From positions 1-51,951 of the forward strand of contig JAABQB010000019.1 of NCBI GenBank assembly GCA_011391695.1: 51,951 bases of DNA, in the 5' to 3' direction. The DNA is from Desulfobacteraceae bacterium. GTDB taxonomy: Bacteria > Desulfobacterota > Desulfobacteria > Desulfobacterales > RPRI01. The notes under the pieces were generated by a model. That model was not told the origin of the DNA, ran no database searches, and saw only the letters and a program-made list of their open reading frames with translations. This document shows positions 1-51,951 of the stretch, in pieces. How positions within the stretch are numbered: position 1 is the first letter of the stretch; every line of letters starts with the position of its first letter. Position numbers and translations under genes: made by a program.

Positions 1-262
1 CTTCATAAGCAGTTTCATCAATCTGACTGATCTCCCAGTTACTTTGTAAATTTAACCAAAACTGAGGGCTGCCTCCCAAAGCCTTCGAAAGCTTCAGCGC
101 CATTTCCGCACTTATGCCTCTCCTGCCACGGCAGATTTCATTAATTGTTTTAGGTAACACAACGATATGTTTTGCAAGAGCTGATTGAGTGAGACCAATC
201 TCTTCAAGCTCATCCTTCAGCACTTCACCGGGATGTACAGGGGTGTTATGTATTTGATTCAT
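1..262 (-). CDS. higA: HigA-type antitoxin (partial, C-terminus outside window)
   Basis: The reading frame starts at an ATG at 260-262 with GGAGCC just upstream and stays open for 87 codons to the window edge. It carries the HigA opening (HPGEVLKDELEE), then a helix-turn-helix (LTQSALAKHI, a recognition helix, INEICRGRRGIS) and the SPQFWLNLQ segment typical of the HigA/VapI XRE family. HigA antitoxins neutralise the HigB mRNA interferase and repress their own operon. The gene lies 21 bp downstream of the toxin gene, the toxin-first order expected of higBA. Only the last few residues should be missing. Confidence 0.85.
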   Translation of the reverse strand, partial: MNQIHNTPVHPGEVLKDELEEIGLTQSALAKHIVVLPKTINEICRGRRGISAEMALKLSKALGGSPQFWLNLQSNWEISQIDETAYE

Positions 263-283
263 TTTTATGGCTCCTTTATACTT

Positions 284-580
284 TTAATGGTAGTCGACAA
301 TCTCGACATCTACCGCGTTTTCTTTTTCCCATTTAAAACAAATCCGGTATTGATCATTTATTCGTATGCTATATTGACCTTGTCTTTCCCCTTTCAGTTT
401 TTCAAAACGATTTCCCTGTATTTCCTGTAAATCTTGCATTGACGTTAAAGCCCCCAAACGAGCAAGTTTTATTTGGGCCTTCCGGTGCAACCCCTGCGGA
501 AGCATTCGGAAAGCTTCCTTGGTGGCTCTGCCATAATTTATATAATCGGTTCCTTTGGTTTTGAAATTTCTAATAGCCAT
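284..580 (-). CDS. higB: HigB-type RelE-superfamily toxin
   Basis: A 98-residue protein of the plasmid-maintenance killer (HigB/RelE) type. Recognisable features are the C-terminal RLGALTSMQDL, GNRFEKLKG and YSIRINDQYRICFKW segments, where the conserved basic and aromatic residues of the RelE fold lie. By family, HigB is a ribosome-dependent mRNA endonuclease, inactive when bound by HigA. It is the first gene of the pair and the antitoxin follows after 21 bp. It is somewhat longer at the N-terminus than the shortest HigB proteins, but no better start is visible. Activity is inferred from the family only. Confidence 0.85.
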   Translation of the reverse strand: MAIRNFKTKGTDYINYGRATKEAFRMLPQGLHRKAQIKLARLGALTSMQDLQEIQGNRFEKLKGERQGQYSIRINDQYRICFKWEKENAVDVEIVDYH

Positions 581-731
581 TTTGCATCCTAAAGGAATTT
601 ATGCCTGTTATACCGGAAGCCGGTATAGTGGTCAATAGATATTATATGAAAAGTTGAAGGCCAATATTGAAGGGGGTACGATTTTATATCAATTTGTAAT
701 TACATTATCGCGCGGGTAAGCCGCGTGCTTT

Positions 732-851
732 TCTCTGATATTATTCGTCGAGTTTGGCCTTGAGCCTTTCAGCATTGTTTTTATCAATAAAGGCTCCGAC
801 CTGGAATGTAAAATTGCCTGAATAATAATCTACAGGAACAACCTTGCCGGT
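732..851 (-). pseudogene. Decayed duplicate of the rlpA SPOR-domain region
   Basis: About 120 bp match the segment of rlpA around 1872-1991 at roughly 90% identity, in the same orientation. Read on the minus strand it encodes the same peptide (VDYYSGNFTFQVGAFIDK and onward). Most differences are synonymous third-position changes; two are Arg-to-Lys. The codon matching Lys of the intact gene is a stop (TAA at 741-743), and similarity fades just after it. There is no start codon and the upstream two thirds of rlpA are absent. The synonymous bias suggests it came from a once-functional rlpA-like gene rather than a recent local copy. Confidence 0.8.
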
Positions 852-899
852 GCTGTTTCCAGTCAAGTCGGGCGAAGTTGGGCCTTCCCGCACGTCCTA

Positions 900-1196
900 T
901 CACTTTAGCCGTTTTCGCCAGTAGAAAGGCCGCCGTTTCTGGTTAGCGCACGCCACGATTCGAATTCGATCCGAATAGACAGCGTAGATAAGGCTGTAGG
1001 GGAATCGCCACAAAGGCTTGCTCCTCACTCTTCTCCCGATTCGCTGAAAAGCTTCGGGGTTCGATGCAAGCTGGTCGATTCCCCGTTCCACCTCCTTGAG
1101 AAAGTCCGAACCAAGGCCAGACTTGTGCACTTCGTAGTACTGCGCCGCATCTGTGATTTCAGCGTCAGCATCCGGATGAAAAGCGATTAGCGTCAC
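900..1196 (-). CDS. ParE/RelE-family toxin
   Basis: A 98-residue protein with the ParE-type layout: N-terminal FHPDADAEITDAAQYYE helix, a second helix with FLKEVERGIDQLASNPEAF, then IGRRVRSKPLWRFPYSLIYAV and a C-terminal strand with HxxRRPxYWxxR-like residues (NQKRRPFYWRKR). ParE and RelE toxins target DNA gyrase or ribosome-bound mRNA; sequence alone does not decide which. Its ATG overlaps the last 4 bp of the upstream antitoxin gene (ATGA), a translationally coupled pair. Base composition looks more G+C-rich than the chromosomal genes nearby, consistent with separate acquisition. Confidence 0.85.
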   Translation of the reverse strand: MTLIAFHPDADAEITDAAQYYEVHKSGLGSDFLKEVERGIDQLASNPEAFQRIGRRVRSKPLWRFPYSLIYAVYSDRIRIVACANQKRRPFYWRKRLK

Positions 1197-1417
1197 GAGA
1201 TGGCGGCCCTCGCCCGGCGAAGTACCTCTTTAGCCGGTATCTCAGATATTTGCCCTCGCTCCATCTCATCCAATCTATGCTCAGCCTCCTCAACCCACAA
1301 CGCCTCGATCTCCGTTTCAGACAGATCGTCGAGGCTCCCCACTATCCACTTTGCAAGAACCGCCCGGTCCTTCAAATCAAGCTTCTTGATCTCGGTTTCG
1401 ATATCTTTTAGGCTCAT
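1193..1417 (-). CDS. Addiction-module antitoxin (PF09720-like)
   Basis: A 74-residue acidic protein, first gene of the pair with the ParE/RelE toxin. The sequence (KLDLKDRAVLAKWIVGSLDD, then EIEALWVEEAEHRLDEMERGQISEIPAKEVLRRAR) fits the small putative addiction-module component family, which has a short N-terminal helix region and a C-terminal toxin-wrapping tail with the ExxxRxxExxxG...P..EV pattern. Such antitoxins bind the toxin and usually autoregulate. The antitoxin-first order differs from the HigBA pair next door. The start ATG at 1415-1417 has an AGGGAGAGGC stretch upstream. Confidence 0.82.
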   Translation of the reverse strand: MSLKDIETEIKKLDLKDRAVLAKWIVGSLDDLSETEIEALWVEEAEHRLDEMERGQISEIPAKEVLRRARAAIS

Positions 1418-1725
1418 ATGCCTCTCCCTACGTATTCATTGCATTATTGTCATGGAAATAAATTTACACCGGATTCAAAAATAAAGCTTATGGATCAGGT
1501 ATGACAGGTTCTGAGATAAACGATTTTCCTCTTTTCAGTAACACAAGAGGTTGAAAATATATTTAATACTTATCACATTCCTTAATATTAATAAAGTATG
1601 ACTAATTTTATCTATATTTTCAGCAGATTATTCTCATTCGGTTTGATTCATCTCAAAATATCGCTGGAAATGTAAGCTGCATTGCTTCAGATTCGGTGGA
1701 CACCTGCTTTCCCTTCGCCACCCGT
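1418..1725. other. Gene-free A+T-rich interval
   Basis: About 300 bp between the ParE-type module and rlpA. I see no convincing gene, terminator hairpin or repeat. It must hold the promoter of the antitoxin-toxin pair at its left end, but no clear -35/-10 pair stands out. Confidence 0.5.
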
Positions 1726-2481
1726 CTATTCAGCAACCGTAAAGACATCTGGATATCCATCTTTTTTCAGAGTATCTTCATATTCAGTCGTCATGTTAAG
1801 GTTCTGGCACCTTCCCACCCTGACCCTGTAATAGATTTTGTCCCCGTTGTCATAAATCATAATATGTGCATTCTGGTATTTTTCATCGAGTTTAGCCCTG
1901 AGCCTTTCGGCGTTGTTTTTATCAATAAAGGCTCCGACCTGGAAGGTGAAATTGCCTGAATAGTAATCTACAGGAACGACCCTGCCGGTCCCCGGCATTA
2001 TCTCCTGGCCTATGGCAATTATCTCGACCGGGGCGGTGCCCGGGCCCACCACTCCGATTCTCCTTGCAGCTTCATAGGAAAGATCTATTATTCTCCCGTG
2101 CACAAACGGCCCCCTGTCATTGACCCTGACCTCTGTTTCTTTATTATTTTCAAGATTGAATACTTTAACGCGTGTGCCGAGAGGAAGGGTTTTGTGGGCA
2201 GCCGTCATGTCATGCATATTATATATTTCGCCGTTTGAAGTTTTTTTCCCGTGAAAATCGGCCCCGTACCATGATGCTAATCCGCGCTCACGAAAGCCTT
2301 TTGAATCAGGAACAGGCTGATACCATTTTCCAAAAACCTGATACGGTTTCGGATATGCTGGTGTGCCTGAAGGAGGAATCCTTGAAGGAGGCCTGGCGGT
2401 CGAACAGCTGCACAATAAGAAAAGAACCAGGACCCATAGATGGAAATATTTTTTGCCGGTTAATTTTTTATCATATTTCAT
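1726..2481 (-). CDS. rlpA: RlpA-family septal ring lytic transglycosylase lipoprotein
   Basis: A 251-residue outer-membrane lipoprotein. The N-terminus has a basic start (MKYDKKLTGKK), a hydrophobic stretch and a lipobox ending LLCSC. Residues about 65-155 form the double-psi beta-barrel of RlpA (RGLASWYGADFHGKKTSNGE, then AAHKTLPLGTRVKV, VNDRGPF and GRIIDLSYEAA), with the conserved HGKKTSNGE and DRGPF motifs and the catalytic-type Asp. The C-terminal ~75 residues are a SPOR domain (FTFQVGAFIDKNNAERLRAKL) that binds denuded peptidoglycan. RlpA cleaves naked glycan strands at the septum. It starts just downstream of the lon stop (6-bp gap), so the two are probably cotranscribed. Confidence 0.92.
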   Translation of the reverse strand: MKYDKKLTGKKYFHLWVLVLFLLCSCSTARPPSRIPPSGTPAYPKPYQVFGKWYQPVPDSKGFRERGLASWYGADFHGKKTSNGEIYNMHDMTAAHKTLPLGTRVKVFNLENNKETEVRVNDRGPFVHGRIIDLSYEAARRIGVVGPGTAPVEIIAIGQEIMPGTGRVVPVDYYSGNFTFQVGAFIDKNNAERLRAKLDEKYQNAHIMIYDNGDKIYYRVRVGRCQNLNMTTEYEDTLKKDGYPDVFTVAE

Positions 2482-2486
2482 CAGAT

Positions 2487-4835
2487 TTATTTTTCTATTG
2501 CGATCTTAAGAACATCAAGCATGCTTTCAACAAAGTAAAACTTTATATCCTTCTGAACCTTTTTAGGAATATCCTCAAGATCCTTTTCATTCCATTTAGG
2601 CAGAATAATGGTTTTGATTCCTATACTATGGGCGGCAAGGACCTTCTCTTTTATTCCACCCACAGGAAGCACCTGCCCCCTTAAAGTTATCTCGCCTGTC
2701 ATAGCAAGATTTTGTATAACCGGTCTGTTTACCAGAAGAGAATATAGCGCCGTCAGCATTGTCACGCCGGCTGAAGGCCCGTCTTTGGGGATTGCCCCTG
2801 CCGGAACATGTATGTGAATATCATGGGTTTCAAAATAATCTTCGGGGATATTGAACTGGCTGCTGTTTGTCCTGATGAAACTTAAAGCGGCTGTAGCGGA
2901 TTCCTTCATAACATCTCCGAGCTGACCCGTGAGGGTAAGCCCTTTTTTGCCTTTCATTGAAGTTGCTTCCACGAACAGAATTTCGCCTCCGGACTGGGTC
3001 CAGGCCAGACCTGTGACAACACCGGGAGTCGATGTTCTTATCAGAACTTCCGGATATATACGTTCAGGACCTAAATATTTTGAAATATTCTGAACCTTGA
3101 TTTCAGCATTCTTTACTTCGCCTTCTGCAACTTTTGTTGCAACGCCTCTGCATATTGTTGCAATCTCCCTTTCGAGATTCCTCAACCCGGCTTCCCGTGT
3201 ATAACCGGTAATTATCCGCCTTACTGCTCCATTTGTAAAAACTATCTGCTTTGATTTAAGCCCGTGAGCCTTTCGCTGGCGTGGAATCAGATATTTATTT
3301 GCTATTTTTATTTTTTCATCCTCCATATATCCCAAAAGCTCCAGAACTTCCATCCTGTCTCTTAAGGCCGGTGGAATCGTATGTAGAACATTGGCCGTAG
3401 TGATGAACATAACTTTGGACAGGTCAAACGGAACATCGAGATAATGATCTGAAAATGAATAGTTCTGTTCCGGATCAAGAACTTCTAAGAGAGCGGAAGA
3501 TGGATCCCCGCGAAAATCGCTTCCGACTTTATCTATTTCATCAAGCATAAAAACCGGATTATTCGCCCCGGCGCCCCTTATACCCTGTATGATACGGCCG
3601 GGGAGAGCTCCTACGTAAGTGCGCCTGTGACCTCTGATCTCGGCCTCATCGCGGACACCTCCAAGGGATATGCGGATGAACTTTCGCCCCAGAGCCCTTG
3701 CTATCGATCTTCCAAGAGATGTTTTTCCGGTTCCGGGAGGCCCTGCAAAGCAGAGTATAGGTCCCTTTGATTCAGGTTTAAGCTTACGTACAGCAAGAAA
3801 CTCGATAATACGTTTCTTTGCCTTATCAAGCCCGAAATGATCTTCTTCCAAAACTCTTCTTGCTTTTTTAATATCCAGATTATCTTTCGTGCTTTCATTC
3901 CATGGAAGGGTGGTAAGCCAGTCAAGGTAAGTTGACGCAACTGTATATTCAGCAGAAGAAGGATGCATACGGGAAAGGCGGTTCAATTCCCTTTCAGCTT
4001 CCTTAAGGGCTTCCGGAGGCAGGTTTTTCTCCTTTATCTTTAATTTGTACTCTTCAATTTCAACCGCGGTGTCGTCTTTTTCTCCAAGCTCTTCCTTTAT
4101 CGCCTTGAGCTGTTGCCTCAGGTAATATTCTCTTTGGCTCTTTTCCATATCTCCCTTGACCTGAGACTGTATTTTGTTTCCCAGTTCGAGTATCTCCAGA
4201 TGATGGTTAGCCTGTTTTGTCACTTCTTTTAACCTTTTCCGCACATCTTCAGTTTCAAGAATTTTCTGTTTTTCCCCGGATGTTGTATTAATTGTTGAAG
4301 CTATCATATCTGCAAGTATTCCCGGCTCCTGAATCGATTTTGCCATGATAGCCATATCCTTCGGAAGAGCGGGAGTAAGTTCTACAATCCTTGTAAACAG
4401 AGTTAATACATTCGAGACAAGGGCTTCGGTCTCTTTCCCCTTCGAATCTTTGTCCCTGATATGCTCAACCCTGGCCTGGAGATATGGTTTCCCTTTTATA
4501 AATTCGAGAATTTTGAATCTCCCAAGACCCTGAACAAGAAGCTGCGCGTTATTGTCATCGGTCTTTGCCATCCGCAAAATCAAGGCGGTTGTGCCAACAG
4601 CATGAAGATCCGCTTCCGGATTTTCAGCCTCCTGACTTGATTTTTTCGATGCAAGAAGACCTACAATGCGGTCCTTGCTCATAGCCTCATCAACAAGTTT
4701 GACGGATCCGCCCTGCATAACCACGAGGGGCAAAACCATTTTAGGGAAAAGAGCCGTATCGAATAGAGGGAGAACAGGCAATAATTCCGGGAGTTTTTCA
4801 GTATTTGAATCCATCTGTGATTGCTGCTGAGACAT
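2487..4835 (-). CDS. lon: ATP-dependent Lon protease
   Basis: A 782-residue cytoplasmic AAA+ serine protease that degrades misfolded and regulatory proteins. In order: LON substrate-binding domain (residues ~15-215), coiled-coil region with [23 protein letters not shown]+ module with Walker [11 protein letters not shown] (~363-372) and Walker [10 protein letters not shown], and the protease domain with catalytic Ser in [10 protein letters not shown] (~680) and catalytic Lys in [10 protein letters not shown] (~725). Translation most likely starts at the ATG at 4833-4835, which has GGAGGT 5 bp upstream; an in-frame TTG four codons earlier overlaps that ribosome-binding site and is less likely. 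Its neighbours are rlpA downstream and an Hsp20 gene upstream. Confidence 0.97.
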
Positions 4836-4919
4836 TAATACCTCCAAGCGGCTGTACTCATAACTTCAATTCAAACCGCAAGTTGTTTATCATGGCGATA
4901 TTCAGAAAAACTTTCAAAT

Positions 4920-5366
4920 TCATTCTTCCGAGATTGTTATCTTATGCGTTTTATCCTGGGACATCCTTGCAAGTCGAATTTGTAAAAACCCGTTCAAGTA
5001 TGAGGCTGAAACCTTATCCGTGTCTATCAGGGCCGGAAGGTATAAAATTCGCTCAAAGGTTCCATACTGTATCTCAGCAAGACGGTAAGTAGTGTTTTCA
5101 ACACGAGGAATTTCCTCGCGGTTTCCCCTGATTCGTATCGCCCTGCTGCTTATCTCGACTTCAAGATTCTCCTTGTCAACCCCGGCAACCTCGGCAAGGA
5201 TAATTACCTCCTGAGGGGTTTCGTAAATATCCATCTGCGGCTTCCATGCCCGTTCAGAAAGAGAAAACATGGGACTCATCGATCTGAACATATCTTCGAT
5301 AGTTTTATCAAATCTGGAATCCGATGTTTCAAAATCATTGCCAAATCTTATCTTGATATAGTCCAT
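4920..5366 (-). CDS. Small heat-shock protein, Hsp20/alpha-crystallin family
   Basis: A protein of about 148 residues from the ATG at 5364-5366, which has AGGAG upstream; an upstream in-frame TTG would add 14 residues. The alpha-crystallin domain spans ~50-148: WKPQMDIYETPQEVIILAEVAGVDKENLEVEI, a central IRIRGNRE strand, then YGTFERILYLPALIDTDKVSASYLNGFLQIRL, with the A-x-x-x-n-G-x-L signature. These ATP-independent holdases bind unfolding proteins. It is transcribed toward lon and diverges from a second Hsp20 gene, so lon and both chaperones form a proteostasis cluster. It lacks the C-terminal I-x-I oligomerisation motif in clean form; KITIS is the nearest. Confidence 0.92.
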   Translation of the reverse strand: MDYIKIRFGNDFETSDSRFDKTIEDMFRSMSPMFSLSERAWKPQMDIYETPQEVIILAEVAGVDKENLEVEISSRAIRIRGNREEIPRVENTTYRLAEIQYGTFERILYLPALIDTDKVSASYLNGFLQIRLARMSQDKTHKITISEE

Positions 5367-5499
5367 GTCCGGCTCCTGAAATAAAAGCTGATTTTCTAAT
5401 TCTTTCAATCTTTAATATAAGTTTAACATCGTTATAAAATCAAGACAATAATTTTGTAATTACCCCCGCTTTACTTCAGGGAAAATAGTTTTTTTGGTC

Positions 5500-5528
5500 T
5501 TGACAGAAAATAATTTGTGATTATTTTT
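5500..5528 (+). promoter_or_regulatory. Candidate sigma-70-type promoter of the plus-strand hsp20
   Basis: TTGACA at 5500-5505 and TATTTT at 5523-5528 are separated by 17 bp, about 70 bp upstream of the hsp20 start at 5595. The -35 is a consensus match, the -10 a fair one. No CIRCE-like inverted repeat is visible in the 230-bp divergent interval. Confidence 0.5.
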
Positions 5529-5594
5529 TTACCGAAAAGAAGTAAGAATGTCAGTCAATATAGAGAAACAAAATAATATAAAGGAGGTGTTATT

Positions 5595-6044
5595 ATGACA
5601 CTTGTAAGATGGGACCCATTCAGAGGCATGACAACGCTTCAGGATCGTATTAATCAGATCTTTGATAACGCAGTTGTTCGTTCAAAAGATTTTGAAGATG
5701 ATATGAATCTCTGTGCATGGAGACCGGCCGTAGATATACATGACAATGAAGATGCAATTGTCATAACGGCAGAACTTCCGGGAGTAGACAAGAAGGATGT
5801 TTCGGTTGAAATCAAGGAGAACGTAATCACTTTAAAAGGCGAAAAGGCCATCGATAACGAAGTTAAGGAGGAGAGCTTCTACCGTAAGGAGAGATGCTTC
5901 GGATCATTCCACCGGGCATTTACTCTTCCTGCTGCGGTAAAACCTGACAAGATAAAGGCCAATTTCAAGGATGGCATCCTCAAAGTTGAAATTCCGAAAC
6001 CTGAAGATGAAAAACCCAGACAGATTTCTGTCAATATTGAATAA
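5595..6044 (+). CDS. Small heat-shock protein, Hsp20/alpha-crystallin family
   Basis: A 149-residue small heat-shock protein of the common bacterial class (MTLVRWDPFRGMTTLQDRI start). The alpha-crystallin domain covers ~40-140: WRPAVDIHDNEDAIVITAELPGVDKKDVSVEI, ITLKGEK, FHRAFTLPAAVKPDKIKANFKDGILKVEIPK. The A-x-x-x-d-G-v-L motif is present, and a PKPEDEKPRQISVNIE tail contains the C-terminal I-x-V/I-type element. It has a strong AAGGAGG ribosome-binding site 8 bp before the ATG, a good promoter upstream and a terminator after it, so it appears monocistronic. It diverges from the other Hsp20 gene, which is only distantly similar. Confidence 0.95.
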   Translation: MTLVRWDPFRGMTTLQDRINQIFDNAVVRSKDFEDDMNLCAWRPAVDIHDNEDAIVITAELPGVDKKDVSVEIKENVITLKGEKAIDNEVKEESFYRKERCFGSFHRAFTLPAAVKPDKIKANFKDGILKVEIPKPEDEKPRQISVNIE

Positions 6045-6059
6045 AACAATGTAACCATA

Positions 6060-6095
6060 AAAGAGGGCTCTCGTCGCGGAGCCCTCTTTCCTTTT
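6060..6095 (+). terminator. Rho-independent terminator after hsp20
   Basis: A perfect stem, AAGAGGGCTC pairing with GAGCCCTCTT around an 8-base loop, followed by a short T-rich stretch (TTCCTTTT). It lies 15 bp after the hsp20 stop codon. Confidence 0.85.
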
Positions 6096-6283
6096 GAAGC
6101 TCCCCGCCGCTTGCAGGAAGCAAGTTTATCATCAGCCAATAACCCCTACCCTCAGCAGGGTCTTATGCAAAGAGCTCTCTGGAATAATTGTGTTTGCGAG
6201 ATGCTCTCTAATACCCACTGCTAAAAAACCCCATTATACCATTTGCAATTGCAGTCTGCTCCTAAATAACATATCATACAAAC

Positions 6284-7429
6284 ATGAACAAAACGATCTC
6301 TTCGGGCAGAGCAATCCTTGCATCACAGTACTTTCTGTACTTCGGTGTTATGGGAGTATTTTTGCCCTATTTTAACCTCTATTGCTATAAACTTGGTTTC
6401 ACAGGTTTTCAAATAGGAGTCATCTCTGCTTCAAGGTCTGTTGTTATGGTTGTATCTCCCCTGCTGCTGAGCGCCCTTGCCGACCGCTTTAATGCCAGGA
6501 AATCGATATATCTGTCGTGCCATTTTATAAGTGCGGCAATCTGGTGCATCTATCTTGTCACATCTGATTTCTGGCCAATGCTTGCAGTTACTGTCTGTTA
6601 CACAATCTTTTATTCTCCGATCATTTCTTTTCTTGAAGCCTTCACGATAGACATTCTCGGGAGTATGAAGAAGAGTTACGGGAACGTAAGGGTCTGGGGC
6701 ACTATCGCCTTCATCGTTACAGTCTTTTTACTGGGCAAAGTTCTCGACATTTATCCTATACGGATAATTCTGTTTCTGATTCTTGCAGGATCTGTAATTC
6801 AGGCCGCATTTGCAGTTAAGATTCCTGATATAAAATCAAAAAACAGCAAACCTTTTTTGATCGAGGCAAAAGTCCTTTTTAAAAAAAAACGCGTTATCTT
6901 TTTCCTTTCAAGCGCTTTTCTTATGCTTGTAAGCCATGGAGCATATTACGGGTTCTTTTCAATTCATCTTGAAAATTTAGGTTACGACCGCACATTCACG
7001 GGTATTGCCTGGGCGGTAGCTTCAATTGCCGAAATACTTGTAATGATAAATTCTGACCGTATTTTTAAACGTTTCTCAACAGAAACGGTTATAACTGTCG
7101 CATTCGTAACAGCAGTAGCAAGGTGGTTAACGCTTTCCCTGGTACAATCTCCCGCCCTTATCCTTATTTCTCAGACAACCCATGCTCTGACTTATGGCGC
7201 TTTTCATATCTCGAGCATTCTTTATATTGATTCCATGACATCGGATGAAACAAAGACTCTTGGACAATCTTTAAATAATGCGGTTACATACGGGCTTGGT
7301 CTTATGGTTGGCTTTTTTCTAAGCGGATGGATTTATGAGCACGCAGGCTCTTTTGCTCTTTTTGCTTTCAGCAGTCTTATCGCTCTCTCCGGAGGGATAT
7401 TTTTCAGGATATTCCGGGCTGCCGATTGA
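6284..7429 (+). CDS. MFS transporter (MFS_1-like / HcaT-like)
   Basis: A 381-residue, very hydrophobic protein with about 12 predicted membrane segments. The opening (LASQYFLYFGVMGVFLPYFNLY) and the loop between segments 2 and 3 (LADRFNARK) are typical of the MFS_1-like family that includes the E. coli phenylpropionate permease HcaT and nucleoside transporters. SLNNAVTYGLGLMVGFFLSGWIY in segment 10-11 fits the same group. It probably carries out proton-driven import of a small organic molecule; the substrate cannot be read from the sequence. No strong ribosome-binding site precedes the ATG. It is convergent with the acyltransferase gene. Confidence 0.82.
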   Translation: MNKTISSGRAILASQYFLYFGVMGVFLPYFNLYCYKLGFTGFQIGVISASRSVVMVVSPLLLSALADRFNARKSIYLSCHFISAAIWCIYLVTSDFWPMLAVTVCYTIFYSPIISFLEAFTIDILGSMKKSYGNVRVWGTIAFIVTVFLLGKVLDIYPIRIILFLILAGSVIQAAFAVKIPDIKSKNSKPFLIEAKVLFKKKRVIFFLSSAFLMLVSHGAYYGFFSIHLENLGYDRTFTGIAWAVASIAEILVMINSDRIFKRFSTETVITVAFVTAVARWLTLSLVQSPALILISQTTHALTYGAFHISSILYIDSMTSDETKTLGQSLNNAVTYGLGLMVGFFLSGWIYEHAGSFALFAFSSLIALSGGIFFRIFRAAD

Positions 7430-7447
7430 ACCGAAAGAGCGAGCGCA

Positions 7448-7487
7448 TTCCCGCCGAAGGTCCGCCATGGAGGACTTGCGGCGGGAA
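7448..7487. terminator. Stem-loop between convergent genes
   Basis: An imperfect 16-bp stem: TTCCCGCCGAAGGTCC pairs with GGACTTGCGGCGGGAA, two mismatches, 8-base loop. It lies between the MFS stop (7429) and the acyltransferase stop (7508). It lacks a clear T-run on either side, so its role as a bidirectional terminator is only likely; it could be a dispersed palindromic repeat. Confidence 0.45.
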
Positions 7488-7507
7488 GCTTTAAACAGTC
7501 CGGAAAC

Positions 7508-8236
7508 TCAGTCCCCTTTCCTCGGGAATAAAATATAACGAAGCCAGTGAAGAAAAGTATTTCCACAGAGCGTTTCCCTGTCCATTGTATCAAAATAGAT
7601 GGAAAGAGCAGTCGGATCTGAAAAAAAGCTTTCTCTTGCAGTAATTTTTTCATTCGCATCAAGAGATCTTACAACTTTTGCAGGGTTTCCCGCTGCAATG
7701 GAATTCGGGGGAATATCGTTTACCACAACCGAGCCTGCCCCTATAATGCTGTTTTCGCCGATAGCTACTCCCTTGCATACGATAGCACTGTCTCCAATCC
7801 AGACATTGTTTTCAATTCTCACTGGTTTGCTTTTTCCGGTTGAAACCCTGTCATATATATCATGCCAGTCTGAATCGGTTATATATGAACCGCTTGCTAT
7901 CATGCAGTTATCACCGATAAGTATTTCGGAGGCCGAACTTATTCTGACACCCGCACAGATTATGCAGAAGCTGCCAATATGAATCCGCCCCATATCTTTC
8001 TTTTCAGACCAGACTGAAAGTCTTATTTTTTTATCCGGGGTGGCAATCACCGTGGCATAGTCGCCAAGCACAACAGGAGAACCGAATACCTCAACATGCC
8101 AGGGTCTCATAAAATTTGACCCTTTCCCGAGAGACTCGAAATGGGGCCTTAAAAAATGGTCAACGTAAAATCTCTGGAATTTAAGATGGAATTTTTTAAT
8201 ATAATAGGGGCGGTGATCTTTTTTCAAACCAAACAA
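7508..8236 (-). CDS. Left-handed beta-helix (hexapeptide) acyltransferase
   Basis: A 242-residue protein with hexapeptide-repeat turns from about residue 65 to 190: IGSFCIICAGVRI, ILIGDNCMIASGSYI, VRIENNVWIGDSAIVCKGVAIG, SIIGAGSVVVNDIPPNSIAAGNPAKVV. The last block is the hallmark end of the maltose O-acetyltransferase/CysE-like trimeric acyltransferases. The His in SDWHDIYD is where the catalytic His of such enzymes usually lies. The N-terminal 60 residues (HFLRPHFESLG...WHVEVFGSPVVLGDYATV) and a ~45-residue C-terminal tail are unassigned. The gene follows the beta-propeller gene by 31 bp and is probably cotranscribed with it. The substrate is unknown. Confidence 0.85.
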   Translation of the reverse strand: MFGLKKDHRPYYIKKFHLKFQRFYVDHFLRPHFESLGKGSNFMRPWHVEVFGSPVVLGDYATVIATPDKKIRLSVWSEKKDMGRIHIGSFCIICAGVRISSASEILIGDNCMIASGSYITDSDWHDIYDRVSTGKSKPVRIENNVWIGDSAIVCKGVAIGENSIIGAGSVVVNDIPPNSIAAGNPAKVVRSLDANEKITARESFFSDPTALSIYFDTMDRETLCGNTFLHWLRYILFPRKGD

Positions 8237-8267
8237 TCCTCAACATGCAAATAATTTTAAGAACTAC

Positions 8268-9356
8268 TTACTCCAACTTATATTTGCCGATCCTGTCATT
8301 GTGCAGACTTCCGAGATAAAGATGTCCGTCATGCTCTCTTGAACTGGTAATCTCTTTGAGATGCTCACCCGTTGGTTCATGCAGACTTCTTACAATTTCG
8401 CCTTTTTCATTGATGGCAAGCACAAAACCGTATGGTTTGGGTTTGGGCCATATAAATTTTGGAAGCCTTGAAACAATCTTTTTTATAAAAGGGCTTGGAT
8501 GCATTCTGTCCATCTGGTCGTTTCTTACGGTAAACAGAGCAAGCCAGAAAGTGCCCCTGCGGTTGGATGTAATGTTGTCCGGAAAACCGGGCAGGTTGTC
8601 TAAAAACGTATCAACTCTTCCCGCCTTTGGCCCTTTGAGCCAGTAACGCTGGATACGGTACCTGTATGTCTCATTCACAAGAACGAAATCCTCATTCTGT
8701 GAAAGAGCAACCCCGTTTGAAAAATATAGATCCCGGAGGAGAACATCTGTTATCTTGTTGTTCGGGTTATATCTTAAAAAACGTCCGTTAGGCCTTGATT
8801 CAAGAAGGTCGAAAAGATACTCGTTCTGCTGGTATTTAAAACTCGCGTCCGTAAAATAGATAATGCCATCTGAGGCAATGTCGAGGTGATCGGTATACTT
8901 ATAGGGAACACCTTCTGCCCCGGTTGTGAGAACAGTAATTTTACCTGAAGTGTCAACCGAAAGAAGACCCTTGTATGAATCTGCCACGATAAGATTCCCC
9001 AGGCCGTCAAAGGCAAGACCCAAAGGACGGCCTCCTGTTTCGGCAAAGGTTTCGATGCCCCCGTCTTTTAATATACGGACAATTTTTCCATCCTGTGTTC
9101 CTCCGTATATCCTGCCTTCAGAATCTATCACAACATCTTCAGGTCCGTTGATTTTTCCTTTCGCGAGCAGTTCGGCTTTTGCAAGCTCATTATTTTGCGA
9201 AAGAACTCCAGCCATCTCAGGCTTTTTCGCCGGCCTATAAGATACCGGGTCAATCCTTGTCGGCCAGAATAAAAGATATAAAAGAATCGAGGCAATAATT
9301 ACCACCAGAATCACGATATATTTTTTTATATCTCCCTCCTTAAGGCTCAGGTTCAT
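8268..9356 (-). CDS. Membrane-anchored SMP-30/strictosidine synthase-like beta-propeller protein
   Basis: A 362-residue protein with one N-terminal membrane segment (residues ~12-32, IVILVVIIASILLYLLFW), then a six-bladed propeller of the SMP-30/gluconolactonase/strictosidine-synthase-like class. Typical blade sequences are GPEDVVIDSEGRIYGGTQDGKIVRI, GRPLGLAFDGLGNLIVADSYKGLLSV, YFTDASFKYQ, FSNGVALSQNEDFVLVNETYRYRIQRYWL and LPGFPDNITSNRRGTFWLAL. The PDNI/FPDN-type metal-ligand Asn and the FSNG motif are kept. Family members hydrolyse lactones or phosphotriesters; the specific activity here is unknown, and the propeller probably faces the periplasm. The start codon lies inside a 7-bp repeat (see 9350-9384). 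Confidence 0.82.
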   Translation of the reverse strand: MNLSLKEGDIKKYIVILVVIIASILLYLLFWPTRIDPVSYRPAKKPEMAGVLSQNNELAKAELLAKGKINGPEDVVIDSEGRIYGGTQDGKIVRILKDGGIETFAETGGRPLGLAFDGLGNLIVADSYKGLLSVDTSGKITVLTTGAEGVPYKYTDHLDIASDGIIYFTDASFKYQQNEYLFDLLESRPNGRFLRYNPNNKITDVLLRDLYFSNGVALSQNEDFVLVNETYRYRIQRYWLKGPKAGRVDTFLDNLPGFPDNITSNRRGTFWLALFTVRNDQMDRMHPSPFIKKIVSRLPKFIWPKPKPYGFVLAINEKGEIVRSLHEPTGEHLKEITSSREHDGHLYLGSLHNDRIGKYKLE

Positions 9357-9384
9357 GGTTTATGGTTCCTGGTTCCTGGTTAAA
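9350..9384. repeat. Five tandem 7-bp units overlapping a start codon
   Basis: Plus-strand units GGTTCAT, GGTTTAT, GGTTCCT, GGTTCCT and GGTTAAA lie head to tail. On the minus strand the first unit reads ATGAACC, which is the start codon and second codon of the propeller gene, and the middle units supply AGGA as its ribosome-binding site. Confidence 0.8.
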
Positions 9385-9463
9385 GAAATACCAGAAACTA
9401 CAAACCAGAAAACAAATCTTTAAATAAATCGGGCAAAAGAAGGCATTATGCAAAGGTCTCTTA

Positions 9464-12157
9464 TTAGTGCGCTTCGGCCCAGTTATTACCTGACGCAATA
9501 TTTACCCTGAGCGGAACCTTCAGAGCCCAGACTCCTTCCATTGTTTCCTTAACAAGCATGCTCACCGCATCAAGTTCATCAGGCGGCACTTCAAAAACAA
9601 GCTCGTCGTGGACGGAGAGCAGCATTGCTGCCCTTAAGTTCTTTTCGGCCAGCGCCCTGTCAATATTTATCATCGCGACCTTTATGAGGTCAGCGGCAGT
9701 TCCCTGGATCGGAGTGTTCACGGCAATCCGTTCTGAAGCGGCGCGGACTATCTTGTTGGGGCTGTCAATATCAGTAAGAATCCTGATCCGCCCTAAAAGT
9801 GTTCCCGTCTTTTTATTCTCATGAGCTTCCTCAATCGTCTTTTCAATAAATTCTTTTACGCCACTGTATCTTGCAAAATAGTTATCGATATAAGTCTGGG
9901 CCATCTTCTGGCTTATGCCAAGCTCTTTTGAAAGACTGAATGCGCCCATGCCGTATATTATGCTGAAATTTATAATCTTTGCCTGCCTCCTCAGCTCGGA
10001 AGTGATAAATTCCGGAAAAACCCGGAACACCTCGGTAGCTGTTCTGGTATGAATATCTTCATCGTCTGAAAAAGCCTTTATCAGGATTTTATCATCCGAG
10101 CAGTGGGCAAGAATTCTCAGCTCTATCTGGGAATAATCGGCTGAAAGAAGGCGCCACCCTTTTTCAGGTATGAAAGCGCTTCTTATCTCTTTACCCTCAT
10201 TTGTTTTGATGGGAATATTCTGAAGATTCGGGTCTGAACTGCTGAGCCTCCCTGTTGCAGTTACGGTCTGGTTAAATGATGAATGTATGCGTCCAGTTTC
10301 CGGGTCTGCAATTTCAAGCAGCGCGTCAGCGTATGTTGATTTAAGTTTTGAAAGAGTCCTGTGTCTTAATATAAGCGCAGGAAGTTCATGCATACGGGAT
10401 AGCTCGGTAAGCACGTCCACATCAGTTGAATATCCCGTCTTTTTTTTCGTCTTCTTCATGACAGGAAGCGACAGTTTTTCAAAAAGGACCTCTCCTAACT
10501 GCTGTGGAGATTTAATATTGAAAGTCATTCCCGCAAGTGAATAGATCCCGCCTTCAAGCTCATCTATCTGCTGTTCAAAATATTTGGAAAGCTCACGAAG
10601 CCTTTGTCTGTCTACACATATGCCTTTCATTTCCATCTTCATAAGGACAGGAATAAGGGGCATTTCGACATTTTCAAAAAGATCTTTGACTCCGATTTCA
10701 CCAAGTTTCGGCAAAAGGACATCATGGGCAAGAAGAGTTATGTCGGCATCCTCACACGCGTAAGATACGGCCTTTTCTATAGGAACACCTGCGAAACCGT
10801 CCTCCGGCTTTTTCTTTCCCACTGTCTCTTCAAAGGTGATTTTCTTATGGCCGAGAAAATCAAGGGCTATCTGGTCAAGGTTATGGGCGCGCTTGGAAGG
10901 GTTAATCAGATAGGATGCCACCATCGTATCAAAAGAGACTCCGGCAAGCTCAACTCCATGACGTTTCAGAACTATCCAGTCATACTTTATGTTCTGGCCT
11001 ATTTTCTTTATGCCCGGATTTTCAAAAACACCTTTGAGTCGTCCCAGTACTTCATTCCTGTCAAGCTGCTCAGGAACACCTTCATAATCATGGGCAAGCG
11101 GAATATAAAATGCCTCGTGAGATTTTAAAGAAACCGATATTCCAACGAGTTTGGCTTTTATAGGATTCTCGGATGTGGTCTCGGTATCGACGGCAAAGTA
11201 ATCAGCCGATTCAAGCCGTAAAATAAGGGAAGAAAGGCTTCCCATATCCGTAATCAGACTGTACTCCTTTTCCGAAAGATCCGATTGTATGGACACGCCC
11301 TGCTGAAGCTGCCTGAACTCAAGTTCTTGAAACAACTCTGATAATCTTTGGTTATCAGGTTTTTGAAAACGAAAGGAATCCAGGTCGAAATCAAAAGGGA
11401 CCATGGTATTTATTTCAACAAGCCGCCTGCTTAACAACGCCTGATCTTTAAAAAAAACGAGGTTTTCCTGCTGCTTTTTCTTTGTGATTGAATCGATATT
11501 ATTGAAAAGATTTTCAATGCTTCCAAAATTCTTGATCAGATCAAGAGCTGTTTTGGGGCCGATTCCCGGAACCCCGGGAACATTATCTGAAGAATCCCCC
11601 GAAAGCCCCATGACATCAATAATCTGGCGCGGCTCAATTCCATATTCTTCAACAATTCTGTTTTTATCCGTGATCTTATCCTTCATCGGATCCCAGATAA
11701 TAACCTTATCGGTCACAAGCTGAAGAAAATCCTTGTCTCCCGTCACCATTACCACGGAATAACCGGAATCTTCCGCTTTGCCCGCAAGGGTTCCTATGAG
11801 GTCATCTGCTTCAAATCCGGGCATTTCAACTACGGAAAGGTTAAAAGCTCTCGTTATCTCTTTGATGTAAGGAATCTGAACCTGCAAGTCTTCCGGCATA
11901 GGCGGACGGGTGGCTTTGTAGTCTTTGAAAAGATCATGCCGGAATGTCGGACCTTTGGAATCAAAAACCATTACAACGTATTTCGGACCCCAGTCTTCAA
12001 TAAGTTTGATCAGAATCCTGGCAAAGCCGAAGATTGCATTCGTCGGGAGCCCTTTGGAATTTGAAAGACCTCTTATTGCATGGTATGCACGGTAAATATA
12101 TGCGCTTCCATCAATAAGAAAAAGTGTTTTATCCGGATATTCAGGTTTTTTTTCCAC
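9464..12157 (-). CDS. polA: DNA polymerase I
   Basis: An 897-residue DNA repair and Okazaki-fragment polymerase with all three domains. Residues 1-~295 are the 5'-3' exonuclease (LFLIDGSAYIYRAYHAI, FDSKGPTFRHDLF, GFEADDLIGTLA, VTGDKDFLQLV, GLSGDSSDNVPGVPGIGPKTA). The 3'-5' proofreading domain has intact metal-ligand motifs (AVDTETT, GQNIKYDWIVL, YACEDADIT). The polymerase domain has motif A (LSADYSQIELRILAH), the O-helix (RRQAKIINFSIIYGMGAFSLSKE) and motif C (LLSVHDELVFEVP). Length matches a full proofreading Pol I. It ends ~110 bp before the propeller gene and follows the HD-domain gene by 14 bp, so it is probably cotranscribed with that gene. Confidence 0.97.
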   Translation of the reverse strand: MEKKPEYPDKTLFLIDGSAYIYRAYHAIRGLSNSKGLPTNAIFGFARILIKLIEDWGPKYVVMVFDSKGPTFRHDLFKDYKATRPPMPEDLQVQIPYIKEITRAFNLSVVEMPGFEADDLIGTLAGKAEDSGYSVVMVTGDKDFLQLVTDKVIIWDPMKDKITDKNRIVEEYGIEPRQIIDVMGLSGDSSDNVPGVPGIGPKTALDLIKNFGSIENLFNNIDSITKKKQQENLVFFKDQALLSRRLVEINTMVPFDFDLDSFRFQKPDNQRLSELFQELEFRQLQQGVSIQSDLSEKEYSLITDMGSLSSLILRLESADYFAVDTETTSENPIKAKLVGISVSLKSHEAFYIPLAHDYEGVPEQLDRNEVLGRLKGVFENPGIKKIGQNIKYDWIVLKRHGVELAGVSFDTMVASYLINPSKRAHNLDQIALDFLGHKKITFEETVGKKKPEDGFAGVPIEKAVSYACEDADITLLAHDVLLPKLGEIGVKDLFENVEMPLIPVLMKMEMKGICVDRQRLRELSKYFEQQIDELEGGIYSLAGMTFNIKSPQQLGEVLFEKLSLPVMKKTKKKTGYSTDVDVLTELSRMHELPALILRHRTLSKLKSTYADALLEIADPETGRIHSSFNQTVTATGRLSSSDPNLQNIPIKTNEGKEIRSAFIPEKGWRLLSADYSQIELRILAHCSDDKILIKAFSDDEDIHTRTATEVFRVFPEFITSELRRQAKIINFSIIYGMGAFSLSKELGISQKMAQTYIDNYFARYSGVKEFIEKTIEEAHENKKTGTLLGRIRILTDIDSPNKIVRAASERIAVNTPIQGTAADLIKVAMINIDRALAEKNLRAAMLLSVHDELVFEVPPDELDAVSMLVKETMEGVWALKVPLRVNIASGNNWAEAH

Positions 12158-12171
12158 TGTAATTCCAGTAT

Positions 12172-12750
12172 TTAAAGTCCGAGTTCATCTGCAATTTCAG
12201 ACATCGCCTTTATACTTATCGAGACAAACTCTTCGATAGGAATGCCTGTTTTCTCACACTCCAATATTCTTTCCCTGCTCACGGCACGGGCAAAATGGGG
12301 GGTTTTCATCCTTTTTGTAACAGAGCTCACCTTAACGCTTGAAATTTTTTTGTCGGGATACACAAGGGCCGTTGCCACAACCATGCCTGTCATGCTTTCT
12401 GCGCAGGTCAATGCGTGCTCGAAAATCGTCGAGCGGACAAGGCCGAGCCCTTCGGCGTTATGCTTCTTAATGACATCCGCTATTTCAGGAGAGACTCCTT
12501 TTTCTTCAAGCATTTTAGCGGAAACGGCTCCGTGGCTGGCTGAATCTTCCCCTGTAATCTCGTAATCAAGATCATGAAGAAGTCCTGCAAGTCCCCACAG
12601 TTCCCGGTCTTTTCCAAATTTTACGGCAAGCGCCCTCATGATAGCTTCGGAAGCCAAACAGTGAGCAACAAGCTTTTCATTTTTAAGATGCTCTCTTAAA
12701 AGCAGAAGGGCATCTTCTCTTGTAATTCCGGCTCCAAAGTCATTTGACAT
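12172..12750 (-). CDS. HD-domain (HDIG-type) phosphohydrolase
   Basis: A 192-residue cytoplasmic protein. The HD metal-binding motif lies in LAGLLHDLDYEITGE, preceded by the first His in LVAHCLASEAIMRALA and followed by HGAVSAKMLEEKGVSPEIADVIKKHN, where a further His is conserved. Size and layout fit the HDIG-domain family of small predicted hydrolases common in anaerobes (HDIG/HDIG_metal). By family it would hydrolyse a phosphomonoester or nucleotide; the substrate is unknown. It is 14 bp upstream of polA on the same strand, suggesting a shared transcript, and diverges from the ArsR operon. Confidence 0.8.
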   Translation of the reverse strand: MSNDFGAGITREDALLLLREHLKNEKLVAHCLASEAIMRALAVKFGKDRELWGLAGLLHDLDYEITGEDSASHGAVSAKMLEEKGVSPEIADVIKKHNAEGLGLVRSTIFEHALTCAESMTGMVVATALVYPDKKISSVKVSSVTKRMKTPHFARAVSRERILECEKTGIPIEEFVSISIKAMSEIADELGL

Positions 12751-12853
12751 GTTGCTGCTCCTGTAATTATTTCCTTTCTTTTGTTCATCAACATCTTAAT
12801 ATATTCGATAATTGCATAATGTAACTAATAATTGCAATACCATAAAAAACTTA

Positions 12854-12901
12854 TTGACAGAGTTAAAATTTGATATATATTAATTCGAAACATATCGAAT
12901 T
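12854..12901 (+). promoter_or_regulatory. arsR promoter with overlapping palindromic operator
   Basis: TTGACA at 12854-12859 and TATATT at 12876-12881 are spaced 16 bp. A perfect inverted repeat, AATTCGA-N6-TCGAATT (12882-12901), starts directly after the -10, where a bound repressor would block RNA polymerase. The regulator gene starts 40 bp later, as expected for autoregulation. Confidence 0.78.
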
Positions 12902-12940
12902 GTAAAAGTATCAAATTGAACTTAATGAGGTTTTATATTT

Positions 12941-13237
12941 ATGGATTCGGCTAAGCTGTCAAAAATCATGAAAGCACTTTCAAACCAGACGCGCCTTGAA
13001 CTGTATCTGCAAATTGCAAAGCAGAGCGAATCCAATTTTGAAACAGGGTGTGAATGTTTCATAACGGACATTGTCGGATCTTTAAGCATCGGTGCCCCGA
13101 CCATTTCCCACCATTTAAAGGAACTGGCGAACGCAGATCTGATTATTACCGAAAGGCGGGGAAAATTTCTGGCGGCCAGAATAAATAAGGAAACCCTTCA
13201 GGCGGCGAACGCTATTTTATCTTTAATCGATAAGTAA
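12941..13237 (+). CDS. ArsR/SmtB-family transcriptional repressor
   Basis: A 98-residue winged-helix regulator: LSKIMKALSNQTRLELYLQIAK (first helices), then ITDIVGSLSIGAPTISHHLKELANADLIITERRGKFLAARINKETL (recognition helix with the TISHHLKEL motif and wing). A Cys pair (GCECFITDI) sits where ArsR proteins carry the CxC of ELCVCDL, so metalloid, metal or thiol-redox sensing is plausible but unproven. It has its own palindromic operator upstream, and a near-copy precedes the next gene, so it likely controls the two redox genes downstream. The HD-domain gene diverges from it. Confidence 0.9.
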   Translation: MDSAKLSKIMKALSNQTRLELYLQIAKQSESNFETGCECFITDIVGSLSIGAPTISHHLKELANADLIITERRGKFLAARINKETLQAANAILSLIDK

Positions 13238-13260
13238 GCGGAAATTTTTTTTATTCTTTC

Positions 13261-13280
13261 ATTTCGATACTTATCAAAAT
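13261..13280 (+). promoter_or_regulatory. Second ArsR-type operator before the flavoprotein gene
   Basis: ATTTCGA-N6-TCAAAAT has the same arm length, 6-bp spacer and TCGA-centred core as the operator at 12882-12901, with one mismatch between its arms. It lies 24 bp before the flavoprotein start codon. Confidence 0.65.
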
Positions 13281-13303
13281 ATAAAACTTAAAAAGGAGAT
13301 TAT

Positions 13304-13882
13304 ATGAAAAAGATCGTTGCACTTCTCGGAAGCCCCCGTGCTAACGGAAATAGTTCGGCCATCGCCGGTCGGTTCATGGAAACAGCTAAAAAATACGGCG
13401 GGGAAACCAAAACCTATTCATTGAACAAAATGAAATTCAGAGGATGCCAGGCATGCATGATGTGCAAAGAGAAGCTGGATCGCTGCGCTTTAAAGGACGA
13501 CCTTGAACCGGTTCTGGATGAAATTCGGGACGCGGACGTCCTGGTCCTTGCCTCCCCTGTTTATTTTGCGGACATTACCGCGCAGATGAAAATGTTCATT
13601 GACCGAACCTATTCATATTACGTGCCTGATTTTATGAATAATCCCGTGCCGGGCCGTCTGCATCCGGGCAAACAGCTTGTCTTTATCCAGACCCAGGCCC
13701 AGCCCGAAGAGAACTTTTTCAATGATATTTACCCCAAATATGAGTTCTTTTTCCAGTTTTTAGGATTCAAAGACAACCACCTTATCCGGGCAGTCGGTGT
13801 GAATGACGAAGGGGATGCCGAAAAACAGGAAAGCATCATGAAGCATGCGGAAGATCTTGCCGCTAAAATCATCAATGATTAA
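13304..13882 (+). CDS. NADPH-dependent FMN reductase / iron-sulfur flavoprotein-like protein
   Basis: A 192-residue flavodoxin-fold protein. The FMN phosphate-binding loop is GSPRANGNSSAIAGRF (residues ~8-23). A compact Cys cluster follows (GCQACMMCKEKLDRC, pattern C-x2-C-x2-C-x6-C), which matches the 4Fe-4S ligand motif of Isf iron-sulfur flavoproteins. LASPVYFADITAQMKMFIDRTY is the usual flavin-contact segment. By family it transfers electrons between ferredoxin or NAD(P)H and small acceptors. A strong AAGGAGAT ribosome-binding site precedes the ATG, and the next gene follows after 20 bp with its own AGGAG. Likely ArsR-regulated. Confidence 0.87.
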   Translation: MKKIVALLGSPRANGNSSAIAGRFMETAKKYGGETKTYSLNKMKFRGCQACMMCKEKLDRCALKDDLEPVLDEIRDADVLVLASPVYFADITAQMKMFIDRTYSYYVPDFMNNPVPGRLHPGKQLVFIQTQAQPEENFFNDIYPKYEFFFQFLGFKDNHLIRAVGVNDEGDAEKQESIMKHAEDLAAKIIND

Positions 13883-13902
13883 AAATAAGAAGGAGAGACT
13901 TC

Positions 13903-14868
13903 TTGGATAACAGGCGTACTTTTTTGAAAAAAGGATCATTGGCGCTTCTTGCACTTTCAACTTCAACATCTCTTTTCCCGGTGAAGGTGCTTGCCAGAAC
14001 GGAAATGACCGTCACCGATCCCAAAACCGCGGCTGTGATCTGGTACAGTCAGACCGGAAACTCCGAAAGAACCGGAAGACTCATCGCGGAAACAATCAGC
14101 AAAAAAGGACTGAACGTCACAGCGTCCGATTACAGGAATTTTGACCCGAAATCTATCGGCGCCTATGATCTGATAGTCGCCGGTTCCCCCGTGTACTATT
14201 ATGATGTGCCGGAAAATTTCAGACTCTGGCTCAAAAGTTTGCCCGCAATAACCGGCAAGCCCTTTGCTTCCTACGTCACTTTCGGTGGTTCCGGAGGCAA
14301 CCAGCACAACACCGTCTGCACCCTGGCTGATCTGCTGGCTGAAAAAGGCGGCGTCCCTGTGGGTATAGAAACCTTCGGCAACATGTCCACGTTTGCCATT
14401 ACCTGGTCATATGGAAATGAAGAACGTGTCCTGGAATACAAACATCTTCCGGACGAAATAGCCTATGACAGGATGCGGGCGTATGCTGATTTGATATTGG
14501 ACCGGGTGCGACAGGGGCAGGGTATTGAAATCGAAAAAGACTGCGATTTCCGGGAACTGATCAAAAGTTCTCCTTCCATATGGGCAACCAAGCTTTTCAT
14601 ATCCAATCATACCATCGACGGATCAAAATGCATCAAGTGCGGTACATGCCTTAAAAAATGCCCGGTGGACGCCATTGATCTCGAAAATAATCGTGTGGAT
14701 ACGGATGCGTGTATCGCCTGCCTGGGATGCGTCAACAACTGCCCGGCCGGCGCCGTTCATATGGAATTCATGGGTAAAGAAGTTTATGGGTATTATGATT
14801 TTCTGGAAAAGAACCAGCTTCAGATACCTCTTCCGGAGGAGTTGAGGAATCGGGTCAGAAGCCTTTAG
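13903..14868 (+). CDS. Tat-exported flavodoxin / 2[4Fe-4S] ferredoxin fusion
   Basis: A 321-residue protein starting at TTG with AGGAG 7 bp upstream. The N-terminus has a Tat-type signal (RRTFLKK, hydrophobic core, then VLARTE), so the folded, cofactor-loaded protein is probably exported. Residues ~40-200 form a flavodoxin-like domain (YSQTGNSERTGRLIAE; GSPVYYYDVPENFRLWL; FGGSGGN). The C-terminal part has two ferredoxin motifs (CIKCGTCLKKCPVDA and CIACLGCVNNCPAGA), each supplying ligands for a 4Fe-4S cluster. It is the last gene of the ArsR-linked operon and plausibly an electron-transfer partner of the preceding flavoprotein, though on the other side of the membrane. Confidence 0.87.
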   Translation: MDNRRTFLKKGSLALLALSTSTSLFPVKVLARTEMTVTDPKTAAVIWYSQTGNSERTGRLIAETISKKGLNVTASDYRNFDPKSIGAYDLIVAGSPVYYYDVPENFRLWLKSLPAITGKPFASYVTFGGSGGNQHNTVCTLADLLAEKGGVPVGIETFGNMSTFAITWSYGNEERVLEYKHLPDEIAYDRMRAYADLILDRVRQGQGIEIEKDCDFRELIKSSPSIWATKLFISNHTIDGSKCIKCGTCLKKCPVDAIDLENNRVDTDACIACLGCVNNCPAGAVHMEFMGKEVYGYYDFLEKNQLQIPLPEELRNRVRSL

Positions 14869-15453
14869 CCGTTTTTGCAATCAATTTATGTTAACAGCTT
14901 GACAGTAAGCTCTGTGCCGATACCCAGGCACAATGATATTATGCAATATATCAGGAGTGTTTAATCTCGGGATATTCCGGAAATCTCATATTGAATATTA
15001 ATCGCCAGGCACTTTCTGCGCGAACATTTTGTATCAGCCTTCCCAATTATTTTATCGATCACTTGCTCGTTGGAACCTGCGATCTTTTCAATCCTATCTC
15101 TTTATAATTAATTGACAAATCAGACCTGATATGATTATTTGACCTCGCATTTCGACAGTCCCATCAAAAGATCAACGCGTAATTTGGCGCTTTATATAAA
15201 TACTGTTTAGCTTTATGTTTTCCACTGAATTATGTGTATGAAGTCTTTCAATCCAAGGTATGACTGAGTTTTTTGGATTGTTGGAAATAAATTCCGATAG
15301 TTATTCTCGATTTCCATGATAACAGCCGATATGGCCAAAACATGGAAAATTCAATCATATTTTTTCCATGTTTTATTGCCAATACGGCAATATATGGAAA
15401 TTTTTTCCATCGTATATAAGCAATACATGGAAAATATTCCACTTATTAACACT
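14869..15453. other. Long intergenic interval before the cassette array
   Basis: About 585 bp with no credible gene. The left two thirds are featureless A+T-rich sequence. The right end holds four closely spaced palindromes (separate entry). An integrase gene would be expected here if this were a complete integron; none is visible on either strand. Confidence 0.6.
15337..15441. repeat. Cluster of four palindromes built on ATGGAAA/TTTCCAT
   Basis: Perfect 13-bp arms AAAACATGGAAAA/TTTTCCATGTTTT span 15337-15374. ATTGCC-N5-GGCAAT follows at 15375-15391, then ATGGAAA-N3-TTTCCAT at 15394-15410, then TGGAA-N4-TTCCA at 15428-15441. The cluster ends 13 bp before the first cassette boundary. Function unknown. 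Confidence 0.75.
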
Positions 15454-15483
15454 GTTGGCAGGCTTAATAAGGATGATATCTTA

Positions 15484-16026
15484 ATGATCAGACGCACTAC
15501 AGATTCTGATCGCGCTGCAATCAGAGATATTCACATGAGCGCTTTTGGAAAGGCGCAAGGCCAAGAAATCGTAGAGCTTGTCAATGGTTTGCTTGGTGAT
15601 GAAACGGCAAAGCCTTTACTCTCGTTAGTGGCAGAAATAAATGAAAAGATCATTGGCCATATCCTCTTCACGCGGGCCATACTTCAACCCGGGGATCAAG
15701 ATGTTTCGGTGCGGATTCTTGCTCCGCTGGCAGTCTCAAGAGAACTTCAAGGCAAAGGTATCGGGGGATCATTGATCATGGAGGGACTGAAGCAGCTTGC
15801 AGAGTCGGGGGTGGATTTGGTCTTCGTGCTTGGCCATCCCAGCTACTATCCGATGTATGGGTTTCGGCCGGCAGGAGCATTCGGCTTTGAGGCTCCCTTT
15901 CCAATTCCATCCGCGCAAGCAGACGCCTGGATGGTTCAGGAACTGAAGCCAGGCCTGATTGGTAATATCCAGGGAACGATTCGGTGTGCCGAGGTCTTAG
16001 ATGAACCCCAACATTGGCGAGAGTAA
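15484..16026 (+). CDS. GNAT-family N-acetyltransferase (cassette gene 1)
   Basis: A 180-residue protein of the YhbS-like GNAT group. The N-terminal MIRRTTDSDRAAIRDIHMSAF leads to the acetyl-CoA-binding motif A (LAPLAVSRELQGKGIGGSLI) and motif B (VFVLGHPSYYPMYGFRPA). It should acetylate a small molecule or protein amine; the substrate is unknown. I chose the ATG at 15484 because the upstream open frame crosses the cassette boundary at 15454. The gene is 30 bp inside a cassette whose 5' end (15454-15465) is the exact 12-bp reverse complement of the sequence starting at the gene's stop codon (16026-16037), as in circularised integron cassettes. Confidence 0.88.
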   Translation: MIRRTTDSDRAAIRDIHMSAFGKAQGQEIVELVNGLLGDETAKPLLSLVAEINEKIIGHILFTRAILQPGDQDVSVRILAPLAVSRELQGKGIGGSLIMEGLKQLAESGVDLVFVLGHPSYYPMYGFRPAGAFGFEAPFPIPSAQADAWMVQELKPGLIGNIQGTIRCAEVLDEPQHWRE

Positions 16027-16178
16027 AGCCTGCCAACAAGGCGCTCCAGCCGACGCGGCATAACCGTGCGGCTGAGCTTGGTCGATAAGTGAGACCGTTC
16101 GCTGGCGCTCACTTGGCCTTCGGCCATCTCACTTATCGTCGGCTGTTGAGTTACACTCGAACAGCCGACGTTATTTGG
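16026..16178 (+). other. Integron attC recombination site (long, three stem-loops)
   Basis: It begins with AAGCCTGCCAAC, which pairs with the cassette 5' end at 15454-15465. It then has the typical attC inner arms CAGCCGACGC and GCGGCTGAG. A second perfect 12-bp stem follows (CGATAAGTGAGA at 16082 and its complement near 16139), then a third, GTCGGCTGTT/AACAGCCGAC. It ends in CGTTATTTGG, where the G/TT crossover (16170/16171) joins the next cassette. At about 145 bp it is within the known range for long attC sites. The terminal R' box is not a perfect GTTRRRY. Confidence 0.72.
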
Positions 16179-16195
16179 ATAGGAAATGATTTGAT

Positions 16196-16579
16196 ATGAG
16201 AGATTTTTGCATAGAACAGAATGATACACCAGTTAGTTTGGCTTATATTGGTGAAATTTTAGGTGACGCTGGAGTGAATATTGAAGGGCTTTGTTTTACA
16301 ACCTGTGACAGACTGCATATCATTCATTTCGTTGTAGAAGATGCTGTGACTGCTCGATCCGTTCTTAAAAAATCGGGGATCATGATCAAGGATGAGTCGG
16401 AAGTGTTTGTTTTGCATAAGGATGAAAAACGTGTCACAGGCAAACCGGGTTCCTTTGGTGGGATCTGTAGAACCCTTGCAGATCATGACATCAAAATCAA
16501 ATTCGGGTATCCAGCCGAGAACAATCGGTTTGTTTTTGGCGTTGATAATTTGGCGAAGGCTTATAACTTGCTGGAATAA
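16196..16579 (+). CDS. Tandem ACT-domain-like protein (cassette gene 2)
   Basis: A 127-residue protein with two consecutive ACT-like units. The first (DTPVSLAYIGEILGDAGVNIEGL, ending in the VVEDAVTARSVLKKSGI helix) and the second (KPGSFGGICRTLADHDIKIKFGYP, ending DNLAKAYNLL) each show the beta-alpha-beta pattern and the GxxxxIxxxLxxxxIxI signature of ACT domains. Such stand-alone proteins bind amino acids or similar small ligands; no ligand can be named. The start ATG has GGAAA upstream. The gene occupies the second cassette and is followed directly by an attC site. Confidence 0.75.
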   Translation: MRDFCIEQNDTPVSLAYIGEILGDAGVNIEGLCFTTCDRLHIIHFVVEDAVTARSVLKKSGIMIKDESEVFVLHKDEKRVTGKPGSFGGICRTLADHDIKIKFGYPAENNRFVFGVDNLAKAYNLLE

Positions 16580-16613
16580 AGACTTAAATAATGAACCATT
16601 AGATTGCAACATT

Positions 16614-16679
16614 TCCACATAACCAGGCTAATTCAGCCGACGCAAGAAGCCGCGCGGCTGATCAGCATCGTTGTGCATC
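16614..16679 (+). other. Integron attC recombination site (short, canonical)
   Basis: TCCACATAAC at 16614-16623 is complementary (9 of 10) to the start of its own cassette (GTTATTTGGA at 16170). The inner arms TTCAGCCGACGC and GCGCGGCTGA flank a short loop (AAGAAGCC), with one extra unpaired base as usual in attC. The site ends in CGTTGTGC, with the G/TT crossover at 16670/16671. About 60 bp, the classic 59-base-element size. Confidence 0.85.
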
Positions 16680-16705
16680 AAGTAACTTCGACTAAAGGGT
16701 GTTGA

Positions 16706-17296
16706 ATGAAAAAAATCCTGCTTTTGCTTGCTAAAGGTTTTGAGACATATGAGGCAAGCGTTTTTATAGATGTCATCGGTTGGAATTCTACGGATGGCGA
16801 CAAATCAACAAAATTATTTTCCTGCGGCCTTACCAAAGAGGTTACTTCGACCTTTGGCCAAAAAGTTTTAGTCGATTACTTGCATTCTGAAATAGATGTG
16901 AATGAATTTGACGCATTGGCAATCCCTGGTGGTTTTGAAGAATTTGGATTTTATGAAGACGCTTTTAGCGATTCATTTTTGAAAATCATACGTGACTTCA
17001 ACTCTTTAAATAAAACAATTGCATCTATCTGTGTTGCGGCGATACCATTAGGGAAAAGCGGTATCTTAAGAGGCAAAAAGGCTACTACTTACAATAGTAA
17101 GGTTCGAAGAAGCGCCTTAAAAGAATTTGGCGCCGAAATCATTGATCAACCCGTAGTTATGGATACCAATATTATCACAAGTTGGAACCCAGCAAGTGCT
17201 ATTGAAGTTGCTTTTTTGCTTTTGGAGCAGCTTACACACAAAGAAAATTCTGATTATATAAGAAGTATCATGGGCTTTACACAAATTGAAAAATGA
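16706..17296 (+). CDS. DJ-1/PfpI-family protein (cassette gene 3)
   Basis: A 196-residue class-I glutamine amidotransferase-like protein. The opening KKILLLLAKGFETYEASVFIDVIGW carries the conserved Glu (GFE) of DJ-1, and the nucleophile elbow is ASICVAAIPLGKSGIL with Cys near residue 109. AIPGGFEEFGFYED is the usual strand before it. The C-terminal part (VVMDTNIITSWNPASAIEVAFLLLEQL) is also typical (DJ-1 D-x-x-x-x-T-S-x-G-P-x-x-A). Family roles include glyoxalase III/deglycase, chaperone and redox sensing; which applies is unknown. The start ATG has AAAGGGTG upstream and lies 35 bp inside the third cassette. Confidence 0.88.
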   Translation: MKKILLLLAKGFETYEASVFIDVIGWNSTDGDKSTKLFSCGLTKEVTSTFGQKVLVDYLHSEIDVNEFDALAIPGGFEEFGFYEDAFSDSFLKIIRDFNSLNKTIASICVAAIPLGKSGILRGKKATTYNSKVRRSALKEFGAEIIDQPVVMDTNIITSWNPASAIEVAFLLLEQLTHKENSDYIRSIMGFTQIEK

Positions 17297-17301
17297 AGAA
17301 G

Positions 17302-17360
17302 TGCACAACAACTTTCTTCAGCAGACTCGTTTCCCTCGCCGCTTAGAAATGCGTTCGGAG
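17302..17360 (+). other. Probable degenerate attC site after cassette 3
   Basis: TGCACAAC at 17302-17309 is the exact 8-bp complement of the start of the third cassette (GTTGTGCA at 16670), so this is the expected left end of its attC. TTCAGCAGAC nearby resembles the TTCAGCCGAC arm of the preceding site. The right arm is not recognisable; GTTCGGA at 17353 may be the remaining crossover box. Confidence 0.55.
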
Positions 17361-17388
17361 TCCACAACCCAAGTATTCGGAGGATGGT

Positions 17389-17778
17389 ATGCCCCTTGCT
17401 AAAATAGAAACAAGAAAATCTTGGAGTACATCTCAGAAGAAGGAAATAATGGAAGCCATCCATTCGTCCATGCGAGAGGCGCTCAAGATACCGGAGAATG
17501 ATCGTAATATCAGATTCAACGAGTATCATTCGGAGGATTTTCAAGTTCCCCCTGACAAGACTGAAAACTATATCTTAGTTGAAATAACCATGTTTTCAGG
17601 TCGTTCATTGCAAGCAAAGAAAGCGTTGTATCAAGGGATCGTTGCCAATCTGGGCAAATTGGGAATACTCGCCAGTGATGTTTTCATTGTGCTGTGTGAA
17701 GCTCCGCTGGAGAATTGGGGCATCCGTGGAGGTATTCCCGCTTCAGAAGTGGATTTGGGATTCAAGGTTGGAGTCTAA
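17389..17778 (+). CDS. Tautomerase-family protein
   Basis: A 129-residue protein of the 4-oxalocrotonate tautomerase superfamily, Tautomerase_2-like. Met is followed by Pro (MPLAKIETRKSW), so removal of Met exposes the catalytic Pro-1. SQKKEIMEAIHSSMREALKIPENDR and the second-half repeat SLQAKKALYQGIVANLGKLGI match the two beta-alpha-beta units of a long (non-hexameric) family member; ENWGIRGGIPASE carries the C-terminal conserved segment. GGAGG lies 5 bp before the ATG. It follows the degenerate attC site and could be a fourth cassette gene, but no matching attC follows it. Confidence 0.85.
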   Translation: MPLAKIETRKSWSTSQKKEIMEAIHSSMREALKIPENDRNIRFNEYHSEDFQVPPDKTENYILVEITMFSGRSLQAKKALYQGIVANLGKLGILASDVFIVLCEAPLENWGIRGGIPASEVDLGFKVGV

Positions 17779-18033
17779 AGTCGCCGGGGCTGTCGTCTGG
17801 GGTCGGGCCAAGCTAACTATTTGATTTCTAAAATTTAACGTCCCCAAAACAGGTGTTTTCTGGCCCTGTATCACGCTTTTTGACCCCGAAAAGGGCTCTA
17901 TAAGAAATGTATCGCACCGTCAATTATTTGGGAGAAGTATTCGGGACGTCCATAAATTCATAAACAACTATCAGTTTGACATGTCTTTTTACTTTTATTA
18001 GATATCCCGAACATATTTCCCTGGCTATCACTG

Positions 18034-18354
18034 TTACTCAACAACGACGGCTGTGCCGCTTGCCGAAACCATCAGCATTCCATTTTTTTGACCAAGTACC
18101 TCGTAGTCCAGATCGACACCGACTACGGTGTTGGCGCCAACCTCTTCCGCGCGCTGCTGGAGTTCCTCTAAAGCTATTTCGCGCGCTCGCTGCAGTTCCC
18201 GTTCATAGGTTGCCGACCGTCCGCCAACGAGATCACGGATTCCGGCGAACAGATCTTTGAACAAATTGGCGCCCAGAATGGCTTCTCCAGTTACTATACC
18301 GCAGTACCTGGTAATCCGTTTGCCGTCAATACTTGGAGTAGTGGTAATTTGCAT
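18034..18354 (-). CDS. UPF0145 (YbjQ-like) protein
   Basis: A 106-residue protein from the ATG at 18352-18354, chosen for its GAGGAG ribosome-binding site; an upstream in-frame ATG would add 8 residues. It matches the YbjQ/UPF0145 family (sometimes called heavy-metal-binding domain) end to end: [93 protein letters not shown]. Family members are pentameric; their function is not established. It has a ~190-nt leader whose promoter resembles that of the DUF2271-like gene. Confidence 0.9.
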
Positions 18355-18418
18355 TTGATTCTCCTCATCTGGTTTCAATAAATAGATAATGTTTCAGTTT
18401 GTTACGATGGTCGAACAG

Positions 18419-18579
18419 GTTATTCTACAGTTTCCGGACAACTTCACTCCTAACAGGATACCTTCGGGGCTGGACAATGCAGATCTATCCGTTGTCTTTG
18501 CGATTCATGGCTGACCCGCCCGGCAGATATGGCATAACTATTTTAAATAATACATAATATTATGACAACCTTTTTGCAA
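18419..18579 (-). promoter_or_regulatory. Promoter and leader of the UPF0145 gene, related to another leader at 20.8-21.1 kb
   Basis: On the minus strand TTGCAA (18574-18579) and TATGTA (18551-18556) are 17 bp apart. A 20-bp leader element at 18419-18438 (TCCGGAAACTGTAGAATAAC on the minus strand) differs by one base from 20781-20800. The same promoter spacing and flanks recur at 21077-21105. Confidence 0.55.
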
Positions 18580-18624
18580 CCATTTATTTCCATCATAATG
18601 GGATTCCATGAAACTTCCTGCCGT

Positions 18625-20034
18625 TCACGACAATAAAAGTTTTATATAACTCAACTTCTTCTTATACGGCGGATAGGGGATGGTCGGATTGAAAATGGTC
18701 GTTTTCTGTAAAATCGACCGGTGATGGCTGAAAGCGTCGAAACTGAATTTACCGTGATAACAACCCATGCCGCTGTTCCCGACGCCTCCGAAGGGCATAT
18801 TGGGATTCGCTACGTGCATGATGGTGTCGTTGATGCAGCAGCCGCCTGATGATGTTGATGACAAAAGAAGGTCCCTTTTGGCTTTTGAAGAAGTGAAAAA
18901 GTACATTGCAAGAGGTTTTTCATGCCTGTTGATCATGGAAATCACATCTTCGAGACTGGTAAACTCCAGCACCGGAAGCAACGGTCCGAAAATCTCTTCC
19001 TGCATTATGGGATCATTATAGTTGATGTTATCGATGACGGTCGGCTCGATATACCGCGTGGCCCTGTTTACTCTCCCGCCGTGGATTATTGTTCCAGCCG
19101 AATGCATGAGTTTTTCCAGGCGATCGAATTGATGATCGTTTATAATTCTCCCGAAATCGGGACTCTGTTCGGGATCATCACCGTAGAAGCTTTTTATACA
19201 GTTGCGGATTTTTAACAGGAGCTTATCCTTTACCTCTCTGTGTACAAAGAGGTGGTCGGGAGCAATGCAGGTTTGGCCGGAATTTAAGAATTTCCCGAAA
19301 CAGATGCGCTGGGCGGCAATATCAAGATCAGCATCATTTTCCACGATGCAGGGACTTTTACCTCCCAGCTCCAATACGACCGGTGTCAGGTGTCTGGATG
19401 CCTTTTCCATGACGATTCTTCCGAGGGGGGGACTTCCGGTGAAAAATATCAAATCAAAGCGCTGATCCAGAACTGCCTGATTGACACTTCTATCACCGGT
19501 AACAACACTGACGTATTCCGGAGGGAAAATTTCAGTTAAAAGCTTTTTGATTACTTCCGATACATTCGCGGAATAATGGGCGGGTTTCATCATGACGCAG
19601 TTCCCGGCCGATAATGCCCCCACCAATGGCAGCAGCGCGAGCTGAAGCGGGTAATTCCATGGCGACATGATGAGAACGACTCCGTACGGTTCGTGTAGTA
19701 TCCGGCTGGTGGAATAAAAATTCAGCATGTCGGTTGAGATTCTCGTGGGTTTCGCCCACTTATTAAGTTTTTTCAGGTGGTGTTTGATTTCCTTTAAGAT
19801 CATACCGATCTCGGTGCCGAAAACTTCCAGTTTCGGTTTTCTTAAATCCTCCCAGAAGGCATCGTAGATTTCATTTTCGTATCTTAATAACGCATCCTGA
19901 AGTTTCTTCAGGCTGTCGCGCCGGAATTCGATGTCGATGGTTTTTCCTGTTTGAAAAAAATCGCGATGCTCCTTTACTGCTTTTGCTATAGAATCCATGC
20001 TGATTTTGCTCCTTGCTATATTGGCATATGTCAT
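18625..20034 (-). CDS. NAD(P)-dependent aldehyde dehydrogenase (class 3-like)
   Basis: A 469-residue ALDH of the short, membrane-tolerant class 3/coniferyl-aldehyde type. Conserved parts are MSPWNYPLQLALLPLVGALSAGNCVMMKPA (oxyanion Asn and cofactor-binding Lys), FFTGSPPLGRIVMEKASRHLTPVVLELGGKSP (Rossmann turn and general-base Glu), NSGQTCIAPDH (catalytic Cys, ~254) and EEIFGPLLPVLEF. It oxidises aldehydes to acids; chain-length preference is unknown. The C-terminus is hydrophobic and basic (PPYKKKLSYIKLLLS), as in membrane-associated class 3 enzymes. Its ATG overlaps the stop of the upstream DUF2271-like gene (TAATG), so the two are translationally coupled. Confidence 0.95.
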   Translation of the reverse strand: MTYANIARSKISMDSIAKAVKEHRDFFQTGKTIDIEFRRDSLKKLQDALLRYENEIYDAFWEDLRKPKLEVFGTEIGMILKEIKHHLKKLNKWAKPTRISTDMLNFYSTSRILHEPYGVVLIMSPWNYPLQLALLPLVGALSAGNCVMMKPAHYSANVSEVIKKLLTEIFPPEYVSVVTGDRSVNQAVLDQRFDLIFFTGSPPLGRIVMEKASRHLTPVVLELGGKSPCIVENDADLDIAAQRICFGKFLNSGQTCIAPDHLFVHREVKDKLLLKIRNCIKSFYGDDPEQSPDFGRIINDHQFDRLEKLMHSAGTIIHGGRVNRATRYIEPTVIDNINYNDPIMQEEIFGPLLPVLEFTSLEDVISMINRHEKPLAMYFFTSSKAKRDLLLSSTSSGGCCINDTIMHVANPNMPFGGVGNSGMGCYHGKFSFDAFSHHRSILQKTTIFNPTIPYPPYKKKLSYIKLLLS

Positions 20035-20738
20035 TAATTCTTTCCGGGTTTATAAATTACCTCCGCTTTTTTGATAAGTTCAAGAGCTGTAGTAATTTTA
20101 GACAGATCCGGATTTATACTGCCGTCAATCCCGGCTGCATGCCCATGTCCTATAATTTTGGCTTTACTCTCCGAGATCTGGTCCCCAACTAAAAGATTTC
20201 CCTGCCAAATGACTGAAGGCTGCCCTCGATACCAGCTGTAATCATGGTGCTCGTTATCGTCAAAACTCTTATTAACCTCAATATAATAATAGTATTCCCC
20301 CGGCTTGAGAATTTTCTGATTCCAAATCCAGACAAACTCCCCGGCTTTTGGAGTAGCCGAACTCATCGCGTCTACAAGCGGTTTTTCTTTTGTCGGATAA
20401 AAATTGCCTCCTCCATAATCCAAGCCTCTTTGATGAGCCCAAACCGGAAGAACGCTTAATCGCGACCCGCCCCATTTGTCATCTATATCACCTCCCCTAT
20501 TGCCGAGCCCTTCCCTGGCGACCTTCCTTGTGACATAAACCGTATCTACAAAAACTCCCTGTTCATTGACCAGCCAGACAGCCATCTGACAGTTTTTTTC
20601 TTTCAAAAAGATGCGGAAGGTAATTTCCATCTGAACATTATTCGTTCCGGCAAGAACTTCACCCCCCCAAAATACCGGAACGGCAAACAGGCAACAGAGG
20701 CTCGATATAATAACTCTTAGCGAAACTGCCTTGATCAT
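20034..20738 (-). CDS. Exported DUF2271-like protein
   Basis: A 234-residue protein with a Sec-type signal peptide (MIKAVSLRVIISSLCCLFAVPVFWGGEVLAGT). The mature part resembles DUF2271 periplasmic proteins: MAVWLVNEQGVFVDTVYVTRKVA, a WGGSRLSVLPVWAHQRG segment, then KPGEYYYYIEVNKSFDDNEHHDYSWYRGQPSVIW, an FlgD-like immunoglobulin fold. Function is unknown; relatives often sit with FAD:protein FMN transferase or heme-related genes, but here the partner is an aldehyde dehydrogenase overlapping by one base. It has a long (~330 nt) leader that shares blocks with the UPF0145 leader. Confidence 0.75.
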   Translation of the reverse strand: MIKAVSLRVIISSLCCLFAVPVFWGGEVLAGTNNVQMEITFRIFLKEKNCQMAVWLVNEQGVFVDTVYVTRKVAREGLGNRGGDIDDKWGGSRLSVLPVWAHQRGLDYGGGNFYPTKEKPLVDAMSSATPKAGEFVWIWNQKILKPGEYYYYIEVNKSFDDNEHHDYSWYRGQPSVIWQGNLLVGDQISESKAKIIGHGHAAGIDGSINPDLSKITTALELIKKAEVIYKPGKN

Positions 20739-20780
20739 ACTAATTCTCCTTTTATTTTTTTAATACAAACCATATCACAA

Positions 20781-21105
20781 GTTATTCCACAGTTTCCGGA
20801 TATCTCCACCACTATAGCAAATGCCATAAATAAGTTCCGTTCGGGCATGGTGTGCGTATGCGATCCGCAGGAATAATGACCTGCCCTTCGTCAATCCGCC
20901 ATATCTCTTTGGCGGACATCCATGAAAACCGTGCAGCCCCAATTTTTCCCGTCGTTCGTACTTCGAAATTCGATGTTCGAAATTCGGTGGTATATGCACC
21001 CATACCCAAACAATTTTAACGTAACCCGATTGGAACATTATTCTGGCAATCACTACAACATAAATATTTCAAATGATACATAATCTCTTGACAATTATTC
21101 TGCAA
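20781..21105 (-). promoter_or_regulatory. Promoter and long leader of the DUF2271-aldehyde dehydrogenase operon
   Basis: On the minus strand TTGCAG (21100-21105) and TATGTA (21077-21082) are 17 bp apart, in the same context as the promoter at 18551-18579. The 20-bp leader element at 20781-20800 lies 43 bp before the start codon. In between is ~270 bp not shared with the other leader, including a CTTCGAAATTCGATGTTCGAAATTCG-type short repeat around 20958-20985. Confidence 0.5.
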
Positions 21106-21230
21106 CAATTTATCTCAATTATCCCGGCAAAACCGGTTTCACAGAAAATATTTCCCGTAAGCGGCAGGAGGCAATGGAGAATGAGCCGGAACTCGACAGC
21201 AAGGGATGGACGTCAATTTAGCAACAGAAT

Positions 21231-21455
21231 ATGACAACCTCTACACACAAATCTGCATACAGGCGAAAGCGGGAAAGAGCCAAAGAAAGTAACTGCAACT
21301 GCTGCAACAAGGCAGCCCCTTTCTGCTGGAGGTGCAGGTGCGGGTTTGCCATATGCCAGAACTGCATGGAAGAAAATTTCTGGGGAATGTCCTGTAACGG
21401 AATTACCTGGCAGTGCCCTGACTGCGGAGGTCAAAATGGCTTCGGAAACCAGTAA
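21231..21455 (+). CDS. Small Cys-rich protein with RING/treble-clef-like spacing
   Basis: A 74-residue protein with 11 Cys. After a basic N-terminus (HKSAYRRKRERAK) come CNCC, CWRCRCGFAICQNC and CPDCGG, i.e. several CxxC knuckles suited to two zinc ions. The aromatic spacing (FAICQNCMEENFWGMSCNGITWQCPDC) resembles small RING- or B-box-like domains. Such regular Cys pairs would not be expected in a chance frame. The start could be at 21231; no good ribosome-binding site is visible. The gene stands alone between a long leader region and a mobile-looking repeat. I do not recognise a named family. Confidence 0.6.
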   Translation: MTTSTHKSAYRRKRERAKESNCNCCNKAAPFCWRCRCGFAICQNCMEENFWGMSCNGITWQCPDCGGQNGFGNQ

Positions 21456-21654
21456 CTATACGAGACCTTTTCATAACACCTCGCTTTTGCCTGATTTATA
21501 TAAATATTTGGTTTCTGGTCTCAGGTGCGTAGTTCCAGTATTTACACTTAATAAGAATTTTGACGGTAATATATTCCTGTGCTATTAATAATAACCAAAA
21601 AAACCGAATATGCTCATAATCTCGAATCCGTTCGCATATGAGTTTTTCCAGCTC

Positions 21655-21804
21655 CACCAGTAATGACGGCTTCGTAAAAAGTCTAAAATCCCGTCACTCC
21701 CGTGAAAACGGGAGTCCAGAACTAGTTGAAAAGACTGGATTCCCGCTTTCGCGGGAATGACATAAAAAGGCAAATCCCGACTTTTTACAAATACACCAGT
21801 AATG
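21655..21804. mobile_element. MITE-like palindromic element with flanking direct repeats
   Basis: A ~128-bp element (21666-21793) with near-perfect terminal inverted repeats (TTCGTAAAAAGTC and GACTTTTTACAAA). Inside are two hairpins, CTCCCGTGAAAACGGGAG and ATTCCCGCTTTCGCGGGAAT. It is flanked by an 11-bp direct repeat, CACCAGTAATG (21655-21665 and 21794-21804), the pattern of a target-site duplication. The minus strand reads VIPAKAGIQ, the familiar translation of this dispersed repeat type. Confidence 0.75.
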
Positions 21805-21818
21805 GATAGTAATAATAT

Positions 21819-23411
21819 ATGTCGGAGGCTACCAGCTTGTTTGAAAAGATCTCTAAATGGTCCGAAAGTAAAAACGGACTTTTATATATCATCTGTATTT
21901 CTTTGACGCTTAAAGCGTTTCTTTTGGTGTCGGAGAGCGTGGTAAATAATGACGGTCTGCTTTATATTGCTGCCGCTCAAAAATTTGCAGAGGGATATTT
22001 CAGCGAAGGGATTTCAATATATCCGATGCCGCTCTATCCCTTATTAATAGCAATAGTTCATTTTCTGATTCCGGACTGGGTGACAGCCGGAACAATAATA
22101 TCAGTTGTATTTGTAGTTTTAACTCTTATTCCTCTTTATTTTACGACAAACGAACTTTTTAACCGGAAGGCGGCTTTCTGGGCATGCCTTGCTTTTGCCA
22201 TCGCTCCTGTTCCAAACCGCTTGGCAGACAGCGTGATTCGGGATCCGGGTTTTATATTCTGCATCGCATGGACTGTCTTTTTTGCCCTGCGAGCTATTCA
22301 ATCTCAAAGGATAATTTTCTTTGCTGCTGCTGCCCTTTTCTCTTGGGTTTCAGTTTTATTCAGACTTGAAGGAATTATATTCATACTTTTTTTCCCGGTA
22401 TACCTTGTTGCACTTTACCTTAAGAAGGAAAATGATAAAGTCCGTTTGTTGAAAGGTGCTTTTCTGTGGATGTTAATCCCGCTTGTGTTTTGTACCGTCT
22501 TTATAGCTGCTTTTGGGTATGAGGGGATTGTTTCTCTTAACAGAGGCAGCGATATAATTATACAGATACAAAAGTTTTTTACTTTTGGATTCATGGATAA
22601 CTATTATGTTATTTCAGAACAGCTTATAAATCTTGAGAAATATTCGCCGTGTCCCGGGGGAATGCAGAATTTTGCCGAGACGGCAAGACACTATATCCCG
22701 ATAATTTACCTCTTTGGCCTCCTTGAAACTTTAATTGTTGTCCTGTTTCCGTTATTCGTTGTTCCGCTTTTTTTTAGCTTCAGGGATACAATGCAAAAAA
22801 ACCGCATTTTTGTTTTAAGCGTTTTTTTTGCGTTTATGTTCATGGCATATTACTTCCTTGTAAATATGGATTTTATACAAAAAAGATTTCTTTCAATTCC
22901 GGCATTACTTCTTTATCCATGGATTGGAGTGGGAATGCAGGGTTTTTTTGAGTATTTATCCGGAAGATTTTCCAAAAGGGTATTTGCGATCGTTTCCATT
23001 CTTTTTATTATTTTACCTGTATACCAGTGCATTGAACATGAATTGAAAGAGGACAGGAGTTTAATCGCAGCGGCCAAATGGATCGAAAAGGAGGCAAATC
23101 CGAAAAAGCTTAAAATAATCACACAGGATGCACGGTTTTTGTATTATGCAGGAAGGGAGTTCTGGTTAAAAGGCGGTTATTCAGGAACTTATGGCGACAA
23201 GGTTTTCCATGAAAGCGAGATAGGCAATTTATGCTATTTGGAGAATGTCGCCATAAATCAGAAGATGGATCTGATAGTGATCAAGATTTCAGCAAAAAAA
23301 GAACCAACTGTTTATAAGTATTTTAAAAAGATAAAGGAATTCCAGAGCGGAAAAAATGTTTCCTATATCTATTCTTCTCCTGAAGCCTTGGCTGCACTGG
23401 TTCAGCGTTAA
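21819..23411 (+). CDS. Polytopic GT39-like (ArnT/PMT-type) glycosyltransferase
   Basis: A 530-residue membrane protein with about 10-12 hydrophobic segments and a soluble C-terminal ~120 residues. The first periplasmic loop has NNDGLLYIAAAQKFAEGYF, where GT39/GT83 enzymes keep the catalytic acidic residue, and the first loops have PLYPLLIAIVHF and ATNELFNRKAAFWACLAFAIAP-type features (the sequence reads TTNELF). Such enzymes transfer sugars from polyprenyl-phosphate donors to lipids or proteins on the outer face of the inner membrane. The donor and acceptor are unknown. It opens the surface-polysaccharide region. Convergent with the WaaP-like gene. Confidence 0.75.
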   Translation: MSEATSLFEKISKWSESKNGLLYIICISLTLKAFLLVSESVVNNDGLLYIAAAQKFAEGYFSEGISIYPMPLYPLLIAIVHFLIPDWVTAGTIISVVFVVLTLIPLYFTTNELFNRKAAFWACLAFAIAPVPNRLADSVIRDPGFIFCIAWTVFFALRAIQSQRIIFFAAAALFSWVSVLFRLEGIIFILFFPVYLVALYLKKENDKVRLLKGAFLWMLIPLVFCTVFIAAFGYEGIVSLNRGSDIIIQIQKFFTFGFMDNYYVISEQLINLEKYSPCPGGMQNFAETARHYIPIIYLFGLLETLIVVLFPLFVVPLFFSFRDTMQKNRIFVLSVFFAFMFMAYYFLVNMDFIQKRFLSIPALLLYPWIGVGMQGFFEYLSGRFSKRVFAIVSILFIILPVYQCIEHELKEDRSLIAAAKWIEKEANPKKLKIITQDARFLYYAGREFWLKGGYSGTYGDKVFHESEIGNLCYLENVAINQKMDLIVIKISAKKEPTVYKYFKKIKEFQSGKNVSYIYSSPEALAALVQR

Positions 23412-23414
23412 TTA

Positions 23415-23558
23415 GAAGCCATTTCAAAACCCCGTCTGAGGCCTGACAGCTGTGTTGCAAGCCTCTTCAAAATGCTCACATACTCTAAGTGTATGCTGCG
23501 CTTTTTCATCGGCTTGCGCCTTGCTCTCAGACCTGATCCGAGGTTTTGAAATGGCTTC
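23415..23558. repeat. 144-bp near-perfect palindrome with 17-bp terminal inverted repeats
   Basis: Ends are GAAGCCATTTCAAAACC (23415-23431) and its exact complement (23542-23558). The interior is also largely self-complementary: GCAAGCC...CATAC on the left pairs with GTATGC...GGCTTGC on the right around a CTAAGT loop. It lies 4 bp after the GT39-like stop codon and could also terminate transcription between the convergent genes. No target duplication is seen. Confidence 0.7.
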
Positions 23559-23622
23559 CAAGCTTTTGGCCGATTTGAGACAAACTATTTCAATTAGAAA
23601 AAGCTCCAGATGATTTGTATGT

Positions 23623-24558
23623 TTACAATGTCTCGATAACTTTGGGAGCGAGTCCCCTCTTCTTGCAATGTCTGGCTATTTTGTCTGTTTTCCTGCATAT
23701 CCACAAGTACTGCATTCGGTCAATGAGTGAATGATATTTTTTCCCTTTATATGATAAGAAAAGAAAAACTCTGTCGTCTTCGCTGAAAACAGAAGGAAGC
23801 AAAGTAAAATTTAATTCGGCAAGAGCCTTGATCGGCCAACGCCAGCGTTTAAACGAATTTCTGTCCACACGCTGCAGATCAAAAACAGCCACTTGAGGCA
23901 TGTTTGTGTCCATGTTATTAAGGAGTATATGAGTCGCGTTGAAATCTTTGTGATTCATTCCGCAATTGTGCATTTTCCGTGCATAAACGGCTATTTCTCT
24001 CAATAGACCTCTTTTTTTTATGTGATTGCTTTCGCCCTGAAGCGTTTCAGGATGTCTGAGAATTATATCCTCAAGATCAGTAAAGGGAGAGAAGTCCTGA
24101 GTAATAATAAAAGAATCAGCCTGGAAAGATGAAGAAATCTTCATTCCGGCAACCACCGGAACGGCTGTTCCTAAACCCTTTCGTCGGAAATCGCAGTAAT
24201 TATGAAATTCTTTATATCCTTCCGAAGGAAAATATGACAACCCAATAATGTGCCGCTGTCTTTTCCATAAACTAATTTGCTGTCTATGCTTTTTAATATA
24301 GAAAAAAGTGTCTTTGTCTACTATCTGACAATCATTAATAATGTATCTTTTTTTGAGAGGAAATTGTATCCGGATGACGCTCCTTTCTTCTTTTTGTTTG
24401 ATTAACTTACCTTCCTCACATAACCATACGGCATTAAATGTTGTAAAACCTATATCTGACAAAAAGCTTTGGTAGTTCTGGTTAATTATCAGGCGTTCAT
24501 TGGAAGAGCCCAATTTTTCACAGCATAAAATAGGATCGCAACAGTTATATTGGTTCAT
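23623..24558 (-). CDS. WaaP-like lipopolysaccharide core kinase
   Basis: A 311-residue protein of the Kdo/heptose kinase family. The catalytic loop is CGMNHKDFNATHILL: H-x-D-F-x-x-x-H, the WaaP signature in which His replaces the usual Asn of protein kinases. VAVFDLQRVDR is the metal-binding DLQR segment of WaaP (DFG equivalent). The N-terminal lobe has SFIITQDFSPFTDLEDII, also WaaP-like. By family it phosphorylates LPS inner-core heptose on the cytoplasmic side. It is 2 bp downstream of the WaaG-like gene, so both act in core assembly. Confidence 0.85.
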   Translation of the reverse strand: MNQYNCCDPILCCEKLGSSNERLIINQNYQSFLSDIGFTTFNAVWLCEEGKLIKQKEERSVIRIQFPLKKRYIINDCQIVDKDTFFYIKKHRQQISLWKRQRHIIGLSYFPSEGYKEFHNYCDFRRKGLGTAVPVVAGMKISSSFQADSFIITQDFSPFTDLEDIILRHPETLQGESNHIKKRGLLREIAVYARKMHNCGMNHKDFNATHILLNNMDTNMPQVAVFDLQRVDRNSFKRWRWPIKALAELNFTLLPSVFSEDDRVFLFLSYKGKKYHSLIDRMQYLWICRKTDKIARHCKKRGLAPKVIETL

Positions 24559-24560
24559 GA

Positions 24561-25703
24561 TTATTTTTTCGCGGCTCTATGTCTTTCTGCAACAGCTTCA
24601 ATGAGGTCGGCTATTACCTTGAAACGGTTGTAAAGGTCGGTTGTTTCTGCATATGACAGTGCATTTTTCCGCCACATTTCCCTATTCTGCGAAGTAATCA
24701 TTTCCTCAAGTATATCGTTCATTCTCTTCTGGCTGAAAGGGGAATCAGGTATCAGGATACCCGCGTCGGCATATTCCACATGAAAGGCATAGCCGCATGA
24801 CTCTGTGGCCATAACAGGAATACCTGCCACAAGGGCCTCAACAATCGGATTGCCGGTATTTTCGGTGCGTGAAGGCTGGAGTACAAAATCAGCCCCAGCC
24901 AGAAACAAGGGGACATCGTCCCTAGTTCCTAAAAATTTAATATTATCAGCAATACCAAGCATTTGTGCCAACAAACGATAAGGTTCTTCTACGCCTTTGC
25001 CAATAATAAAAAGATACGTTGATTTTCGCAAGGATAGCGGCAGGGAAGCCAAAGCTTTGATTGACCGATCCACTCCCTTTGTATGAAAATGCGATCCAAT
25101 CATTAAAAGAAAATTATCTTTTTCGGATAGCCCAAGATTCATCCTGATTTTCTTTCGGGTTTCTGTGTCAAGGCAGGAGCAAATATGTTTTTTATTAACT
25201 CCCGGAGGAACTAAATGGAATCTTTTTTCACATGTTCCATATATAGATTGGTATGTGTTTTTTTCCTTCTTTGAGAGGAGTATAATTTCAGTTTGTGAAT
25301 TTTTTGAGAAAACTGCCATTTCTAATTCGGAAAAGATGCGATCCCGAGAAGTAAATTGCAGAAAGACTGGTCGCTGTTTTTGTATCCGGGCCGCATAGCA
25401 AACATCTGCGGCATAGTAAAGATCTATCCCTGGGATCCGGTTAAATCCCATAACAAGGTCATATTTCGTATGATTCAGAAATTGTGATAGATTGTTAACG
25501 TACGATGCAACCTGTGTATGATTAAATCGACCACTATATGGAATCAAATTAACGGTCGCATATGTAAGATTTTCTCCTTCCCATCTCATTGTAAAAATAT
25601 CCAGCGAGTGGCCTCTTGCAAGACATTCCTTGCTGATTCTCAAGAAGTTTCGTTCCAACCCACCGTATGGAAAGTAATTAAATAAACAGAATGCTAATTT
25701 CAT
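24561..25703 (-). CDS. WaaG-like glycosyltransferase, GT4 family
   Basis: A 380-residue GT-B enzyme. The N-terminal donor-side loop is LFNYFPYGGLERNFLRI (WaaG has the same FPYGGLxR motif), followed by HSLDIFTMRWEGE. The C-terminal GT4 core has LGLSEKDNFLLMIGSHFHTKGVDR and the E-x7-E motif in PSRTENTGNPIVEALVAGIPV (~280-300). WaaG adds the first outer-core hexose (glucose in E. coli) to heptose II. The WaaP-like gene follows directly, an arrangement like enteric waaG-waaP. Start ATG at 25701-25703; no strong ribosome-binding site. Confidence 0.9.
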   Translation of the reverse strand: MKLAFCLFNYFPYGGLERNFLRISKECLARGHSLDIFTMRWEGENLTYATVNLIPYSGRFNHTQVASYVNNLSQFLNHTKYDLVMGFNRIPGIDLYYAADVCYAARIQKQRPVFLQFTSRDRIFSELEMAVFSKNSQTEIILLSKKEKNTYQSIYGTCEKRFHLVPPGVNKKHICSCLDTETRKKIRMNLGLSEKDNFLLMIGSHFHTKGVDRSIKALASLPLSLRKSTYLFIIGKGVEEPYRLLAQMLGIADNIKFLGTRDDVPLFLAGADFVLQPSRTENTGNPIVEALVAGIPVMATESCGYAFHVEYADAGILIPDSPFSQKRMNDILEEMITSQNREMWRKNALSYAETTDLYNRFKVIADLIEAVAERHRAAKK

Positions 25704-26314
25704 GGTTAATAAAAAACTGTAGATATTTGTGAGTTACCAATAATAACGACATAATCTTGCCTAATAGCAATATACTAATAATACAGCACATAGTTCTTCA
25801 TGTGAGATTCCGCACGCATAGCTGATGGTCTCAGGTAGCCCCATCATTGGGAAAGTTCAAACGGGGCTTGCATCTAATTTATTTCAAACCAAATTCTCTT
25901 TGTAGCTGATCAGCTTTTTCTTGATCCAGGATATGTTTTCGTATAATTTCTTCATTCAATCCAACCATTTTAATCACTGCAGGAGTATCAGCAATTTAAT
26001 ATGCATAAGCGTCCTTTATTACAAAAAGATACAATATGCGAGAGTTATAGATAAAAGTTGTGTTTAAGAGATTAGGTGGTATATCCTCCGGACAATCGTA
26101 ACCAGACAATTGATCAGCAATTTGAATACTCAAAACAGGAGGATACAACCAATGCGGGTCAAGATAACGTAATTATATTAAAAAGGCCAGATTTTTTATT
26201 GATGACCCTATAGCAGACAATATTTGGAATTAAGACAGGAGCTTATTGGAAAAGGTTTTGGAGAAGGTAATAATAAAAAGCAGTAACAGTTGATGGCATC
26301 GGCACTTAACAAGA
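25704..26314. other. Gene-poor interval with decayed coding remnants
   Basis: About 610 bp. The minus strand from 25995 to 25879 is an open stretch ending in a stop (VIKMVGLNEEIIRKHILDQEKADQL, written here in part), which resembles the C-terminus of an IS200-type transposase only loosely. On the plus strand AGGAGGATACAACC precedes a short broken frame at 26152, and TGGTATATCCTCC (26090) is partly complementary to it. These look like relics of transposable elements. It should also hold the promoters of the divergent WaaG-like and two-kinase genes. Confidence 0.35.
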
Positions 26315-27796
26315 ATGAATCATTCCGACAATATACAAATTTATGACGGCAATTATCTGCGTTCTTCGGGCAGAAATATTACCGTTCCATTCAGTATCGA
26401 TATCAAATCCGAAGGCAGGGTGGATAAACTGGTATGCACCGGCATATTGAGGCTTCTGCCAGGAAAAAGGCTGGTCTGCTACGGGAAATGGAATGATTTG
26501 AATATTGTCGTGAAGTTCTTCCTCGATTCAACCGATGACAGGAGACATTTTGCCCGCGAAGAACGCGGTATAAAAGCTCTAGAGAGTTCAGGCATTGTTA
26601 CCCCGAAACTGCTTTTCCACGGGGTTTCCTTATCAGGAGAAGTGCCTCTTCTTGGTTTGGAAGAGATAATAGGGAGTAAAGATCTTAAAAAAGTTTGGAA
26701 AAAAGCTGAAAGCGACGGCAGACGTCTGGATATTCTAACCGGCCTGATGACTGTTATTGCAAAACAGCATATGTCCGGTATCTGCCAGGATGACCCTCAT
26801 ATAAGGAATTTTCTATTATCGGGTAAAAACATATATACTATCGATGGAGATGCTGTTGATGCCAGACATATCGGAAAACCACTGCCTTCAAAGCCGAGCT
26901 TAAAAAATCTCGGACTTTTTTTTGCACAATTCTATCCGGAATACGCAAGTCTGATCCAGGATGCCTTTAAAGCCTATGCCTCCGTGAGAAAATGGATGCC
27001 GTCTGATGCTCTTTATGATTGCCTGATGAAAGAGATCGTAACATGCAGATATAAAGCTGAAAAAGACTATCTTAAGAAAATATTCAGGGAAAGCACCTCC
27101 TTCGTATGTGATAAAAACATACGCCGGTACCTTGTTTGCGGCAGGATGTATTATGACGATGCAATGGCAGCTTTTTTCGAAAATCCTGATGCCGTGCTTA
27201 AAGAGGCAAAAATACTTAAAGACGGGAACAGTTCAACTGTTTTTTTAATCCATTCATCCGGGCGATCGCTTGTCGTAAAACGATATAATATGAAAAACAT
27301 TTGGCATGCCTCAAGGCGCTCATACAGGAAGAGCAGGGCATGGTTGTCCTGGCGTAATGCGCACCTTTTGAAAAGTATAGGAATAAATACTCCCAACCCG
27401 GTAGCAATGATGGAAAAAAGATTCGGCCCGTTAAGAAGCGTTTCATATATTTTAACTGATTATATAAATGGTACGGATATTTACACTCTTTTTAATTCAG
27501 ATAAAGCAGCGGAAGTTGATATTCCCGAAGTAGCAAGACAGTTTGGTGAGTTGCTCCGGAAGTTCGCATCTTCTTCAATAAGTCATGGAGATTTCAAGGC
27601 GACAAATTTCATTCTTTCGGATAAAAAATTATTCGTTACAGATCTTGATGCTGTTTGCAAGCACCGGTTGAAATGGCGATTTCAAAAGGCATTTATGAAA
27701 GATCTTGATCGTTTTCTGCAAAACTGGAAAAATGCACCGTATATTTATGCTTTATTCCGGGATGTGATTTCAAAAATAAACGAGCAGGAGAAATAA
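26315..27796 (+). CDS. Tandem two-domain LPS-kinase-like protein
   Basis: A 493-residue protein with two kinase-like units in a row. Unit 1 (~1-240) has the beta-3 Lys in NIVVKFF (~66), a catalytic loop CQDDPHIRNFLL (~159) and YTIDGDAV as the metal-binding segment. Unit 2 (~280-493) has SLVVKRYNM (~320), SHGDFKATNFIL (~423) and FVTDLDAV. Both therefore keep the Lys, the catalytic Asp with Asn five residues on, and the second Asp. The folds resemble the Kdo/InaA/RIO-like kinases. By context it likely phosphorylates LPS core or another surface glycolipid. I know of no named family with this duplicated layout. The FkbM gene follows after 27 bp. Confidence 0.75.
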   Translation: MNHSDNIQIYDGNYLRSSGRNITVPFSIDIKSEGRVDKLVCTGILRLLPGKRLVCYGKWNDLNIVVKFFLDSTDDRRHFAREERGIKALESSGIVTPKLLFHGVSLSGEVPLLGLEEIIGSKDLKKVWKKAESDGRRLDILTGLMTVIAKQHMSGICQDDPHIRNFLLSGKNIYTIDGDAVDARHIGKPLPSKPSLKNLGLFFAQFYPEYASLIQDAFKAYASVRKWMPSDALYDCLMKEIVTCRYKAEKDYLKKIFRESTSFVCDKNIRRYLVCGRMYYDDAMAAFFENPDAVLKEAKILKDGNSSTVFLIHSSGRSLVVKRYNMKNIWHASRRSYRKSRAWLSWRNAHLLKSIGINTPNPVAMMEKRFGPLRSVSYILTDYINGTDIYTLFNSDKAAEVDIPEVARQFGELLRKFASSSISHGDFKATNFILSDKKLFVTDLDAVCKHRLKWRFQKAFMKDLDRFLQNWKNAPYIYALFRDVISKINEQEK

Positions 27797-27823
27797 AATA
27801 CAATTTTTTCAGGAGCTAAATAT

Positions 27824-28555
27824 ATGTGGAGTTTGTTCGGGAAAAAAATAAAAAGGGCAAAATGGGCAGATCCGTTCTTTACTCAAAAACAGCTTTTCGC
27901 CGGATCAGATAATATTACAATATTTGATATCGGAGCTTATATCGGAGATATTACATATATTTATAGACGATTGTTTCCCTCAGCAAACATATATGCATTT
28001 GAACCGGTCGAAGAATCATTTTCAAAATTGTTTGCCTCTCATGGTAAAGATACTAATGTATTTCAACTTGCAATTTCCGATAGAAACGGGAAAGCGGTAA
28101 TCAATATTGATGAAGATCCTTCTTGCAATAGTCTGCTTGGTCGTCCTGATTCCGTTTCGAAATATTATAAGACCTGTTCTGAACCTACGAATCAAAGAAC
28201 TGTTGAAACTCAGACAATTGACAGTTTCTGCCAAAGTAAAGATATCGAATTAATCGATATTCTGAAAATCGATGTAGAGGGAGCAGAAACAATGGTCTTT
28301 TCAGGAGCAAGCAATATGCTTGCCCAAAACAAAATAAAAGTTATCTATACCGAGGTAATGTTCGTGCCGCATTATGAAAATGGATGCCTTTATCATGATA
28401 TTGCTGAAATGCTGGATAAATACAATTATACACTTCTAAATTTGTATGACTTAAGAACTGCCCGCGACGGTCAACTTCGCTGGGGCAATGCTATGTTTAT
28501 TTCAGATCCAATGCGGCAACAATGGAATATTTCCTGCGGTCTTATTTCCCGTTAA
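27824..28555 (+). CDS. FkbM-family SAM-dependent methyltransferase
   Basis: A 243-residue enzyme. The SAM-binding motif I is ITIFDIGAYIGDITYIYRRLFP (G-x-x-G-D), motif II AFEPVEESFSKL, and IDILKIDVEGAETMVFSGASNML is the defining FkbM segment (D-V-E-G-x-E). Such enzymes O-methylate sugars or other small molecules in polysaccharide clusters. An AGGAG ribosome-binding site lies upstream, and it follows the two-kinase gene closely, so the two form an operon. Its last 14 bp overlap the end of the convergent GT2 gene. Confidence 0.9.
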   Translation: MWSLFGKKIKRAKWADPFFTQKQLFAGSDNITIFDIGAYIGDITYIYRRLFPSANIYAFEPVEESFSKLFASHGKDTNVFQLAISDRNGKAVINIDEDPSCNSLLGRPDSVSKYYKTCSEPTNQRTVETQTIDSFCQSKDIELIDILKIDVEGAETMVFSGASNMLAQNKIKVIYTEVMFVPHYENGCLYHDIAEMLDKYNYTLLNLYDLRTARDGQLRWGNAMFISDPMRQQWNISCGLISR

Positions 28556-29429
28556 AAAGTTTTCGAATATATACATAAGTATACAGGCAAGCTGCTTTGA
28601 ATTTAAAATGCCGCCGCAATGATTGCCACAGTAAATCCAGTGCCTGCTGAAAACTTCGTTCATGCAAGGCTGATTTAGCAACCCTGTAGCCTTCTCTGGC
28701 CAGCCTTGTCATTGCTATCTTTTCCGGTACCACTTCCTTTCCACCGTTTTCATAATAAAATCGCTCGAGCACTTTGAGCTCGGTCAATACATTCTTAAAA
28801 GAAATTGCAGAAAGATTACCGCTGTGTCTTCGGCGTTTGAATGTGGGTTTTGAGAGAGCGACAAAGCGGTACTTGAGTGATAGACGAAGCCATAAGTCAT
28901 AGTCGGAGCAAACGCGAAGATTTGTATCAAATCCGCCAATATTCTCCAAAACACGTTTGGGGAACATCGATCCGCAGGAATGAATGAAAATATTCCGGAA
29001 AAGATGTTGTGTAACTAACCCGCTATACAGTTTATGGTTGCTTCTTTTTGTTTCATTTCCGTGTTCATCGATGCCGATGTAATTTCCGTAAACAATTATA
29101 TCTTCAGATTCTCTTTTTATGACTCCCACCATGCGTTCAACGGCATCCGGCATTAATAGATCATCAGAATCTATAAAGGTTATATATCTGCCCTGAGCAA
29201 GTTCAATCAGCTTGTTTCGTGCTGTCGCATCACCCCTATTTTCCTGCCAATGATAACGAACTTTATAACAAGATTCTTTAAGCATCTGCTCGGTTCCATC
29301 GGTGGAACCGTCGTCAACAATTACGATTTCATAATCGCTATATGTCTGAGCAAAGATACTTGAAAGGGTTTCTTTTAAGAATTCTTTTCGATTGAATGTT
29401 GGTATGCAAATGCTGATTTCAGGTTGCAT
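28542..29429 (-). CDS. Glycosyltransferase family 2
   Basis: A 295-residue GT-A enzyme. The opening ISICIPTFNRKEFLKETLSSIFAQTYSDYEIVIVDDGSTDGTEQ is the canonical GT2 nucleotide-binding part (quoted in pieces: IPTFNRKEFL and VDDGSTDGT), the DxD-type motif is in TFIDSDDLL (~95), and GGFDTNLRVCSDYDLWLRL carries the acceptor-side ED/DYDLW motif. It transfers a sugar from a nucleotide donor in surface-glycan synthesis; specificity unknown. It is convergent with FkbM, with 14 bp of tail-to-tail overlap, so the two stop codons lie in each other's coding sequence. Confidence 0.92.
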   Translation of the reverse strand: MQPEISICIPTFNRKEFLKETLSSIFAQTYSDYEIVIVDDGSTDGTEQMLKESCYKVRYHWQENRGDATARNKLIELAQGRYITFIDSDDLLMPDAVERMVGVIKRESEDIIVYGNYIGIDEHGNETKRSNHKLYSGLVTQHLFRNIFIHSCGSMFPKRVLENIGGFDTNLRVCSDYDLWLRLSLKYRFVALSKPTFKRRRHSGNLSAISFKNVLTELKVLERFYYENGGKEVVPEKIAMTRLAREGYRVAKSALHERSFQQALDLLWQSLRRHFKFKAACLYTYVYIRKLFNGK

Positions 29430-29520
29430 TTAATAGCGGGAACCATATTTTAGGGGCTTGTCCATGAGTTTTATGACTTTTGCAACATAAAAAAATAATA
29501 TGGGCAAAGCCTGTAATAAG

Positions 29521-29596
29521 TGGTACGCCCGGCTGGAATCGAACCAGCGATCTTCAGCTCCGGAGGCTGACGCCCTATCCACTGGGCCACGGGCGC
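29521..29596 (-). tRNA. tRNA-Arg (anticodon CCG)
   Basis: 76 nt on the minus strand with encoded CCA. The acceptor stem GCGCCCG pairs with CGGGCGT (first pair G-U). The D arm is GCCCAGTGGATAGGGC, the anticodon arm TCAGC-CTCCGGA-GCTGA with CCG at the anticodon, and the T arm GCTGG-TTCGATT-CCAGC. It decodes CGG. It lies between the GT2 gene and folC, a common place for island borders, but no integrase or att repeat is visible. Confidence 0.95.
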
Positions 29597-29616
29597 ACAA
29601 TTGTGTCAAAACTAGG

Positions 29617-30903
29617 TTATATATGGTTAAAAGTCAAGTTTGAAAAAAAGGCTTTTGCTTCGCCCACAACGTACAAAGAGCCCGTTATGCAGATTACTTC
29701 ATCTTTCGAGGCTGTTCTGACAGCATAATTGATGGCATCTTTTATATCCGGTATGATCTTTGTGTTTTTTATGATTCCTTTTGATGCTTCATAAAGCTCT
29801 TCGGGTTCCAGCGCCCTGTCAATTAACGGCTTTGTAAATATAGCCCTGCTGCATATGGAAAGAATACTCTTTAACATGGCTGGATAAGGCTTATCTTCAA
29901 GCATGCCGGTAATGACGGTTATTTTTCTTCCGTGAAACTCTGTGGATAAAAACCTTGAAAGTGCTCGTGCGGCATCCAAATTATGCGCACCGTCGAGAAT
30001 TATATAAGGTGAAGATGATACGATTTCAAGCCTTCCCGGCCATTTGTTCTGTAGCAAACCGGATCTTATACGTTCAACCGTAATGTCAATCTTTTCCCCG
30101 AGTATTTCGCAGGCTGCAAGAACAAGAGCCGCATTTTCGATCTGATGAACCCCGCTCATTCCTGTCCGCATACCCGGCCATACTTTTCCCATGCCATGAT
30201 ATGTAAAGGTTCCATTATTATTCTTTCGTGTTTTGAAACTTTCACCAAGAAGATAAAAAGGAGCCTTGTTTGCTGCAGCTATATTTTTAAGGACATTAAT
30301 TGCGCTTTTTTGTTTTGCCCCGGTTATTACCGGTTTTCCTCTTTTGATTATTCCTCCCTTTTCTCCTGCAATTTTTTCGATTGTATTGCCAAGATATGCT
30401 TTGTGCTCTATCGAGATGTTTGTAATAATCGATATGGCCGGTTTGATTATATTTGTGGCATCCAGTCTTCCACCCATGCCTGTTTCAATGACAGCCCAGT
30501 CGACTTTTTCTTTGCTGAATTCATATAAGGCCATAGCTGTTGAAAATTCGAAAAAGGTAGGCTCACGTGATCCCCGATGAATATTATTTACAGCATGATA
30601 TGATTCAACAACACTTTTATTTGATATTAAATGATTGTTTATCTGGATTCTTTCATTGAAAGTTACAAGATGGGGGGATGTAAACAGGCCCACTTTATAT
30701 CCTGACTTATCCAGGATGCATGCAAGTGCGGATGCAACAGAGCCTTTCCCGTTTGTGCCTGCCACATGTATGCACGAATAGTTGTTCTGGGGATTTCCAA
30801 GAGCAGAAAGGATGTTTTTTATTTTTGTGAGACCAAGCTTGATTCCAAATCTTCTTAAGCTATACATTGAGGTAAGGCAATCTTTATAAGCTTTATCTCC
30901 CAT
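29617..30903 (-). CDS. folC: Folylpolyglutamate synthase / dihydrofolate synthase
   Basis: A 428-residue Mur-ligase-type enzyme that adds glutamate to dihydropteroate and folates. The start is the ATG at 30901-30903 (MGDKAYKDCL), with CAGGAAG upstream; an earlier in-frame start would add 13 residues. Conserved parts: CIHVAGTNGKGSVASAL (P-loop), LFTSPHLVTFNERIQIN, AVIETGMGGRLDATNII (omega-loop Mg site), ISIEHKAYLG and YIILDGAHNLDAARALS. Length matches FolC. It lies downstream of rpsU behind a terminator, so it probably has its own promoter. Confidence 0.93.
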   Translation of the reverse strand: MGDKAYKDCLTSMYSLRRFGIKLGLTKIKNILSALGNPQNNYSCIHVAGTNGKGSVASALACILDKSGYKVGLFTSPHLVTFNERIQINNHLISNKSVVESYHAVNNIHRGSREPTFFEFSTAMALYEFSKEKVDWAVIETGMGGRLDATNIIKPAISIITNISIEHKAYLGNTIEKIAGEKGGIIKRGKPVITGAKQKSAINVLKNIAAANKAPFYLLGESFKTRKNNNGTFTYHGMGKVWPGMRTGMSGVHQIENAALVLAACEILGEKIDITVERIRSGLLQNKWPGRLEIVSSSPYIILDGAHNLDAARALSRFLSTEFHGRKITVITGMLEDKPYPAMLKSILSICSRAIFTKPLIDRALEPEELYEASKGIIKNTKIIPDIKDAINYAVRTASKDEVICITGSLYVVGEAKAFFSNLTFNHI

Positions 30904-30942
30904 AAGTACTTCCTGATAAAATATTGTAATGATAAAAGTCAT

Positions 30943-30981
30943 AAAAAACCCGGCAAAAGTATATTCTTGCCGGGTTTTTAG
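30943..30981 (-). terminator. Rho-independent terminator after rpsU
   Basis: AAAACCCGGCAAG and CTTGCCGGGTTTT form a strong 11-13 bp stem around a short A+T loop, with runs of A on one side and T on the other, so it can work on both strands. It starts 17 bp after the rpsU stop on the minus strand. Confidence 0.9.
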
Positions 30982-30997
30982 TTATCGTGTTTTAACC

Positions 30998-31204
30998 TTA
31001 CCTTCTGTATTTATTTCTGGAAACAGCAATTCTTTCTCTTCTTAAAGCTTCGCGTTGTTTTCGCCGCCTGAATTCACTCGGTTTTTCATAACTTTTTTTC
31101 AGTTTTAGTCTTTTGAAAAGGCCATCGTTTTGAATCTTTTTTTTCAAAATGCGCATCGCTTTTTCAAGGTCATTATCAAAAACCTTGACTTGAATTTCCT
31201 TCAA
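30998..31204 (-). CDS. rpsU: 30S ribosomal protein S21
   Basis: A 68-residue basic protein: KEIQVKVFDNDLEKAMRILKKKI, then GLFKRLKLKKSYEKPSEFRRRKQREALRR, the S21 family pattern. I place the start at the TTG at 31202-31204, with AAGGGGG 8 bp upstream, because S21 proteins begin at this point (MKEI/MxxV) and are 65-75 residues long; an in-frame ATG at 31255 would add 17 residues with no family match (MGSNGLCCSGEKKG). S21 contacts the 16S 3' end and aids initiation. A strong terminator follows. Confidence 0.88.
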   Translation of the reverse strand: MKEIQVKVFDNDLEKAMRILKKKIQNDGLFKRLKLKKSYEKPSEFRRRKQREALRRERIAVSRNKYRR

Positions 31205-31383
31205 ATTTTTCGCCCCCTTCTTTTCACCGGAACAACACAGACCATTTGATCCCATTCCTGATGTTTATTTAACTATTTAAGAATTCGCCCTTCTAACCTA
31301 TAACTAACAACTTGGCAAGAAAAATTATCAACAGTAAACAATGATACAGGGGAATCCGCGCATTTTTAAGTTTTTTAACACCA

Positions 31384-32058
31384 TTAAAGCTTCGAAATAA
31401 GTTCTGCCTGGACTTCTTTTACGCCAGGGGTGCCGTCAAGTATTATATATTTTAAAGCGCCTGTTTTTTTCGCAATATCCTTAAAATAGTAAGATGATGC
31501 CAGTGTTCCGGTTTGTGTATCATAATAAATATCATGGCGTTTGTTTATAGCCGATTCATCCTGATCGTCTGCTCTTGTTTTAAGATTGCCTCCACAGACA
31601 CGGCATTTGTCTCCATTCGGCTTGATCGCATCTATAAATATGTTGTTGGGATGATTATTGTCCTTTTCACAAAGCCTGCGGCCCATGATCCTGTTTTTTG
31701 CAATCTGCCTGTCGAGCACAATTTCAACAACTATATCAAGCTTTATGCCGGCTTTTTTCAAAGATTCATCAAGTTTGATGGCCTGGTTCTTATTCCTGGG
31801 AAAACCGTCAAGAAGCCAGCCATTTTTACAATCAGGCTGCTTCATGCGGTCCAGTATCATGGGAATCGTAATTTCATCGGGTACCAAATCACCTTTGTCT
31901 ATATATGCCTTGGCTTTTGCGCCGAGTTCGGTTCCTTTCGAGATGTTTTCGCGAAAGATTGCGCCTGATTCAATGTGCGGGGTCTTGTATTTATCCTTTA
32001 AAATGGCCCCCTGAGTTCCCTTACCGCTGCCGTTAGGTCCGAAAAACAAAATGTTCAT
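31384..32058 (-). CDS. adk: Adenylate kinase
   Basis: A 224-residue enzyme converting ATP + AMP to 2 ADP. The P-loop is FGPNGSGKGTQG, near the usual GAPGAGKGTQ but with Asn for the second Pro. Other motifs: HIESGAIFRENI (AMP site), LLDGFPRNKNQA (GFPR), and a long LID with a possible zinc site (RRLCEKDNNHPN..., then GDKCRVCGGNLKTRADDQDE). RADDQDE is the LID anion/Arg segment (R-x-D-D). Length fits the long-LID bacterial type. It starts ~245 bp downstream of the nucleotidyltransferase gene and is followed by rpsU after ~180 bp. Confidence 0.9.
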   Translation of the reverse strand: MNILFFGPNGSGKGTQGAILKDKYKTPHIESGAIFRENISKGTELGAKAKAYIDKGDLVPDEITIPMILDRMKQPDCKNGWLLDGFPRNKNQAIKLDESLKKAGIKLDIVVEIVLDRQIAKNRIMGRRLCEKDNNHPNNIFIDAIKPNGDKCRVCGGNLKTRADDQDESAINKRHDIYYDTQTGTLASSYYFKDIAKKTGALKYIILDGTPGVKEVQAELISKL

Positions 32059-32302
32059 TTCGATTCTCCTTTTTCCTGGTTATATTTTTCATCCTGTACA
32101 GATTCCTGATTTATTGCTTTAAAATATTCTATTGTGGCATATAGAGCGTTTATGCTGTTTCGGATCACATGAGGATCTTGTCCGGTTTAATGTGTTTTGG
32201 TCTAATTATAGAAATGGCTCAACATTGTCAAGGATTAGGATAAAAATTGAGCATCAAAAAAACATAACAAAAAGATAATGTTATCAATTAATTGTTAGGT
32301 TA

Positions 32303-33694
32303 TTAATAAGATTGTTTGCCAAAATTGCTTTTTATTGTCTCTTTTACCAGAGAAAAAGCCTCTTCACGATTTTTTATATCGTTTGAAATCCTCGATTCTT
32401 CAACAACAGACAAGATTTTTTTAAATAAAGGTGAAGGCGACAGGCCAAACTCCTCGATAAGGTCATTTCCGTTAATCAGCCGCGGTTCCGTTTTTTTAAC
32501 CTCATAGACCGAAAAAAACTCTTTTAGAAGATACGATGCGAAACTTAAAAAATCTTCATTTCTTTTCTCTTCGTTTGCTTTTCCTTTTATGTCGGCAATT
32601 GTGTGAAATAAAATATCCGGAGTTTTATCTCCGCATTTAATAAAAAAACGAGTCAAACTTCTTTTTGAAGGGAAACCTTTATCGACGGAATTATACAGAT
32701 TAAGAGCCGCAATATGATTTCTGATTATAAAATCAATATAATCAGCCTCAATATTCGACAATTTCAACCTTTTTGATATCAGTTTTGCCATCTCAGCGCC
32801 GATTATGTCATGGCCGAAAAAATGAATATCCCCTTCATCTCCAACTGTCAAAGCGGAAGGTTTTCCTATATCATGGAGCAGTATTGAATATTTTAAAAGT
32901 GCCGATCTTTCTTTGTCCATATACGGTATTGGTAAGCCCGTTGATCCTGTAAGGATATTTTTTTCATTCAATAGAATTTCAAGCTGACTGAATGCATTTA
33001 AAGAATGATCCAGCACGTCATATGCATGGTGCTTGTTTTGTTTGCATCCCTGTAGGGCTGTCAGTTCAGGAAAGATTTCAAAAAGAAGCCCGGTTTCATA
33101 CATTTGAAGAATATAATTATATGATTTAGAACAGGAAAATATTTTGAAAAGTTCTGCTTTTATACGCTCTTCCGCCGCCTTTGTAATGAGTTTAACGTTA
33201 TTATAAATGGCATGGGAGGTTTCAGATTCTATTTCAAAATCAATCATCGCCGCTATTCTGTAAGCCCTGATCAGGCGGACAGGATCATTTTTAAAAACCT
33301 CTTTTGAAACCATTCTGATTTTTTTTATTGAAAGATCTTTTATTCCTCCAAAAAGGTCTATAATTTTTCCCGAAAAAAGATCAAAGCCAATTGCATTGAT
33401 GGTAAAATCTCTTTTTATAAGATCATCTTCAATTGTTTTTGCTTCAATTGCTGAAATATCGAAAATAGCGCTTTCTGAAATAACCCTGAATATCGCTTGA
33501 TTCTGTTTCCCTATTTTAACGATATGTCCGTTGCAGCGCATAGCAAGATTGCTTGCGTACTTATCAGGTGATTCAAGAACAGCTATGTCGTAGTCGGAAG
33601 GGGATCTGCCTAAAAGAAGATCCCTTACAGAACCACCAACAATATATGCGCCTTTGATTGTTGGAATAACCGGATTAAATATTATAGTGTGCAT
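32303..33694 (-). CDS. CCA-adding-type tRNA nucleotidyltransferase with HD domain
   Basis: A 463-residue class II nucleotidyltransferase. The catalytic head has GAYIVGGSVRDLLLGRSPSDYDIAV (GGSVRD and DYD metal ligands), then KRDFTINAIGFDL and DPVRLIRAYRIAAMIDFEI, the RRD- and ERxxxE-type region (AAEERIKAELFKI). An HD domain follows (SLLHDIGKPSALT, then FFGHDIIGAEMAKLISKRLKLS, HIAALNLY). This layout is that of CCA-adding enzymes or A-adding/CC-adding partners; the split in specificity cannot be read here. It lies upstream of adk by ~245 bp and diverges from rho. Confidence 0.88.
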   Translation of the reverse strand: MHTIIFNPVIPTIKGAYIVGGSVRDLLLGRSPSDYDIAVLESPDKYASNLAMRCNGHIVKIGKQNQAIFRVISESAIFDISAIEAKTIEDDLIKRDFTINAIGFDLFSGKIIDLFGGIKDLSIKKIRMVSKEVFKNDPVRLIRAYRIAAMIDFEIESETSHAIYNNVKLITKAAEERIKAELFKIFSCSKSYNYILQMYETGLLFEIFPELTALQGCKQNKHHAYDVLDHSLNAFSQLEILLNEKNILTGSTGLPIPYMDKERSALLKYSILLHDIGKPSALTVGDEGDIHFFGHDIIGAEMAKLISKRLKLSNIEADYIDFIIRNHIAALNLYNSVDKGFPSKRSLTRFFIKCGDKTPDILFHTIADIKGKANEEKRNEDFLSFASYLLKEFFSVYEVKKTEPRLINGNDLIEEFGLSPSPLFKKILSVVEESRISNDIKNREEAFSLVKETIKSNFGKQSY

Positions 33695-34112
33695 ATAATA
33701 GTCGTTTTTTATAATAATTTCTTGTCATAACGGATTAAATAATATATCCAAAACCAAAATCAAACGTTACTTGCTTGTTTATCTGATTATTTCTTGTATT
33801 TAAAGAATTATCAGCAAAATATCAGAAAGATAAAATTCTTGACACATATAAAATAATGATATAAATCCAACACAATCAAATATATCGAGCCCGCCTTTTG
33901 GAGAGAATACCTAAACCTAATTATCGGATGAATGCCATTTTACGTCAATATTCCTCCATAGTGATAAATTCAGATTTTATTCCTGATTTGCGGATGATGA
34001 AAAAATATATATGTTTCAGGTTTTGATATAAACGGTTTTTGAAATAAAATTAAAATTTTTCTGTCCAAATAAATATATCGCTAATTATTTAAGGTAAAGA
34101 GGTAAAGGGTTA
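33695..34112 (+). promoter_or_regulatory. rho upstream region with a candidate promoter
   Basis: About 420 A+T-rich bases between divergent genes. TTGACA at 33839-33844 is followed by TATAAA at 33860-33865 (15-bp spacing) or TAAATC at 33862-33867 (17 bp). That would give a leader of about 240 nt before rho, in keeping with the long leaders seen for autoregulated rho genes. No stable hairpin stands out. Confidence 0.4.
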
Positions 34113-35360
34113 ATGAATATTGTTGAGTTGAAAAATAAAAAGATCAAAGAACTGACCCAGATGGCCAAAAGCTTAAACATCGATGGGGCTGCCGGCATGA
34201 GAAAACAGGAGTTAATTTTTGCTCTGATCCAGAGTCAGATAGAGAAGAATGGTTTGATTTATGGTGAGGGGACCCTGGAAATTCTTCCCGACGGCTTTGG
34301 ATTTTTAAGAGCCCCCAGTTATAACTATTTGCCTGGCCCTGATGATATTTATGTATCTCCTTCACAGATTAGACGCTTTAATCTCAGGACAGGCGATATT
34401 GTATCAGGGCAGATCAGGCAGCCGAAGGAGTCAGAACGTTACTTTGCTCTGCTCAAAGTTGAGGCAGTAAACTATGAAGACCCTGAAGTTGCAAGAGAAA
34501 AAATTCTTTTTGATAACTTAACACCTCTATATCCCAACAGAAAAATAAACATTGAAAATGATCCTGAAAATTACTCTATGCGAATAATGGATCTTATGAT
34601 TCCCATTGGTTTTGGCCAGAGAGGGCTCATTGTTTCACCTCCAAGAGCCGGGAAAACAATGCTTCTCCAGAATATAGCCAATAGCATTATCGCCAGTCAT
34701 AAGGAAGTGATACCATTTATACTTCTTATTGACGAGCGGCCTGAAGAAGTTACGGACATGGAGCGTACTGTTAAGGCTGAAGTCATAAGTTCCACTTTTG
34801 ACGAGCCTGCTGAACGACATGTCCAGGTAGCTGAAATGGTCATTGAAAAAGCAAAACGACTTGTTGAACACAAAAAAGATGTTGTTATTTTATTGGACAG
34901 CATAACGAGACTTGCCCGTGCATATAATTCAGTTATGCCCCCAAGCGGAAAAATCCTCTCCGGGGGTGTAGATTCAAATGCTCTCCAACGGCCGAAACGC
35001 TTTTTTGGTGCAGCGAGGAATATCGAGGAAGGAGGGAGCCTTACCATTATTGCAACCGCCCTTGTTGATACCGGAAGCCGTATGGACGAAGTTATTTTTG
35101 AAGAATTCAAGGGCACAGGAAATATGGAAATACAGCTGGACAGGAGACTCGCCGACAAGCGCGTATATCCGGCATTTGATATTAAGAAATCGGGCACCAG
35201 AAAAGAAGAACTTCTTTTGTCTGAAGAGACTCTTAACAGGGTTTGGATTTTAAGGAAGCTTCTTTCTTCATTAAACCCGATTGACAGTCTTGAGTTTCTA
35301 CTTGAAAAAATGCGAGGAACAAAGAATAACGAAAACTTCTTAAAATCCATGAATGCATAA
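34113..35360 (+). CDS. rho: Transcription termination factor Rho
   Basis: A 415-residue hexameric RNA helicase that ends transcription. N-terminal SAP-like helices ([25 protein letters not shown]), RNA-binding CSD with [46 protein letters not shown], then the ATPase with Walker [31 protein letters not shown] (Walker B), the Q-loop segment [25 protein letters not shown], and the R-loop [28 protein letters not shown]. It lacks the long N-terminal insertions seen in some phyla. GGTAAAGGG precedes the ATG. It opens the plus-strand gene run. Confidence 0.97.
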
Positions 35361-35390
35361 AGCATAAAAAATATTAGGAGCAATAAAACC

Positions 35391-35600
35391 ATGAAAAATG
35401 AAATTCACCCCGATTATGTTACGACTACCATTACATGTGCCTGTGGAAACGTTGTGGAAGTAGGCTCAACAAAATCTGATATAAAAGTTGAAATATGTTC
35501 AAAATGCCATCCTTTTTTCACGGGGAAACAAAAGCTGATAGATACAGCCGGCCGCATTGAGCGCTTCCGCAAAAAATATGAAAAATACCAGGAAAAATAA
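35391..35600 (+). CDS. rpmE: 50S ribosomal protein L31, zinc-binding type
   Basis: A 69-residue protein: [20 protein letters not shown], then [38 protein letters not shown]. The four zinc ligands (CAC and CSKC) are present, marking the C+ paralog rather than the zinc-free YkgM form. An AGGAG site lies upstream and the gene is 30 bp after rho, an order common in many bacteria. The ~200 bp that follow hold a weak imperfect hairpin (around 35668-35696) and no gene. Confidence 0.96.
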
Positions 35601-35814
35601 TATCAAATATCCTCTGGACAATTTTCCCGGCAAAAATCAATTTTAATTTGAACCGGAACATATAGCTCATTTCTCCGTTTGTAGTGGCGGTGAAATGAAA
35701 ATGAAATAAAAGAGGCATACCGTCGCTTGCTGCGGAGAGCTTCAATAAAGACAATAAACGCCCGTGATGATATTCCGAGGCGTTTTTAAGCTTATAATCC
35801 AGGCAAAAGGACTT

Positions 35815-36894
35815 ATGTTTGACAAGCTCAAAGGTGTTGAAGAGCGTTTTATGGAACTTGAAACACTCTTAAGTGACCCCGAAATAATTAAAAACAGGGA
35901 TGCATATCAGAAGTATGTCCGTGAACACTCAGGTTTGGCTAAAATAATATCTGTTTTCAGAATATACAAACATAAGCTTGAAGAGCTTGAAGAAAGTACG
36001 ACCCTTTTGAGAGACGGAGACCCTGAAATAAAACAGCTGGCGCGTGACGAAATTGAATCCCTCAGCCTAAAAAAAGAGAGCCTGGAAAATGAATTGAAGA
36101 AACTTCTCGTTCCGAAAGATGCAAATGATGAAAAAAATGTCATTCTTGAAATACGGGCCGGAACGGGAGGAGAAGAAGCAGCTCTTTTTGTAAATGATCT
36201 TTTCAGGATGTACAGCCGATATGCTGAAAATAAAAACTGGAAAGTTGAAGTAATGACTCATCATCCGACTGGAGTTGGCGGATTGAAAGAGATAATTGCA
36301 ATGATTCAGGGAAAAGGCGCATACAGCTGTTTAAAGTATGAAAGTGGCACCCATCGCGTCCAGCGTGTTCCAACAACCGAGGCCCAGGGAAGAATACATA
36401 CTTCGGCGGTAACTGTTGCAGTATTACCGGAAGCCGAAGAAGTTGAAATCAATATTGACCCGATTGATATAAAAGTCGACGTATACCGTTCAACCGGTCC
36501 GGGTGGCCAGAGTGTAAATACAACAGATTCTGCCGTTCGCATTACTCATCTGCCTACAGGTCTTGTTGTAACGTGCCAGGATGAAAAATCTCAATTTAAA
36601 AATAAAGGCAAGGCAATGAAAGTATTACGTGCCCGCCTTCTTGATAAAATGGTCAGGGATCAGAATGAAAAGAGATCCGAGGAGCGAAAAAGCCAGATAG
36701 GAAGCGGTGACAGAAGCGAAAGGATAAGGACATACAATTTCCCTCAAGCAAGAGTTACAGATCACAGAATCGGCCTGACGTTATACAGGCTGGAAGGTAT
36801 TCTTCAGGGAGATATCGATGAAATAATCAGTGAATTGACCTCCCATTATCAGGCTCAATTGTTAAAGAATGCAGAATCAGCCAAAATTAACTGA
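35815..36894 (+). CDS. prfA: Peptide chain release factor 1
   Basis: A 359-residue factor for stop codons UAA and UAG. The start is the ATG at 35815 ([12 protein letters not shown]), with AAAGGA upstream, matching the family length of ~360; an earlier in-frame start adds 17 unrelated residues. Domain 2 has the stop-recognising tripeptide in [18 protein letters not shown] (PTT where E. coli has PAT). Domain 3 has [22 protein letters not shown] with GGQ, the peptidyl-tRNA hydrolysis motif and the site methylated by PrmC. It overlaps the prmC start by 26 bp. Confidence 0.95.
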
Positions 36895-37765
36895 TCCGGA
36901 CTGGACAATAATTAAAATCCTCCAATGGACCACCTCTTATTTCAGGTCAAATGAAATAGACAGCCCCAGGTCAACAGCCGAAATACTGCTCGCCCACACT
37001 CTTGGTTTAAAGAGAATCGATCTTTATTTAAGGTACGATCAGCCTCTTGTGAGAATCGAGCTTGATTGTTTCAGGGCTTTAATAAAGCGAAGGATAAACA
37101 GAGAGCCTGTTGCCTACATTGTCGGCTTAAAGGGATTCTGGAACATGGAACTTTCTGTTGAAAGAGAGGTCCTTATTCCCAGACCGGAAACCGAATGTCT
37201 TGTTGAGGAGGCTCTTTCTGCTTTGTCGGAAGGTTCTTTTTATTCTCCCAAAAGGGTTTTGGAAGTGGGTACCGGCTCAGGAGCTATTATTCTTGCATTA
37301 GCTTCGGAAAGGCCCGAACATAATTATTTTGCTTCTGATATTTCAATCAGGGCGGTGTTTGTCGCATTAAAAAATGCTGAAAAGCAGGGGCTTGACAAGA
37401 AAATATGTTTTTTTTGCGGGAACTGGTTCCTTCCGCTGAAAGAAAAAGATAGATTGTTCGATATGGTTTTATCCAACCCTCCTTATGTAAGAAAAGATGA
37501 TATAAAAAGCCTGCAACCGGAAATCAGCAGATTTGAGCCGTTAGCAGCCCTTGATGGCGGGGAAGACGGCCTTTGTCAAATAAGAAGTATTATCGGTTCT
37601 GTTCATCGATTTCTAAACTCCGGAGGATATCTGATAATTGAAATAGGACATGATCAGAAAGAAGCTGTTTATAAAATCGCTGAAGAAACCGGGTGCTATC
37701 ATGATATGCATTTTCGAAAGGATTACAGTGGGTTTGATAGAATTATCTGCATGCAAAAGAGATGA
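36869..37765 (+). CDS. prmC: Release factor glutamine methyltransferase
   Basis: A 298-residue SAM-dependent enzyme that methylates the GGQ Gln of release factors. The N-terminal helical part holds [26 protein letters not shown]; the linker [36 protein letters not shown] is highly typical (cited in pieces: [14 protein letters not shown]). The catalytic domain has [16 protein letters not shown] and [14 protein letters not shown] with the NPPY motif (~200). Its start lies inside prfA (26-bp overlap), a translationally coupled arrangement that pairs the enzyme with its substrate. Confidence 0.95.
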
Positions 37766-37964
37766 AAACAGCATGAGTATATATTTAAAATTTTATATTT
37801 CCAAAAAATAATTGTTGCGGATATTAAATAAAATTGTTAACCAACATAGGTTAGAACAACAAACACGCTCTTGGACCTGCTTAATGGTGCTTTCATGTTG
37901 TATGAAAGTTTAAGGCGGGGTTGAACAGAGCGGTTGAATAACCAATAAGAAAGGGAGAATTTTA
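37766..37964 (+). promoter_or_regulatory. Leader region of rpsB-tsf
   Basis: About 200 bp. Near the right side CTTTCAT-N5-ATGAAAG (around 37891-37909) forms a perfect 7-bp stem, followed by TTTAAGGCGGGGTTGAA. It lies some 55 bp before the rpsB start, where S2-binding autoregulatory leaders are found in other bacteria. The role is inferred from position only. A ribosome-binding site AAGGGAG precedes the ATG. Confidence 0.4.
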
Positions 37965-38828
37965 ATGGCTTATCTTACAATGAAAGAACTCCTCGAAGCA
38001 GGAGTACATTTCGGGCATCAGACAAAAAGATGGAACCCCAAGATGAAACCTTATATCTTCGGGGCAAGAAACGGCATTTATATTATTGATCTACAGAAGA
38101 CAGTCAGGATGTTTAAAACAGCTTATGATTTTGTTGTTGATACTGTTACAAACGGGAAATCGGTTCTTTTTGTTGGTACTAAGAAACAGGCAAAAGAGTC
38201 AATTTATGAAGAAGCAAATCGTTGCGAGATGTTTTATGTGCATAACAGATGGCTTGGAGGCATGCTGACAAATTTTCAAACCATCAAACAGGGTATCGAC
38301 AGGCTTAATTATTTGAATTCAATTCAGCTTGATGGTTCAATCAATCTTTTTCCTAAGAAAGAAAGATTAAAACATGAAAAAGAGAGAATAAAACTGGATA
38401 GCACACTGGGCGGTATTCGTAGTATGGGTGGTCTTCCGGGTGCTATATTCATAGTTGACCCCAAGAACGAGGCAATTGCGATTCGGGAAGGAAAGCGCCT
38501 GAGAATTCCCATTGTTTCAATAGTTGACACAAACTGTGATCCGGATGATGTTGATTACATTATTCCCGGAAATGACGATGCGATTCGTTCAATCAGGCTA
38601 ATTTCTTCAAGAATCGCAGATGCCTGCGTTGAAGGGAAAAGGCGTTTGTCTGAAAAACAGCAGGCTGAATCAGACAAGAAAATTGAAGAGGTAACCGAAA
38701 AACCAGCAGCAAGGGCGGAATTAAAACCGGGGGAGAGAAAAGTTATTTCTGACGGTTCCGACGGGCCTGTTATTGAAATAATTAAAAGAGCATCTCCGGA
38801 AGTAATGGAAGATATTGAGAGCGAATAA
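37965..38828 (+). CDS. rpsB: 30S ribosomal protein S2
   Basis: A 287-residue protein. [46 protein letters not shown] (family signature [13 protein letters not shown]), [28 protein letters not shown] and [25 protein letters not shown], with [18 protein letters not shown], cover the conserved ~230 residues. The last ~55 residues are a charged tail ([30 protein letters not shown]) beyond the usual end, as in several deltaproteobacteria. First gene of the rpsB-tsf-pyrH-frr string. Confidence 0.97.
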
Positions 38829-38869
38829 TTAGAGCTCCGCTTTAATATGTGGAAACGGGAGATTTTAAT

Positions 38870-39469
38870 ATGGTATCAATTGGTGCGGAAGCGGTAAAAA
38901 AACTCCGGGAGAAGACCGGCGCAGGGATAATGGATTGTAAAGAAGCTCTTTCCGTATGTGAAGGAGACATGGATAAAGCTGTCGATCATCTGAGAAAGAA
39001 AGGACTTGCAACAGCAGCTAAAAGAGCCGGAAGGGTTATGACAGAGGGAACAATACAGCCCTATATTCATATGGGTGGAAAGCTCGGCGTGCTTGTTGAA
39101 ATTAATTGTGAGACCGATTTCGTTGCAAAAAATGATGACTTCAAAGAGTTCGCAAAGAATGTGGCGATGCATATTGCTGCAACCAGTCCCGTTGGTATCA
39201 GGCGCGAGGATGTTACTCAGGAATTGATACAAAGGGAAATGGAGATCTATCGTGCCCAGGCAAGAGAGATGGGGAAACCTGAAAAAATGATAGAGAAAAT
39301 TGCGGAAGGAAAGCTCGAAAAGTTTTTTAAAGATAGCTGCCTGTTGAATCAGGCTTATGTGCGTGATCCAAGCATTACCATTTCGGATTTGTTGAATAAC
39401 CTGATTGCAAAAATCGGAGAGAACATTACAATTAAACGCTTTGTGCGTTTTCAAATCGGAGAGTCTTAA
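38870..39469 (+). CDS. tsf: Elongation factor Ts
   Basis: A 199-residue short-form EF-Ts, the GDP-GTP exchange factor of EF-Tu. The ATG at 38870 has GGGAG upstream and yields [24 protein letters not shown], the family start; the earlier GTG would add 7 residues. [23 protein letters not shown] (TDFV motif) and the C-terminal [18 protein letters not shown] mark the core and the dimer module. It lacks the second core repeat of E. coli EF-Ts, as in Thermus-type factors. pyrH begins 4 bp after its stop. Confidence 0.95.
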
Positions 39470-39473
39470 AACC

Positions 39474-40190
39474 TTGGCGCTTCCACAATACAAACGGGTT
39501 CTTCTTAAATTGAGCGGTGAAGCCCTGATGGGTGAACAGGGCTTTGGCATTAGTTCACAAGTTATTAAGTATGTTGCTGAAGAGATCAGGTCGATTTTCG
39601 ATCTTGGGGTTCAAATAGCTATAGTCGTAGGCGGAGGGAATATTTTCAGAGGCATTGCCGCAAGCTCCTATGGGATGGACCGTTCTTCCGCCGATCATAT
39701 GGGAATGCTTGCGACTGTTATAAACAGCCTTGCTTTGCAGGATGCTCTTGAAAAAAAGGGAGTTGCAACACGCACACAGAGTGCCATATCTATGCATGAA
39801 GTTGCGGAGCCCTATATATTAAGGAGAGCTGTACGCCATCTTGAGAAAGGACGCGTCGTAATTTTTGCCGCAGGAACCGGCAATCCATATTTTACGACTG
39901 ATACTGCAGCTGTTTTAAGGGCGCAGGAAATACATGCAGAAATATTACTGAAAGCTACAAAAGTTGACGGTCTGTATGATTCGGATCCGGTCATTAATAA
40001 AGATGCCAAGTTTCTGGGAAGAGTCAAATACATGGAAGTGCTTGAGAGACAGCTTAAAGTAATGGATATGACCGCAATTTCTCTTGCAATGGATAATAAT
40101 CTGCCACTTGCAATATTCAATCTCAAAAAGAAGGGAAATATCAGAAAAGTTATATGCGGCGAGGATATCGGTACCCGTATAAACAGTTGA
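39474..40190 (+). CDS. pyrH: Uridylate kinase
   Basis: A 238-residue UMP kinase of the amino-acid-kinase fold. I place the start at the TTG at 39474 ([18 protein letters not shown]), with GGAGAG 10 bp upstream and 4 bp after tsf, since an ATG far upstream would overlap tsf and add unmatched residues. Conserved: [61 protein letters not shown] and [13 protein letters not shown]. It makes UDP for RNA and envelope sugars. Confidence 0.94.
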
Positions 40191-40257
40191 ATCGATTTTA
40201 TCCTTAATAAATAGCAAAAAGGCACATCTTTATTACACATCAAATGAGGAAAAGCCC

Positions 40258-40815
40258 ATGATCGAGTCAATATTTCAGGAAGCAAGAGAAAGTATGGGCA
40301 AGTCAATAACTGCCCTTCAGAATGAATTGAAAAGAGTAAGAACCGGGCGCGCTTCCTTATCCATTCTGGACGGGATAAGAGTTGATTATTACGGAACCCC
40401 GACTCCTCTTAATCAGATAGCATCCCTTTCTGTGCCCGAAAGCCGGTTAATCACTCTTCAGCCCTGGGATGTCTCTGTAATAAAAGAGATTGAGAAGGCT
40501 ATAATGAAATCCGACCTTGGCCTGACTCCTTCAAGTGACGGAAAGATTATTCGAATATCTATTCCGCCCTTGACAGAAGACAGAAGAAAAAAACTGGTTA
40601 AGGTTGTGAATAAAATGTGCGAGGATTACAAAGTTGCTGTTCGAAATACAAGAAGAGATGCAAACGAGCTTATTAAAGGTCTTAAAAAGGATGGAGAAAT
40701 TTCTGAAGACGATGCCTTCAAAGCTCAGGAGCGGGTCCAAAAGATAACTGATGAGCAGATAAAGCTTGTTGACGGCATCTATAAAGACAAAGAGAAAGAA
40801 ATCCTTGAATTCTAG
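40258..40815 (+). CDS. frr: Ribosome recycling factor
   Basis: A 185-residue protein, the usual length. [53 protein letters not shown] is the typical start of domain I to II (cited in pieces: [17 protein letters not shown]), and the C-terminal helix has [20 protein letters not shown]. It splits post-termination ribosomes together with EF-G. AGGAAAAG precedes the ATG, and uppS begins within its last codons. Confidence 0.96.
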
Positions 40816-41554
40816 CACATCCTTTCATGTGCCCGAAGGTCTTGATGTTTTAAAGCTTCCCAAACACGTTGCTATTATTATGGATGGGAACGGCCGGTGG
40901 GCTGAAAAGCGCCTTATGAACAGAATCAGGGGGCATGAAGCAGGCGCTGAAACTGTGAGGGCAATTGTAAGAACCTGCCGCGAAATCGGAATTCCCATCC
41001 TAACCCTATACGCATTTTCCACAGAAAACTGGCAGCGATCCAAAATAGAGGTTGCAACCTTAATGATGCTGCTGAAAAAATTCATTGATTCAGAAGAAAA
41101 TGAGATGATTGAAAACAACATTCGCCTCAATGCAATCGGACAGCTTGAAAAACTGCCTGAAGATGTCCGGATATCTTTGAAACGGACAATGGATTTGACG
41201 GGAAAAAACAAAGGAATGCTTCTCAATCTTGCATTAAGTTATGGCGGAAGAGCCGAAATAGCAAACATGGTTAAAATAATTGCGGAAAAGGCAAGAGATG
41301 GCAAAATTGATCCTGTTTTAATAACGGAGAATTTTATTTCTGATCACCTTTATACCGCCGGTATGCCGGATCCTGATCTGCTGATTCGCACAAGCGGTGA
41401 GATCCGGATAAGCAATTTTCTGCTGTGGCAGATAGCTTATACTGAAATTTTCATTACCGATACACTCTGGCCTGATTTCGGAAAAGATGAATTCATTAAA
41501 ATTCTTGTTGATTTTCAACGCCGCGAACGAAGATTCGGTAATGTTGGTAGATAG
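40805..41554 (+). CDS. uppS: Undecaprenyl diphosphate synthase
   Basis: About 249 residues. Family signature [17 protein letters not shown] with the Mg-binding Asp, the FSTENWQRS segment, and [24 protein letters not shown]. It builds C55 undecaprenyl diphosphate, the carrier for peptidoglycan and O-antigen. The start is uncertain: TTG at 40805 (overlapping the frr stop) or GTG at 40829 both give family-like N-termini; no ATG is available upstream of the signature. The stop codon lies inside the microrepeat that leads to cdsA. Confidence 0.93.
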
Positions 41555-41602
41555 GTTGAAGGCTGATAGACTGAAGGCTGAAGGCCGATAGACTGAAGGA
41601 AG
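41553..41602. repeat. 7-8 bp tandem repeats between uppS and cdsA
   Basis: AGGTTGA, AGGCTGA, TAGACTGA, AGGCTGA, AGGCCGA, TAGACTGA and AGGAAGGA lie head to tail. The first unit contains the last two bases of the uppS stop codon, and the last supplies the AGGAAGGA ribosome-binding site of cdsA. Confidence 0.8.
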
Positions 41603-41612
41603 GATTCAGACC

Positions 41613-42422
41613 ATGCATTTAAAGCGCTGGCTTACCGGACTTGCAGCTCTTCCGTTTCTCATTTTGCTTATAAGTAAAGCCGGAGCCGTCATTTTTGCTG
41701 TTGTTATCAGTGTAATTTCAGTTATTGCCCTCCTGGAGTATTTTAAAATTGTTCTTTACCCGCAAAGCGACAAGTGTTTTGATTCGGCATCCATTTCTGT
41801 TTACTTAATCGGACTGATGATCATTTGCGCAGCTTATTATGATTTATTTAATATTGTTCCCGCATTAATTGTTTTGAATCTTCTTGTTTCAAGCCTGATT
41901 TCGCTGAAAAAATTCGTGAAGGATAAAAATTCTCCATGGCTGGTTGCAAAGCAGCTCATGGGATTAATTTATATTCCTCTCTTTCTTTCATACCTTATAT
42001 TGATACGAAATACTTCTGAAGGAATTCTCTGGGTTTACTTTATTCTGATTATAGTTTTTGCAGGTGATATCGGAGCATTGTATGCGGGTACTTATCTCGG
42101 GCGCCATAAACTTTGTCCTGCGGTAAGCCCAGGAAAAACAATCGAAGGCTCAATAGGGGGTCTTACAGCGAATTTATGCGCGGGTAGTGTATTCAAGTAT
42201 TATATTTTCCCTGAGTATTCATGGTGTATGAGCATTCTTTTTTTTATTTTGGTTGGAGTTGCGGGGCAGCTCGGGGATCTTTTTGAATCGGAATTAAAGA
42301 GGTCAGCCGGTGTTAAAGACTCCGGCGGATTGTTGCCGGGTCATGGAGGCATTCTTGACCGTATAGACGCTCTTCTCTTTGCAGCCCCTGTCGCCTGGTT
42401 TTTCAAGGAGTTCCTGTTTTAG
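41613..42422 (+). CDS. cdsA: Phosphatidate cytidylyltransferase
   Basis: A 269-residue integral membrane enzyme with about 8 membrane segments. It makes CDP-diacylglycerol from phosphatidate and CTP, the branch point of phospholipid synthesis. The C-terminal signature SELKRSAGVKDSGGLLPGHGGILDRID is present (as FESELKRSAGVKDSGG, GHGGILDRID), preceded by VSPGKTIEGSIGGL. GDIGALYAGTYLGRHKL is typical too. It is placed between uppS and dxr, the classical order. Confidence 0.95.
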   Translation: MHLKRWLTGLAALPFLILLISKAGAVIFAVVISVISVIALLEYFKIVLYPQSDKCFDSASISVYLIGLMIICAAYYDLFNIVPALIVLNLLVSSLISLKKFVKDKNSPWLVAKQLMGLIYIPLFLSYLILIRNTSEGILWVYFILIIVFAGDIGALYAGTYLGRHKLCPAVSPGKTIEGSIGGLTANLCAGSVFKYYIFPEYSWCMSILFFILVGVAGQLGDLFESELKRSAGVKDSGGLLPGHGGILDRIDALLFAAPVAWFFKEFLF

Positions 42423-42532
42423 GCGTAACTGCTCAGGTAGATAAGCTGCAGGCAGTTGGTTTGAAGGAAGAAAATGAGTTGGATGTTCCCGAATAGTTGC
42501 TTTTGAGAAAGAGGATAACTGGTTTTAACATC

Positions 42533-43681
42533 ATGAAATCTCTATCGATACTGGGCTCAACAGGGTCAATAGGTACAAATGCACTGAAAATTGTCGAAAT
42601 GTTTCCGGAGAGGTTTTGCGTTAAGGTCCTTGCCGCAAAAAACAATGTTTCAGTTCTTGCAGGACAAATCCAGAAATTTTCTCCGGATTTCGCAGTGGTC
42701 TTTGATGAAAAAAGCGCTTATGAGCTAAAGAGAATTACATCAAACAGTGGTGTTGAAATACTGTATGGGAATGATGGGTACAAGGCAGCGGCATCGTACG
42801 AACCTGTAGATATGGTCATAGCCGCAATGGTAGGTTCAGCCGGCCTGATGCCAACTTTGTCGGCAATTGATGCAGGAAAAAATATTGCCCTGGCCAACAA
42901 GGAGACACTTGTAATGGCCGGAGAAATTGTCATGAAAAAGGCCGCGGAAAAAAATATAAAGATACTGCCTGTAGACAGCGAACACAGCGCAATTTTTCAA
43001 TGTATCGCAGGGCATCGCAGGGAAGATATGGATAAGATACTCCTTACGGCTTCCGGAGGACCATTTCTTAACCTGCCACCGGGCGACTTTAAATTTATTA
43101 AACCGGAAGATGCCATGAATCATCCTACATGGGAAATGGGGAGAAAGATCAGCATAGATTCTGCAACGCTTATGAATAAAGGTCTTGAGGTAATGGAAGC
43201 CGGACATCTTTTCGGGATTTCTTTGGAAGATATTGAAGTAATTATTCATCCTCAGAGCGTGATTCATTCAATGGTATCCTATAAAGACGGATCAATTATT
43301 GCCCAGATGGGCATACCTGACATGAAAGGTGCGATAGCATATGCAATGTCTTATCCGGAACGACTCCCTCTCGGGCAACCGCTTCCTGATTTTAAATCTA
43401 TCGGATCACTGACATTTCAAAAGCCTGATACCGGGAAATTCCCGTGTCTGGATCTTGCTTTTTATGCAGGAAAAACAGGAGGAACCCTTCCATCCGTTTT
43501 AAATGCTGCAAACGAAGTTGCTGTTGGAGCCTTTTTAAACAAACGCTTACAGTTTACAGATATTCCGGAAGTTATCAGGAAAACGATGGAGAAGCATTTT
43601 GTTGTTGCAAATCCAGCACTTTCTGATATTCTTGAATCCGATCTTTGGGCCCGCAAAATTGCCGGGGAACAAATTCCTTAA
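42533..43681 (+). CDS. dxr: 1-deoxy-D-xylulose 5-phosphate reductoisomerase
   Basis: A 382-residue enzyme making 2-C-methyl-D-erythritol 4-phosphate, the first committed step of the MEP isoprenoid pathway. The ATG at 42533 opens with SLSILGSTGSIGTNAL, the NADPH-binding motif; an earlier in-frame TTG adds 12 unrelated residues. Other motifs: LANKETLVMAGEIV, LPVDSEHSAIFQC (metal ligands DSE), LTASGGPF, HPTWEMGRKISIDSATLMNKGLE and FGISLEDIEVIIHPQS. Located downstream of uppS and cdsA, it feeds the same C55 pathway. Confidence 0.96.
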   Translation: MKSLSILGSTGSIGTNALKIVEMFPERFCVKVLAAKNNVSVLAGQIQKFSPDFAVVFDEKSAYELKRITSNSGVEILYGNDGYKAAASYEPVDMVIAAMVGSAGLMPTLSAIDAGKNIALANKETLVMAGEIVMKKAAEKNIKILPVDSEHSAIFQCIAGHRREDMDKILLTASGGPFLNLPPGDFKFIKPEDAMNHPTWEMGRKISIDSATLMNKGLEVMEAGHLFGISLEDIEVIIHPQSVIHSMVSYKDGSIIAQMGIPDMKGAIAYAMSYPERLPLGQPLPDFKSIGSLTFQKPDTGKFPCLDLAFYAGKTGGTLPSVLNAANEVAVGAFLNKRLQFTDIPEVIRKTMEKHFVVANPALSDILESDLWARKIAGEQIP

Positions 43682-43742
43682 GCGGTAGTTGCAGGTCACA
43701 CTGGCCATTCTATAACCTTCAAAAAAAATAGTATAAATTAAT

Positions 43743-44810
43743 ATGAGCACTGATATTTTTGCCTTTGTTATTGTACTTGGCGTATTGGTTTTCTTTCATG
43801 AGCTTGGTCATTTTCTTATGGCCAGGCTCTTTGGCGTTGGGGTTGAAAAGTTTTCCCTTGGATTTGGCCCAAGATTATTTGGAAAAAAAGTTGGGATAAC
43901 GGATTATCGGGTTTCCGCAGTTCCTCTTGGCGGCTATGTTAAAATGGTGGGCGAGGAGCCTGATGCCGATATAGATCCAGCTGACATTCCTTTTTCATTC
44001 ACGCATAAGCACGTTTTCAAGAGGATATTAATTGTTGGCGCAGGACCTTTCTTCAATCTGGTTCTCGCGATAATTGTATTTCTTATAATTTTCCTTGTTT
44101 CGGGCATATTTATATTAAAACCCACCGCTGGAACCGTTGAAAAAGGATCTCCGGCCGAAATAGCCGGTCTGATAAAAGGGGATCTTATCGAATCGATTGA
44201 CGGGAAAGGCATTGCAGACTGGGAAGAGATGGCGGAAATCATTTCCGGAAGCAATGGGAAAAAACTCTCCGTTTCCGTTCGCCGGAATGGTTCATCCATT
44301 AAGCTTGAGGTATTGCCTGAGCTTAAGACCGCAAAAAATATATTCGGGGAAGATGTTAAGCGCTATGCAATAGGAATTGCCTCAGCAGGTGATTTTTATT
44401 CAAAAAAGTTAAACCCTTTTCAGGCCCTTTATGAAAGTGTCAGGCAGACATATAAGATTACAAAATTAACGATAGTAAGCATTGCCAAGCTTATTCAGGG
44501 GACCGTTTCTGCAAAAACACTTGGTGGCCCGCTGATGATCGCAGAGATGGCGGGGCAGCAGGCAAGAGAAGGGGTTGCCAATTTACTGTTCTTCATCGCA
44601 CTTTTAAGTATTAATCTGGCCGTACTCAATTTCCTTCCGATTCCGGTATTAGACGGCGGGCATTTGCTTTTCTTTTTTATAGAGGCTGCGATTGGAAGGC
44701 CGGTTAATACAAAAATGCGGGAAATTGCCCAGCAGGTCGGCATTTTTATTTTGATTGTTCTTATGATTTTTGTTTTTTATAATGATATTTCGAGGATTTT
44801 CTTCAGTTGA
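43743..44810 (+). CDS. rseP: Site-2 intramembrane zinc protease RseP
   Basis: A 355-residue membrane protein. The catalytic HExxH is in LVFFHELGHFLMARLFGVGVEKFSLGFGP (as FFHELGHFLMARL, residues ~19-23), and the second zinc-ligand motif is NFLPIPVLDGGHLLFF. One PDZ domain covers ~120-200 (GTVEKGSPAEIAGLIKGDLIESIDGKGI); E. coli RseP has two. By family it cleaves the anti-sigma factor RseA after DegS and removes remnant signal peptides. It is the last gene of the dxr string; a microrepeat stretch follows. Confidence 0.94.
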   Translation: MSTDIFAFVIVLGVLVFFHELGHFLMARLFGVGVEKFSLGFGPRLFGKKVGITDYRVSAVPLGGYVKMVGEEPDADIDPADIPFSFTHKHVFKRILIVGAGPFFNLVLAIIVFLIIFLVSGIFILKPTAGTVEKGSPAEIAGLIKGDLIESIDGKGIADWEEMAEIISGSNGKKLSVSVRRNGSSIKLEVLPELKTAKNIFGEDVKRYAIGIASAGDFYSKKLNPFQALYESVRQTYKITKLTIVSIAKLIQGTVSAKTLGGPLMIAEMAGQQAREGVANLLFFIALLSINLAVLNFLPIPVLDGGHLLFFFIEAAIGRPVNTKMREIAQQVGIFILIVLMIFVFYNDISRIFFS

Positions 44811-44842
44811 TATGAATAGCCTGGGTTGAAGAGTTCAACATG

Positions 44843-44874
44843 AATCCTCGAACCCTTGACCCCTTGGATCCTTT
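44843..44874. repeat. Four degenerate 8-bp repeats between rseP and purL
   Basis: AATCCTCG, AACCCTTG, ACCCCTTG and GATCCTTT lie head to tail about 70 bp before purL. They belong to the same general class as the repeats at 9350 and 41553, but differ in sequence. Confidence 0.65.
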
Positions 44875-44939
44875 TCCCTCGGTTTAACGGGAGAAGCTTC
44901 GTACAACATAACCTTTCATAATTTGAAAATGAAACTATA

Positions 44940-47936
44940 ATGCCACACAGACTTGAAATTGCATTAAAACCGGATATGTTTGATGCCGAAGGGGAGGGTA
45001 TCCGCCATAAGGCAAAAGATTATTTCTGGATTGAATTGTCAAAAGTACGCACAGTTTCTATCATCACTATTGATGCCGCATTGACAGATGACCAGTTAAA
45101 GATAATTCAGTCCGCAGTTTTTACAAATCCCGTTACTCAGATATCATCATATAATCCGTTGCCGGTAGAATTCGACTGGATTATATGGGTTGGTTACAGA
45201 CCGGGAGTTAAAGATAATCCGGGGAGTACGGCAGTTGAAGCTATAGAAGATATACTTGGAATCAGTTTTTCAAATGAAGAGGCTGTTTATACTTCGAAAC
45301 GATTTTGTGTAAGCGGCCGCAATCTTGTGAGGCAGGATATAGAAAAAATAGCCTCGGAACTTCTTGCGAATGATATAATTCAGCAGTGGAGAATTTATTC
45401 AAAGAAGGACTGGGACAGTTCAACCGGGATCGGTTATATTATTCCAAAGGTAATACTGAACCATGTTCCAACCGTTTCATCAGTTTCCATTGAAAACGAT
45501 GAAGCCCTGAAAAAAATAAGCGATCAACGCAACCTTGCCCTCAATCCAAATGATATTCCCACCATAAGGTCTTATTTTTTAAGACAGGATGTTTTAGCAA
45601 AACGCGCTCAGGTAGGCCTGTCCGAGCCTACCGACATTGAACTTGAATATATATCTCAGGCAAGAAGCGATCATTGCAACCACAATACATTCAGAGGATT
45701 GTTCAGGTACAAAGATCTTGAAACCGGGCATCTTGAAACTGTCGATAATCTGTTCAGAACATATATTGAAGTCCCGACACTTTACCTTAAGGACAGAAAA
45801 CCGTGGGTAGTATCAGTATTATGGGATAATGCCGGGGCGGGGATTTTTGATGAGAGGCATTATTATGTCATAACGGGCGAAACGCATAATTCCCCATCCA
45901 ATATGGAGGCTTATGGCGGCGCGATTACAGGAATTGTAGGGGTTTACCGCGATCCTCTCGGAACCGGGAAAGGTTCAAAGCTGATCATGGGAAGTTACGG
46001 CTTCTGCGTTGGATACAGGGATTATGACGGCCCGCTTACACCCCATCTTCACCCGAGGCGCCTTCTCGACGGCGTGATAGAAGGAGTCAGGGATGGAGGT
46101 AATAAAAGCGGGATTCCCACACCCTTTGGCCAGGTCCTTTTTCACGATGGGTATATGGGGAAATGTCTCGTATTTGTGACTGCGTTAGGAATAATGCCGT
46201 CAATAATCCGGGGAGAACCTGCCGATCAAAAGAAAACATCTCCCGGGGAGCTTGTTGTTATGTGCGGCGGCAGGGTGGGAAAAGACGGGATACACGGAGT
46301 TACGGCTTCATCAGAGGTTTTTTCTGAGAATACGCCCGCAGGTCATGTCCAGATAGGTGATCCGTACACACAGAAGAAGATGCATGATTTTCTCCTTGAG
46401 GCCCGTGATGAAGGGCTGATCATGTTTATAACGGATAACGGAGGAGGCGGTCTTTCATCATCAATAGGTGAATCTGCCCGTTATTCAAATGGCTGCGAAA
46501 TAGAGCTCGAAAAGGTTCCATTGAAATACGAAGGTCTTGATCAGTGGGAGATCTGGGTTTCTGAATCCCAGGAGCGCATGACCGTTGCCGTCAGGCCGGA
46601 AAAACTTGGCAGATTCCTTGAGCTTTCAGAAAAACATGCTGTTGAGAGTACTGTAATTGGGAGATACACCGATTCAGGAAAGATTCATATTAAATACGAC
46701 AATAAAACCTGTGCGTATGTTGATTTGGATCTTCTTTCGGCCGGTTTTCCCCAGTGGGAGTTTGATGCCGTGTGGCAGCCACCTGAAGGGCGCGGTCTGT
46801 TTGAGCCGGTACTGAAAGAGCCCCGTGATTACAATAAGCTTTTGCTCGATCTATTATCCCGCCCCAATGTTTGCTCCAAGGAATGGATTTGCAGGCAATA
46901 TGACCATGAGGTTCAGGGCGGTAGCGTAATAAAACCGCTTGTGGGTATAAACCGCGATATGAACAGCGACGCTGCGGTTATAAGACCTGTTCTGGATTCT
47001 AAAAAAGGTCTTGCTTTTTCCCAGGCCCTGATGCCTCATTACTCTTCGATAGATGCTTATCATATGACGAGCTGTACCATTGACGAGGCTTTCCGACGGC
47101 TTCTGTGTGTCGGAGGAGATCCGGAACATGTCGGAGGAGTGGACAATTTTTGCTGGCCCAGTATCCAGTATCATCCAGTCAACAACCCTGATGGACAATT
47201 TAAGGCGGCCCAGCTTGTGCGATCATGCAGGGCATTGTCCGAGATGTGCCTCGCATACAAAATACCCCTTTTATCAGGCAAAGACAGTATGTATGTTGAC
47301 GGGCATCTTCCCGGAAGGTACGGTGAAACCCACAAGGTTTCCGCTCTTGAAACACTTCAATTCTCATCGATATCCGTTATAAATGATGTTCATAAATGTG
47401 TAACGATGGACAGCAAAATGCCCGGGGATTTGATTTATGTACTGGGCACAACCCGCAATGAACTTGGCGCTTCGGAATATTACGAACATTTCGGTTACAT
47501 AGGTTTAAATGTTCCGAAGGTTTTCCCGGATCAGTTTATGAAGATTTATAAGGCGTTGGGAGATGCAATTGATAAGGGTTTAGTTGCTTCGGCGCATGGC
47601 ATATACCGCGGAGGACTGGGCGTACACCTTGCAATGGTTGCAATGGGCGGAAACCTTGGCATGAAAGTCGATATTGGTCTTGTCCCGGCTGAGGCAGCAA
47701 CCCGCGGGGATGTTCTTCTTTTTTCAGAATCGGCCGGACGCATAATTGCTTCTATCGCGCCTGAAAACAAAAAAGATTTTGAAAACCTTTTCTTCGGGCT
47801 GCCATTCGCATGCGTGGGAACGGTTTTAGAGAGTAAAGATTTTATTGTAGACGGACCTCAAGGCAGAAATCTTGTTTCTGTCTCGGTTGATGATTTGAGA
47901 AATGCCTGGAAAAAGCCTCTTGGAGATCTGATATGA
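44940..47936 (+). CDS. purL: FGAM synthase, PurS-like/PurL fusion (PurSL)
   Basis: A 998-residue enzyme of purine synthesis (FGAR + Gln + ATP to FGAM). The first ~190 residues contain two PurS-like units (MPHRLEIALKPDMFDAEGEGIRHKAKDYF; later RNLVRQDIEKIASELLANDIIQQW). Then the PurL part: IELEYISQARSDHCNHNTFRG, GETHNSPSNMEAYGGAITGIVGVYRDPLGTGKG, SGIPTPFGQVLFHDGY, VMCGGRVGKDGIHG, ITDNGGGGLSSSIGESARYSNG and LPLLSGKDSMYVDG (sequence reads IPLLSGKDSMYVDG). No glutaminase domain is fused; PurQ is the next gene, overlapping by 4 bp. Thus a two-gene form between the single-chain enteric and three-gene Bacillus types. No clear ribosome-binding site. Confidence 0.93.
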   Translation: MPHRLEIALKPDMFDAEGEGIRHKAKDYFWIELSKVRTVSIITIDAALTDDQLKIIQSAVFTNPVTQISSYNPLPVEFDWIIWVGYRPGVKDNPGSTAVEAIEDILGISFSNEEAVYTSKRFCVSGRNLVRQDIEKIASELLANDIIQQWRIYSKKDWDSSTGIGYIIPKVILNHVPTVSSVSIENDEALKKISDQRNLALNPNDIPTIRSYFLRQDVLAKRAQVGLSEPTDIELEYISQARSDHCNHNTFRGLFRYKDLETGHLETVDNLFRTYIEVPTLYLKDRKPWVVSVLWDNAGAGIFDERHYYVITGETHNSPSNMEAYGGAITGIVGVYRDPLGTGKGSKLIMGSYGFCVGYRDYDGPLTPHLHPRRLLDGVIEGVRDGGNKSGIPTPFGQVLFHDGYMGKCLVFVTALGIMPSIIRGEPADQKKTSPGELVVMCGGRVGKDGIHGVTASSEVFSENTPAGHVQIGDPYTQKKMHDFLLEARDEGLIMFITDNGGGGLSSSIGESARYSNGCEIELEKVPLKYEGLDQWEIWVSESQERMTVAVRPEKLGRFLELSEKHAVESTVIGRYTDSGKIHIKYDNKTCAYVDLDLLSAGFPQWEFDAVWQPPEGRGLFEPVLKEPRDYNKLLLDLLSRPNVCSKEWICRQYDHEVQGGSVIKPLVGINRDMNSDAAVIRPVLDSKKGLAFSQALMPHYSSIDAYHMTSCTIDEAFRRLLCVGGDPEHVGGVDNFCWPSIQYHPVNNPDGQFKAAQLVRSCRALSEMCLAYKIPLLSGKDSMYVDGHLPGRYGETHKVSALETLQFSSISVINDVHKCVTMDSKMPGDLIYVLGTTRNELGASEYYEHFGYIGLNVPKVFPDQFMKIYKALGDAIDKGLVASAHGIYRGGLGVHLAMVAMGGNLGMKVDIGLVPAEAATRGDVLLFSESAGRIIASIAPENKKDFENLFFGLPFACVGTVLESKDFIVDGPQGRNLVSVSVDDLRNAWKKPLGDLI

Positions 47937-48754
47937 GCGAAGTCAGGGTTCTTGTACTTGCCGGATACGGCCTGAACTGCGATTATGAAACTGCTTACGC
48001 TTTTGAGCTGGCCGGAGCAAAAGCTGTCAGAGTCCATATGAATTCTCTTATTGATGGAACTATAAAACCGGAAGATTTTCATATAATGGCCTTTGTCGGA
48101 GGATTCGGGTGGGGTGATGACCATGGAGCCGGAGTTGTCCAGGCGGTTAAACTCAAGACAAAAATCGGCAATAAAATCATAGATTTTATAGGCAACGGAA
48201 ATCTCGTTATAGGTATATGCAACGGATTTCAGGCTATTGTAAATATGGGACTTTTACCCGGGTTTGACAATAATTATACTGTGCGATCCGTTGCTTTGAC
48301 TTTCAATGATTGCGGCAATTTCAGGAATGACTGGGTTTATCTCAAAGTTAACGCCGCGTCTCCCTGCGTGTTTACAAAAGGGATCGATAATATAGAGCTT
48401 CCAGTGCGGCATGGTGAAGGGAAATTTTACTCTGATGAGGCGACAATCAGGCGGCTTGTTGAAAACAACCAGGTAGCTATACAGTACGCCCTGCCGGATT
48501 GGTCTGAAGCAGGAGGGAAATTTCCATATAATCCCAACGGTTCCATAAGAGATATTGCCGGAATATGTGATTTAAGCGGCCGCGTTTTTGGCCTTATGCC
48601 GCATCCCGAAGCCTATAATCATTTTACAAACCATCCTGACTGGACAAGGCGAAAAGAAGAGGCGAAACGTTCCGGGAAGGATATTCATCTATCAGAACCT
48701 ACAGCGGGGACTCGCATTTTTAAAAATGCGGTTAACTATATAAAACGCCGGTAG
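47933..48754 (+). CDS. purQ: FGAM synthase glutaminase subunit
   Basis: A 273-residue class-I glutamine amidotransferase. VLVLAGYGLNCDYETAYAFELAGA is the family start (usually GxNCDxE), the Cys nucleophile is in LVIGICNGFQAIVNMGLLPG (~93), and the His-Glu pair is in GLMPHPEAYNHFTNHPDW. It releases ammonia from glutamine for PurL. Longer than Bacillus PurQ (~227) with extra C-terminal residues (RKEEAKRSGKDIHL). ATGA overlap with the purL stop. Confidence 0.94.
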   Translation: MSEVRVLVLAGYGLNCDYETAYAFELAGAKAVRVHMNSLIDGTIKPEDFHIMAFVGGFGWGDDHGAGVVQAVKLKTKIGNKIIDFIGNGNLVIGICNGFQAIVNMGLLPGFDNNYTVRSVALTFNDCGNFRNDWVYLKVNAASPCVFTKGIDNIELPVRHGEGKFYSDEATIRRLVENNQVAIQYALPDWSEAGGKFPYNPNGSIRDIAGICDLSGRVFGLMPHPEAYNHFTNHPDWTRRKEEAKRSGKDIHLSEPTAGTRIFKNAVNYIKRR

Positions 48755-48772
48755 CCATTAACCCTGTTTCAG

Positions 48773-48813
48773 TATAAAACAATTTAATAGTTCTATAAAA
48801 CAATTTAATAGTC
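48773..48813. repeat. Two tandem copies of a 21-bp A+T-rich unit
   Basis: The unit TATAAAACAATTTAATAGTTC occurs twice head to tail (second copy lacks one base near its end). It lies 20 bp after the purQ stop, in the ~290-bp interval before the pilin operon. No promoter role is evident. Confidence 0.85.
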
Positions 48814-49046
48814 TTCATCAAATCCGACTCCTCATGCTGTTATTAAGCTATGCCGGCATCAACCTCTTCGCATGTAGTTTTATTGCATTATTTCAACATC
48901 ATACTCTTGTAATCAAGAATTAAGAATTATATATAACAACCACAATGTTTTTAAAAATCGGCATGGCACATTATTTGTATAATATTTATGCAGGATTGCA
49001 ATGAGATGCCTGAGAAATATAGTTATCAGGCCGGGGAGAATAAGGT

Positions 49047-49514
49047 ATGCAGAATAAAAAAGGGTTCTCGTTGTTCGAATTGATGATTGTCATAGCAATT
49101 ATTGCGATTTTATCGGCAATCACGGTACCCAACCTGATTAGCTGGTATAGGAATCAGGGACTGAGAACCGCCGTTGTTGAGTTGCAGAGCAACCTGCATC
49201 TGGCGAAAATGGCTGCCGTAAAACAGAACCAGAATTGCACTGTGTTCATTAATTCTACAGCCGGAAGCTATAATATCGATTGCATTAACAAGACAGTTTC
49301 TCTTGGTACTTATAGCGGTGGTGTTGTGTTTGTCGATACAGAGGATGAAAAAACAGCCGATGAAATATTATATACTTCAAGGGGTATTTCCAATCTTAAC
49401 CAGACCATTTATTTAACGAACATAGAAAATTCGGCATATTACAGGATTCAGATACTTATTTACGGAGGAGTCGCCACCTCGAGAAAAAAGAGCGTCAGCG
49501 CTAACTGGGAATAG
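49047..49514 (+). CDS. fimT: Minor pseudopilin, FimT/GspH-type
   Basis: A 155-residue type IV pilin-like protein. Prepilin signal MQNKKG/FSLFELMIVIAIIAILSAITVPNL: cleavage after Gly-6, Phe at +1, Glu at +5. The rest has GspH/FimT features (LRTAVVELQSNLHLAKMAAVKQNQNCTVFIN, then LYTSRGISNLNQTIYL; the sequence reads ILYTSRGIS). It is assembled at the tip of the pilus as part of the priming complex. First gene of the minor-pilin operon; GGGGAGAATAAGG precedes the ATG. Confidence 0.9.
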   Translation: MQNKKGFSLFELMIVIAIIAILSAITVPNLISWYRNQGLRTAVVELQSNLHLAKMAAVKQNQNCTVFINSTAGSYNIDCINKTVSLGTYSGGVVFVDTEDEKTADEILYTSRGISNLNQTIYLTNIENSAYYRIQILIYGGVATSRKKSVSANWE

Positions 49515-49525
49515 GAATTTTAGAC

Positions 49526-50317
49526 ATGATTTATATGAAAAACAACTTTCGATCCGGTTTCCGTTTTGCAGGTTCAAACGAGGGTATTACATTAATTGAA
49601 CTCATGGTTGCCATGGGAGTTGCCGGAATTGTTCTTATGGCAATATATTCAGCCTACCATACACAAACATTGATGAACAGAAAACAGACTGTAGTGCTGA
49701 ATATGCAGCAGAATTTAAGAGGTGGATTATATCTTTTGGAAAGAGAGATAAGGATGGCAGGTTATGATCAAAATAATACCGGTAATTTTGGGATAACTTC
49801 TATCAGTGATGTTAACGGGAACAGCTCGATAAGATTTACAGCCGATCTAAACGAAGACGGAGTCCTTACCGCAGCTGATACAATCTCTTTTTCCATGTAT
49901 GATTCTTCAACTAGTCCTTCAGTCGGAATGACGGATCTTGGAATGGCCATAGGCGGTGGCGTGAGACAAGTGGCAGCAGAGAGCATTCAGGCGCTTTTTC
50001 TGGCTTATGCCTATGACAATGACGGAGACGGCCTGCTTCAATCTGCCGGTGGAAATATTATTTGGGCTTTTGATAGCGATAACGACAATGATCTTGACTG
50101 GGATCTCACCAATGATCAGGCGCTTGCTACAGATGTAGCTGTTGGCAGCATAAGAGCAGTAAGGGTCTGGCTTCTGGCAAGAACGAAAACACCTATGTTA
50201 AATGATACGGATAATAATACCTATGTTGTCGGCAATAGAACAATACCGACTAATGATAATTTCAAAAGAGAGTTGCTGGTTACTACTATAAAATGCAGGA
50301 ATCTTGGAATGAATTAA
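49526..50317 (+). CDS. pilW: Minor pilin PilW
   Basis: A 263-residue minor pilin. The prepilin motif is SNEG/ITLIELMVAMGVAGIVLMAI, with an unusual Ile at +1 and Glu at +5. LNMQQNLRGGLYLLEREIRMAGYDQ is a clear PilW segment. Asp-rich DLNEDGVLTAADTISF and YDNDGDGLLQ stretches look like calcium-binding loops. Two ATGs lie 9 bp apart; MIYMKNN is used here, but MKNN is equally possible. PilW joins PilV, PilX and PilY1 in the pilus tip. Confidence 0.88.
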   Translation: MIYMKNNFRSGFRFAGSNEGITLIELMVAMGVAGIVLMAIYSAYHTQTLMNRKQTVVLNMQQNLRGGLYLLEREIRMAGYDQNNTGNFGITSISDVNGNSSIRFTADLNEDGVLTAADTISFSMYDSSTSPSVGMTDLGMAIGGGVRQVAAESIQALFLAYAYDNDGDGLLQSAGGNIIWAFDSDNDNDLDWDLTNDQALATDVAVGSIRAVRVWLLARTKTPMLNDTDNNTYVVGNRTIPTNDNFKRELLVTTIKCRNLGMN

Positions 50318-50338
50318 TTGCAAAAGTCTCAAAAAATT

Positions 50339-50361
50339 CCCTCGCCCCTTGCGGGAGAGGG
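50339..50361 (+). repeat. G+C-rich stem-loop before pilV
   Basis: CCCTCGCCCC/GGGAGAGGG form an imperfect stem with loop TTGC. The sequence and its flank (GTTAGAGTGAAGGG) match a dispersed palindrome often seen between bacterial genes. It interrupts the operon 35 bp before pilV. Confidence 0.6.
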
Positions 50362-50396
50362 TTAGAGTGAAGGGAAATATAATAAGGAGTATGAAA

Positions 50397-50789
50397 ATGT
50401 CTGATAATAAAACAAAAGAATCAGGTAAGAAATTCAATAACAAGGGATTTACTTTGATTGAAATTCTTATTGCGCTTGCCATTTTTTCAATTGGCATCCT
50501 CGGAGTGGCAAGCATGCAGATATTATCGGTCAATTACAACACCAACGCAAGAAAACTCACGGAAGCAACAACGCTGGGTGTCAATACTATGGAGACCCTC
50601 ATGATCCTTCCCCTTACTAATCCTTGGCTGGCCCCTAATGCTAATCCTGTGATCACAGATGGACCCTATACAGCAACCTGGACCATAACGCCGACTGCGA
50701 TCCCGAACTACTTGATCATAAACATGACCGTAACCTGGACTGGAAGGGGATCCGCAAAGAGGGTTTTGCTCAACTGCACCAGGTCCTAA
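50397..50789 (+). CDS. pilV: Minor pilin PilV
   Basis: About 130 residues from the ATG at 50397 (MSDNKTKES), which has AAGGAG 7 bp upstream; ATG at 50391 is too close to that site. Prepilin motif NNKG/FTLIEILIALAIFSIGILGVASMQIL, the PilV pattern of Phe +1, Glu +5 and the GxLGxAxxQ-like end. The C-terminal half (TATWTITPTAIPNYLIINMTVTWTGRG) is the beta domain. Part of the tip complex. Shorter than many PilV proteins. Confidence 0.88.
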   Translation: MSDNKTKESGKKFNNKGFTLIEILIALAIFSIGILGVASMQILSVNYNTNARKLTEATTLGVNTMETLMILPLTNPWLAPNANPVITDGPYTATWTITPTAIPNYLIINMTVTWTGRGSAKRVLLNCTRS

Positions 50790-50851
50790 GTCAGATATAA
50801 TTTAAGAAAGCAGGAAGATTATAAAAGGTTAGTTTTGAAAGGTTACGATTC

Positions 50852-51316
50852 ATGAAAAAAATCATATCGCAGTTAAAAAATGAGGAAGGATCTGTAATTG
50901 TTGTTGCCCTTATTATCATGGTGCTTCTCCTTATCATGGGAATAAGCGCAACAAAGATGAGCACCATTGAATCGCAGATTCTCCGCAACACCATAATTCA
51001 AAAGCAGGCTTTTTACGGCGCGGAAGCCGCAAGGGAATATGTGCCGCCACGAACCGAATTGTACTTCGGCGCCAATGTTGACCCCGCTGGACCTGGCATA
51101 AATTTCCCCGCCGCTCCCGCTACAAGGATTTCAATCGGTTCACAGTCTTTCAATGGCAACGTTAGATATGTTGGCTCCTCCCAGCCTCCCAGAGGTTCAG
51201 GTACTGAAGCAGGCAAATTTAGGGCACACAGATATGAAATAACAGGTAACGGATATGTAAATGTAAATGAAGCCCAGTGCATCGTAGAAGCTGGTTTTTA
51301 CCGCCTTGGGTTCTAA
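50852..51316 (+). CDS. pilX: Minor pilin-like protein PilX
   Basis: A 154-residue protein with the PilX-type N-terminus: NEEGSVIVVALIIMVLLLIMGISATKMSTIESQILRN, i.e. a GS rather than GF cleavage context, and no Glu at +5, as in many PilX proteins. QAFYGAEAAREYVPP is the typical follow-on. It is needed for pilus assembly and aggregation by family. ATG preceded by GAAAGG. Confidence 0.85.
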   Translation: MKKIISQLKNEEGSVIVVALIIMVLLLIMGISATKMSTIESQILRNTIIQKQAFYGAEAAREYVPPRTELYFGANVDPAGPGINFPAAPATRISIGSQSFNGNVRYVGSSQPPRGSGTEAGKFRAHRYEITGNGYVNVNEAQCIVEAGFYRLGF

Positions 51317-51369
51317 GAAAGTCTTATAGCCGGTGCAGGCACACAAAAAAACCGGTGAGGAGAAAGAAT

Positions 51370-51951
51370 ATGAAAGCATTAAAAAAGTATCGGCTTGTTT
51401 GCGTAAGCCTTGTTCTGTTTTTTTCCGTATTTTCGGGAATAGTTTCTGCCGATGATACATGCATGTTCATGGTGACGACCAACGAAGTTGGACCGAACAT
51501 AGTCTTTCTGCTCGACAATGGCGCCGAAATGGAACAGATCACATGGCATCCGGGTTATAACAATAATACGAACTATAGTCCGCTGGTCTCTCCGGCCTGT
51601 GATGCTGTGACTACAGCAGTGAGTGAAGTGCCTCCTTCAAGCAACATAACTCTGGTCTTAACAGGTGTTACTGACTCCACTTGCCCCACCAATTGTCTAT
51701 TTGCAATAGGAACCGATATAAAAGGTGTTACTTCAAAAGCAACAGGCAACGTCGTGTCCAAGACATCCGTAGTGTCTGAACTTCATCTTGAAATTGATTC
51801 TATAAAACTAGGACCTTTTCAAATAGGTGAGACTGTCGAAAGAAGGGTCATTAAGAATACTGCCACAGGAACACTTTCCCGAATTATTATTCCACCGCCA
51901 CCAGTTTCAGGCACATGTCCCGCTGGAGGGAACGGTTTTTTTAACGAAAAG
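51370..51951 (+). CDS. pilY1: PilY1-like tip adhesin (partial, C-terminus outside window)
   Basis: 194 codons to the window edge. A Sec signal (KKYRLVCVSLVLFFSVFSGIVSADD) leads to TNEVGPNIVFLLDNGAEMEQITWHPGYNNN, the start of a von Willebrand A-like domain in which DNGAEM replaces DxSxS, as in several PilY1 proteins. Ends in a Pro-rich IIIPPPPVSGTCP. Large PilY1 proteins (>1000 residues) cap the pilus tip and regulate extension and retraction. A GAGGAG site precedes the ATG; its place after pilX supports the call. Confidence 0.82.
   Translation, partial: MKALKKYRLVCVSLVLFFSVFSGIVSADDTCMFMVTTNEVGPNIVFLLDNGAEMEQITWHPGYNNNTNYSPLVSPACDAVTTAVSEVPPSSNITLVLTGVTDSTCPTNCLFAIGTDIKGVTSKATGNVVSKTSVVSELHLEIDSIKLGPFQIGETVERRVIKNTATGTLSRIIIPPPPVSGTCPAGGNGFFNEK

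Follow-up and report, generated by a model that had tools for sequence, protein, structure and literature searches.

Integrons are described as one attI site beside one integrase gene (intI), and the sedentary chromosomal integrons of the Vibrio and Xanthomonas type have this arrangement. Progressive loss of intI has been described in Xanthomonas, with CALINs at other loci, and the accessible portion of that report makes no mention of attI at these extra loci (PMC12444791). CALINs are attC clusters without an integron integrase (Cury et al., IntegronFinder; PMC9024848). One origin put forward for them is the loss of intI (PMC8618304), and their cassettes can reportedly be mobilised in trans (PMC12444791, PMC9668308). 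Neither CALINs nor the possibility of mobilising them in trans is therefore new. The attI site, according to the available text of PMC9024848, is poorly described outside class 1 integrons and is not searched for there. Fragments of attI have been reported elsewhere than beside intI in the Delta-attI-type gene cassettes of class 1 and class 2 integrons, where they recombine with IntI1 (PMC12901181). Within the accessible text of the open-access literature, no account of attI platforms dispersed over a genome came to light, be they termed multiple, orphan, or duplicated attI.

The present study examined a gene-cassette array in a 51,951-nt stretch of DNA (hereafter the window) from the metagenome-assembled genome of a Desulfobacteraceae bacterium, a genome of the sulfate-reducer type. 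We consider it likely that the locus is a chromosomal integron platform in which intI has been reduced to six codons while attI and a short array have been kept, and on which the integrase encoded on another contig of the same genome (C34) most likely acts in trans. The original prediction, made from the sequence alone, had called the array integrase-less and of the CALIN type, which holds in the IntegronFinder sense, given at least two attC cassettes and no intI nearby, but overlooks that the platform retains a real, full attI and a six-codon intI stub. IntegronFinder searches for attI only in class 1 integrons and would therefore list a platform of this kind as a plain CALIN. With sedentary chromosomal integrons, the locus shares its chromosomal setting and non-resistance cargo, and at C34 an attI adjoins intI; it differs in that one genome holds several platforms of a single attI family, mostly without intI. 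Of the parts of a complete integron, an attI by the first cassette is present in the window, whereas a functional-looking intI by attI is found at C34 and not in the window. The Delta-attI-type cassettes are similar in having attI sequence away from intI, but in those cassettes short attI fragments take the place of the terminal attC within the same array (PMC12901181), unlike the complete attI and intI-promoter (Pint) regions with intI codons that here open arrays at separate places on the chromosome.

Methods

Sites of the attC type were searched for using a covariance model (R1) built solely from class 1 integron cassettes taken from eight plasmids, for which ten attCs were aligned, one of them shortened in its variable loop. 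Genomes, contigs, and loci carry the prefixes G, C, and L, respectively, with the window's genome being G000, and a slash marks the crossover position. All of the genomes are draft metagenome assemblies, and the counts and neighbourhoods given below therefore carry assembly and binning risk.

Results

Structure of the array

The window array is a real integron gene-cassette array that bears an attI and has lost its intI, a structure that is well supported by the features collected in Table 1. The three genes and the junction sequences were confirmed where the original prediction had placed them, although it had missed the attI/Pint region and intI stub directly upstream (15300-15454).

Table 1. 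Features of the cassette array and its platform (positions in the window)
Feature	Position	Strand	Remarks
intI stub	15300-15317	-	Start codon and five codons (M-E-I-E-N-N); intI homology ends here
attI/intI-promoter (Pint) region	15318-15454	+	Crossover after G15454 (...CTTATTAACACTG/TT)
Cassette 1	15455-16084	+	Own 5' end pairs with own R'' at 12/12
GNAT acetyltransferase gene	15487-16026	+	Pfam PF13527, 3.9e-10
attC1	16026-16084	+	R'' AAGCCTGCCAAC, L'' CAGCCGACGC, L' GCGGCTG; R1 match 16032-16090
Gene-less mini cassette	16085-16170	+	G/AT core; GATAAGTGAGA...TCTCACTTATC and attC-like hairpin
Cassette 2	16171-16670	+	G/TT junction at each end; R1 match at attC2
Small protein gene, weak ACT similarity	16196-16579	+	PF01842, 22.6 bits (gathering score 27)
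attC2	16614-16670	+	R1 match 16617-16676, 9.0 bits; single-strand fold z -2.97
Cassette 3	16671-17353	+	Starts at G/TT after attC2; right end uncertain
DJ-1/PfpI family gene	16706-17296	+	PF01965, 1.3e-29
Candidate degenerate attC3	17302-17353	+	TGCACAAC pairs with cassette 5' end at 8/8; no model match, no fold signal
Tautomerase gene, possible remains of a fourth cassette	17389-17778	+	PF14552, 2.8e-23

Searching both strands of the window (104 kb of strand) with R1 and with filters off returned two matches at E<10, which fell on attC1 (14.3 bits, the best of the window) and attC2. Their E-values are weak (0.32 and 6.2), and the weight of the result lies in rank and position, the two top places of 104 kb of strand being taken by two sites predicted beforehand; this agreement with an independent class 1 model upholds the call of an integron cassette array. 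On the C34 integron, the same model recovered three of the sites read by eye along with two weak other matches. The scan against Rfam at the gathering threshold returned tRNA only.

Cassette 1 pairs exceptionally well with its own R''. Anchored on GTT and AAC, GTTGGCAGGCTT (15454-15465) and AAGCCTGCCAAC (16026-16037) are complementary over their whole length, as had been proposed; a score of 12 against an AAC lying 300-1500 nt downstream was reached by 2 of the 901 GTTs in the window, the other one being AT-rich, and about 300 other GTT starts in the window all scored lower. For cassette 2, the proposed pairing of 9/10 has one mismatch and only 5 contiguous positions counted from the core, yet attC2 gains from its R1 match and from the single-stranded fold of its bottom strand, which none of 200 shuffles equalled. 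The bottom strand is the strand used by IntI. The third site is doubtful: the 8/8 pairing of TGCACAAC is at a level attained by 22 of the 901 GTTs, R1 gave no match at attC3, and its fold was no better than those of shuffles (z +0.93 and +1.46). As it neither scores nor folds, we treat it as degenerate or spurious. Single-strand folding thus favoured attC2 and the mini cassette (z -8.1) and failed attC3.

Cassette boundaries coincide with G/TT, as the original prediction required, with the sole exception of the mini cassette at G/AT. The interval 16026-16178, which had been taken for a single site, resolves into an ordinary attC of about 60 nt (16026-16084) and a separate unit of 86 nt (16085-16170) that starts at G/ATAAGTGAGA and holds TCTCACTTATC and an attC-like hairpin. 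This unit recurs in the congener G008, directly at attI on contigs C281, C44, and C205 and further down the array on C176, and appears from these occurrences to behave as a mini cassette with A at the crossover. The G/AT mini cassette (also at L072, L075, and L077) is inserted in G008 exactly after the attI G. Two G048 contigs (L166 and L167) carry a different G/AT unit after attI.

Past cassette 3, inspection by eye revealed no convincing right-hand attC for the tautomerase gene. A homologue of this gene with 60% identity lies in G095, a genome of another family (C25; L197 965-1494), inside a strong attC array (38.2 and 29.2 bits). Three short stretches of the window (15087-15208, 17792-17931, and 18505-18596) have many repeats across the genomes of the genus.

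The attI region, the intI stub, and the integrase on C34

Positions 15301-15453 of the window align at 85% identity with C34:36935-37087, the region beside the full intI, so the window has an attI of its own with six intI codons at the far end. Beyond the stub the sequence is unrelated to intI, and on the other side cassette 1 begins at the attI crossover. The attI region contains direct repeats of the CAATAnATGGAAA type, was aligned with 17 other copies, and scores 125 bits with model R2. Conservation of attI modestly exceeds that of the intI 5' part (pairwise identities of 0.84-0.85 vs 0.71-0.83). A simple promoter scan of the attI region yielded no convincing Pc, with counts at chance expectation; the cassettes may be expressed from this region.

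The original prediction had noted that no integrase lies nearby, which is correct for the window, where no full-length intI occurs, but a genome-wide search located one full-length intI elsewhere in the same genome, on C34. This only full-length copy (TIGR02249, 437.8 bits vs a cut-off of 265) begins MEIKN, and has an intact frame with conserved recombinase motifs present and catalytic motifs intact. After it come attI and an array in which at least five cassettes were recognised by eye. Loci retrieved with the C34 IntI from named genome records belong mainly to metagenome assemblies of Desulfobacteraceae and Desulfobacterales, and the window is accordingly placed in this group. The window attI would presumably be bound by IntI in a functional manner. 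The C34 attI (L008 12087-12095) is without the crossover G at its first cassette (AACACT/TTCG), as is L081; the C34 IntI may accordingly itself be a relic, or its activity there may be reduced.

About five attI copies are present in the window's genome, one of which (C34) adjoins a full-length intI. The further copies include those on C40 (80% identity, without intI) and C42 (79%, with intI cut to N- and C-terminal bits) and a partial copy on C38. In the window, intI is represented only by the six-codon stub at the array and by a second 5' remnant at 1457-1516 (+ strand), which comprises 20 codons with one stop, is 80% identical to the C34 IntI, and, having no adjoining attI, is probably the scar of another lost platform. 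Contig C30 of the same genome holds a cluster (L012 11424-11909) in which two attCs (23.5 and 26 bits) flank a cupin-like gene; no attI was found there, and the cluster is an ordinary CALIN.

Platform copies in the genus and order

Among the loci fetched from eight congeneric genomes, 34 copies of the attI region were counted, of which 2 have a full-length intI and 20 have detectable 5' or 3' remnants of intI of varying length; in one, the contig breaks off on the side of intI, and the rest, like the window, keep too little intI for detection. Most of the intact copies end at G/TT and are followed by a new gene. Shared upstream sequence groups the copies by locus across species, and at one such locus a series of decay runs from a full intI (G008) through an internal deletion (G007) and a remnant (G000, matched through the G007 copy) to attI only (G001 and G003). 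Six intI-less platforms (L070, L072, L074, L076, L087, and L091) have R1 attCs downstream in the right orientation, including the one on C40 of the window's genome (27.2 bits).

Beyond the genus, the attI sequence profile (E<=1e-4) found related attIs in 49 of the 194 Desulfobacterales genomes sampled, a count in which weak matches in AT-rich genomes may include chance matches; several of the 49 hold 4-9 copies. An intI adjoins one attI copy in G048, G103, G094, G020, G175, G112, and G195 (most of those checked), and the fetched copies of G048, G103, G094, G014, G081, G020, and G195 mostly end at the crossover. In a subset of order genomes outside the genus, related attIs were present in 10 of the 19 genomes that encode a full intI and in none of the 11 that lack one. 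Two loci, L092 (G006:C148) and L174 (G094:C104), have an identical attI region in bins of different families, which may reflect horizontal transfer or cross-binning, and the counts for G006 and G094 should be read with caution for this reason.

Cassette turnover and cargo

A sister species, G001, has an orthologous platform on C161, which shares 2.4 kb of upstream flank with the window (about 91% identity in two long blocks and 88% in the last stretch) as well as the same intI breakpoint. Identity between the two ends at +153/154, which is the attI crossover to within a base, and past this point G001 carries a different first-cassette gene, the attC of which looks decayed. No other pair with different cassettes is orthologous beyond doubt. 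As the truncation of intI is common to both, the truncated state is older than the split and the difference in cassettes younger, and the cassettes of the window locus hence changed after the loss of intI. The simplest reading of this change would be an IntI acting in trans from elsewhere, with homologous exchange between attI copies being the main alternative. In a search upstream for an empty site, homology to the window in G002 and G008 stopped near 15034-15042, with the contigs ending soon after. Genome G008 also holds a 438-bp segment at 97% identity on two intI-less platforms (L073 4691-5128 and L074 3391-3828), beginning at the TT after the end of an attC.

None of the GNAT, ACT-like, and DJ-1/PfpI genes has a copy of comparable identity in nine congeners, an outcome that, by the refuting condition stated in the original prediction, favours an integron. 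The ACT-like gene was not matched in any of 115 other genomes at E 1e-15, and the DJ-1/PfpI gene was found elsewhere in only four genomes, all of other families. The original prediction had described the cassette functions as unusual, a claim that is not strong, given that acetyltransferases are common cassette cargo and that the ACT assignment falls below the gathering score.

Alternative explanations

Under the reading that we favour, a chromosomal integron platform has lost intI down to six codons, with attI and the cassettes remaining, namely a GNAT gene, the gene-less mini cassette, an ACT-like gene, a DJ-1/PfpI gene, and perhaps a decayed tautomerase cassette. The C34 IntI would act in trans on folded attC sites and on dispersed attIs, and platforms without an integrase gene of their own would acquire, lose, and exchange cassettes. 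It is unlikely that the locus is instead a dead relic, that is, the fossil of an ordinary integron whose cassettes have been frozen since intI was deleted. The progressive deletion of intI at several loci, the decayed look of attC3 and of the fourth cassette, and the proposal that CALINs are degraded integrons (PMC9024848) would all accord with a relic, but G000 and G001 have a truncated platform in common with different first cassettes and a break at the crossover, one cassette is common to two intI-less platforms of G008, and the 12/12 pairing at cassette 1 together with a near-perfect attI speaks against long decay.

Movement of cassettes could also have come about through homologous recombination over attI copies of 80-90% identity rather than through IntI. 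The many similar copies per genome could recombine, but homology breaks at the crossover base and not at variable points, and the G/TT boundaries and the match of 5' ends to their own R'' are as site-specific integration predicts, which renders this route improbable. We give still less credence to the attI-like sequence being an unrelated dispersed repeat or promoter element that the intI locus merely acquired: the copy number is very high, reaching ten among the fetched loci of one genome, and the G014 copies lie within larger repeats, but the copies include the start codon of intI and extend as far as the cassette crossover, and related attIs track full-length intI outside the genus, as given above. 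Least credible of all is a plain CALIN, formed by insertion of cassettes at a random genomic site (attG) with no attI. Such insertion has been described for integrons in the available text of PMC12444791, and the C30 cluster suggests that the route may operate elsewhere in this genome; the window array, however, starts exactly at the crossover of a 153-bp homologue of the C34 attI with intI codons at the far end, and this attI and the G001 ortholog contradict the attG reading for this locus.

Dispersed platforms and a proposed shared integrase

Returning to the platform served in trans, it is probable that one integrase, encoded elsewhere, serves all of the scattered copies. A wider proposal, which is plausible but which we put forward tentatively, is that of a distributed integron, in which one Desulfobacterales integrase would serve about 5-10 scattered attI platforms, most of them without intI, with their number rising by an active process and cassettes being delivered to many chromosomal addresses. 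No transposase or target duplication was identified behind the multiplication of platforms. If several attI platforms of a genome share one integrase, cassettes would be captured and expressed in many different contexts along the chromosome, and many of the elements now classed as CALINs may in fact be active platforms. The platforms also give a natural comparative system for the loss and regain of the integrase by integrons.

At one locus of G014 (C523; L175), three attI copies in the same orientation lie within 4.4 kb (at 360, 1941, and 4698), inside larger repeats. R1 found no attC match at this locus, and two of the three copies are followed by toxin-antitoxin-like gene pairs.
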